In this document: piece after piece, positions 1 through 45,074 of the stretch
Layout: every line of letters starts with the position of its first letter
Position numbering within the stretch: position 1 is the first letter of the stretch
The notes under the pieces: model-generated
Told to the model about the DNA's origin: nothing
Seen by the model: only the letters and a program-made list of their open reading frames with translations
Database searches by the model: none
From: Candidatus Nitrosopumilus sp.
Lineage (GTDB): Archaea > Thermoproteota > Nitrososphaeria > Nitrososphaerales > Nitrosopumilaceae
Length of the DNA: 45,074 bases
Direction: 5' to 3'
Assembly (NCBI GenBank): GCA_018263505.1
Contig: JAANXA010000004.1
Coordinates: forward strand, 1-45,074
Position numbers and translations under genes: made by a program

Positions 1-1
1 T

Positions 2-169
2 GTAATGGAGATTCCTCCAACTGTCCAAGGTTCAGGGTCAGGTTCTGCTGAAATCCCAGCTTGGATCAAAAATAATGCAGGCTGGTGGGCAGATGGCTCC
101 ATTGATGATGCCTCCTTTATCCAAGGAATCCAATTCTTAATCAAAGAAGGAATTCTAAGCGTTCAGTAA
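2..169 (+). CDS. C-terminal fragment of a (probably exported) protein with a PAWIKNNAGWW repeat domain; 5' end outside window
   Basis: Frame 2 open from window start to TAA at 167-169: ...GSGSGSAEIPAWIKNNAGWWADGSIDDASFIQGIQFLIKEGILSVQ*; same domain as the end of the 414-1982 gene. Confidence 0.8.
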   Translation, partial: VMEIPPTVQGSGSGSAEIPAWIKNNAGWWADGSIDDASFIQGIQFLIKEGILSVQ

Positions 170-205
170 TAGGTTTTTAAATAAATTCTGTAAAGTGATT
201 GTACC

Positions 206-412
206 ATGAAAGACATCAACGACATAATGCCAAAAGTTCCAAACATGAGATGGGGAGCTTTAATGAATAAGGCTCCTACAAATGAGAAAGTTGAGGAGAT
301 GAATAAAATCTTCCCAAGTAATGGAAAATGGCATACTGTATTTGAAGAAAATGAATCAGTTACAATTGATGGAAAAGAAATTCGTAAAAAAGATCCTACA
401 AAGTGGACATAG
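206..412 (+). CDS. small conserved hypothetical protein (68 aa)
   Basis: Complete ORF with ATG; overlapping frame of 321-1982 ORF has its natural start after this stop. Confidence 0.6.
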   Translation: MKDINDIMPKVPNMRWGALMNKAPTNEKVEEMNKIFPSNGKWHTVFEENESVTIDGKEIRKKDPTKWT

Positions 413-413
413 A

Positions 414-1982
414 TTGAAAAGTTTCATTTTATTTTCTGTTTTATTCTTTACAGCATTTTTTGTATTTGACAGTGTTCATGATAATGCATACGGTCATGGA
501 GTTGGAAGTGAAATATTTCCTCCTGTGGAATTAAATGGAAAACAGGTTGCTTTAGAAGTCTCATCTTCACAAAATGATCCTGAAACTAGTGATGATCAAC
601 AAATATCAATTTCATTAATTGATTTTGATTCAAAAATAACTTTACGTGATGTAACCTTTCTAATAACTTCTCATCGTGGTGATACATTTTTGTTTGAAAA
701 AGAATTCAAAGCAGATAATGGATTTGTTGTTTTTAATTTTATTTCAAAAGACACTGATTCAGTAATTATTGAAGAACAAAATGATTCAAATCTATTTGGT
801 TCATTGCTCGGACTTGATAGTAGATTAGTTAATGTTTCAGGACCAAAACTAAGTGAAGGTGGATTATACAAATTGGATATTAGTATAATTACAGCTGAAG
901 GATATTCCAAAAAATTTGATGATCCATTAATTTTCAATGCTGGTATATCTATTGCTCAAACAACAAGACACAATATTGTTGATCCAAATTTTGGGGAACA
1001 ATACATAGATGTTGTAACATTTTATGACGAAATCAGTGACTTTCAATATGATAGTTCCACCAAAGAAACTTCTTTTTTCATGCCTTTTGAGTGGACTCAG
1101 ACAAATATTGATCAAACATCTGTAGTTCATGAAGAACTAATAATTCCAGAATCATTTGGAGATATGCTAGTTTCAGGATTTACAATATATGTTAATGATT
1201 TACAATTATCTGATGATATTGTAACAATTGATGATTTTTTCTCAGAACAACGAACTGTTCATTTTATAATTTATCAAAAAGAATTACAGAGAATTTTTGA
1301 TACCAATTCTAATCAAAATGGAATGAATTTTGTAATTACACCTGATAGAGATTATACTCATTTGAGTTCTGTTACTGAAAATGGACAGTTTAGAATTTTA
1401 GTTTCGTGGGATCCTGAAAATTTAAAATCAAATGATAAAGCAAAAATTATTTTTGATGTAACTGACATCTTTTTGAAAAATAGACCTATTGCCACACCTT
1501 ACGAATTTTCTATCACTCAAAATGAACAAGTAATTTTTGAACAAAACGGAATCAGTTCCGATTCAAAAGAGAATCCTAATGTTGCAGAATTTTTTGTTCC
1601 TAAAGACATTTCTGGTGTTATTAATTTGAATTTTAATAATTTGGATAACAATAACCTTGCAAAAACTGCAATTCCTATTGTTATAGATAGAGTGGTACCC
1701 CAAAATGATATTTCTATTCCATCCTGGATCAAAAACAATGCTGGTTGGTGGTCAAGTGATGATATCGATGATGAGACCTTTGTACGTGGAATTGAATATT
1801 TGGTAAAAAATCAAATCATTTCAACTTCATCAACTGCTCAAGGTTCAGGGTCAGGTTCTGATGAAATCCCAGCTTGGATCAAAAACAATGCAGGCTGGTG
1901 GGCAGATGGTTCCATTGATGATGAAACTTTTGTAAATGGAATTGAATATCTAGTGGAATATGGCATAATTCGAATTAACTAA
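414..1982 (+). CDS. exported protein with two C-terminal PxWIKNNAGWW repeat domains
   Basis: ORF track starts at 321, but the TTG at 414 gives LKSFILFSVLFFTAFFVFDS..., a signal peptide-like start just after the preceding gene; two C-terminal copies of IPxWIKNNAGWW...DDETFVxGIEYLV. Confidence 0.75.
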   Translation: MKSFILFSVLFFTAFFVFDSVHDNAYGHGVGSEIFPPVELNGKQVALEVSSSQNDPETSDDQQISISLIDFDSKITLRDVTFLITSHRGDTFLFEKEFKADNGFVVFNFISKDTDSVIIEEQNDSNLFGSLLGLDSRLVNVSGPKLSEGGLYKLDISIITAEGYSKKFDDPLIFNAGISIAQTTRHNIVDPNFGEQYIDVVTFYDEISDFQYDSSTKETSFFMPFEWTQTNIDQTSVVHEELIIPESFGDMLVSGFTIYVNDLQLSDDIVTIDDFFSEQRTVHFIIYQKELQRIFDTNSNQNGMNFVITPDRDYTHLSSVTENGQFRILVSWDPENLKSNDKAKIIFDVTDIFLKNRPIATPYEFSITQNEQVIFEQNGISSDSKENPNVAEFFVPKDISGVINLNFNNLDNNNLAKTAIPIVIDRVVPQNDISIPSWIKNNAGWWSSDDIDDETFVRGIEYLVKNQIISTSSTAQGSGSGSDEIPAWIKNNAGWWADGSIDDETFVNGIEYLVEYGIIRIN

Positions 1983-2290
1983 TCTTCATCAACATAGTCA
2001 TCTTCTTCAAGTATCTGATTTGCTATTTTGTCAACTTCACTTTCTTCATCATCTTCAATCCCCAAAATCTCTTCAAGATACTCTTTTGCCTCATTGATGT
2101 TATCAAGAAAATACTGAGCGATGTCAGGATAATTCTCAAATGTATCTTCTGCACCGCTAGTAATATTTCCCCTTCCTCCAATGTCTTGCTCCATTACATC
2201 TTTGCCATCGGTAAAGTCAACGTCTCTGTATAGTGCTTCTTCGTTCAAACGTGTTCCACAACACGGACATCTTGCTCGAATTTTTAACAT
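1979..2290 (-). CDS. acidic protein with N-terminal CPCCGT zinc-binding knuckle
   Basis: MLKIRARCPCCGTRLNEE... with very acidic C-terminus; palindrome and AT-rich promoter directly upstream. Confidence 0.6.
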   Translation of the reverse strand: MLKIRARCPCCGTRLNEEALYRDVDFTDGKDVMEQDIGGRGNITSGAEDTFENYPDIAQYFLDNINEAKEYLEEILGIEDDEESEVDKIANQILEEDDYVDED

Positions 2291-2301
2291 TATTTAGTAT
2301 A

Positions 2302-2319
2302 ATTTAGGCATGCCTAAAT
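2302..2319. promoter_or_regulatory. perfect 18-bp palindrome ATTTAGGCATGCCTAAAT upstream of the minus-strand zinc-knuckle gene
   Basis: Read directly; 12 bp upstream of the ATG at 2290. Confidence 0.5.
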
Positions 2320-2328
2320 CCTTTTTGT

Positions 2329-2505
2329 GATTCTATTTGAACAAATGAACAATCATTTGAACGATTTTGATTCTATTTGAACAAAAATACACTTGGTTTG
2401 AACGATTTTGATTCTATTTGAACAAAAATACACTTGGTTTGAACGATTTTGATTCTATTTGAACAAAAATACACTTGGTTTGAACGATTTTGGTTTTACT
2501 TGAAT
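2329..2505 (+). repeat. about 41-bp tandem repeat array composed of TTTGAAC-type motifs every 20-21 bp
   Basis: GATTCTATTTGAAC starts at 2329, 2369, 2410, 2451; TTTGAAC at 2336, 2356, 2376, 2397, 2417, 2438, 2458, 2479, plus degenerate CTTGAAT at 2499. Confidence 0.9.
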
Positions 2506-2620
2506 GATTTGGAAAATCACTGAAATCATGTCAATATTATCACATTTACCTTATTTTTGAATCAAATTTTGAAAAAAAATTGGAGGTTGACTTAAAATCT
2601 TCAAACGACTATGATTTGTA

Positions 2621-3898
2621 TTGCCAACAGAAATTACAGAAAAAACAAAATCTGAAATCATTTACTATCTACTTTCAGGGTATAGTTATTCTGAAATCAT
2701 TGATTCAATTAAAACATCAAAGGGTACTATCACAAAAGTTGTACAAGAGTTAGACCTGATTCATGGAAAAAATAACATTGATTTGTTACTATCATTTGCA
2801 AAATCTCTCAAAAAAGAACAACTAACACCTCCTCAAACATTAATTGGCATTAGAATCCATTCCATCTTAAAATCATTGAATTGCAATGAGGAATATGTCC
2901 AAGAATTTTTAGATAAAATAGTATCTAAATGCAAATCTCAAAATCTTTCCCCCGATGATTTAGTGAGATATTCAACAATGCTCTTTGAGTTATCCCAATT
3001 AACAGATATTCCATTAGAAAAACTAGAGAGTCATAATTCCTCATTAATTCAAAAAAACAAATCACTTAATGATTCCATTATACAATTAAACAAAGAGAAA
3101 AAAGAAGTAAAGAAAAGACTAGATGATGCATTACACCATGAAAATACAACTATTCAATCATTAAATGAATTCAGTAATATCAAAAAAAGACTAGGGGAGT
3201 TTAACATAGACATTGGTGATTTGGATTTACTTGTATCAATGTTAAAGGAATCATCCAGATTAGACTTTGATCCTCACAAAGTGATACAATACATCAAAAA
3301 AGAATCCTCCTTTGAGACTCGAATTGATTTATTACAAAAAGACATTGATAAAATGGATAATACTGTACAACAAAAACAAAACGAATTGACTAGAATTCAA
3401 AGTGATATTGATGAGTTAAAACTACAAAAAGAACAATTGATATCACAAAATGATTCTTTACAGGAACAAATCAAATTCTCAAAAGATACTACACTATCTA
3501 CCATCACTAAAATCAAAGATTCTTCTGTATCTGCCATTGATTTGTCTGCAAAAGCAGCAAAAGATTCCATTGTATCAACTAATGATACTGCTCAAAAAGA
3601 GATGAAAATCATTACTGATACTGCAAAAAGTAACTTTGAAGAAATTACAACAGACTTTGAATCACTACTATCCAAGGTATCTCAAGCATCAACTGAAATT
3701 GGAAAGATGCAGGCATTAATACCGCTATATCTGATGATCACACAACTCAAAGGAGACACAATTCCTGTGTACATCAGTTTGCTATCCATGTTTGATTCAT
3801 TACTAATTTGGGAAAAAACTCATCATGCACCAATTGGAGTGGTGAATCATATCAATTATTTACAGAATATTTTACGAGAATATCTTGCAAAGCAATAA
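2621..3898 (+). CDS. HTH domain + long coiled-coil protein
   Basis: N-terminal KTKSEIIYYLLSGYSYSEIIDSIKTSKGTITKVVQEL looks like an HTH; central heptad-rich LQKDIDKMDNTVQQKQNELTRIQSDIDELKLQKEQL. TTG start. Confidence 0.65.
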   Translation: MPTEITEKTKSEIIYYLLSGYSYSEIIDSIKTSKGTITKVVQELDLIHGKNNIDLLLSFAKSLKKEQLTPPQTLIGIRIHSILKSLNCNEEYVQEFLDKIVSKCKSQNLSPDDLVRYSTMLFELSQLTDIPLEKLESHNSSLIQKNKSLNDSIIQLNKEKKEVKKRLDDALHHENTTIQSLNEFSNIKKRLGEFNIDIGDLDLLVSMLKESSRLDFDPHKVIQYIKKESSFETRIDLLQKDIDKMDNTVQQKQNELTRIQSDIDELKLQKEQLISQNDSLQEQIKFSKDTTLSTITKIKDSSVSAIDLSAKAAKDSIVSTNDTAQKEMKIITDTAKSNFEEITTDFESLLSKVSQASTEIGKMQALIPLYLMITQLKGDTIPVYISLLSMFDSLLIWEKTHHAPIGVVNHINYLQNILREYLAKQ

Positions 3899-4283
3899 TT
3901 CTGTAGATGAATTGATTCATCTTGCAAATGATGCTAATACTACTCTAACTCAAAATGCAAGAAAAATAGTTTTAGATATTTTGCATCAAGGTACTACATC
4001 TAACACCAGTAATCTGGATAAAATTTTATCACTTGGGAAATATTTTGGTGATGAAACAATTAAACAAATCGGAACTAACAAGGTTCATCAAATCACTCAA
4101 AATGAACAAAAAAGCAAAGAACTATCTGATAAAGTATCTCAATGTATCTCAAAAATTAACCAAATGTCATATGATTCATTGATTATAGTACTTGAGCAAT
4201 ACTCTATTGGAGGAGTGGAATCTGCAACAAACTACATTCAGACTGATACAAGAATAATTAAAACAAAAAGAATCACTGGTTAA
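3885..4283 (+). CDS. hypothetical protein translationally coupled to the HTH/coiled-coil gene
   Basis: 132-aa ORF overlapping the upstream gene by 14 nt; TTG start. Confidence 0.5.
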   Translation: MQSNNSVDELIHLANDANTTLTQNARKIVLDILHQGTTSNTSNLDKILSLGKYFGDETIKQIGTNKVHQITQNEQKSKELSDKVSQCISKINQMSYDSLIIVLEQYSIGGVESATNYIQTDTRIIKTKRITG

Positions 4284-4390
4284 AACTTTCATTTCATTGC
4301 GATAACTACAACTGTTACATGTACGTGTGGAATGGGTGTATCTGCATCCAATAATCTTATTATACAAATTTCAATGATTAAACATAACTA

Positions 4391-5170
4391 ATGTTTCCAT
4401 TACGTGATGAAAATCCTCATCCCCCTGGGTTTAAACCAAAAGTAACAATTGCATTAATAATTGTAAATGCAGTTGTATTTCTAATACAAGCAGTATATAC
4501 TGGACAAATACTTGATTTTACAAACCCAAATGCATTTACAATGTTTTACAATTGGGGTGCTGTTCCAAATTGTGTAACTGGAGCTACTGGTTCATTAATT
4601 GATTTTGGTGCAGGTGCAGTACAACTTGATTGTCCATCAGTCCCATACGTATCTCTACTTAGTTCTATTTTCATGCATGGTGGATTACTTCACTTTGCAG
4701 GTAACATGTGGTTTTTGTGGATTTTTGGTGATAACATTGAACAAAAGTTTGGTAAACTAAAATTTCTAGGAATTTATTTAATTTGGGGAATTCTTGCAGG
4801 ACTAGTTCACATTCTTGGTGATACTTCAAGTGTAATTCCTGCAGTTGGAGCATCAGGAGCTATTTCTGGAGTATTGGGTGCATATTTGGTAATTTTTCCA
4901 AGAGCTCGAATTCAAACTTTCATGATGTTGGGATTCTTTTGGAGAATGATGCATATTCAAGCACGTTGGTTCTTACCATTTTGGTTAGTTTTCCAAAACT
5001 TACTCCCATTGTTTACTAGTGGATTTGGAGTTGCAGGTGGTGGAGTAGCATATTTGGCACATATTGGTGGATTTGCAATTGGTTTGGCGACTGGATATTT
5101 GTACAAAAAAACACACAGTTCTGATTTTACATATGGTACTAGGTATGGGTACAGATCAGATTACCGATAA
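4391..5170 (+). CDS. rhomboid family intramembrane serine protease
   Basis: HGGLLHFAGNMWFLWIFGDNIE and GASGAISGVLGAYLVIFPRARI: rhomboid GxSG and HxxxN motifs, multi-pass. Confidence 0.9.
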   Translation: MFPLRDENPHPPGFKPKVTIALIIVNAVVFLIQAVYTGQILDFTNPNAFTMFYNWGAVPNCVTGATGSLIDFGAGAVQLDCPSVPYVSLLSSIFMHGGLLHFAGNMWFLWIFGDNIEQKFGKLKFLGIYLIWGILAGLVHILGDTSSVIPAVGASGAISGVLGAYLVIFPRARIQTFMMLGFFWRMMHIQARWFLPFWLVFQNLLPLFTSGFGVAGGGVAYLAHIGGFAIGLATGYLYKKTHSSDFTYGTRYGYRSDYR

Positions 5171-5225
5171 TTAATCAAGTGAAAATTTTTGAAAGAATAA
5201 ATTCCTAATTTCATTTGAAATTTTT

Positions 5226-5402
5226 ATGCCTTTGATAACAGTGTCAATGTATCCTGGACGTACTCAGGAACAAAAAGATGAATTTGCAAAAGCAATTACA
5301 AAGTCAGCAGTTGATATTCTAAAAACAAAAGAAAATCATGTTATTGTTGTTTTTGAAGACAATCCAAAAGAAAATTGGTTTCTAGCTGGAAACCAACTTT
5401 AA
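5226..5402 (+). CDS. 4-oxalocrotonate tautomerase family protein (58 aa)
   Basis: MPLITVSMYPGRTQEQKDEFAKAITKSAVDILKTKENHVIVVFEDNPKENWFLAGNQL*; Pro after Met as in the 4-OT family. Below the length cutoff of the ORF track. Confidence 0.8.
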   Translation: MPLITVSMYPGRTQEQKDEFAKAITKSAVDILKTKENHVIVVFEDNPKENWFLAGNQL

Positions 5403-5511
5403 TTATTTTTTAAAAAATTTACTGGAGATATTCCTGTCCAGTTCAGGTATGACATACACACATTCCTATGGTCGGTTAATAATATTGAAACAAATTTGTA
5501 TAATAACAAAA

Positions 5512-5534
5512 TGGTACATTTAGCTATTGTACCA
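5512..5534. promoter_or_regulatory. inverted repeat TGGTACA-N9-TGTACCA upstream of nitrilase-family gene
   Basis: Perfect 7-bp arms, 40 bp upstream of ATG at 5574. Confidence 0.4.
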
Positions 5535-5573
5535 GCCCTTTATCCTTTTATTCTCATATGATTATTTTATTTT

Positions 5574-6371
5574 ATGAAAGTTGCAGTGGTTCAATTCAAA
5601 GCATCAACTAGTAAGGAGATTAATTTACAAAAAATTATTTCATACATATCAAAAGCTGCTGCAAACCATGCAACTCTTTGTGCATTTCCAGAATTCATGA
5701 TGTTTTATACAAATTCTAAACAAACACCAAAACAACTTGCAGAACTTGCAGAAACAATTCATGGAAATTTTGTTACACAAATTGCAAAAACTGCAAAAGA
5801 AAATCATATTCAAGTTATTGGTTCATTTTATGAAAAGAGTAAAAAGAAAAATAGAGTTTATGATACTTCATTTATTATTAATGAATTTGGTAAAGTAATC
5901 TCTACGTATAGAAAAATCCATCTTTATGATGCGTTAGGTTTTAGAGAGTCTGACAAGATGGCTCCAGGCTCAAAAATCACAAAACCTGTTAACACATCAA
6001 TTGGAAAAACAGGCATGATGATTTGTTATGATTTGAGATTTCCTGAAATGTCTCGCTCTTTAGCTCTTACTGGTTCTGAAATTTTAGTTGCACCATCAGC
6101 TTGGGTGAAAGGTAATATGAAAGAAGATCATTGGATCACAATTAACAAAACACGTGCAATTGAAAATGGATGTTATGTAATCTCTCCTGATCAAGTTGGA
6201 AATATTTACTGCGGAAGAAGTTTAGTTGTTGATCCATATGGAAAAATTTTACTTGATATGAAAAAGAAACAAGGAATCAGTTATGTTACAATTAATCTAG
6301 ATAAAGTAAAACAAACGCGAAAAACTTTGCCGTTATTAAAAAATAGAAAACCTACTTCTTATTCTTTGTAG
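5574..6371 (+). CDS. carbon-nitrogen hydrolase (nitrilase superfamily)
   Basis: CAFPEFMM, KIHLYD, GMMICYDLRFPEMSR: Glu-Lys-Cys catalytic triad motifs. Confidence 0.9.
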   Translation: MKVAVVQFKASTSKEINLQKIISYISKAAANHATLCAFPEFMMFYTNSKQTPKQLAELAETIHGNFVTQIAKTAKENHIQVIGSFYEKSKKKNRVYDTSFIINEFGKVISTYRKIHLYDALGFRESDKMAPGSKITKPVNTSIGKTGMMICYDLRFPEMSRSLALTGSEILVAPSAWVKGNMKEDHWITINKTRAIENGCYVISPDQVGNIYCGRSLVVDPYGKILLDMKKKQGISYVTINLDKVKQTRKTLPLLKNRKPTSYSL

Positions 6372-6825
6372 ATTTCACTTCTCTACTTTTACAATTAAAA
6401 TTTGCACACTGCTTTGTCCATTTTTGATTCTTTGAATATCTAAAAATTATCATAGGCCATTTACAAATATCACATGGTTGTTTTGTTGCACGAAGTCTTG
6501 CCTTTTGTAAAAGTGGAGAAGATGCTTTACATCCACCATAAAAATTCGAACAACCCATGAAACGTTTTCTTGTAGTTCTTGAACGAATCACCATTAATTC
6601 ACCTAGATTACATTGTGGACATTGAACTAGTCCATTTTTTGGAGAATTAGTTCCAAGAATCATGTATTTTTTTTCTTTTGATGACCAAGAAAGATACCCA
6701 TTACTATCCAAAAATTGTATGATCTCTTTTTTGAATATGCTAGTTTTTGACTTTGAAGTTTTTACAATGTGCCTTGCAGTAATTTTTTTAATTTGAACTG
6801 TACGGAGTCTTTTTTTTGTCGGCAT
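6352..6825 (-). CDS. topoisomerase-type zinc-ribbon protein
   Basis: CPQCNLGELMVIRSRTTRKRFMGCSNFYGGCKASSPL resembles C4 topoisomerase zinc finger; second CDICKWP...C..FNC. Confidence 0.75.
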   Translation of the reverse strand: MPTKKRLRTVQIKKITARHIVKTSKSKTSIFKKEIIQFLDSNGYLSWSSKEKKYMILGTNSPKNGLVQCPQCNLGELMVIRSRTTRKRFMGCSNFYGGCKASSPLLQKARLRATKQPCDICKWPMIIFRYSKNQKWTKQCANFNCKSREVKSTKNKK

Positions 6826-6881
6826 TATCTATGGACAAATTACTAAAACGATTTTTATAGGGATTTGCATCAGCGACTTTT

Positions 6882-8036
6882 GTGGAAAAGGTTTGTGTTC
6901 TTGGTGCAGGTAGTACCAAATATGGAAAATTAGCAGATAGTATTGCTGATATTGCAACTCAGGCGTCAGTTTCAGCCATAGAAACTGCAGGAATCGATCC
7001 AAAAGAGATCAAAGCATCTTACATTTCAAATGTTTTTGGAGTTGCAGACAAACAAGTACATCTTGGACCTGTTTTAATGAGTAATTTAGGAATTTCAGAT
7101 AAACCATCATTATCAATTGAATCAGCATGTGGAAGCGGTTCTGTAGCATTTAGAGAAGCATATGCAAATGTTGCTGCAGGATTTTATGATTGTCTTGTAG
7201 TTACTGGTGTTGAAAAAGTTACTCATACTGGAACTGAATGGACAACAACTTACTTTGCATATTGTTCAGATTTCTTTTATGAAGGTCAAGCTGGTGCATC
7301 ATTTCCAGGATTGTTTGCATCAATGGCAAGAGCTTACTTGACAGAATTTGATGCAACAGAAGAAGATTTTGCTAAAGTTGCAGTAAAGAATCATGAAAAT
7401 GGTTTACTAAATCCAAAAGCTCATTTGCAAAAGAAAATTACTGTTGATGATGTTTTAAATTCTGCAGTTGTTGCTAGTCCGTTAAAACTTTATGATTGCT
7501 GTCCATTTTCAGATGGTGCAAGTTCTGTAATTTTGTGTTCTGAAAAGTTTGCAAAAGAACATGGAAATGATTACGTAGAAGTAATTGGTTCTGGTCGTGG
7601 TGGTTCACCTGCTGCATTACAAGGACGTGAACATATGACAACCATTCCTAGTACAAAGATTGCAGCACAAGCTGCATATGACATGGCAGGAATCACTGCA
7701 AAAGATATAGACTTTGCAGAAATACATGATTGTTTTACAATTGCAGAGATTGTTGACACTGAGGATTTGGGATTCTTTGAAAAAGGAAAAGGAGTTCAAG
7801 CAGTACGTGAAGATAGAACAAAATTAAATTCTGATATATCCATTAATCCATCTGGAGGTCTAAAATCTAAAGGCCACCCAATTGGAGCTACAGGTGTAGG
7901 ACAAGTAGCAGAAGTGTATGATCAATTAACTGGAAAAGCAGGTGCAAGAACTGTAAAAGATGCAAAACTTGGTTTAACTCATAATTTTGGTGCAACAGGA
8001 GCTAGTTGTGCTGTTCACGTCTTCCAAAGTGTATAA
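6882..8036 (+). CDS. thiolase-family acetyl-CoA acetyltransferase
   Basis: SIESACGSGSVAFREAY, EIHDCFTIAEI, NPSGGLKSKGHPIGATG: thiolase motifs. Confidence 0.9.
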   Translation: MEKVCVLGAGSTKYGKLADSIADIATQASVSAIETAGIDPKEIKASYISNVFGVADKQVHLGPVLMSNLGISDKPSLSIESACGSGSVAFREAYANVAAGFYDCLVVTGVEKVTHTGTEWTTTYFAYCSDFFYEGQAGASFPGLFASMARAYLTEFDATEEDFAKVAVKNHENGLLNPKAHLQKKITVDDVLNSAVVASPLKLYDCCPFSDGASSVILCSEKFAKEHGNDYVEVIGSGRGGSPAALQGREHMTTIPSTKIAAQAAYDMAGITAKDIDFAEIHDCFTIAEIVDTEDLGFFEKGKGVQAVREDRTKLNSDISINPSGGLKSKGHPIGATGVGQVAEVYDQLTGKAGARTVKDAKLGLTHNFGATGASCAVHVFQSV

Positions 8037-8037
8037 C

Positions 8038-8406
8038 ATGTCTGTCAAAGAATTACTTATTGAAAATGCCAAACAAGGTAAGGTATTGACTCACAAATGT
8101 ACTAGTTGTGGACATCTTCACCTTTCAACTGTTTACTATTGTGAAAAATGTGGTAGTAAAGAATTTGAGAATGAAATTTTGGAAGGAACAGGCACGATTG
8201 CCACTTATACTATCATTACAGTTGCTCCTGCAGGCTTTGAGAAATACACCCCATATGCTTTTGTTGTTTTACATTTAGATAATTCTGATTTGAGAATTTC
8301 TGGATTTATGGCAAATATTGCCGTTCCTGAAGATCTTCCAGTTGGAACAAAAGCCAAAATCACTGATTTTGATGAACATCGCGGAATTATTGTTGAAAAG
8401 CAGTAA
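8038..8406 (+). CDS. OB-fold/zinc-ribbon protein (DUF35 type) partner of thiolase
   Basis: MSVKELLIENAKQGKVLTHKCTSCGHLHLSTVYYCEKCGSKEFENEILEGTGTIATYTII; ORF track start 7987 trimmed to ATG 8038. Confidence 0.85.
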   Translation: MSVKELLIENAKQGKVLTHKCTSCGHLHLSTVYYCEKCGSKEFENEILEGTGTIATYTIITVAPAGFEKYTPYAFVVLHLDNSDLRISGFMANIAVPEDLPVGTKAKITDFDEHRGIIVEKQ

Positions 8407-8476
8407 AATAATTTATTTGAATTATTAAAATTATTTAGAATCGATTCTTAATTATTTTGTATATCAGATTATTTTC

Positions 8477-8638
8477 ATGTCAGTAGAAATTGCATGTGGA
8501 AAATGTGGTGAAAAGATCAAAGACATGAAGATGCTAAAATCTCTAAAAGATGTTATGAAACCTTCTGATGGTAGATGTCCTTCATGTGGACAAAAACTTT
8601 CAACAGCAGAATTTTCACTTGATGTTCAAGAAAAATGA
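8477..8638 (+). CDS. small zinc-ribbon protein (53 aa)
   Basis: MSVEIACGKCGEKIKDMKMLKSLKDVMKPSDGRCPSCGQKLSTAEFSLDVQEK*; two CxxC knuckles; missed by ORF length cutoff. Confidence 0.7.
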   Translation: MSVEIACGKCGEKIKDMKMLKSLKDVMKPSDGRCPSCGQKLSTAEFSLDVQEK

Positions 8639-8730
8639 TCTAGAAAAAATGATCATATAAAGATCTTTTCTTTTTTCCAAATTTTTTTCTAGGCACAAAT
8701 GTTAATAATCCCTCTTTCTGTAAAACTTGC

Positions 8731-10881
8731 ATGAAGATGAATGAAGAAGAATTAGAAATGGATATGGATGATGATTTTGATGATGATAATGATTTAGAAA
8801 ACGATTCGGATTCTCCTGGTAGAGGCGGAATAATGCAATCTACATCAAAACGTGTCAGAATGATATTCTCTGTAATGGCAAGTCCAAACAGAATTGATAT
8901 TCTTCGAATTCTAAATTCTAAAGGACCTTTAACTTATTCAGAACTAAAATCTCTTGCGGGTTTCAAATCAAAGAAAGAAAGTGGCAAGTTTGCATATCAC
9001 TTGAGAAAATTACTTAGACAATCACTTGTTGCATTAAATAAATCTGAAAGACGTTATACCATTACAAATCTTGGAAAATTAGTTCTAAGTCTGGCAAGAC
9101 AAATTGAAGAACGCTCAATTATTGAAAGTGGAAAAATGTATGTTAGAACCTCAAAGGACTCCATTGAAGAATTCAATTCTCATAAAATTATCCAATCTCT
9201 TGTACGAGAAGGTAGTCTTCCATTAGAGTTGGCACAAAAAATTACTGAAGAAGTTGAAAATAGAATTTACAAGTATCAAATTACCTACCTTACAGGCTCA
9301 TTAATTCGAGAAATGGTAAATTTTGTGTTATTAGAGCATGGTCATGAAGAGTACAGGAACAAATTGGCACGTGTAGGCATGCCTGCTTTTGATGTTAAAG
9401 AAATGATTTCTAATCTTGATCATGTGAATAATGGCGCTGAAGGACTTTTGTTCAATGCTGGACAGCGTGTATTTGCAGAGCATCTTTTAACAAATGTTCT
9501 ACCAAAAGATGTATCTGATTCTCATATCTCTGGAGACTTACACATTACAAATCCTGGAGTTTGGTCCATGATTCCTGATACAATATTTGTTAACGTTAAA
9601 GAATTAATTGAAGATGGAATTGATCTAGGTGGAAAATATCTTGATGTATCAAGAATTTCTGCATCAAAACAACTTGACGAGATAACAAGTTCACTATCTA
9701 TTATTATTTCTCTTCTCTCAAAAGAAGCATCACAAGAAATTGTACTTGATGGATTAGTTGGATTATTTACAAAACATTCAAAATCCTTACCAGAACTTGA
9801 AGCAAGATTAACTAATGCGTTTGCTACAGCATCTACAACTTCTGAATACAATAATTCAAGTACTGTTGTTTCAATTCGATTACAATTAGGTTCTGATACA
9901 AAAATAATTAATTCAATTATTAATGCATACAAAAATTATACAAAGATTACACCAACTCCAAAAATTGGTTTGATAATTAATCATGATAAAGGAAAAATTT
10001 CAGATGTTTCAGAAATAGTTTCAGAAATAGTTTCTATTGGTGGAAAAGTAATGTTTGCAAAAGGACAAGTATCTAGTTCCGGCATTACAAATTCAACTGC
10101 AAAAACTAGTGGACCTCTTTCAATCATGTTACAGTCTGTTTCAATTAATCTCCCAAGATTGGCATTTGAATCAAATAAAGATGAAACTTACTTTAGAGCC
10201 AGATTAGCACTTTTAATGAAACCTGCTTTGGCATCTATGGCATTAAGAAAGAAAGAAATTTCAGATCTTACACGACGTGGACTTAATCCAATTCTTGCAA
10301 AAAATACTCAATACATGCAAAAGAGTTCTGTTTCACTTGTTGTAAATTTGGTGGGACTCAAAGAGGCAGTCTTTAACATATTGGGATTAAAAGACAATAA
10401 AAATGGTAGAGCAATTCTCCATAAAGTAATTGAGACTGCAGTAGATGTTGGAGCCAAAAAAGGTAAGGAATTAGGCGATTCTGTGACTATATGTATGACT
10501 GAGACTGAAGGTTCTACCCGTTTTGTGACTTTGGATGGTGAAAAATATGGTAAAAACTCTGCACTTAACTCCATGGATAGTGACTCTTACTCTGATAGAA
10601 TTACTCTTGATGCCTCTGAGGTATCTGACTATACTAACAAAAGTGAACCTATCTCACAATGCAACAAATTATCAAAATTACTCAATGGTGGATTATTTGT
10701 CACATTGAATATAGATAATGATGCAAAAATTGCAGACATTAAAAAATCCATAGAACAAACCTCTTTGCTTACACCAACTTTCAAACCAGTCAAGACAGTT
10801 GCGATTTGCGGTGAATGTGGATTCAAAGATGAACCATTTGAAGACAAGTGTCCAAAATGTAAATCACCTTACGTAATCTGA
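8731..10881 (+). CDS. winged-helix + ATP-cone + NrdD-like (apparently degenerate) domain + C-terminal zinc ribbon protein
   Basis: ASPNRIDILRILNSKGPLTYSELKSLAGFKSKKESGKFAYHLRKLLRQ (ArsR-like wHTH); MYVRTSKDSIEEFNSHKIIQSLVREG...LIREMVNFVLLEHGHEEYRNKLARVGMPAFDV (ATP-cone); HISGDLHITNPG, SVSINLPRLAFES, VVNLVGLKEAVFNILG, TETEGSTRFVTLD (NrdD-like); CGECGFKDEPFEDKCPKC. Confidence 0.75.
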   Translation: MKMNEEELEMDMDDDFDDDNDLENDSDSPGRGGIMQSTSKRVRMIFSVMASPNRIDILRILNSKGPLTYSELKSLAGFKSKKESGKFAYHLRKLLRQSLVALNKSERRYTITNLGKLVLSLARQIEERSIIESGKMYVRTSKDSIEEFNSHKIIQSLVREGSLPLELAQKITEEVENRIYKYQITYLTGSLIREMVNFVLLEHGHEEYRNKLARVGMPAFDVKEMISNLDHVNNGAEGLLFNAGQRVFAEHLLTNVLPKDVSDSHISGDLHITNPGVWSMIPDTIFVNVKELIEDGIDLGGKYLDVSRISASKQLDEITSSLSIIISLLSKEASQEIVLDGLVGLFTKHSKSLPELEARLTNAFATASTTSEYNNSSTVVSIRLQLGSDTKIINSIINAYKNYTKITPTPKIGLIINHDKGKISDVSEIVSEIVSIGGKVMFAKGQVSSSGITNSTAKTSGPLSIMLQSVSINLPRLAFESNKDETYFRARLALLMKPALASMALRKKEISDLTRRGLNPILAKNTQYMQKSSVSLVVNLVGLKEAVFNILGLKDNKNGRAILHKVIETAVDVGAKKGKELGDSVTICMTETEGSTRFVTLDGEKYGKNSALNSMDSDSYSDRITLDASEVSDYTNKSEPISQCNKLSKLLNGGLFVTLNIDNDAKIADIKKSIEQTSLLTPTFKPVKTVAICGECGFKDEPFEDKCPKCKSPYVI

Positions 10882-10906
10882 AATTCATAAATAAAAAACT
10901 AGTACC

Positions 10907-11063
10907 GATCATTTCTAAAATCTTTTTGATCATTTTCGGTTTTGCGATCATCGTTATAATTTATTGTTGTACTACCAATATGAAATTCATAGTAGTGGTG
11001 TCAAATTTTTTGAATTAAAATTTAAAAAAAAATTGGATAATGATTTATACCCTCATTGATCAT
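10907..11063. promoter_or_regulatory. cluster of GATCAT motifs upstream of nrdJ
   Basis: GATCAT at 10907, 10928, 10946 and 11058, in the intergenic/5' region; another at 8651 upstream of the wHTH/ATP-cone gene. Confidence 0.4.
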
Positions 11064-11085
11064 AACTGCTACTAAGGTAATTATT

Positions 11086-13734
11086 TTGGACAATTCACAA
11101 ATAGAAAACACAATCGTTGATATACGTAAACGTAATGGTGCAGTAACTGCATTCAATAAAGATAAAATTTCAAATGCCATTTTCAAGGCATTGGCTGCCA
11201 CCTCTAAAGCCGACCGTGAGCTAGCCGATCAATTAGCATCAAATGTTGTTGATAAATTAGTTGAGCAAGGATTTACAAGTTCTAGAACTCCAACTGTTGA
11301 AGATATTCAAGATATTGTAGAATCAACTTTGATTGATAGCGGTAATAGTGATATTGCAAGAGCATACATTGTTTACAGACACGAGAGAAGAAAATTAAGA
11401 GATGAAAAGATGAATGTCTTGAATCTCAAAACACTTGATCCCGTTTCAAAAAAGTTTGACTTGAATTGTCTTAGAGTAATTGCATCACGTTATTTGTTCA
11501 GAAATAGCAAAAATGAGATCATTGAATCTCCAACCCAGATGTTTGAGAGAGTTGCTATTTTGGTGGGAATTGGCGATATACTATATGATTCCCAAATATT
11601 TGACAAATCTGGTAATTCTACGCAGGAAATAGATGAAGCAAAATCATACCTAGAGAAGTTAGATGCATTTGATTATAAATTCAAAGTAGGTGACTATTTC
11701 TTCAATAAATGGCATTTTAGATCTCTAATCAATCACTATGTGACATTGGCAAATAAAGGCCAAATGAAAATTAGTTTCAAATCTGTTTTGACGTTATTAG
11801 CTGCAAAAAAACTCGATCAATATGCTGATAAGATTACTGAATACTTTGATTTGATGGTAGCACAAGACTTTTTGCCTAACTCTCCTACCATGATGAATTC
11901 AGGTGGAAGACTAGGGCAACTATCTGCATGCTTTGTTCTTGGAATGGATGATGGTATGGAACAAATCATGAAATCAACTTCTGATGCAGCATTAATCTTC
12001 AAGTCTGGTGGTGGTGTTGGAATTAATTATTCAAATCTTCGTGAAGAGGGGGACATTGTTGCATCAACTTCCGGTGTTGCATCAGGCCCAGTATCTTTTA
12101 TGAACATCATAAACACTGTAACTGAAGTTGTTAAACAAGGTGGAAAAAGACGTGGTGCAAACATGGGAATCATTGAAGCATGGCACCCTGATGTTGAAAA
12201 ATTTATCACAAACAAAACTGAACCAGGTGTTTTAGAAAATTTTAACATTAGTGTTGGAATATGGGAAGACTTTTGGCATTCTCTTGTAAACACAGATGGT
12301 AATTACATTTTACGTAGCCCACGTGATAAAAAACCTGTAAAAGAAATTAATTCACATCAATTAATTGATCTAATTGCATTATCTGCATGGAAGAGTGCAG
12401 AACCAGGATTGATCTTCTTTGATCAAATAAACAAATACAATGTGTTTGCAAAAGCAAGACAAGCTCCACTAAGAGCTACAAATCCATGTGGTGAACAAAG
12501 TCTATATCCATACGAATCATGTAATCTTGGTTCTATCAATTTGGCAAATCTTGTAAAAAGACAAGCTGATGGAACTTTTGAATTTGATTGGCAAAGATAT
12601 GAAGAGACAATCAGAAAAACAACAAGATTCCTAGATAACATAATTGATGTAAATAATTACCCAGTTGAAGAAATCACTATTGCATCAAAAGAATCTAGAA
12701 GAATTGGATTAGGTGTTATGGGAGTAGCTGATCTGCTTTACAAACTAAGAATTCCATACAACTCCAAAGAAGGATTTGAATTCCAATCAAAACTATCTGA
12801 AGCATTAACCTATTACTCCATGGAAGAAAGTGTAGCCATAGCAACAACTCGTGGTGATTTCCCACTTTGTTCAAAAACTGAATATTCTGAAGGAAAAATT
12901 CCAATAGCAGGATATTATGAGAAACCAAAAGAATCTCACTCTTACGAATGGGATGCATTAATTGCAAAAATCCAAAAACATGGAATTAGACATGTTTTGA
13001 CTACTACTGTAGCTCCAACTGGTACAATTGCAATGATTGCAGATTGTTCAAATGGAATGGAACCTGCATTTGCTCTTGTATTTGAAAAGAGAGTAACTGT
13101 TGGAAGATTCTTTTACACAAACAAAATTGTTGAAGAAGCTCTTAAAGAACATGGTCTATACAATGATGAAATTCTTGCAAAAATTGCAGATAACTATGGT
13201 TCTCTAAAAGGATTAGAAGAAATTCCACAATGGATGCAAGATGTGTTTGTTACTGCAATGGATATTCATTGGTCTGATCATCTAATGGCTCAAAGTGTTT
13301 GGCAACAATGGATTGGAAATGCAATTTCAAAAACAATCAACATGCCAAATGATGTTACAGTAGAAGATGTAAAATCTGCATATCTATTGGCACATGAATT
13401 GGGATTGAAAGGCATGACTGTTTATCGTGACGGTTCTAGGCATCAACAAGTTCTTCATATGACAAGTGAGAATGCACAAAAAACATTTGAAGTTACTCCA
13501 AGCAAAAATATCATACAATATGTTACGGACAATATCTCAAATCCATACATCAAATCACAAATCAATGCAGCTCTTGCATTAAAAGTTCATGATGAAGAAC
13601 TCAAAGTTGAAGCTCCAGTACCTGATGAATCTTCTGAAGAACGTCTATGTCCAACATGTAAAAACAATCTAGTGTTTGTTGAAGGTTGCAGCATGTGTAT
13701 TGAATGTGGATATAGTGGTTGTACTTCAGGATAA
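11086..13734 (+). CDS. nrdJ: adenosylcobalamin-dependent (class II) ribonucleoside-diphosphate reductase
   Basis: N-terminal ATP-cone (VRKRNGAVTAFNKDKISNAI-like), NSPTMMNSGGRLGQLSACFVL, TNPCGEQSLYPYESCNLGSINL, C-terminal CPTC...CSMCIECGYSGC. ORF track start 11056; TTG 11086 is an alternative more consistent with the TATA-like element near 11042. Confidence 0.92.
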   Translation: MDNSQIENTIVDIRKRNGAVTAFNKDKISNAIFKALAATSKADRELADQLASNVVDKLVEQGFTSSRTPTVEDIQDIVESTLIDSGNSDIARAYIVYRHERRKLRDEKMNVLNLKTLDPVSKKFDLNCLRVIASRYLFRNSKNEIIESPTQMFERVAILVGIGDILYDSQIFDKSGNSTQEIDEAKSYLEKLDAFDYKFKVGDYFFNKWHFRSLINHYVTLANKGQMKISFKSVLTLLAAKKLDQYADKITEYFDLMVAQDFLPNSPTMMNSGGRLGQLSACFVLGMDDGMEQIMKSTSDAALIFKSGGGVGINYSNLREEGDIVASTSGVASGPVSFMNIINTVTEVVKQGGKRRGANMGIIEAWHPDVEKFITNKTEPGVLENFNISVGIWEDFWHSLVNTDGNYILRSPRDKKPVKEINSHQLIDLIALSAWKSAEPGLIFFDQINKYNVFAKARQAPLRATNPCGEQSLYPYESCNLGSINLANLVKRQADGTFEFDWQRYEETIRKTTRFLDNIIDVNNYPVEEITIASKESRRIGLGVMGVADLLYKLRIPYNSKEGFEFQSKLSEALTYYSMEESVAIATTRGDFPLCSKTEYSEGKIPIAGYYEKPKESHSYEWDALIAKIQKHGIRHVLTTTVAPTGTIAMIADCSNGMEPAFALVFEKRVTVGRFFYTNKIVEEALKEHGLYNDEILAKIADNYGSLKGLEEIPQWMQDVFVTAMDIHWSDHLMAQSVWQQWIGNAISKTINMPNDVTVEDVKSAYLLAHELGLKGMTVYRDGSRHQQVLHMTSENAQKTFEVTPSKNIIQYVTDNISNPYIKSQINAALALKVHDEELKVEAPVPDESSEERLCPTCKNNLVFVEGCSMCIECGYSGCTSG

Positions 13735-13772
13735 ATCACAACTTTTTTACTTTCTTCAATTTTTGAATCTAT

Positions 13773-14894
13773 ATGGACAAAAAAATTCTAGGCGTACTTG
13801 TAGGCATAGGTGCAATTATTGCATTATCTGCAGTAGTATTGAGTATTCCTTCATCTCAAACTATTACCATTCAAGAAACTAATGAAAAAATTGGTCTTGT
13901 GATTAATTCTCCAAAACAAGCAACAACTATACAAGATTTAGATAAAATTTATTCTACAGCATCAAGTACTGGAATTGGAAGAAGTAATGTTTACTTGTTC
14001 TGGAATTTAGTTGAACCAGAACGTGGAGAATTTGATTGGACACAATCAGACATATTGATGAGTCTTAACAAAAAAAATGATCTCAAAGTAACCCTCTACT
14101 TTTCAATCATTAATGGAGAAACACTTGGACCGTTTCCTAATTGGATTGGAAAACCACCACTTCTGTCTTTAGGCGATGAAAGAGTAGTAAGTGTTCTTGA
14201 TGCTATACTATCTAGATATGATATCGTAGACACTGTAATAATTGCAGGGGACACTGAATCACAATTCAGATTTAATGAACAAAATATTCCCGTTTATCAA
14301 AACCTCTTTAATGAAATCTATGAACAAATCAAAGAAAAACATCCTGATGTAAAAATTGGAAATTCATTTGCATTGCATCAAGTAATTAACAAAAATTTAC
14401 ATCATATAGTCACTGAATTAACAATTGGTGATTTTGTCGCATTTTCATATTTTCCAGTTGATACACTAAATGATATTGTTAAGACTCCACAAGAAGCCAA
14501 AGAAGAATTACAACAAATATTTGATTTGGTAAATGGAAAAAAAGTTGGAGTTTTTGAATTAAGTTGGAGTACTTCGGATTTTGTAGGAGGTAGTGAATTA
14601 TCTCAAGCAGAATTTTTAGAAAAATCCTTTGAGTTTTACGCTGAAAATGAATCTGAATTGGAATTTTTTACTTGGTATAGACAGTTTGACAAGCCTATGG
14701 GAACATGTTCATTTGAAGAACATGAAATTGGCGATGATACCACTCTTAGTATTGGTGGTTCAGGCTTTGGTACTAGTGAACATGTGATTGAAAGACTGAA
14801 TAATTACATATGTGATGCTGGATTAATTGATGCAAATAATACTCCAAAACAAAGTTGGAATGTATTTAAAAAACAAATTGAAATGAACAACTAA
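13773..14894 (+). CDS. membrane-anchored/exported TIM-barrel glycosidase-like protein
   Basis: N-terminal hydrophobic segment MDKKILGVLVGIGAIIALSAVVLS; YLFWNLVEPERGEFDWTQSD resembles glycoside hydrolase barrel signatures. Confidence 0.55.
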   Translation: MDKKILGVLVGIGAIIALSAVVLSIPSSQTITIQETNEKIGLVINSPKQATTIQDLDKIYSTASSTGIGRSNVYLFWNLVEPERGEFDWTQSDILMSLNKKNDLKVTLYFSIINGETLGPFPNWIGKPPLLSLGDERVVSVLDAILSRYDIVDTVIIAGDTESQFRFNEQNIPVYQNLFNEIYEQIKEKHPDVKIGNSFALHQVINKNLHHIVTELTIGDFVAFSYFPVDTLNDIVKTPQEAKEELQQIFDLVNGKKVGVFELSWSTSDFVGGSELSQAEFLEKSFEFYAENESELEFFTWYRQFDKPMGTCSFEEHEIGDDTTLSIGGSGFGTSEHVIERLNNYICDAGLIDANNTPKQSWNVFKKQIEMNN

Positions 14895-14895
14895 A

Positions 14896-15564
14896 ATGAT
14901 TTCTTTGGTTTTAGTAGAATCTGCATTAGAACTTGTTCCATCAGAATTAAAACATCATCAATCAGTTGTTTCACATGCAAGAAAATTAGGAAAATACTCA
15001 TCAGAAATTTTACTTGATAATTCCTGGCATTTTGCAGCTATGAAAGGAATTGAAAATGAAATGAAAAGAGGACGTCCAGATTTAGTACACTTTTCAATAC
15101 TTGAAGCAACTACAATCCCTTTGTATCTTAAAAATAAATTGAAACTTTATGTTCATACTATTGATGATAAAGTAATATCTTTTGGAGAAAATGTCCATAT
15201 CCCAAAATCTTATCATAGATTTGCAGGTGTTATTGAAAAGTTGTATCAAGAAAAACAAATTGTTGCAAACAATGACGTATTACTAAAAATTAAAGATCAA
15301 ACATTTCCTGAACTGTTAGATGAAATTAATCCCTCAAATGTAATTGGTTTTTCAACTAATGGGCAATCTAGTTCATATGAAAAAATTGCATTAGACATTT
15401 CAGATAATGATTGTTTAGTAATTGGAGGATTTCAAAAAGGGCATTTTTCAAATCCAATTGAAAATAAAATAAATAAATTGTATTCTGTTGGCAATGAATC
15501 CTTTGAAGGTCATGTTGTAACATCTAGAATGCTTTACGAGTACGAAAAAACCATTTTTATGTAG
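14896..15564 (+). CDS. nep1: rRNA small subunit pseudouridine N1-methyltransferase Nep1
   Basis: LVESALELVPSELKHHQSVVSHARKLGK...EILLDNSWHFAAMK...RGRPDLVHFSILEA: Nep1/Emg1 SPOUT signature. Confidence 0.9.
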   Translation: MISLVLVESALELVPSELKHHQSVVSHARKLGKYSSEILLDNSWHFAAMKGIENEMKRGRPDLVHFSILEATTIPLYLKNKLKLYVHTIDDKVISFGENVHIPKSYHRFAGVIEKLYQEKQIVANNDVLLKIKDQTFPELLDEINPSNVIGFSTNGQSSSYEKIALDISDNDCLVIGGFQKGHFSNPIENKINKLYSVGNESFEGHVVTSRMLYEYEKTIFM

Positions 15565-15586
15565 GAACTAAAGTTTTCAACTTATT

Positions 15587-15660
15587 GCAGTCATAGTATA
15601 GCCTGGTTAGTATTCGGGGTTTCCAACCCTGTGACGCGGGTTCGAATCCCGCTGACTGCA
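15587..15660 (+). tRNA. tRNA-Gly (anticodon TCC)
   Basis: Acceptor GCAGTCA/TGACTGC + discriminator A; anticodon arm CGGGG-TTTCCAA-CCCTG; T arm GCGGG-TTCGAAT-CCCGC; no encoded CCA. Confidence 0.93.
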
Positions 15661-15711
15661 TTTCTTCTTTAATATGATAACTCATTTTTAGGTCTGTACT
15701 GAGAAATTATT

Positions 15712-16014
15712 GTGAGATCTAAAGCAAGAAAAATTGCAATGGAGAGAATGCAAATTTTGATTGATAATGCATTAACAAATGCAAAAACAAATCCTGAATT
15801 ATCTCAAAGGCAGGCATTTCTTGCTAGAAGAATCAGTACACGACATAAAATTAGAATGCCTTATCATCTAAGAATGGTTTTTTGTAAAAAATGCAAATCA
15901 TTCATTGCACCTGGAATTAATTCTAGAATTCGTTTAGGAAGAACATCAATCAAGTCGATCAGAATTACTTGTAATCTGTGTGGGCATACTTATCACAAAA
16001 TCATACCTCAATGA
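15712..16014 (+). CDS. rnp4: ribonuclease P protein component 4 (Rpp21/Rpr2 family)
   Basis: RISTRHKIRMPYHLRMVFCKKCKSFIAPGINSRIRL...ITCNLCGHTYHKII. Confidence 0.9.
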   Translation: MRSKARKIAMERMQILIDNALTNAKTNPELSQRQAFLARRISTRHKIRMPYHLRMVFCKKCKSFIAPGINSRIRLGRTSIKSIRITCNLCGHTYHKIIPQ

Positions 16015-16045
16015 TTTATAAGACGATTATCGATTTTTTGTCTTC

Positions 16046-16498
16046 ATGGCAAAGGTATACGATGTACCAGCAGACGTATTGATTGGAAGACTCGCAGAGA
16101 TCCTAAAAAGTGAAGATATTCCTGCACCTTCTTGGACTCCGTTTGTAAAAACTGGTGCTCATGCAGACAAACCTCCACAAGATAGAGAATGGTGGCATAC
16201 TCGATGTGCATCAATTATGAGAAAAATTTACCTTCATGGCCCAATTGGAATTAATGAATTAAGAAAAGATTATGGCGGTGGTAAACCATCTGGATATGGT
16301 GCTGCACATCACAAGTCTGCAGGTGGTGCAATTATTAGAAATGCAATTCAAGGGTTAGAAAAACTTGGATATGTAGAAAAAGTAGAGAAAAAAGGCAGAC
16401 TTGTTTCAAAACAAGGAATGCAAAAACTTGATAGATTAGCAACAGAAATTCTTAAAGAACTAATTGTTGAAAATCCTCAACTCAAAGTATACCGTTAG
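16046..16498 (+). CDS. rps19e: 30S ribosomal protein S19e
   Basis: KVYDVPADVLIGRLAEILK...PSWTPFVKTGAHADKPPQDREWWHTRCASIMRKIYLHGPIGINELRKDYGG. Confidence 0.97.
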   Translation: MAKVYDVPADVLIGRLAEILKSEDIPAPSWTPFVKTGAHADKPPQDREWWHTRCASIMRKIYLHGPIGINELRKDYGGGKPSGYGAAHHKSAGGAIIRNAIQGLEKLGYVEKVEKKGRLVSKQGMQKLDRLATEILKELIVENPQLKVYR

Positions 16499-16505
16499 AT
16501 GAACA

Positions 16506-16802
16506 ATGAGCTTTCCAGAAGATGATCAATTCTCTTTAGATGCAAATCAACCTAATCCTCAACAAAATGAACAAGCAGCACAAAAAGAACAGATTCTAAA
16601 ACAAATTCTTACACCTGATGCTAGAATGAGATTAAATAATATCAAAATGGTAAAACAAGAATTATCAGATCTTGTAGAACAATATCTTATTGGAATGGCA
16701 ACTCAAGGAAAAATCCCTGGTCAAATCAATGATGCACAATTAAAGCAAATTTTACTCTCAATTCAACAACCAAAACGAGATTTTAAGATAAATCGAGTTT
16801 AA
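16506..16802 (+). CDS. PDCD5/TFAR19 family DNA-binding protein
   Basis: ILKQILTPDARMRLNNIKMVKQELSDLVEQYLIGMATQGKIPGQINDAQLKQIL. Confidence 0.92.
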   Translation: MSFPEDDQFSLDANQPNPQQNEQAAQKEQILKQILTPDARMRLNNIKMVKQELSDLVEQYLIGMATQGKIPGQINDAQLKQILLSIQQPKRDFKINRV

Positions 16803-16843
16803 TTCAGTAAAAATATAATTATGGGAATAAATTTGGTTAAGTT

Positions 16844-17923
16844 ATGAAAGCCGTTGTATATAATGAATACGCACCAGATGATAATTTTGCTAAAATCCTT
16901 AAAGTCCAGGATATAGATGAACCAAAACCAAAAGCAGATGAAGTTGTTTTTAAAGTAAAATCTGCAGCCCTAAATTATAATGATATTTGGGGAATGCGAG
17001 GAAATCCAGTTCCAGTTCCGTTACCACATGTTTCAGGTTCTGATGCTGCAGGAGATGTAATCGCAGTTGGAGATGACGTTAAAAATATCAAAGTTGGAGA
17101 TAGAGTAGTTTCTCACTCTAACATGTCATGCAGAGTTTGTAAAGCATGTACTGACGGACGAGAATTTGATTGTGTTAAAAGAACAATTTGGGGATTTCAA
17201 ACTGGTCCAACATGGGGTGCATTCCAAGAAGTAACTCATCTTCCAGAAGTTAACGTTTCAAAAATTCCAGAAGGTGTATCCTATGATGAGGCAGCAGCAG
17301 CATCAATGACAATCTTGACATCCTGGCACATGTTAGTTGGAAGAGCCAAAATTACTCCTGGACAAACTGTGTTAATCATGGGTGGAGGTTCAGGTGTTGG
17401 TAGTTTTGGAATTCAAATTGCAAAATTATACAACTGTGATGTTATTGCAACAGCCAGTCCTGACAAACTTGATAAATGTCTTGAACTTGGAGCAGACTTT
17501 GCAGTAGATCATAGAAAAGATGATTGGCATAAAGAAGTTAGAGCAATCGCTAAAGAATTAGCAAAGAAGAAAGGTGAAGCACCTGGAATTGATCTCTCAT
17601 TTGATCACATTGGTGAGACTCACTGGAATAAACAATTACAGTTGTTAAAGTATGGTGCAACACTTGTTTCATGTGGAGCAACTACAGGTTACAATGCACA
17701 AACTGATCTTAGACATGTGTTCTTTAAAGGAACTAACATCTTAGGTTCAACACAAGGAACTAAGGCTGAACTTGATCAAGCCCTATATTGGATGGGTCAA
17801 GGCAAAATTAAAGCTGCTATTGATTCAACATACACATTTGAACAAGCAGCAGAGGCACACACAAAGATGTTAACCGGAAAAGGCATGTTTGGCAAAATCT
17901 TAATGAAGCCTGAAGGCGCTTAG
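16844..17923 (+). CDS. zinc-binding alcohol dehydrogenase / enoyl reductase-like MDR protein
   Basis: GroES-like HVSGSDAAGDVIAVGDDVKNIKVGDRV; CRVCKACTDGREFDC; NAD(P) fold VLIMGGGSGVGSFGIQIAK. Confidence 0.88.
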   Translation: MKAVVYNEYAPDDNFAKILKVQDIDEPKPKADEVVFKVKSAALNYNDIWGMRGNPVPVPLPHVSGSDAAGDVIAVGDDVKNIKVGDRVVSHSNMSCRVCKACTDGREFDCVKRTIWGFQTGPTWGAFQEVTHLPEVNVSKIPEGVSYDEAAAASMTILTSWHMLVGRAKITPGQTVLIMGGGSGVGSFGIQIAKLYNCDVIATASPDKLDKCLELGADFAVDHRKDDWHKEVRAIAKELAKKKGEAPGIDLSFDHIGETHWNKQLQLLKYGATLVSCGATTGYNAQTDLRHVFFKGTNILGSTQGTKAELDQALYWMGQGKIKAAIDSTYTFEQAAEAHTKMLTGKGMFGKILMKPEGA

Positions 17924-17930
17924 TCATTTA

Positions 17931-18785
17931 ATGACTCAGCTCTTCCGTAGCCTTATTTTTGTACCTGGAAATAATCTGAGATTTCTTGAAAAGGCAAAGA
18001 AGATTCAAGCTGATATTGTTTGTTTTGATTTAGAAGATTCTGTTCCAGATGATGAAAAATCTAAAGCAAGAAAATTAATAAAATCTGCATTAAAGTTGCG
18101 TAAACAATTCAAATCATCTATTTTTGTTCGTACAAATTCCCCAACATCTGGAAAAATTCCATCTGATCTTAAAGAAATTATTCAAGATGGGATTGATGGC
18201 ATTGTAATTCCTAAAGTGAATAATGTAAAAGAAATGAAAAAAATCGAAAAACTAATTTCCAGATTAGAAAAATTAAAAAAACTCAAACCAATTCAAATTA
18301 TTCCTTCTATTGAATCTGCAGAAGGAGTAGTGAACACTTTTAGTATTGCATCTTTTGGAAAAAGAGTTCCTGCAGTAGTATTTGGTGTATTTGATTTGTT
18401 AAATGATATTGGAGTTGAATACACAAAAGAATCTGAAGGTGAAAAATATTCTCGAGGTAAAATTCCTGTAGATGCACACGCTGCAGGTATTGTTGCTATA
18501 GATGCAATTTGGCAAGATCTTAAAGACTCAAAAGGATTTCAAAAGGATTGTAAATTTGGTAAAAGTCTTGGTTATTCTGGAAAAAGTATCATTCATCCAG
18601 ATCAAATTAAAACCGTCCATAAACTATTTCATCCAAACAAAAGTGAAATTAATTGGGCTCAAAAAGTATGTAAAATTTATTCTGAATCTACAAAAAAAGG
18701 AAAAGGTGCTACAACAATAGATGGAAAAATGATTGATGAAGTACATTTCAAACAAGCTAAAGCACTTTTAGAATTAGTAGGATAA
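17931..18785 (+). CDS. HpcH/HpaI aldolase / CitE-like CoA ester lyase
   Basis: RSLIFVPGNNLRFLEKAKKIQADIVCFDLEDSVPDDEKSKAR...IIPSIESAEG...GKSIIHPDQI. Confidence 0.9.
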   Translation: MTQLFRSLIFVPGNNLRFLEKAKKIQADIVCFDLEDSVPDDEKSKARKLIKSALKLRKQFKSSIFVRTNSPTSGKIPSDLKEIIQDGIDGIVIPKVNNVKEMKKIEKLISRLEKLKKLKPIQIIPSIESAEGVVNTFSIASFGKRVPAVVFGVFDLLNDIGVEYTKESEGEKYSRGKIPVDAHAAGIVAIDAIWQDLKDSKGFQKDCKFGKSLGYSGKSIIHPDQIKTVHKLFHPNKSEINWAQKVCKIYSESTKKGKGATTIDGKMIDEVHFKQAKALLELVG

Positions 18786-18920
18786 TTGCCTTAATTTGGA
18801 AAATACAATTAATGAATTAACATATAATTGTAGAAAAATTATTGAACTTGACTTTACAAATTTGATTAGAAAATATTTTCATAAAAATCATTTTATAGCT
18901 ATAATTTTCAGTTTTCTTTG

Positions 18921-19505
18921 ATGTTTACTGGAATTGTAGAGGGTATAGGTAAAGTAGAAAAAATTTCTAAAAATACAAAAAATAGAAGTGCAATTCAAAT
19001 GACTGTGAATTTGGGTAAACATGCAAAAGGACTAAAGATTGGTCAGAGTGTTGCTCTCAATGGTGTGTGTTTAACTGCAACAAAACTATCAAAATCAAAT
19101 TGTATTTTTGAAATGATTGACGAAACTACAAAAAAAACTGATTTGGGAAATCTAAAAGTTGGTGGAATTGTAAATATTGAAAGAAGCTTAAAAGCTGGAG
19201 ATCGATTAGAGGGTCATTTTGTTTTAGGCCATGTTGATGGTGTGGGAATTATTAAAAAAATTCTAAAAAAACCCAAAGAAGTTCAAGTTTGGTTTGAAGT
19301 TCCAAAAAAACTTTCAAAATATGTTGTTAAGAAAGGTTCTATAGCTATGGATGGTATTAGTTTGACTGTTGTTGATATCAAAAAAAATCTTGCATCTGTT
19401 TCATTAATTCCTCACACCATTGAAGTAACAAGTTTTCACACAAAAAAGGTCGGCGATAAAATAAATATCGAAACCGATATTCTTGGAAAATATATTTTAA
19501 AATAA
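18921..19505 (+). CDS. ribE: riboflavin synthase, alpha-subunit (two-lobed bacterial/eukaryotic type)
   Basis: MFTGIVEGIGKVEKI...VALNGVCLTATKL...LEGHFVLGHVDGVGII...GSIAMDGISLTVVDI: duplicated lumazine-binding domains. Confidence 0.92.
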   Translation: MFTGIVEGIGKVEKISKNTKNRSAIQMTVNLGKHAKGLKIGQSVALNGVCLTATKLSKSNCIFEMIDETTKKTDLGNLKVGGIVNIERSLKAGDRLEGHFVLGHVDGVGIIKKILKKPKEVQVWFEVPKKLSKYVVKKGSIAMDGISLTVVDIKKNLASVSLIPHTIEVTSFHTKKVGDKINIETDILGKYILK

Positions 19506-19512
19506 TACTTTG

Positions 19513-19532
19513 ATTACCAATAAAATGGTAAT
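19513..19532. promoter_or_regulatory. inverted repeat ATTACCA-N6-TGGTAAT (plus a further TTACCA at 19533) between ribE and ribB
   Basis: Read directly; perfect 7-bp arms. Confidence 0.45.
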
Positions 19533-19581
19533 TACCAATTTTTAAGTAAACTTTATAGTTAGTTTGAAGGATTTTTTTAAT

Positions 19582-20247
19582 ATGTCATTAGAATCTGCAT
19601 TAGAATCTCTAAAACGAGGTGAATTTGTTTTGTTGTTTGATTCTGCTGGCCGTGAAAATGAAATTGATATGGTTGTTGCTGCTGAATTCATTACTCCTGA
19701 ACACATTGCAAGAATGCGTCAACATGCAGGTGGTCTGTTATGTATGGCATTAGATCATAATTTTGCTACCTCACTTGAACTAAAATACATGCATGAAATT
19801 CTTTCTGATTCTCCAATTTCAAATAAAGAAATGATAATGGGATTGGCACCATATGGTGATCATCCAACTTTTTCTTTATCTATTAATCATTATCAAACGT
19901 ATACTGGAATTACTGATAAAGATAGGGCATTGACAATTAAAGAAATGGCAAATATCTATCAAGTAGAAAATAAACAGAAAAAATTTGCATCATATTTTAA
20001 AACACCTGGACATGTTCCTTTACTAATTTCTTCTAAAGGACTGTTATCTACACGACAAGGTCATACTGAAATGTCTATTTATCTAACCCAAATTGCAGGT
20101 TTAATCCCTATTACTGCCATTTGTGAAATGATGGATGCTGAAACATATTCTGCATTATCTGTTGAAAAAGCAGAAAAATTCGCAAAACAAAATGGAATCC
20201 CATTAATTGATGGAAAAGAACTATTAGAATACGCAAAGGTGCATTAA
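19582..20247 (+). CDS. ribB: 3,4-dihydroxy-2-butanone 4-phosphate synthase
   Basis: ALESLKRGEFVLLFDSAGRENEIDMVVAAEFITPEHIARMRQHAGGLLCMAL; ORF track start 19564, ATG at 19582. Confidence 0.93.
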   Translation: MSLESALESLKRGEFVLLFDSAGRENEIDMVVAAEFITPEHIARMRQHAGGLLCMALDHNFATSLELKYMHEILSDSPISNKEMIMGLAPYGDHPTFSLSINHYQTYTGITDKDRALTIKEMANIYQVENKQKKFASYFKTPGHVPLLISSKGLLSTRQGHTEMSIYLTQIAGLIPITAICEMMDAETYSALSVEKAEKFAKQNGIPLIDGKELLEYAKVH

Positions 20248-20249
20248 TT

Positions 20250-20666
20250 ATGAATATAGCAATAGTAGTTTCAGAATTCAATGAAGATGTGACATCTAGA
20301 ATGCTTTCAGTAGCACAAGAAAAAGCTGAATCTATGAAATTAAAAATAACTCATACTAGTAAAGTGTCAGGTTCTTATGATATGCCTGTAATTGTAGATA
20401 CTTTATTGAAGAAGAATGATGTTGACGGAATTGTTACTTTGGGTGCAATAATTACTGGACAAACCAAACATGATGAGATAATAGCACATGCTACTGCAAA
20501 ATCACTAACTGAATTATCAATAAAATACCAAAAACCTGTTTCTTTAGGCATAATTGGACCTGCTTTACAAGAAAAACATGCCCACGCAAGAATAAGACCT
20601 GTTTCTGAACGTGCAGTTGAAGCTGCAAAAAGAATTTTTGATGAACTCAAACGGATAAAACAATGA
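20250..20666 (+). CDS. ribH: 6,7-dimethyl-8-ribityllumazine synthase
   Basis: MNIAIVVSEFNEDVTSRML...VSGSYDMPVIVDTLLKK...DGIVTLGAIITGQTKHDEII. Confidence 0.93.
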   Translation: MNIAIVVSEFNEDVTSRMLSVAQEKAESMKLKITHTSKVSGSYDMPVIVDTLLKKNDVDGIVTLGAIITGQTKHDEIIAHATAKSLTELSIKYQKPVSLGIIGPALQEKHAHARIRPVSERAVEAAKRIFDELKRIKQ

Positions 20667-21409
20667 TTCAACTTAGTATTTTAAAAATCAGTGAATATGG
20701 TCCATGGACTTTAACTCTTGGTAGTGATAGAGAACATGAACTTCAAATGCTTCAGTCATCTCTTTACAAGGAATTACAAAAACTTTTTTCAGAAAAAAAT
20801 TGTCTTGTATTTCTTAATCGGGCTGATGAATTTTTTGTTGTTTCAAATGGACTTTCTCTAGATGATCATATACAAATTCAAAAAACACTTGAAAAATCTT
20901 TTGAAATTAGATTAACAATTTCAATTGGTTATTCAAAATCACCATTTGAAGCAAATTTGAAAGCATATGAAGGAAAGAAAAATGAAATAATTTTAAATGA
21001 AGAATATCGAATTTTTGGTTTTATTAATGATGAATCAAATTCACATGTTTCTATAATGCATTTAGATGTAGATGATCTTAGTTCTAAAAGAAAAACTGAT
21101 TCACCATATGAAATTTCATCAACAATTTTTGAATTATATTCAAAAATGTCAAAATTCTTTTTGACAAAAAATTCACTCACTTTTTTTATGGGAGGTGATA
21201 ATTTTATGGTTGTTGCAAGTGATGATGCAAAATCCTCTGTACAAAATTTTATTGATATGATAAAAAATGACGATGAAATTTCTTTGAATTGTGGAATTGG
21301 AAATTCTCATACATCTAGAGAAGCTGTTAAACTAGCTACAAAATCCCTTGATACAATAAGAGAAATTAGAGATTCGGGAAAAGAAAAACCTGATGTTTAT
21401 GAACTATAA
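20663..21409 (+). CDS. arfA: GTP cyclohydrolase IIa/III (archaeal)
   Basis: IQLSILKISEYGPWTLTLGSDREHELQMLQSSLYKELQKLFSEKNCLVFLNRADEFFVVSNGL, cyclase-like fold repeats; riboflavin cluster context. Confidence 0.9.
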   Translation: MIQLSILKISEYGPWTLTLGSDREHELQMLQSSLYKELQKLFSEKNCLVFLNRADEFFVVSNGLSLDDHIQIQKTLEKSFEIRLTISIGYSKSPFEANLKAYEGKKNEIILNEEYRIFGFINDESNSHVSIMHLDVDDLSSKRKTDSPYEISSTIFELYSKMSKFFLTKNSLTFFMGGDNFMVVASDDAKSSVQNFIDMIKNDDEISLNCGIGNSHTSREAVKLATKSLDTIREIRDSGKEKPDVYEL

Positions 21410-22599
21410 TGTTAATTAAAAATATCAGTGCATTATTAGGAGATGAATTAAATTTTGTTTCAAATACTAATATCCAAATTCAAAATAATAAATTCAAAAG
21501 AATTCAACCAAAAATAAAACCTAGTGGAAAAGAAGAACACTTTGATTGTGAGGGACTTTTAATGATTCCTGGATTTGTTAATGCTCATACTCACATTGGT
21601 GATTCAATTGGAAAAGATATCACATTGAATAGCTCAGTTGACAAAAAAATTCACCCTGTATTTGGAGCAAAATCAAAAATTCTAAAAAATACATCTAAAG
21701 CAAATTTGACTAGTTTTATGAAAAATTCATGTTATTCAATGATTAGAAAAGGAATTACTACTTTTGTAGATTTTAGAGAAGGAGGATTAGATGGTGTAAT
21801 TTTATTGAAAAAAGTATTATCTGAAACTCCCATTCGTTCAATAATTCTTGGAAGAATTGAATTTTATCAAGATGTAGTGCAAATTAAGAAAAATAATCGC
21901 TTTCCTGGAGAAAAAATTGATGAATTTAACGAACTAATCAAAAAATGTGATGGAATTGGAGTGAGCGGTGCTAATGAGAATAGTACATCAGTTCTAAATT
22001 ATTATTCTAAAATAACAAAACTTAGAGCAATTCATTCTTCTGAAACCAAACAAAGTGTTTCAAGATCAAAAAAAAATACTGGCATTTCTGAAACAATAAG
22101 AGCATTATCTCTAAAACCTCATTTTTTGGTTCATATGACACATGCATCAAAAAGTGATCTTCATTCAGCGGCAAAAAAAATTAGAGGAATTGTTATTTGT
22201 CCAAGAGCTAATTCTTCATTAGCTGAAGGAATTCCTGATATTGAATTTATGCAAAAAGCAGGATGTACACTAGCTTTAGGCACAGATAATGTTATGATTA
22301 ATTCACCTGATATGTTTAGAGAAATGGATTTTTTATGGAAAGCAACTATGGGAATTCATAAAAAAAGAATCAATCCAAAAGACATTCTTAAAATGGCTAC
22401 TGTAAACGGTGGGAAAATTTTGAAAAAAAATATTGGAGTTATTGGAAATGGAAAAATTGCAGATTGTATTTTTCTTGATAAACATTCTTTAGATCTAGAA
22501 CCTATGCATGATCCTTATGCATCAATTGTTCATAGAGCATCAGAATCTACAATTAAAGCTGTAATGATTGGAGGTAAAATTGTTCATGGAAAAATCTAG
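21409..22599 (+). CDS. amidohydrolase superfamily protein (SAH/cytosine deaminase-like) in riboflavin operon
   Basis: IPGFVNAHTHIGDSIG (HxH), RAIHSSET, VHMTHASKSD, ALGTDNVMIN: metal-dependent amidohydrolase motifs. Confidence 0.85.
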   Translation: MLIKNISALLGDELNFVSNTNIQIQNNKFKRIQPKIKPSGKEEHFDCEGLLMIPGFVNAHTHIGDSIGKDITLNSSVDKKIHPVFGAKSKILKNTSKANLTSFMKNSCYSMIRKGITTFVDFREGGLDGVILLKKVLSETPIRSIILGRIEFYQDVVQIKKNNRFPGEKIDEFNELIKKCDGIGVSGANENSTSVLNYYSKITKLRAIHSSETKQSVSRSKKNTGISETIRALSLKPHFLVHMTHASKSDLHSAAKKIRGIVICPRANSSLAEGIPDIEFMQKAGCTLALGTDNVMINSPDMFREMDFLWKATMGIHKKRINPKDILKMATVNGGKILKKNIGVIGNGKIADCIFLDKHSLDLEPMHDPYASIVHRASESTIKAVMIGGKIVHGKI

Positions 22600-23242
22600 A
22601 CCTCATGTAATTCTTAGTGCAGCTACATCTATTGATGGAAAAATTGCTACACGAACTGGAGATTCAAAATTTTCTTCAAAACAAGATATTTTTAGACTTC
22701 ATAAATTACGTTCAAATGTAGATGCTATTCTAATTGGTAAGAATACTGTTTTAATAGATGATCCATTATTGACCGTACGTTTTACTAATGGCAAAAATCC
22801 AATTAGGATCATTTTAGATTCTAAAGGCTCTTTATCTGAAAAATCAAAAATTTTACAAACATGTAATGAGACAAAAACCATTATTGCTGTATCAAAAAAA
22901 ATTACAAAATCAAATTTAAAAAAACTCCATAAATTTCCTGTAGAAATTATTACTGTAGGAGAAAATCGTGTAAATCTTAAATTACTTTTAAAAAAACTTT
23001 TTCAGAAAAAAATTAAAACTATTCTTATTGAAGGTGGTGGAACAACAAATTGGGATTTCATTAAATATGATCTTTTTGATGAATTGATTATCACTTTATC
23101 TCCTTTTTTAATTGGGGGAAATAATTCTGTATCATTTATTGAAGGTGATGGATTCTCAAAACTTTCTAAATCTCCCAATCTTCGATTAAAATCAACTAAA
23201 AGGCTCAAAAATCACCTTGTTTTACATTATGAAAAACTGTAA
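22586..23242 (+). CDS. arfC: 2,5-diamino-6-(ribosylamino)pyrimidinone 5'-phosphate reductase (RibD C-terminal type)
   Basis: RPHVILSAATSIDGKIATRTGDSKFSSKQD...LRSNVDAILIGKNTVLIDDPLLTVR...ILIEGGGTTNWDFI. Confidence 0.9.
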   Translation: MEKSRPHVILSAATSIDGKIATRTGDSKFSSKQDIFRLHKLRSNVDAILIGKNTVLIDDPLLTVRFTNGKNPIRIILDSKGSLSEKSKILQTCNETKTIIAVSKKITKSNLKKLHKFPVEIITVGENRVNLKLLLKKLFQKKIKTILIEGGGTTNWDFIKYDLFDELIITLSPFLIGGNNSVSFIEGDGFSKLSKSPNLRLKSTKRLKNHLVLHYEKL

Positions 23243-23278
23243 GTTCTTATACTTTATTTAAAACAAAATTACAAGAAA

Positions 23279-23515
23279 TTGGCAATTAAAAAGAAAACTA
23301 CAACAAAAAGTAAGGTTACAAAGAAAAAGGCTGCACCAAAAAAGAAAACTACTAAATCAAAAACCAAAAAACCTGCATTTGGTGGATATGCAATTAATTT
23401 TGCAGGTCGTCAAGAAACTGTGGAACAAGTATTTGGTAAAAAACCAATTGCACCAAGTGAAATGACTAAAAAGATTTGGGCTTTTGTTAAATCAAAAAGT
23501 CTTTCTAATCGTTAA
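23279..23515 (+). CDS. lysine-rich protein with short SWIB-like C-terminus
   Basis: AIKKKTTTKSKVTKKKAAPKKKTTKSKTKKPAFGG... then SEMTKKIWAFVKSKSLSNR. Confidence 0.65.
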   Translation: MAIKKKTTTKSKVTKKKAAPKKKTTKSKTKKPAFGGYAINFAGRQETVEQVFGKKPIAPSEMTKKIWAFVKSKSLSNR

Positions 23516-23523
23516 ACTTACTT

Positions 23524-23543
23524 GTTAACGAAAAATCGTTAAC
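23524..23543. terminator. perfect hairpin GTTAACGA-AAAA-TCGTTAAC after the Lys-rich gene
   Basis: 8-bp perfect arms, 4-nt loop, starting 9 nt after stop codon at 23515. Confidence 0.45.
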
Positions 23544-23618
23544 TAATTTCTATCTTTTAATTATTCTTCTTAAAAAAATAAACAAGATATAGATATTGGA
23601 TATTTTTTTAAATTAATT

Positions 23619-24176
23619 ATGTCTACAATCTCATTAAGACGTGATCATGATCTTATTGAAAAAGTAATCAAATCTATGGAAGCTACAATTCAACTATTAA
23701 CTGATGGAAAACAAATACCAGAATCAATATTACTTCCAGTGATTGATTTTACTAAAAATTTTACAGATGTATGTCATCATAGTAAAGAAGAAAAATCATT
23801 GTTTCCTGCATTAGAAAAAGCTGGTTTGCCAAGTAATATGGGCCCTGTTGCAATGATGTTAATGGATCATGAACGTTCTAGAGAAATTGGTACTCAAATG
23901 GAAGAATCAGCAAAAGAATATCTTTCATCCGGTGATTCTACAAAATTGGTTAGTGACATGCAATTGTATGTTGATCATATAACTGAACATTTGTGGAAAG
24001 AAAACAACAAATTGTTCATGATGGCTGAAGCAAGATTACAATATGTTTCAGAACAAGTTGACAAAGAACTTACTGAAATAGAAATATCAAAACTTAATGA
24101 TTTAGGAAAATCTAGAGAGCATTATGAACAATTAGCTGAAAGTCTTTCTAAAGATGTGTCTCAAGAAGGAAATTAA
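23619..24176 (+). CDS. hemerythrin HHE cation-binding domain protein
   Basis: LRRDHDLIEKVI, DVCHHSKEEKSLFPAL, MDHERSREIG, DHITEHLWKENNKLFMMAE. Confidence 0.92.
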   Translation: MSTISLRRDHDLIEKVIKSMEATIQLLTDGKQIPESILLPVIDFTKNFTDVCHHSKEEKSLFPALEKAGLPSNMGPVAMMLMDHERSREIGTQMEESAKEYLSSGDSTKLVSDMQLYVDHITEHLWKENNKLFMMAEARLQYVSEQVDKELTEIEISKLNDLGKSREHYEQLAESLSKDVSQEGN

Positions 24177-24178
24177 AT

Positions 24179-24487
24179 TTGTCATATAGCTTATTTGGCC
24201 AAGTAATAGGCGTTAGAAAATTTGCAAACGGTGATGTTGAAATTGATTTCTATAATGATGATAAAATTACTGAATGTAGATATTCTTCTGATATTGGTAG
24301 ATTGGGAAATTTTCCTAAAGAATTGATTGAAACTTTAGCTTCTACATTAGCTTCTGATATTTGTGTTGAAATTTTTTTTAGTGATGATGGAAATCCTACA
24401 CATATTGAATTAGAAGAATGTGGTGAAGATGACGAAGATGACGAAGATGACGAAGAATTTGAAGATGACGAAGATGAAACAGAATAA
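24179..24487 (+). CDS. hypothetical protein with polyacidic tail
   Basis: 102-aa ORF; C-terminus EECGEDDEDDEDDEEFEDDEDETE encoded by tandem GATGACGAA 9-mers. Confidence 0.6.
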   Translation: MSYSLFGQVIGVRKFANGDVEIDFYNDDKITECRYSSDIGRLGNFPKELIETLASTLASDICVEIFFSDDGNPTHIELEECGEDDEDDEDDEEFEDDEDETE

Positions 24488-24642
24488 AATTCTGTTCAAA
24501 TTTCCCATAATTACATAATAAATCAAATTACACGTAAAGTATTTCCAAATTTTTAATTTCAATTATATGTTAAATTACTTTTTATCTGAATAGATTTTAA
24601 ATTGAAATACTTTTGTTAATTTTTTTAAATGATTTATTATAT

Positions 24643-25158
24643 TCAGAAAATTTGTTGCATATCTTTTTTAATTTCATCAATTTTTTTTGTATATGCTTTT
24701 TTAGATTTATCATTCTTTTTTAGATTTAAAACATTTCCACATGATGGACATTTGAACATGCCTTCTAGTGAATCCTCAAATGTTACTCTTGGGCAATCTT
24801 CATTCCCACAATGATAAAAGTCACCTGCATTCTCAAAATCTAATCTCTGCTGTAATCTCTCTGTAATCTTTTTCTTTTGGTTTTCAATAAAATGCTCAAC
24901 TTCTTCTCTACGTGTTCTCCACCTATACACAAACCATCCTTTTCTTTCATCCTTAACTCTAATTCCAGTAATGAGAGTTTTTCCAAACAAATCATACAAA
25001 ACTTTTCTTACCATGTTAATTCTGAGACCTGTAGAACTTGCAATTTCTTCATCTGTTGCATCTTCAGCTTTTAACAATGATCGTGCTACTTTGAGATATT
25101 CATCTCCTCCAATCATTGAAGCAATTCTAACAAAAGGATCTTCGTATTTGTCTACCAA
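24643..25158 (-). CDS. tfe: archaeal transcription factor E (TFE alpha)
   Basis: N-terminal wHTH ATDEEIASSTGLRINMVRKVLYDLF...YRWRTRREEVEHFI; zinc ribbon FYHCGNEDCPRVTFEDSLEGMFKCPSCGNVL. Confidence 0.93.
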   Translation of the reverse strand: MVDKYEDPFVRIASMIGGDEYLKVARSLLKAEDATDEEIASSTGLRINMVRKVLYDLFGKTLITGIRVKDERKGWFVYRWRTRREEVEHFIENQKKKITERLQQRLDFENAGDFYHCGNEDCPRVTFEDSLEGMFKCPSCGNVLNLKKNDKSKKAYTKKIDEIKKDMQQIF

Positions 25159-25185
25159 CTAAAATCATTTGAAATTTTTCTATTA

Positions 25186-25719
25186 TTAATCTCTTGGTTC
25201 GTTAACTAGTACATTTTTACCCTTTTTTGTGGGTATTATTTTTCTTTTAGCATCAGGGAATGATTTCTCAAATTGCATTCCATTTTGAATACGATCAAGA
25301 AGTATTGCTAAAGCACTAATTTCTGAGTGTGGTTGGCTTCCAACACCTACATTATAGTCTGCCAATTCATAAATTTCTCTTGGAACTTTTTCTGCACCAA
25401 CAACAATGAGTAAATTTTCTTCATTTCTAAGCTCTTCTTGAACTTCGTTAATACTTTCTCCATACATTGAAAGATGAATAATTTTATAATTTTCCTCTTT
25501 TTTCTTTTTAACAATTGTTTTCCATTTATCTATGAATTCTACAGTAAAACTACCCCCCCACGTTTCATTGATCTTATTTAACGTCTCTTTGATTTCTGGA
25601 TTTACTTCCGTCATGAAAATTTTTTGAGCACCAAATGCTCTTGATACTAAAGCAACATGAGTTGTAACTCTGTCATCTCTTACTATTCTTTGACCAATTC
25701 TAACTACTTCTATTGCCAA
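25186..25719 (-). CDS. tRNA (cytidine(56)-2'-O)-methyltransferase
   Basis: [28 protein letters not shown]...[37 protein letters not shown]: aTrm56 SPOUT signature. Confidence 0.92.
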
Positions 25720-26825
25720 TCTTTTTGTTCTCCAAATTCTTCTTTTTTAGATTTGTATGGATTTTGATTTTCAATCAAATCTTTGATTAACTCTTTTATT
25801 TTCTTCACATTATTTCCCGTTTTTGCAGAAACTAAAAGCCATTTTCTATTTTCCATCAAAGCAAGAACATCTATTTTTTCTTCAACTTCATCATCAGTTA
25901 ACAAATCTGCTTTGTTTAATGCATAAACCATTCTATCTCTTTCAACTCCTAATTCACTAAGTGTTCTCATACAGCTAGCAAATTTTTTTTTCAATTCAAG
26001 AAGTGAATCATTGATATCAATTACAATTACTATTATGTCTGCATGTTTCAATTCTTCTAATGTTGATTTGAAAGCATCTATCATATATGCTGGTAATTTA
26101 CTGATGAATCCAACTGTATCTGAAATTAAAAATGGTTCTTGATTAATTGTAATTCTTCGTGTAGTTGTAGATAGAGTTGTGAATAATTCTTTGCTTTGAA
26201 TTTTTGATTCTCCCGTCATTTTGTTAAATAATGTTGTTTTACCTGCTGATGTGTATCCTGCTAATGAAATTGTTTTAAACCCCATTCGTTTTCTTCCTTG
26301 TCTATGAAGCTCTCTTTGTTTTCCAGCTTTTTCAAGTTTTGATCTAACTGTTTTCATTCTATGTTTGATATCGTTATAGTAAACATCCACCTCAAATTTT
26401 CCTATTCCCATAAATCCTGGTTGCTCTCCCATGCTTGAAAGTCGAACTTTTTCTTTGGCTCGTGTCATTTCATATCTCAATTGTGCTAATTTCACTTGTA
26501 ATTTTGATTCTGCACTAGATGATCTACTTTCAAAAATTTCTAGAATTAATGCTTCTCTGTCTAAAATTTCTCTATGTAAAACAGATGCAAGATTATAATT
26601 CTGGTTAGGTTTCAAAATTTCATCAAAAACAATTACATCTGGTCGAAGTTTACTTGCTAGTTCTTCTAACTCTTCTAAAACTCCTCCACTAATTCCATAT
26701 TTTGGCTTTTTTAGAAATTTTTGTTTTATTATGTGAACTACTTGATACCCTGCAGCATCACACAATCCTTTAGCCTCATTAATGGAATCCTCTTTATCAT
26801 ATGTGATTAAAATTGCTGAATTCAT
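25710..26825 (-). CDS. hflX: GTPase HflX
   Basis: GPxE-like N-terminal region, [48 protein letters not shown]. Confidence 0.93.
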
Positions 26826-26881
26826 TTTGATTCTTTTTTTTGACTATAATTGACGTTAAAGATTCTACCTGTTTTACCAAA

Positions 26882-27925
26882 TCATGTTTTTTTCAACGTT
26901 TTTTCTATGTTCATGTTTAATACTATTTCTGCAATATCTGTAGCATATTCCGAAACTCTTCTGATATTTTCAGTCATTCTTCTAATTCTATAAACCTCTT
27001 CTTCATTCTTTAGTGATTTTGATGCATCTCTAATTTTTCTTTCATATTTTACTATACTATCTGCCTTCTCAATGATATTTTCAGCTTCGACATAATCTTC
27101 TTTGAATAGTGCTAGACTTGCATCATCTAATAATGAAAGACTAAACTCGTTCATATTTTCAATTTTATCAATTATTTCTTTTTTAATTGATTTTTTGTAT
27201 TCTAAAACATCTTTTGCAATAAAGGCTGCATGATCTCCTACTCTTTCTATATTTTTTACTACTAATCTATACCCCAAACAATTTCTGGGATTTCTAAATC
27301 CCATCTCTTTTAGAATATGTTTATTCTGAATTGCTATTTTTAATTGGCGTATAATATAAAATCCAAATCTATCAACCTCATCATCTGTATTAATAACCTC
27401 TTGAGCTAATTCTACATTATTTTCTTTTGTTGCTAAAATTGCATCACTAGACATGGATTTAGCTAAATGAAGCATTCGTTTGAATGCCCCATCAACTGAC
27501 AGTTCTAATAAATTCACAAGAACTTGAATTGTAATACCGTTTGTTGAATCTGAAATTATTTCAGATCCCATTAGCATTCGTTTGACTGCTTCTTTTACTG
27601 TATTTCTTTGAGTTGGGACGAGTCTACCATTTTTGGGTTTAACATTAATTGTTTTGTATCCTAAAAAATACAACGAAATTAATTTTCTTACAATTGATGA
27701 TGCTTTTTCTTCTGAATTGATTTCAATTATGGCTTCTTCATTTTTATTATTTCGTGATTCTAATTTTGGTGGGAAAAGTTCTAACGTCGATGAATCTTTT
27801 CTAACCATTCTGATATGGTCACCTTGTTTTAGACCAAGTTCTATGATCCATTGTTTAGGTAGAGAAATTATGTATGATGATTTTCCAGTAAACTGTATTT
27901 TTCTTGTTTCTTCTTTTTCTTCCAT
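26882..27925 (-). CDS. PhoU-domain protein with N-terminal AbrB/SpoVT-like DNA-binding domain
   Basis: KIQFTGKSSYIISLPKQWIIELGLKQGDHIRMVRK (AbrB-like) followed by helical PhoU repeats with ERVGDHAAFIAKDVLEY and RRVSEYATDIAEIVLN. Confidence 0.88.
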   Translation of the reverse strand: MEEKEETRKIQFTGKSSYIISLPKQWIIELGLKQGDHIRMVRKDSSTLELFPPKLESRNNKNEEAIIEINSEEKASSIVRKLISLYFLGYKTINVKPKNGRLVPTQRNTVKEAVKRMLMGSEIISDSTNGITIQVLVNLLELSVDGAFKRMLHLAKSMSSDAILATKENNVELAQEVINTDDEVDRFGFYIIRQLKIAIQNKHILKEMGFRNPRNCLGYRLVVKNIERVGDHAAFIAKDVLEYKKSIKKEIIDKIENMNEFSLSLLDDASLALFKEDYVEAENIIEKADSIVKYERKIRDASKSLKNEEEVYRIRRMTENIRRVSEYATDIAEIVLNMNIEKTLKKT

Positions 27926-28015
27926 GATCTAAAGATAAAAATGTTATCTATATAGTTTAAGATCTATAATATGGTTTTACATTCAACTAATATTTAGAAA
28001 AATTTTTACAATGTT

Positions 28016-28483
28016 GTGGATCAAATTTTAAAGCTTGAACATTCACTTGATGCATTATTTGGAAATGGTGTTTCAAAATATTTACCCAAAGACATTGAAA
28101 TTATTTTTTCTAGAAAAACTGGAAGAATTCGAACTGTTTATCATAATGACAAGATTCTTTGTACTTTAAGAATTGATGGTGGATTAGCTATTAGCACACA
28201 TTTTGCTCAGATTCTACTAAAAAGTAAATCCTTTAAAGAAAATTGCATTGAAGTAAATTCTGATGCTGCACCATTTGTGATGGAGGGAAGATCTGTATTT
28301 TGTAAACATGTAACAAAATGTGGAAAAAAAGTAAGGATTTCTGCTGATACGCCAATTTTATTCAAAAATAAGGTAATTGCAGTTGGTAGAGCTGTTTTAT
28401 CCTCTGAAATGATCTCTGATTTCAATCAAGGTGTGGCTGTAAAGGTTAGAGATAGTTTAAAAAGTCGTAACGAGGAAAAATAA
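28016..28483 (+). CDS. PUA domain-containing protein
   Basis: VNSDAAPFVMEGRSVFCKHVTKCGKKVRISADTPILFKNKVIAVGRAVLSSEMI. Confidence 0.85.
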   Translation: MDQILKLEHSLDALFGNGVSKYLPKDIEIIFSRKTGRIRTVYHNDKILCTLRIDGGLAISTHFAQILLKSKSFKENCIEVNSDAAPFVMEGRSVFCKHVTKCGKKVRISADTPILFKNKVIAVGRAVLSSEMISDFNQGVAVKVRDSLKSRNEEK

Positions 28484-28487
28484 TCAC

Positions 28488-28829
28488 ATGATGCGTGGAG
28501 GAAATCGCGAAATGCGAAGAATGATGGATAAGATGGGACTTGATATGAATGAACTTTCTAATGTTCAAGAGGTAATTATTAAGACTGATAAAAAAGAGAT
28601 CATTATTGCTAAACCTTCTGTTACAGAAATGAAAGCAAAAGACAATTCAATTTTTACTGTAACTGCTGACAGTTATGAGGAAAAAGAACTGGAAGTTCCA
28701 ATATTTTCAGAAGAAGATATTCAATTAGTTAGTTTACAGTCTGGCGTTGATGAAGAAAAGGCAAGAATTGCTTTAGAGGAAGCAAAAGGCGATCTAGCCA
28801 AAGCAATTTTGAATCTCACTTCTGCATAA
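28488..28829 (+). CDS. nac: nascent polypeptide-associated complex protein (NAC) with UBA domain
   Basis: MRRMMDKMGLDMNELSNVQEVIIKTDKKEIIIAKPSVTEMKAK...DIQLVSLQSGVDEEKARIALEEAKGDLAKAILNLT. Confidence 0.93.
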   Translation: MMRGGNREMRRMMDKMGLDMNELSNVQEVIIKTDKKEIIIAKPSVTEMKAKDNSIFTVTADSYEEKELEVPIFSEEDIQLVSLQSGVDEEKARIALEEAKGDLAKAILNLTSA

Positions 28830-28912
28830 TTTACTGATTTTTTGAATTTTGTGCCTAAAAAACAACTGTGAATGAATGATTTAAGTAATGGATTCATTGG
28901 ATTTTTAGTATA

Positions 28913-29248
28913 ATGAGTAATATGGCTGAATCTAAAGTAACTGGAATTATCAAGTCTTTGAATGCTTTGGAAGATGATTTAGACTCCTTAAATGGAAAGT
29001 CTGGAGATATGAAAAAACAACTTGCAGTAAAGGCTCAGACAGAAATTGATACTTTGTTGGAAAAAACTCGAGAAATGGCTACAAAAGAAGCAGAAGTTAT
29101 TATTACTGCATCTAAAGAAAAAGCAACTACAGAATCTGCAAAAATAGTTCAAGAAGGAGATGCAAAATTATCTGAAATTCAATCAAAAATCGATGCTAAT
29201 TTTGATGATGCAGTAAAGCATGTTGTGTCAACTGTTTTGAAAGCATAA
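28913..29248 (+). CDS. A-type ATP synthase subunit H-like coiled-coil protein
   Basis: Alanine/glutamate-rich coiled coil with EIDTLLEKTREMATKEAEVIITASKEKATTESAKIVQEG. Confidence 0.6.
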   Translation: MSNMAESKVTGIIKSLNALEDDLDSLNGKSGDMKKQLAVKAQTEIDTLLEKTREMATKEAEVIITASKEKATTESAKIVQEGDAKLSEIQSKIDANFDDAVKHVVSTVLKA

Positions 29249-29368
29249 TTCTAAATTATATTTTTAATTTCAAGAAGTATAGATCCTTTACAAAAATCTA
29301 AAATTGGTGTTGCTACAACTTATGGTAAACATTACTATAGATTTTCAACCTATCTTAATACTCTAAAA

Positions 29369-29932
29369 TTGCCTTTTGATTCTATTCTCCCTGATGAAAT
29401 TTTAAAATATTCTGGAAATCTTATTCTTACTACTAGAAAGGAATCCCCTAAAAAATGTGAAATTCCCATTCTTTGTGAAGATATTTTAGAATATCATCCT
29501 ACTGTTCTTAGAGGTTTAATGATGCAAAAGTTGGATTTGAATTATGAGGAAGAATTTTTGATTTTAGGAATAGATCCTGGACAAAGAATTGGATTATCCA
29601 TTTTTTATTACGGAAAAGAAATTGAAAATTCATTTTATTCATCTACTGAAAAATTAGTTTTTCATATAATTGGAATTTTAAGTGGATTAAGGGCTAAAAG
29701 AAAAATTGTAAAAATTGGAAATGGACATATGAAAATTGCAAAACAAATTGTTTCGATGTTAAATCTAAATTTTTGTTCCTCATTTGAAATTGAATTTGTT
29801 GATGAAAGAAAAACTAGTTTGAAAATTAAAAATTTTAATCAAAGAGGAAAACGTGATATGCTTTCTGCAAAGTATATCTCTCAAAGAAATGGCCATAGAT
29901 ATTCGATTCTTCCATTATCGATAGTAGGTTAA
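29369..29932 (+). CDS. RuvC/RNase H-fold-like protein; true N-terminus probably upstream (open frame from 29255)
   Basis: FLILGIDPGQRIGLSIFYYGK resembles RuvC-type DxG motif; upstream in-frame IDPLQKSKIGVATTYGKHYYRFSTYLNTLK appears coding but lacks ATG/GTG/TTG. Confidence 0.6.
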   Translation: MPFDSILPDEILKYSGNLILTTRKESPKKCEIPILCEDILEYHPTVLRGLMMQKLDLNYEEEFLILGIDPGQRIGLSIFYYGKEIENSFYSSTEKLVFHIIGILSGLRAKRKIVKIGNGHMKIAKQIVSMLNLNFCSSFEIEFVDERKTSLKIKNFNQRGKRDMLSAKYISQRNGHRYSILPLSIVG

Positions 29933-30284
29933 GATTGATCTATTGTAAAAATAATAATTCTTTTTGAAAAAACTTGTAATTTATCATATTTTCTTTAGTA
30001 ATTTGTCTCCGAGTCACTAAAAAATCTGATTTCACATAATTCTTCTAATTTTTTTCAAAAAAAATGTAATTTTTACTCAAACAACTATAAGTAGATGTAG
30101 CATTTTTTCAAGAAAAACGATTTTCAAACTTTGCATACATATTTATTGAAGAATTTATGTTTTTTTTGAAACATTTCATTTTGATCGATATTATTTATGA
30201 AATAATTTCATATTTTTCATAAATTTTTCATAAATTTCACCGATCCATGCTTATATACTTATGATTTCTATACTAACTACCAAG

Positions 30285-30746
30285 ATGACTTGTAAAGGAA
30301 TTTGTGTAAGATACAAGGCTCAAAAGCCTGTTGGAACCGGAAGATATGCTTCTGGACAACGTCGATGTCAAATTTGCGAAATTTTCATCAAATGGGAAGG
30401 ACTTTGGTGTCCATGCTGTGGATATAGATTGAGAACAAAACCACGTAATCTAAAATATAAAGCAAAATTACGTGCACGAGTTGAAGCTGATTCTATTGAA
30501 GCTCAAGCAGTTGCTGAAAATCAACCAGAAGTTGAAGTAACAATCAAAACTAAAACAAAATCTAAAGCAAAAACTACCAAAGCTAAAACAACTAAATCCA
30601 AATTATCAGCAAAAGGAAAAGAAAAAACAGCATGTCAGTTCTGTGAAAAACTCTTTGTTTATCCAGACAAACATGAAAAAAACTGTAAAAAAAATCCTGA
30701 TATTGATGGTTCCCAAAAAAATGAATCAATAGCAATAAAAGCATAA
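30285..30746 (+). CDS. zinc-ribbon protein with Lys/Thr-rich linker and C-terminal zinc finger
   Basis: MTCKGICVRYKAQKPVGTGRYASGQRRCQICEIFIKWEGLWCPCCGYRLRTKPRN; KTKTKSKAKTTKAKTTKSK; CQFCEKLFVYPDKHEKNC. ORF track start 30261. Confidence 0.8.
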   Translation: MTCKGICVRYKAQKPVGTGRYASGQRRCQICEIFIKWEGLWCPCCGYRLRTKPRNLKYKAKLRARVEADSIEAQAVAENQPEVEVTIKTKTKSKAKTTKAKTTKSKLSAKGKEKTACQFCEKLFVYPDKHEKNCKKNPDIDGSQKNESIAIKA

Positions 30747-30763
30747 GACTTGTTCATAGCTTA

Positions 30764-31105
30764 TTGAACTCTCCAGATGGATTTTTCCATAAAATGGTAC
30801 ATTTGGAGAGCCGAAATTTTTCTTTACAAATTCAAAAATTTGAAAATGGATTTTTTGTATCTGTTTCTGAAGATTCTAATAAAATTGGTTCTATGGTTGT
30901 CTCTTTAGCAACTGGACCTACTCCAATCACAACTACAATAATCCCATCTAGAACTGAGACTTTATTTCTAAAACTTGTTGCTGAAAGAATTAGTACTAGA
31001 ATGAGAGGAATTGCTATAGTCTCAGCTTTTGTTAAAAAAGAATTTGAACCATCTGTTGCAAAAGGATTAATGACTGAGATTATGGAGATGATAGAGAATG
31101 AGTGA
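30764..31105 (+). CDS. conserved hypothetical protein
   Basis: 113-aa ORF overlapping the start of the UbiD-like gene; alternative start ATG 30794. Confidence 0.6.
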   Translation: MNSPDGFFHKMVHLESRNFSLQIQKFENGFFVSVSEDSNKIGSMVVSLATGPTPITTTIIPSRTETLFLKLVAERISTRMRGIAIVSAFVKKEFEPSVAKGLMTEIMEMIENE

Positions 31106-32429
31106 TTTAAGAAATTATATTTCACAAGTTAAAAAGAGTGGAGAACTAAAAACTATTAAAACTAAGGTCACTACAAAATATGAAATTGCAGGTATCACTG
31201 CAAAAGTTGACGGTTCTAATGCAGTTTTATTTGAAAATATCAAAGAAAGTAACTTTAGATTGGTTGCCAATTTGGTTGGAACTAGGAAAAGATTTGCTCT
31301 GGCAGTTGGAGGAACTGAAGATAATATTCACAAAAAAGTAATCACTGCAATTAAAAAATCAAAACGTCCAAAAATTGTTTCTACCGGAAAATTCATGGAA
31401 AATAAATCCAATAATGCATTTTCTATGCCTATTGTGAGACATTTCGAAAAAGAATCTGGCCCATTTATTACATCATCAATTGCTTATGCAAAAAATCCTG
31501 AAACAGGAAAACAAAATTCGTCTTTTCATAGAATGATGCCAATAGACAAAACACATTTTTCAATCAGAATGGTTGAGGGACGTCATTTACATCGATGTTT
31601 TGTTGATGCAAAGGAACATGGAGAAGATTTGAAAATTGCCATTACCGTTGGTGTACATCCAGCAATTTCTATTGCAGGTGCATATCAAGCTGAATGGGGA
31701 AAAGATGAAATCAATATTGCAAATTCTCTTTTAGGTGGAAAACTCACCTTAGCAAAACTTCCTTCTACTGGTTTGAATGTCCCTTCTGGTGCAGAAATTG
31801 TTATGGAAGGAAAAATCCTTCGTGATAAAACTCATCCTGAATGGATGGTAGAAATGCTTCAGACATATGATCATAAAAGAATTCAACCTGTTTTTGAACT
31901 TGAAAATCTTTTCTTTAGAAATAATCCTATTTTCCATGATGTTTTATCTGGATATTCTGAACATAGATTGCTTATGGGGATGCCTATTGAATCAAAACTT
32001 AATGGAGAATTGAAAAGTTCTTTTTCTCAAACTCGTCAGGTTTCTATGACTAATGGTGGATGTAATTGGTTACATGCAGTTGTACAAATTAAAAAAGAAA
32101 ATAGTACTGATCCTAAAAAAATTATCAAAAAAACATTTGATTCACATCGTTCACTAAAACAAGTCACTGTTGTTGATGATGATATTGATCCTAACAATGC
32201 AGAATCTGTTGAATATGCCATGGCTACACGATTCCAAGCTGATAAAGATTTGGTGATAATGAAGAATTTACGTGGTTCTAGTCTTGATCCTTCTAGTGAT
32301 CAAAAAAATTTACAAACTGCAAAAATAGGAATAGATGCAACTAGATCCTTTTCCAAACGTCCTGAAGGATTTGAATTGGCAAAAATTCCAAAAATCGATA
32401 AAATCAAACTAACAAAATATTTCAAATAA
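31098..32429 (+). CDS. UbiD family decarboxylase
   Basis: SFHRMMPIDKTHFSIRMVEGRHLHRCF, VTVGVHPAISIAGAYQ, PSGAEIVMEGKI, DDDIDPNN. Confidence 0.9.
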   Translation: MSDLRNYISQVKKSGELKTIKTKVTTKYEIAGITAKVDGSNAVLFENIKESNFRLVANLVGTRKRFALAVGGTEDNIHKKVITAIKKSKRPKIVSTGKFMENKSNNAFSMPIVRHFEKESGPFITSSIAYAKNPETGKQNSSFHRMMPIDKTHFSIRMVEGRHLHRCFVDAKEHGEDLKIAITVGVHPAISIAGAYQAEWGKDEINIANSLLGGKLTLAKLPSTGLNVPSGAEIVMEGKILRDKTHPEWMVEMLQTYDHKRIQPVFELENLFFRNNPIFHDVLSGYSEHRLLMGMPIESKLNGELKSSFSQTRQVSMTNGGCNWLHAVVQIKKENSTDPKKIIKKTFDSHRSLKQVTVVDDDIDPNNAESVEYAMATRFQADKDLVIMKNLRGSSLDPSSDQKNLQTAKIGIDATRSFSKRPEGFELAKIPKIDKIKLTKYFK

Positions 32430-32457
32430 TCAAAATCAACTGCTTAAATTAAATTGG

Positions 32458-32976
32458 ATGAATTATGTATTTCTAAACAGACTAAAAATGTCCTTAGACA
32501 ATTCAAAAATTCCTGAAAAAAGTCCCTCTGAATCACATGCCGAAGTAATTGTCCGAATGTTCCCTTCTGATGCAAATCCAGCAGGAAATGTGTTTGGTGG
32601 TGAAATTTTAAAACATATTGATATGGTTGCAGGAATTGTTGCACAAAGACATGCTCAATCTAATGCTGTTACAGTATGTATGGATAGTGTGAATTTTCTC
32701 AAACCTGTGTTTGTAGGGAATGTTCTTACATTAAATGCTAGAATTAATTATGTTCATAATTCGTCTATGGAAATTGAAGTTAAAGCAGAAGCTGAAGATA
32801 TCTTAACTGGAATAAGAACTGTAACTGGAACTGCTTTTGTTACTTTTGTAGCTCTTGATGAAAATGGAAAGCCTTCACGTGTTGCAAACTTGTCTCTTAA
32901 AACTGATGATGACAGGATCAAATTCAGTGAGGGGAAAATACGAATGGAAAAAAGATTGAAAAACAGACAAAAATAA
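32458..32976 (+). CDS. acyl-CoA thioesterase (hotdog fold)
   Basis: VRMFPSDANPAGNVFGGEILKHIDMVAGIVAQRHAQSNAVTVCMDSVNFLKPVFVGNVL. Confidence 0.9.
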   Translation: MNYVFLNRLKMSLDNSKIPEKSPSESHAEVIVRMFPSDANPAGNVFGGEILKHIDMVAGIVAQRHAQSNAVTVCMDSVNFLKPVFVGNVLTLNARINYVHNSSMEIEVKAEAEDILTGIRTVTGTAFVTFVALDENGKPSRVANLSLKTDDDRIKFSEGKIRMEKRLKNRQK

Positions 32977-33029
32977 TGTTCTAATTTTTAATAGATCCCT
33001 TTAAGAATAATGAATATTGACTTTAATCA

Positions 33030-33443
33030 ATGTCTGAAGAACAAAAAAGCCATGAATGGGATTCATTATGGGAAGAATATACTAAATCACTAGAAAACTG
33101 GAAATCTCTTTTCGACCAAATTCAAAATTCTAATAATGAGATGCAAGATAAATTTAATCAAATTTGGGAAAAAGCAGCCGGGGAATCTAGTAATGACACT
33201 CTAAAATTATTTGGAGAAAATTGGCAAAAAGCTATGACTGATGCAGGAATGAATTATTTTAAAGACTTTGGTACAAATTGGCAAAAAGCTCTTAATGACA
33301 CCAATGCTTCAACGTTTAAACAATTTATTGAAAATTGGCACAAATCTCTTAGCACATCTGGTTTAGAACAAATGAATACCTACGGTGAAATGATGAAAAA
33401 ATTTACTGAAACATGGAATTCTATGTGGCCTAAACAACAATAG
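33030..33443 (+). CDS. Trp-rich helical repeat protein, phasin/PhaE-like
   Basis: Repeats FGENWQKAMTDAG / FGTNWQKALNDTN / FIENWHKSLSTSG with about 19-residue spacing. Confidence 0.55.
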   Translation: MSEEQKSHEWDSLWEEYTKSLENWKSLFDQIQNSNNEMQDKFNQIWEKAAGESSNDTLKLFGENWQKAMTDAGMNYFKDFGTNWQKALNDTNASTFKQFIENWHKSLSTSGLEQMNTYGEMMKKFTETWNSMWPKQQ

Positions 33444-33503
33444 TTTTTTTGAATATTATTTATTTTATATTAAAAAATCTGTTATCCCACATTTTTAATT
33501 CAT

Positions 33504-34184
33504 TTATTTCCATGCTGTAAGTTCTTTAATTTTCTCTCTTACATCTTCAATTAATCGCTTCATCACTGTGATGTAGATTTCAGATATGTAAACAATTTCG
33601 ACGTATTTGTGATTATCTATATCTAAAAATGCTGATGCAACTATTTGTTTGTCATTTACTTTTGGCTCATTTTTCATTTTTCTTTTTTGATTCATAATTT
33701 CTAGAAATGTGGGCAATTGTCTCTTTATCTCAACTGTTATTTCTTCTTTTGAGCGTAATTTTTTATTGCTTAAATCAACATTGATTTGTTGATTTATGTC
33801 ATCTTTGTATCTGTTTGATGCTCTAATCATAATTTTGATTTCAGGCATTTTTTGATTTTTTTTAGATTGACAAATTTTTCTCATCATATTTGGAAATGGA
33901 TTTTGATGTTCTTGTAAAAATTTTTTAATATACCATTTTGAAAATTCTATTGCTTTTGAATCCATTTTTGTTTTTGCACTATCCGTAAATTTTTCATATG
34001 TAATTTTTTCTGAAATGAATAAACCAAAATCTCTATTTGCTTCTTCAAAAATTAAATTAAATATTTTCTCGATTGAATTAATATATTTTGTAAAAAAATA
34101 ATTTACGTAAAATGGATCTGGATCATATTGTTTGATTTGTTTTAAATAAATCTCACAATTCTCAATTTCTTTTTCAACATCCAT
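33504..34184 (-). CDS. hypothetical protein
   Basis: 226-aa ORF with ATG; basic, helical. Confidence 0.55.
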   Translation of the reverse strand: MDVEKEIENCEIYLKQIKQYDPDPFYVNYFFTKYINSIEKIFNLIFEEANRDFGLFISEKITYEKFTDSAKTKMDSKAIEFSKWYIKKFLQEHQNPFPNMMRKICQSKKNQKMPEIKIMIRASNRYKDDINQQINVDLSNKKLRSKEEITVEIKRQLPTFLEIMNQKRKMKNEPKVNDKQIVASAFLDIDNHKYVEIVYISEIYITVMKRLIEDVREKIKELTAWK

Positions 34185-34197
34185 TAGTTTTTCCAGA

Positions 34198-34563
34198 TTA
34201 AGTTATGTCATATTTTGATTGTTTCTTTAAATTTTTTGCCAAATCTTTGAAAATTTCATTTACGCTTACATCTACTAAATTTATGGTGGCATTTTCTTTG
34301 ACTATTTGCTTTTCAAATTTTTCTTTTAATGCAAAAGATACTGATGACCAATGGAGAATTCCTTTTAACTGTTCTTCAATAGTTGCATTAGTTGTTGGAA
34401 AAGTTGCTGGTGAAAAAACAATTCCATTTGTCCATTGCATTGTAGGAATACCTCCACCAGAAGATTTAGTACTAAATGCTATTTGTTTTACCCAATCTTC
34501 AAATTGATACTCAATAATTTCATGAATAATCAGTTTTTTCCACGGCTCTACAGATATTTCCAT
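34198..34563 (-). CDS. hypothetical protein
   Basis: 121-aa ORF with ATG, 13 nt upstream of the previous minus-strand gene, probably co-transcribed. Confidence 0.5.
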   Translation of the reverse strand: MEISVEPWKKLIIHEIIEYQFEDWVKQIAFSTKSSGGGIPTMQWTNGIVFSPATFPTTNATIEEQLKGILHWSSVSFALKEKFEKQIVKENATINLVDVSVNEIFKDLAKNLKKQSKYDIT

Positions 34564-34678
34564 CCATTTTGATTTTCTTAAACCAATTATAATCTTATTT
34601 TTATAAATATGCTAAAAATTTGTTTTTTTGAAATTATCCGATTGCTTATTTATTAGAAAACAATCACTATTTTCTATA

Positions 34679-35986
34679 ATGAATAAATGGGCTGATTACT
34701 TAATCTCTGAAGTAAGTTATGATTCTGATCATTTGATCTTACTTGCACTTAGACATAAAGAAACAAAAGATGGAATAACTAAAGGAAAACCTGTTGATCG
34801 TTTAACAATTTCTTCAGATATCAAAAATGGATCTGTTTACATTACAATCTATAATCTAACAAAATCTTGGAAAAGAGGAGAAAAAATCAAAACTTTTTCA
34901 ATTGATGGTACTCCTTATCTCAGAATTGATGAAAATAAAGATAAATTAGATTTTCTTGGCGATTTACCTCCTTTGCAAATAATCAAACCCGAATCAATTC
35001 AAGAATCAGAATTTCCATCTGATAATGAATTTTCTACAGAACAGTTATCTCAAATAGATGACTTGGAAAAACAAATTAAAAAATTAGAAGATACATTACC
35101 CTCTCAAACTCCCCAAAAAGTTATTTTTAACGATAATGAATTTTCTACAGAACAACTATCTCAAATATCTGATTTGAAAAAACAAATTCAGGAATTAGAA
35201 TCAACACCAGAACCATCCAGTCCTAGAGGTTCATTACCAAAAGAATCCTCAGAAGAACTTTCCCAGGAATTAGAATCAACACCAGAATCAGAACCTGAAG
35301 AAGCTACTCCAGAACAATTAGCTAGACTAGAACAATTAGAAAAACAAATTCAGGAATTAGAATCAACACCAGAACCATCCAGTCCTAGAGGTTCATTACC
35401 AAAAGAATCCTCAGAAGAACTTTCCCAGGAATTAGAATCAACACCAGAATCAGAACCTGAACAACTTTCACAAGTAAATGATTTGGAAAAACAAATTGAT
35501 GAGTTGGAAGATGTGTTATCTGTTCAGCGCTTGCCTGACACTCCTATTGAAGAAGATCCTACTCCTGAACAACTTTCACAAGTAAATGATTTGGAAAAAC
35601 AAATTGATGAGTTGGAAAATGTATTATTTACCCAATTAAATACATCTTCACAAGATCCTCCAACTTCTGAACAATTAACTAGAATTAAAGAATCAGAAAA
35701 TGAAATTGAAAAATTAGAATCTATTGATATTGAACATGAAATCATTGATACATTAGCAAAACAGAATAAGAAACTTGATGACATTGAAAAAAATCTTCAC
35801 ATTCCTTTAGAAACCAAAAAAATCGAATCTACTAATCCTATGGAAGCGTACTGTGTAAAATGTAAAATCAAAAGAGAAATCAAAAATCCTGAAGAAATAA
35901 TTATGAAAAATGGAAGAAATGCTGTAAGAGGATTTTGTATTGTTTGCAACTGTAAAATTTTTCGAATTGGTAAAATAAAAAAATAA
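34679..35986 (+). CDS. DUF3892-like N-domain + coiled-coil repeat region + DUF5679-like C-terminal zinc domain
   Basis: NKWADYLISEVSYDSDHLILLALRHK...GKPVDRLTISSDIKNGSVYITIYN..WKRGEKIKTFSIDGTPYLRIDENKDKLDFLGDLP; C-term MEAYCVKCKIKREIKNPEEIIMKNGRNAVRGFCIVCNCKIFRIGK. ORF track start 34628 trimmed to ATG 34679. Confidence 0.75.
   Translation: MNKWADYLISEVSYDSDHLILLALRHKETKDGITKGKPVDRLTISSDIKNGSVYITIYNLTKSWKRGEKIKTFSIDGTPYLRIDENKDKLDFLGDLPPLQIIKPESIQESEFPSDNEFSTEQLSQIDDLEKQIKKLEDTLPSQTPQKVIFNDNEFSTEQLSQISDLKKQIQELESTPEPSSPRGSLPKESSEELSQELESTPESEPEEATPEQLARLEQLEKQIQELESTPEPSSPRGSLPKESSEELSQELESTPESEPEQLSQVNDLEKQIDELEDVLSVQRLPDTPIEEDPTPEQLSQVNDLEKQIDELENVLFTQLNTSSQDPPTSEQLTRIKESENEIEKLESIDIEHEIIDTLAKQNKKLDDIEKNLHIPLETKKIESTNPMEAYCVKCKIKREIKNPEEIIMKNGRNAVRGFCIVCNCKIFRIGKIKK
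35178..35461 (+). repeat. direct repeat, 122 bp identical, 162-bp period (35178-35299 and 35340-35461)
   Basis: AAAACAAATTCAGGAATTAGAATCAACACCAGAACC...GAATCAGAACCTGAA identical in both copies. Confidence 0.95.
35461..35612 (+). repeat. direct repeat with 108-bp period (35461 and 35569 copies of ACAACTTTCACAAGTAAATGATTTGGAAAAACAAATTGATGAGTTGGAA)
   Basis: Read directly, within the same coding region. Confidence 0.9.
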
Positions 35987-36010
35987 TTTGATCTTTTTAA
36001 TTTAAAAATA

Positions 36011-36484
36011 TTACATTTGATTTGATTGCCATGCTTGATTGAATCTTTTAATAGCTTCTTGATATGCCATTATGGAATCTTCCCCTGATGTTTTGAGAAA
36101 TCTTTCCCATTGGTCGTTAAATTTTTTAACTGATTCAATATTTGTTTCTTTGAAAATACCTTCAATCATTTTTGTTTGTTGTTTAATGTATTCTGGTCCT
36201 ATCTCTTCCCATGTATTTTCCCAACTCGAATTCACTTTTTTTAATAATTCTGCATCTGATTCAATTGCTTTTTGACATGCATCATGATATGTCATCAAAG
36301 TTTCATTGGTTGCTTTTTGCCATTGTGCTAGTGATTCTTTCCATCCATTTAATGCAGAATTGTATTCTTTCCATGCTTTGTCAAATTCAGGTTTTTTTGA
36401 TGATTGTTTTGCTTGTTTTTTAGGCTTAGAAACTGTCTTTTTCACTGATTTTTTCTTTGCAGTATTTTTCTTTTTTACGGCCAT
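36011..36484 (-). CDS. phasin/PhaE-like Trp-rich helical protein with Lys-rich N-terminal tail
   Basis: MAVKKKNTAKKKSVKKTVSKPKKQAKQSSKKPEFDKAWKEYNSALNGWKESLAQWQKATNE...FNDQWERFLKTSGEDSIMAYQEAIKRFNQAWQ. Confidence 0.6.
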   Translation of the reverse strand: MAVKKKNTAKKKSVKKTVSKPKKQAKQSSKKPEFDKAWKEYNSALNGWKESLAQWQKATNETLMTYHDACQKAIESDAELLKKVNSSWENTWEEIGPEYIKQQTKMIEGIFKETNIESVKKFNDQWERFLKTSGEDSIMAYQEAIKRFNQAWQSNQM

Positions 36485-36537
36485 ATGTTATTTTGATAAT
36501 GGTATATGTTAAATCTTTTAGGTTCATTCAAAAAATT

Positions 36538-36702
36538 TCATTTTTTACTAAACTCGGATGCTTTGTTAAATTTTGGAAAATATTCTTTATCTTTATTTGA
36601 GAATAATTCTAAATGTTTTTGACAAAGATTTCGTGTTTCATGAAAACTTATTTTGACTGTTTCTTTAGCTTTTAACTTACATTCTGAAATACTACATTGC
36701 AA
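36538..36702 (-). CDS. candidate small Cys/His (C-x4-C...C-x2-H) protein, 54 aa
   Basis: Minus-strand frame from TTG: LQCSISECKLKAKETVKISFHETRNLCQKHLELFSNKDKEYFPKFNKASEFSKK*; below ORF track cutoff. Confidence 0.4.
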   Translation of the reverse strand: MQCSISECKLKAKETVKISFHETRNLCQKHLELFSNKDKEYFPKFNKASEFSKK

Positions 36703-36793
36703 TATGAAAAATAACCTCTATTTACTATTAAAATTTTGAAATTATGTAATTACCTTCTACTAGATTTTTATCATTGAACATTATTGATAAATT

Positions 36794-37003
36794 ATGAATG
36801 ATGATGAAAAAGGCAAACGATTTTTAGAATTAATAGATGAACAAAATAATCTTCAATGGAGTATAATTGCAAAATTATCTTCACTTGTAAATATGAAATG
36901 GAATTCAGATGAATTACAACAAGAATTAGAAACTTTAACTAAAAAACATTCTACGATTACAAAAGAACTTAACAGTCTTGATGAAAATAACAGTATTTTA
37001 TAA
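36794..37003 (+). CDS. small hypothetical protein (69 aa)
   Basis: ATG ORF with helical composition; no family recognised. Confidence 0.45.
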   Translation: MNDDEKGKRFLELIDEQNNLQWSIIAKLSSLVNMKWNSDELQQELETLTKKHSTITKELNSLDENNSIL

Positions 37004-37927
37004 TGCTGAGTCAACCATTAATGCAATAAATAATACCGCCAAATAAGGACTAGAAAATTTAAACAAAGTCCATGATGCTTTTTCTACAGGTTTGATAATT
37101 ACCCAAATTGATAATCCAATCATTAATGCTCCTGAGGCAATTGCAGTCCATAAATATACATCACTTACCATCTCATCACCACTTTCAGTTGTAATGAAAA
37201 ACGGGGCAATTGAAAATAACACCATTACTACAGTAGAACCCGCAATGGCTCTTGCTGATGTTTTTTCAGACTGAACTGCAGTTAACATCGGAACGTTGAC
37301 TTTGTTATAATCTTCTTTGAAATGTAATGTTAATGCCCAAATATGCATCGGAATCCATATGAATACTAATCCTGCCATTGCTAATCCCATAGTCCATAAA
37401 TCTGTCATTGTAACTGCTACCCATCCAATCATTGGAGGTGAACCGCCACATAATCCACCTAAAATAATATTTGTTCGTGAATTTCTTTTTAATCCATAAG
37501 AGTATACTAATACATTATTTGCTAATCCAAATGCAATAAATGCCGTTGCCCAAACCCCTTGTTCAATTGTAGTTGTTAAAGAAATACCTAATGCTAACAC
37601 TAATGAGATTCCAGCTAACACCAACCCAAAATTTCTAGCTTTTACAGCTGGAAAAATTCTCTTTGATGGTAAAGGCCTGCCTTTTGTTCTCTCCATGATG
37701 GCGTCAATATCTTTATCATGATAATTTGTTAAGGTATTAGCAGCTGCAGAACCTGCTGCAACTGAAAATAACATTAACAACCATGTTGCTGGAGAAATTT
37801 CAATATTGTAAATATTTGAAGCTGTTAATGCTGCACCAAATGCAGTAAATACTAACAAATACCAAATTTTTGGTTTAGTTAATTCATAATATACTGCAAC
37901 TCTTGATTCTGATTTTTGCTTTTGCAC
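36998..37927 (-). CDS. ctaB: protoheme IX farnesyltransferase (heme O synthase)
   Basis: YYELTKPKIWYLLVFTAFGAAL, NYHDKDIDAIMERTKGRPLPSKRI, IWIPMHIWALTLHFKEDYNKVNVPML. Confidence 0.93.
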   Translation of the reverse strand: MQKQKSESRVAVYYELTKPKIWYLLVFTAFGAALTASNIYNIEISPATWLLMLFSVAAGSAAANTLTNYHDKDIDAIMERTKGRPLPSKRIFPAVKARNFGLVLAGISLVLALGISLTTTIEQGVWATAFIAFGLANNVLVYSYGLKRNSRTNIILGGLCGGSPPMIGWVAVTMTDLWTMGLAMAGLVFIWIPMHIWALTLHFKEDYNKVNVPMLTAVQSEKTSARAIAGSTVVMVLFSIAPFFITTESGDEMVSDVYLWTAIASGALMIGLSIWVIIKPVEKASWTLFKFSSPYLAVLFIALMVDSAL

Positions 37928-37929
37928 TT

Positions 37930-38397
37930 TTAGTCATTACCTTTTGATGTCATATATGGCATTGCTTTTGTACGTGATTTCATTTCAATAAATGATTCTG
38001 AAGATTGAATTCCTTCAATCCTGCCAATATTCTCAGATACAAGTTTGTGCATTTGATCTAATGATTTTGAATACATTGTTACTAAAATGTCAAATCTACC
38101 TGTAACTTCTGCAACTTCTCTAACTCCTTCAATTTTGAAAAGTTCTTCAATAACATGATCTCTTTTTTTTGTATCCATATTAATTCCTGTTAGAGCTTTA
38201 ACATCATATCCTAATTCTGAATCGTTAACAACAATAGTAAAACGCTCAATTAATTTTCTTTTTACCAATCGTTTGATCCTTGAATAGACTACAGATGAAT
38301 TAACATTGATTTTTTTTGATAAACGTGGAACTGAAATTGAAGCATCATTTGATAATTCAGATAAAATCTGTAAATCTAAATCATCTACTTTTACCAT
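37930..38397 (-). CDS. Lrp/AsnC family transcriptional regulator
   Basis: VDDLDLQILSELSNDASISVPRLSKKINVNSSVVYSRIKRLVKRKLI; RAM-like VAEVTGRFDILVTMYSKSLDQMHKLV. Confidence 0.92.
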   Translation of the reverse strand: MVKVDDLDLQILSELSNDASISVPRLSKKINVNSSVVYSRIKRLVKRKLIERFTIVVNDSELGYDVKALTGINMDTKKRDHVIEELFKIEGVREVAEVTGRFDILVTMYSKSLDQMHKLVSENIGRIEGIQSSESFIEMKSRTKAMPYMTSKGND

Positions 38398-38467
38398 TTA
38401 AAACACCTGAATCGCTCTAATTTTTGGATCTTATAAAGTTATTATTGAAAAAATTTCAAAAAATCGT

Positions 38468-39544
38468 CTAAATTTTATCTTTTTTGTATAACATTTCTGC
38501 CAATAACACTGCACCTTTTGCAGAACCCATTTTCTTGTTATGGGAAAATAGCATGTACTTTAATCCATGATCAAACAATTCTTCATTTTCTACTCTTCCA
38601 ATTGTAGTAGTCATTCCATCTCCAACTGTTCTTTCCATTCTTGGTTGTGGTCTTGTAGGATCTTCATGAAATGCATAGTAGTCTTTTGGAGCTGATGGTA
38701 ACCCTGTGACTGAAATTTCTTTGTTAGTTTGATTGTAAGTTTCCTTTGCTTTTTGTGGATCAATTTCTTCAGTTGTTTCTACAAATACTGATTCAGTATG
38801 ACCATCTATTACTGGAACTCTAGTACACGTGCAACTAATTTTTATGTCTGCATCCTCAATTTTTCCGTCTTTTAATTTTCCTAAGATTTTTTTTGTCTCT
38901 AATCTTACTTTTCCTTCTTCTTTTGGAATGTATGGAATAATGTTATCTGTAATTCCCATTGCAGAAACTCCTGATTTTCCTCCTCCTGAAATAGCCTGCA
39001 TTGAAGTCATCATAACTTTTTTTGCACCATATTTTTCTAATAGTGGTTTTAATGTAATTGCTAAACCTGTTGTTGTACAATTAGGAAGTGGTGCCACCCA
39101 TCCTTTCCAATTTCTATTCTTTTTTTGCACTTCTAATAATTCTGTTTGTTCATCATTAATTCCTGGAATAAGTATTGGAACATCATCTTCATATCTATAT
39201 GCTGAACTTGTAGAAATCACTGGAATTTCAGCTGCCATTTTAGTTTCAATGTCTCTTGCAGCTACTGATTCTACTGCTGAAAATACTAAGTCTAATTGTG
39301 ATGTATCTAATTCATCTATACTTTTCACTGTCATTGTTTTGATGTATTCTGGAATTTCTCCACCTACATCCCAAGCAACAATTCCATTAGCGTCTTTAAT
39401 TGCATCTAGATAATTTTTACCTGCAGAACGCTCAGATGCTGCTATTTGGGTTACCTCAAACCATGGGTGATTTTCTAAAGATTGAACAAATTCTTGTCCT
39501 ACAGCACCTGTCACTCCTATAATTGCCACTTTTTTCTTATCCAT
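38468..39544 (-). CDS. asd: aspartate-semialdehyde dehydrogenase
   Basis: KKVAIIGVTGAVGQEFVQSLENHPWFEV, PLPNCTTTGLAITLKPLLEKYG, TCTRVPVIDGHTESVFV. Confidence 0.95.
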   Translation of the reverse strand: MDKKKVAIIGVTGAVGQEFVQSLENHPWFEVTQIAASERSAGKNYLDAIKDANGIVAWDVGGEIPEYIKTMTVKSIDELDTSQLDLVFSAVESVAARDIETKMAAEIPVISTSSAYRYEDDVPILIPGINDEQTELLEVQKKNRNWKGWVAPLPNCTTTGLAITLKPLLEKYGAKKVMMTSMQAISGGGKSGVSAMGITDNIIPYIPKEEGKVRLETKKILGKLKDGKIEDADIKISCTCTRVPVIDGHTESVFVETTEEIDPQKAKETYNQTNKEISVTGLPSAPKDYYAFHEDPTRPQPRMERTVGDGMTTTIGRVENEELFDHGLKYMLFSHNKKMGSAKGAVLLAEMLYKKDKI

Positions 39545-39652
39545 ATTTTGAATGTTGATTCATCAATTAATAATCGTTTTCTGAATTACCACAACATACT
39601 AAATCCACCAATTCTATTTGGAACTGTGAAAATAAGAACAAAAAGCGCAATT

Positions 39653-40705
39653 ATGAAACATAATCCTGTTATTCATGGTGGAAAATTCTCCATTTCTGAT
39701 TTAGATCCTGAAATTATCGATTTTAGTTCCAATGTTGGCCCATTGGGAATCCCCCCACCTGTCAAACAAATTCTAAAAAAAATCCTTGATAAAATGAGTC
39801 TTTATCCGGATTTAGATTCAACTTCTCTAAGATCAGATCTCAAAAAATATGTTGGATTCCCAGAATCAAATTTGATTGTTGGAAATGGTGCTATTGAAAT
39901 AATCTATAATTTTTGTAATGCATTTCTTGCTAAAAAGAAAATTTTAATTCCTGCTCCAACATTTAGTGAATATGAATCTGCATCAAAACTTGTAGATTGT
40001 AAAATTGAATTTTTTAAAACTATGAATTTATCTGAAAATCTAGATTTATTCATTTCTAAAATTCCAACTAATGGCTGTGTGTTTATTTGTAATCCAAATA
40101 ACCCAACTGGAAATATTTTATCAAAAAAACAACTAAAACAAATTATTTTAACTGCTAAGAAGAAATCTTGTTTTGTTTTTGTCGATGAATGTTTCATTGA
40201 ATTAGTTCCAAAATCAAATGAATCTGTATTACCTTTGATTAAAAAATTTGACAATCTTTTTGTGTTAAGATCATTGACAAAATCCTTTGGTTTAGCTGGA
40301 GTTAGAATTGGATATGGAGTTGGCTCAAAACAAATGATTAAGATTTTACAAAAAATAAAAATTCCATGGAGTGTAAATGTATTAGCTCAAGAAGCTGGAA
40401 TTCTTGCAATAAAAAATAAATCTCATTTAAAAAAATCAAAATTGATTATACAAAAAGAATATCTTTTTCTAAAAAACAGTATCAACAATATTAAAGGATT
40501 TGAATGTCATGAATCTTCAACTAATTTTATTTTAATTAAAACAAAACAAAATTCTACAAAAATTCAAAAACAATTACTGAAACATAAAATTTTGATACGA
40601 GATTGTAGAAATTTTCATGGATTAAATAATAATTACATTCGAATTGCAATTAAATCTCATAAGGACAATCTAAAATTAGTTAAGGCCATGGAAATAATAT
40701 CATGA
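39653..40705 (+). CDS. PLP-dependent aminotransferase-fold enzyme, probable L-threonine-O-3-phosphate decarboxylase (CobD) or HisC-like
   Basis: MKHNPVIHGGKF...IIDFSSNVGPLGIPP...CNPNNPTGN...FVDECFIELV...RSLTKSFGLAGVRIGYG; start of a cobalamin gene run. ORF track start 39482 lies antisense to asd and is trimmed. Confidence 0.8.
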   Translation: MKHNPVIHGGKFSISDLDPEIIDFSSNVGPLGIPPPVKQILKKILDKMSLYPDLDSTSLRSDLKKYVGFPESNLIVGNGAIEIIYNFCNAFLAKKKILIPAPTFSEYESASKLVDCKIEFFKTMNLSENLDLFISKIPTNGCVFICNPNNPTGNILSKKQLKQIILTAKKKSCFVFVDECFIELVPKSNESVLPLIKKFDNLFVLRSLTKSFGLAGVRIGYGVGSKQMIKILQKIKIPWSVNVLAQEAGILAIKNKSHLKKSKLIIQKEYLFLKNSINNIKGFECHESSTNFILIKTKQNSTKIQKQLLKHKILIRDCRNFHGLNNNYIRIAIKSHKDNLKLVKAMEIIS

Positions 40706-41541
40706 ATTCAATAATGATTCAGGGCACTGCTTCAGGTGTTGGAAAAACCACTATTGTTGCAGCATTATGTAGAATTTTCTCTGATAAGGGTTATCGTGTG
40801 GCTCCTTTCAAATCCCAAAATATGTCCAATTTTGCATACACATCTTCAAATTTTGAAATTTCTCGTGCACAAGCAATTCAAGCAGTTGCTGCTAGGTGTA
40901 AAATTGAGCCTGATCTTAATCCAATTATGCTTAAACCCTTGGGAAATTACTATAGTGCAATTTTCTTAAATGGAAAATATTTCAAAAAAATGTATGCAAA
41001 AGATTACTATTCAAAATTTGTAAAAACAAAAGGTATCAAAATTGCAACTGATTCTTTATCTCGTCTAAAGAAAAATTATGATTTAATAATTTTAGAAGGT
41101 GCAGGCTCTCCAGCTGAAATAAATCTACAGAAATTCGATATTGCAAATATGAAAATTGCTCAAAAAGCAAATGCTTCTGTATTGTTGGTATCTGATATTG
41201 ACAAAGGTGGTTCTTTTGCTAGTCTTGTTGGAACAATGTCTTTAATTGAAAAAAAATATCAAAAATTTGTAAAAGGATTTGTTTTGAATAAATTTAGAGG
41301 AGATGTTGATGTGTTAAAACCAGGATTAAGAAAAATTAAACAAATTACAGGAATTCCAATTTTAGGAACAATTCCTATGATTGAAACAAATTTACCTGAA
41401 GAAGATTCATTGAATGTAAAACCAAAAGAATTTTCATGGTCAAAAAATAATATTTCTAAAATTGACAAGGATATTGATAAGTTAGCAATTACTGTAAAAA
41501 ATAATCTGAATATTAAAACTATTGAGAAGATGATAAAATGA
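40702..41541 (+). CDS. cobyric acid synthase-like protein, synthetase domain only
   Basis: MNSIMIQGTASGVGKTTIVAALCRIFSDKGYRVAPFKSQNMSNFAY...ILEGAGSPAEINL...SDIDKGGSFASLVGT; ends at 279 aa before the GATase domain. Confidence 0.9.
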   Translation: MNSIMIQGTASGVGKTTIVAALCRIFSDKGYRVAPFKSQNMSNFAYTSSNFEISRAQAIQAVAARCKIEPDLNPIMLKPLGNYYSAIFLNGKYFKKMYAKDYYSKFVKTKGIKIATDSLSRLKKNYDLIILEGAGSPAEINLQKFDIANMKIAQKANASVLLVSDIDKGGSFASLVGTMSLIEKKYQKFVKGFVLNKFRGDVDVLKPGLRKIKQITGIPILGTIPMIETNLPEEDSLNVKPKEFSWSKNNISKIDKDIDKLAITVKNNLNIKTIEKMIK

Positions 41542-42509
41542 TTTTAGAATCTATTATAATTATTGGATTTGCAATGTGTTTAGATTTAATTTTTGGTGAT
41601 CCTAAGAATCGTTATCACCCAACTGCATGGATTGGAAATATGATTTCTGAAATAACTCCTTTGACAAAAAATACTAATCCCAGGATTGAAAAACTATTGG
41701 GTATTTTCATTATTTTAATCCCTTCAATTATTGTAATTGGATTACTCTTAGTTTTGGATTTAGGAATTTCATTAATTTCAACTGATTGGATTACTCTAAT
41801 TGTTTCTATTTTCGTAGGAATTATTTTGTTTAAAACTACCATTGCTATTAGAGGCATGGAACGATACGCTCTTGCTGTTGTGGATTCTTTAGAGAATGAT
41901 AATTTGGACTCTGCACGTGTAAATTTATCTATGATTGTAAAAAGAAATACCAAAAATTTGGATAAAAATCATGTAATTTCAGGTGTACTTGAGAGTATTA
42001 GTGAAAATACTGTTGATGGTGTAACTGGACCATTGTTTTATTATGCATTTTTTGGTATTATTGGTGCATTTGTGTATAGGGTAGTAAATACTGCAGATTC
42101 AATGATTGGTTACAAAACAAAACTTTTTAAAAATATTGGTTGGTTTGCAGCAACGTGTGATACCATTCTAAATTATATTCCATCTAGATTAACTGGATTA
42201 ATTATGATACTTTCAGCTGCTATTTTACGAAATAATTGGAAAGAATCATACAAGATAATGTTACGTGATGGCAAAAAAACAGAAAGTCCTAATGCTGGTT
42301 ATCCAATGGCAGCTCTTGCAGGAGCTCTTGAAACAAAATTTGAAAAATTAGATCACTATAGCTTAGGAAATATTGAAACTACATTGACAAAAAAACATGT
42401 TTTGTCTGCAATTACAATAATGAAATTAACTTCGGTTCTTTTCTTTGGAATGATCACAATTCCAATAATTATTACTTTATCATTACTTGGATGGTGGATT
42501 CATGCTTAG
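41538..42509 (+). CDS. cbiB: adenosylcobinamide-phosphate synthase CbiB
   Basis: DLIFGDPKNRYHPTAWIGNMI...SENTVDGVTGPLFYYAFFG...NTADSMIGYK...ESPNAGYPMAALAGAL. Confidence 0.95.
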   Translation: MILESIIIIGFAMCLDLIFGDPKNRYHPTAWIGNMISEITPLTKNTNPRIEKLLGIFIILIPSIIVIGLLLVLDLGISLISTDWITLIVSIFVGIILFKTTIAIRGMERYALAVVDSLENDNLDSARVNLSMIVKRNTKNLDKNHVISGVLESISENTVDGVTGPLFYYAFFGIIGAFVYRVVNTADSMIGYKTKLFKNIGWFAATCDTILNYIPSRLTGLIMILSAAILRNNWKESYKIMLRDGKKTESPNAGYPMAALAGALETKFEKLDHYSLGNIETTLTKKHVLSAITIMKLTSVLFFGMITIPIIITLSLLGWWIHA

Positions 42510-43227
42510 AGAAATTGGCTCTGTTTTTTCATTTCTAACAATATTTCCTTCATCCAATACAACTTTGGAAAATATTGCAAAATACATGTATGTTTTTCCT
42601 GTTGTGGGAATTGTTATTGGACTTTTGATTGGTTCGTTTGGTTTCGGATTATCTTTCTTTTTAGATCCTTTGTTGGTTAGTTTGTTAGTTGTGGCATCTA
42701 TTGCAATAGTTACTGGAATTCATCACGCAGATGGTTTGGCCGATTTTGCTGATGGATTGATGGTAAAAGGAAGTCACGAGAAAAAAATCAAAGCAATGAA
42801 AGATCTTTCTACTGGTTCAGCTGGAATTGTAGCAATCGTTCTATATTTGATTGGTCTGATAGTGACTATTTCTCTTACAAATGGATTTGATTTGTTTAAA
42901 GCAATTTTGATTAGTGAAATTTTAGCCAAGTTTTCAATGGTGCTTATGGCAAGTTTGGGAAATTCTGCATCTTTAGGCTCAAATTCTCCTTTTGTAAAAA
43001 TTATGAAGGATAAGAAAAAACTCTCAGCAGCATTCATCATTATGTTAATTCCAGTCATAGTCATTGGGGAGTCTGTGGGTTTGGTTATGTTGGGTGTAGC
43101 TGTCACTTTAACAATATTTCTTCTTGCAGTATCTACTCGAAGTTTTGGTGGAATCACTGGTGATGTTCTTGGTGCTACAAATGAATTTACTAGATTAGCT
43201 TCACTAATGGTATTTGTTTCAATATGA
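42503..43227 (+). CDS. cobS: adenosylcobinamide-GDP ribazoletransferase
   Basis: GIHHADGLADFADGLMVKGSHEKKIKAMKDLSTGSAGIVA; ORF track start 42487, internal ATG 42503-42505 region. Confidence 0.92.
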
Positions 43228-43808
43228 TTGGACTTGTTATGGCTGGAGGGAAAGGCACTAGAATGAATTTAGATGATGAAAAATTATTACTTGTACATAA
43301 AAAACCAATTATCCTCCAGGTAGTTGAATCTCTAAAAAACTCCAAATGTTTTTCAAAAATTCTTGCAATAACTAGTCCAAATTCTCCAAATACAAAAAAA
43401 TTCTTACAAGAAAAAAATGTTGATATTTTTAATTCATCTGGAATTGGATTTGTTGAAGATCTTAATTCTGTTCTTAAAATTATCGATGATGATGTATTCG
43501 TTACTTCTGGAGATCTCCCCTTATTGAATAAAAAAATAATCCAAAAAATTGTCAATCAATATAATCCACAAAAAATTTGGACTAGTGTTCTTGTTACTGA
43601 CAAGTTTCTTATTTCTCTCGGACTCGAATCTAATTATTTTATAAATTTTGAAAATCAAAAATGTCACTACTCTGGAATTTCTTTAATAAATTCTAAAAAA
43701 ATTACATCACTTGATAAACTAGATGAAAATTATGTTGTAATTGATGATAAGCGAGTCGCTTTTAATCTAAACACAAAAAATGATTATAATTTACTCAGCA
43801 CTACCTGA
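43224..43808 (+). CDS. cobY: adenosylcobinamide-phosphate guanylyltransferase (archaeal CobY type)
   Basis: MIGLVMAGGKGTRMNLDDEKLLLVHKKPIILQVVESL; follows cobS. Confidence 0.88.
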   Translation: MIGLVMAGGKGTRMNLDDEKLLLVHKKPIILQVVESLKNSKCFSKILAITSPNSPNTKKFLQEKNVDIFNSSGIGFVEDLNSVLKIIDDDVFVTSGDLPLLNKKIIQKIVNQYNPQKIWTSVLVTDKFLISLGLESNYFINFENQKCHYSGISLINSKKITSLDKLDENYVVIDDKRVAFNLNTKNDYNLLSTT

Positions 43809-43988
43809 AATTTTACCGTTGATTTTTGCTTTAGATCCTGTTGCTTCTACTAGAGTATTGCCACAAGAATTACATGAAATTTGTGTTGATGCATGAGAAT
43901 AAACTATTTGCAATTCACCACATTCATCACAATTAACTTTCTGAAACTTGCTAGATGGTTTTGGAATCTCAATATGGTCTTTCTTCAT
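43791..43988 (-). CDS. rps27e: 30S ribosomal protein S27e
   Basis: FQKVNCDECGELQIVYSHASTQISCNSCGNTLVEATGSKAKI. Confidence 0.93.
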   Translation of the reverse strand: MKKDHIEIPKPSSKFQKVNCDECGELQIVYSHASTQISCNSCGNTLVEATGSKAKINGKISGSAE

Positions 43989-44266
43989 GCTGCTACCAAC
44001 TCAAACTTTTTAATTCTAACACCTTTTTTATTGTATTTCTTTTTACACACAGTACATGTCATAAGTGGAGTAACTTTCTTTGTAACTTTGGCTGGTTTTG
44101 CTAATTTAGGGAATTTTTGTCCACCATACCCTTTTTTACGTTCAGCATGTCTACGTTCACCTCTTGCAGAACCTCGTCTTTTACCAGCTTTGTAAATGGA
44201 GACCTTTTGTTCAGTATGTGTTTTACATTTTGCACAATACTTTCTGATCACCTTTGGTATGTTCAT
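43985..44266 (-). CDS. rpl44e: 50S ribosomal protein L44e
   Basis: MNIPKVIRKYCAKCKTHTEQKVSIYKAGKRRGSARGERRHAERKKGYGGQKFPKLAKPAKVTKKVTPLMTCTVCKKKYNKKG. Confidence 0.95.
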   Translation of the reverse strand: MNIPKVIRKYCAKCKTHTEQKVSIYKAGKRRGSARGERRHAERKKGYGGQKFPKLAKPAKVTKKVTPLMTCTVCKKKYNKKGVRIKKFELVAA

Positions 44267-44336
44267 ATCAACAAAACCTCCTCACCCGTAATTTAAGCAT
44301 TGAATCTATAATAGGCATAAAATCCAATCAAAAGGC

Positions 44337-45074
44337 GTGACATCTAATCTATCTACTTCAATTTACTCTTTGAATTCTGTAGCTATGGGCGATAAAAAAG
44401 CCGATTTGATCTTCAAAAATTGTAATTTGTTATCTGTCTACACTAGAGAAATAATTCCAAAAATACAGATTGCAATTATTGGTGATAGAATTGCTTATGT
44501 TGGTCCAGATGCATCACATTCAGTTGGCTCAAAAACTAAAGTAATTGATGTAAAAAACAAATATGTTAGTCCCGGTTTTGCAGATCCCCATTTACACATT
44601 GATCAATTTGTACTCCCTTCTGAATTTGCAAAAAAAGCACTTCTTTGTGGAGTGACATCTCTTTTCTCAGATCCGATTGATGTAGTAAGTGTAGGAGGTT
44701 ACAAAGGTTTTCAAGAATTTCTCAAACTTGGAGAAAATTTACCTATTAGAATTTTTCAAGTTGTACCTGGAGGTCTCCCAGTTGATGCAAAATTTAGTAA
44801 TAGTAAATCTCTAACTCTAGCACAAGAAAAATCAGCTGTTAAAAATTCACATGTACTTGGTTTAGGTGAAGTTTTTTCTTGGACAAAAGTTACTTTACGT
44901 GAACCTAAAACAATGAAATCTCTTTCTGCAATGTTAGAATGTGATTGTATAATCAATGGACATACTGCAGGTGCTAGTGAAAAAAAACTTAATGCTTATG
45001 TTTCATCTGGAGTACTTTCATGTCATGAACCAATTAATTTTGATCAAGTCTTAGAACGATTACGTCTAGGAATG
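44337..45074 (+). CDS. adenine deaminase-like amidohydrolase, truncated by window end
   Basis: From GTG 44337 (or ATG 44385): ADLIFKNCNLLSVYTREIIPKIQIAIIGDRIAYVGPDASH...YVSPGFADPHLHIDQ...CGVTSLFSDPIDVVSVGG; open to the last base. Confidence 0.85.
   Translation, partial: MTSNLSTSIYSLNSVAMGDKKADLIFKNCNLLSVYTREIIPKIQIAIIGDRIAYVGPDASHSVGSKTKVIDVKNKYVSPGFADPHLHIDQFVLPSEFAKKALLCGVTSLFSDPIDVVSVGGYKGFQEFLKLGENLPIRIFQVVPGGLPVDAKFSNSKSLTLAQEKSAVKNSHVLGLGEVFSWTKVTLREPKTMKSLSAMLECDCIINGHTAGASEKKLNAYVSSGVLSCHEPINFDQVLERLRLGM

Follow-up and report, generated by a model that had tools for sequence, protein, structure and literature searches.

The phased array of TTTGAAC motifs at positions 2336–2505 (+ strand) of the 45,074-nucleotide stretch of Candidatus Nitrosopumilus DNA analysed here (the window) is probably a cooperative self-operator of the HTH/coiled-coil (HTH-CC) protein encoded just downstream, working like plasmid KfrA, and autoregulation would be the likeliest consequence of the predicted binding. 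The first-pass annotation had proposed that the HTH protein encoded next to the array binds it cooperatively, for either autoregulation or partition and nucleoid organisation. Recurrent upstream arrays, a reciprocal search and the covariation of motif and protein speak for the cooperative site, while the partition/nucleoid half of the proposal found no support at the window locus.

The phased array and its accessory cassette

Eight copies of TTTGAAC, at 2336, 2356, 2376, 2397, 2417, 2438, 2458 and 2479, are followed by a CTTGAAT at 2499, all nine motifs being on the + strand and separated by steps of 20, 20, 21, 20, 21, 20, 21 and 20 bp; the annotated positions, spacing and common orientation are thus fully reproduced, as is the nesting of the motifs in a tandem unit of about 41 bp (TRF: 41-bp unit × 4.3 at 2328–2504, 92% matches). 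The pattern YTTGAAY-13-YTTGAAY has five matches in the window, all inside the array (expected: 0.08; five reached in 0 of 100 shuffles), and TTTGAAC-N13/14-TTTGAAC is confined to this array within the 1.37-Mb genome (68 contigs, the window being the whole of contig C34). Further TTTGA cores lie between the TTTGAAC motifs at 2366, 2407 and 2448. Since the eleven TTTGA cores share one period of 10.2–10.25 bp (coherence 0.98), the natural unit of the array is one helical turn, with one degenerate turn, the fourth, per 41-bp unit; the resulting 10/10/21 spacing is a relative of the 9/12-bp grammar described below. The 41-bp units are nearly identical, which indicates that slippage has shaped the array and would also suit a functionless satellite or an unspecific bending or histone-phasing sequence. 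Such a reading is nevertheless extremely unlikely, because arrays go with a single gene family, in a set strand orientation, and co-vary with HTH residues (see below), and a satellite or simple tandem repeat was rejected on the grounds that the array is single in its genome and that divergent arrays in relatives (e.g., L180) keep the same words and spacing while their spacers vary.

The downstream gene (P0001; 2621–3898, + strand; 425 aa, TTG start), which encodes the proposed array binder, does combine an N-terminal HTH with a long coiled coil, as had been annotated. Its end is overlapped by the gene of a probably helical protein of 132 aa (P0002; 3885–4283, + strand), the proposed partner, and an ORF of 128–138 aa is found at the same position in those other Nitrosopumilaceae copies that have 3' flanking sequence. 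On the other side of the array, and sharing the intergenic region with it, lies the divergent gene of a small acidic CPCC (Zn-ribbon-like) protein (P0003; 1979–2290, − strand). A TATA-like word, CTTAAAAT (2591–2598, + strand), about 25 bp ahead of the TTG start, is a candidate promoter element, while a perfect 18-bp palindrome, ATTTAGGCATGCCTAAAT (2302–2319), about 20 bp ahead of P0003, is a possible second operator. Palindromes also occur at the equivalent spot ahead of a second P0003 copy (AAATACGCATGCGTATTT, 18 bp; L212, 140–157) and, in imperfect form, in genome G048 (L016, 14302–14317). Positions 1900–4400 have no Rfam match, and a sigma-70 promoter scan was uninformative, the host being archaeal. 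Farther from the array, the gene at 321–1982 is predicted to encode a surface protein whose C-terminus carries repeated IPSWIKNNAGWW modules, and similar modules are present in neighbouring genes, both in the window and in relatives.

AF2 modelling of P0001 residues 1–133 from six sequences yielded helices at residues 7–18, 23–30 and 34–48, with a mean pLDDT of 86–91 across residues 11–40, whereas the full-length single-sequence model (mean pLDDT 58.7) was too poor for use. When the N-terminal model was searched against the PDB, no fold match was obtained at E ≤ 0.001 and the resemblance to known HTH domains (e.g., of LuxR/GerE type) was loose; the PDB sequence search gave no match either. HTH-CC homologues match HTH_23 weakly, under the Pfam cut-off, and the family members tested have no Pfam match above it.

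Together, the divergent Zn-ribbon-like gene, the array, the HTH-CC gene and the overlapping helical gene form an accessory cassette at the window locus. The rhomboid gene at 4391–5170 is present in 25 of 25 genomes searched, with relatives of gene 321–1982 near it, and in the 14 genomes read, the 5 kb upstream of the rhomboid gene contain neither P0003 nor the HTH-CC gene nor P0002; at L261, in one of them, the genes flanking the cassette site are about 50 bp apart. The cassette is missing from most of the genus and from most relatives. Genome G048 carries the same cassette, with an HTH-CC protein 78% identical and its own TTTGAAC array at 20, 20, 20 and 21 bp.

P0003 itself has homologues, among 30 genomes searched, only in the window genome and in one other cassette-bearing genome. 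The second copy in the window genome (contig C24; L212, 1–130) has its own phased array, made of GTTCAAG (reverse complement CTTGAAC) at steps of 20, 21, 20 and 20 bp and running toward the contig end, beyond which a second, unassembled HTH-CC gene may lie. The linkage of P0003 to an array in both copies, and its occurrence only where the cassette occurs, would be compatible with an operator of another regulator, or mainly of the divergent Zn-ribbon-like gene, the HTH-CC gene being a mere neighbour. We hold this to be very unlikely, as in many other genomes HTH-CC genes have arrays but no P0003, the array word co-varies with HTH-CC residues and the second P0003 array runs off its contig where an HTH-CC gene may be located.

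Arrays of the HTH-CC family across Nitrososphaeria

Profile searches retrieved HTH-CC homologues from 11 of 250 genomes of the host's own family and from 62 of 400 genomes of the class, many of them in family f3; a narrower alignment search returned five Nitrososphaerales loci. Genomes of genus g24 contain about five to seven HTH-CC loci each (distinct places, counted by hand), some with internal stops. The f3 genes have ordinary chromosomal neighbours, no integrase and a gene order that is in part conserved between species. A viral, phage or plasmid carrier was rejected, since searches of IMG/VR, INPHARED and PLSDB found no relatives at the sensitivities applied.

Upstream regions were scored for repeats at lags of 10, 11 and 20–22, with p-values derived from dinucleotide shuffles. 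Among the upstream regions of 95 homologues, 34 reached p ≤ 0.01 and 52 reached p ≤ 0.05, compared with 3 and 7 of 93 distal upstream regions, 6 and 17 of 298 random chunks, and 1 and 2 of 29 other window ORFs, respectively; the lag sets were picked after the first examples had been seen, but before the controls and the reciprocal scan. About half of the homologues have no individually significant array, and some MAG contigs end inside arrays. The arrays that were to be looked for beside homologues in other genomes were thus found, with the same core, upstream of distant homologues, which makes the window array one instance of a family-wide trait, and the combination that would have told against the annotation, i.e., homologues devoid of phased repeats and the repeat scattered as a satellite, was not encountered.

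In the pooled regions, TGAC spacings have maxima at 9, 12, 20–21, 30, 33 and 42 bp, far over shuffles (59, 59 and 64 at lags of 9, 12 and 21 bp vs. 0.4–0.6), while opposite-strand GTCA spacings are strictly 11, 22, 33 and 44 bp. These peaks define two grammars: an alternating 9/12-bp one (21-bp unit), on the strand of the gene, and a strict 11-bp one, on the opposite strand. When bare DNA patterns were searched reciprocally in 20 genomes and the arrays outside the loci already collected were read, a family gene started within about 150 bp of 18 of the 40 arrays, the remaining 22 having no recognisable family gene. Of the 18, one was a known pseudogene and two had gene matches that were weak (E 0.025 and 0.039). 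Arrays adjacent to a gene are on the same strand in 33 cases and on the opposite strand in none for the 9/12 type, and on the opposite strand in 13 cases and the same strand in two for the 11-bp type; because these totals include loci fetched for carrying the gene, 18 of 40 is the fair number. Four gene-less arrays (L201–L204) resemble simple or coding repeats, and short ORFs beside two more (L167 and L185) look by eye like decayed family genes. Two related 11-bp TGAC arrays, L165 (G293; ~2357–2536, more than 15 copies) and L166 (G288; ~2050), have no recognisable family gene adjoining. At L162 (G297; ~5670–7239), an IS605-type OrfB gene lies between the array and the HTH-CC gene, so that this array was probably parted from its gene by transposon insertion.

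Of the 48 arrays scored, 27 have a TATA-like word after them, mostly 7–22 bp past the last motif, which fits regulation of the family's own promoters; the window array lies about 85 bp upstream of its putative TATA word, farther than in most relatives. Single-copy coiled-coil homologues without the HTH head occur in f32 and f37, which are other families of Thermoproteota (L216–L226). The HTH-less homologues of f32 and f37 (n = 11) have no such arrays, two of them reaching p ≤ 0.05 but neither with a TGAC/TGAAC word.

Motif–HTH covariation and the role of the array

Across 60 same-strand arrays, HTH column 21 (Tyr23 of P0001, where helix 2 begins) is the most informative about motif base 4 (MI 0.69 vs. 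0.14 for the null, z = 10.9): Arg at this column goes with TGAC in 37 of 39 cases and Tyr, Phe or Val with TGAA in nine of nine. Moreover, an aromatic residue or His at column 36 (Thr38 of P0001, in the recognition helix) tends toward TGACT/TGAAC. With relatedness handled by clustering, the Arg rule has Fisher p-values of 1.2e-5 (70%), 0.003 (50%) and 0.002 (45%), while the aromatic rule fades to p = 0.25 at 45%. Outside the data behind the rule, G598, from another family, fits it with Tyr and a TGAAC array (p = 0.005), and G595 has Tyr and two TGAAC words, with no significant array. Paralogues within one genome use different words (TGACGG, TGACCA, TGACTA and TGAACA), and this difference should confine every paralogue to its own array. 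As far as sequences can tell, the covariation of motif base 4 with a helix-2 residue supports direct recognition.

Under the proposed mechanism, each TTTGA(C/A) word would receive one HTH head, all heads lying on the same face of the DNA and in direct-repeat register, and neighbouring heads would be joined by the long coiled-coil tails, perhaps helped by the protein from the small overlapping gene. Binding would be cooperative because the tails hold neighbouring heads together. Given the position of the array, with the divergent gene on one side and the HTH-CC promoter on the other, the bound assembly would control the expression of its own operon and perhaps that of the divergent gene. A broader reading, to which we give only a rather low probability, is that of a class-wide family in which every paralogue has a private phased address and combines autoregulation with filament-like assemblies organising or retaining chromosome regions or islands.

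Another view is that the array is a centromere-like or maintenance site, on which the HTH-CC protein would build a segregation or nucleoid-organising complex of the ParR/parC, TubR/tubC or plasmid KfrA kind, autoregulation being secondary. Arrays, HTH-CC genes and small partners do occur on integrase-bearing islands, one homologue-bearing island adjoins a tRNA-Lys, and each paralogue has a word of its own, as might be expected of incompatibility groups. Furthermore, a ParA-type ATPase (AAA_31, 1.5e-28) is encoded downstream of the homologue of G143, and since an integrase also lies near the homologue of this one integrated relative, mobile relatives may have a maintenance role. The G143 island (L090, 7221–12963) consists of an integrase, an unknown gene, a small Cys-containing ORF, the HTH-CC gene, a small helical ORF and the ParA-type ATPase, and adjoins the same reductase-like gene as flanks the G040 copy. 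Around integrase-bearing islands, no attachment-site repeats of 14–15 bp or more were found. For the window array, a centromere-like site is unlikely: neither an NTPase partner nor an origin is near, the f3 copies are single and occupy ordinary sites of the chromosome, where the neighbours are conserved and no integrase is present, and, as seen above, most of the genus lacks the cassette. A search of the window genome for AAA_31 yielded contig C66 and a weak match at C34:40708, which is the sole ParA-like match on the window contig and lies 36 kb away, and no such gene between 1979 and 4283; the annotated partition or nucleoid-organising site is unsupported at this locus.

Origin signals, which the first-pass annotation had suggested looking for, amount to a local change in skew, and Cdc6/Orc1 genes are absent from the window contig but present on other contigs; a replication origin at the locus was rejected for want of Cdc6/Orc1 on the contig and of any telling GC skew. 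An iteron-type origin of an integrated element would account for direct repeats of 20–21 bp in helical phase beside the gene of a DNA-binding protein, and for homologues on integrase-bearing islands. It is barely credible, however, in view of the lack of any Rep family match in Pfam or PHROGs, the Cdc6/Orc1 genes on other contigs and the multiple stable chromosomal loci of f3 genomes.

The preferred reading, i.e., a self-operator, looks like a newly recognised system of ammonia-oxidising archaea and their relatives, in which a protein would come with its own landing strip. In the papers searched, neither a relevant archaeal precedent nor a description of the HTH-CC family was found. For this family, previously without an assigned function, the array supplies a candidate target and two spacing grammars, together with a candidate recognition rule by which Arg in helix 2 goes with TGAC and an aromatic residue or Val with TGAA. 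Our results suggest that some Nitrososphaeria keep several parallel self-recognising protein–DNA pairs per genome, and these paralogue pairs lend themselves naturally to work on orthogonal specificity and on cooperative assembly at helical pitch. They also offer a handle on self-regulation only vs. island maintenance, as KfrA aids plasmid maintenance.

Comparison with known systems

ParR/parC and TubR/tubC pair a DNA-binding protein of HTH or RHH type with a row of direct repeats beside its gene, and the window locus likewise has a direct-repeat array beside the gene of a putative DNA-binding protein. It differs from them in having no ParM/TubZ or nearby ATPase/GTPase (the profile search being for AAA_31), and the HTH-CC family in its long coiled-coil tails and multiple chromosomal copies. 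The iterons of iteron-type plasmids are direct repeats about two helical turns apart ahead of the gene of their binding protein, but P0001 is not a Rep by family search and copies of its family reside at several ordinary chromosomal sites. Among archaea, SegAB and the ParA-ParB-AspA system of pNOB8 involve proteins that bind DNA at specific sites and spread or assemble along it; unlike in these, neither an ATPase nor ParB/SegB homology was found at the window locus, and its array is made of direct repeats and is not palindromic.

KfrA of plasmid RA3 (IncU) and its IncP relatives have an N-terminal HTH head and a long coiled-coil tail, bind an operator of short direct repeats at their own promoter, in a single place in the replicon (five 9-bp repeats overlapping −35/−10, two of them inverted), and have an alpha-helical partner, KfrC, and a role in plasmid maintenance (PMC7783346). 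P0001 has no detected sequence relation to KfrA, with no KfrA_N match at E ≤ 1 for P0001 or at E ≤ 0.05 for six homologues, and its family is archaeal and often chromosomal, with a word array phased by one helical turn, upstream of the promoter and in two grammars. The likeness is one of organisation: the family is predicted to have an HTH head and a long alpha-helical coiled-coil tail, the repeated, putative operator stands, judging by position and sequence, at its own promoter and in a single place in the replicon, and the small overlapping P0002 gene recalls KfrC in its position alone.
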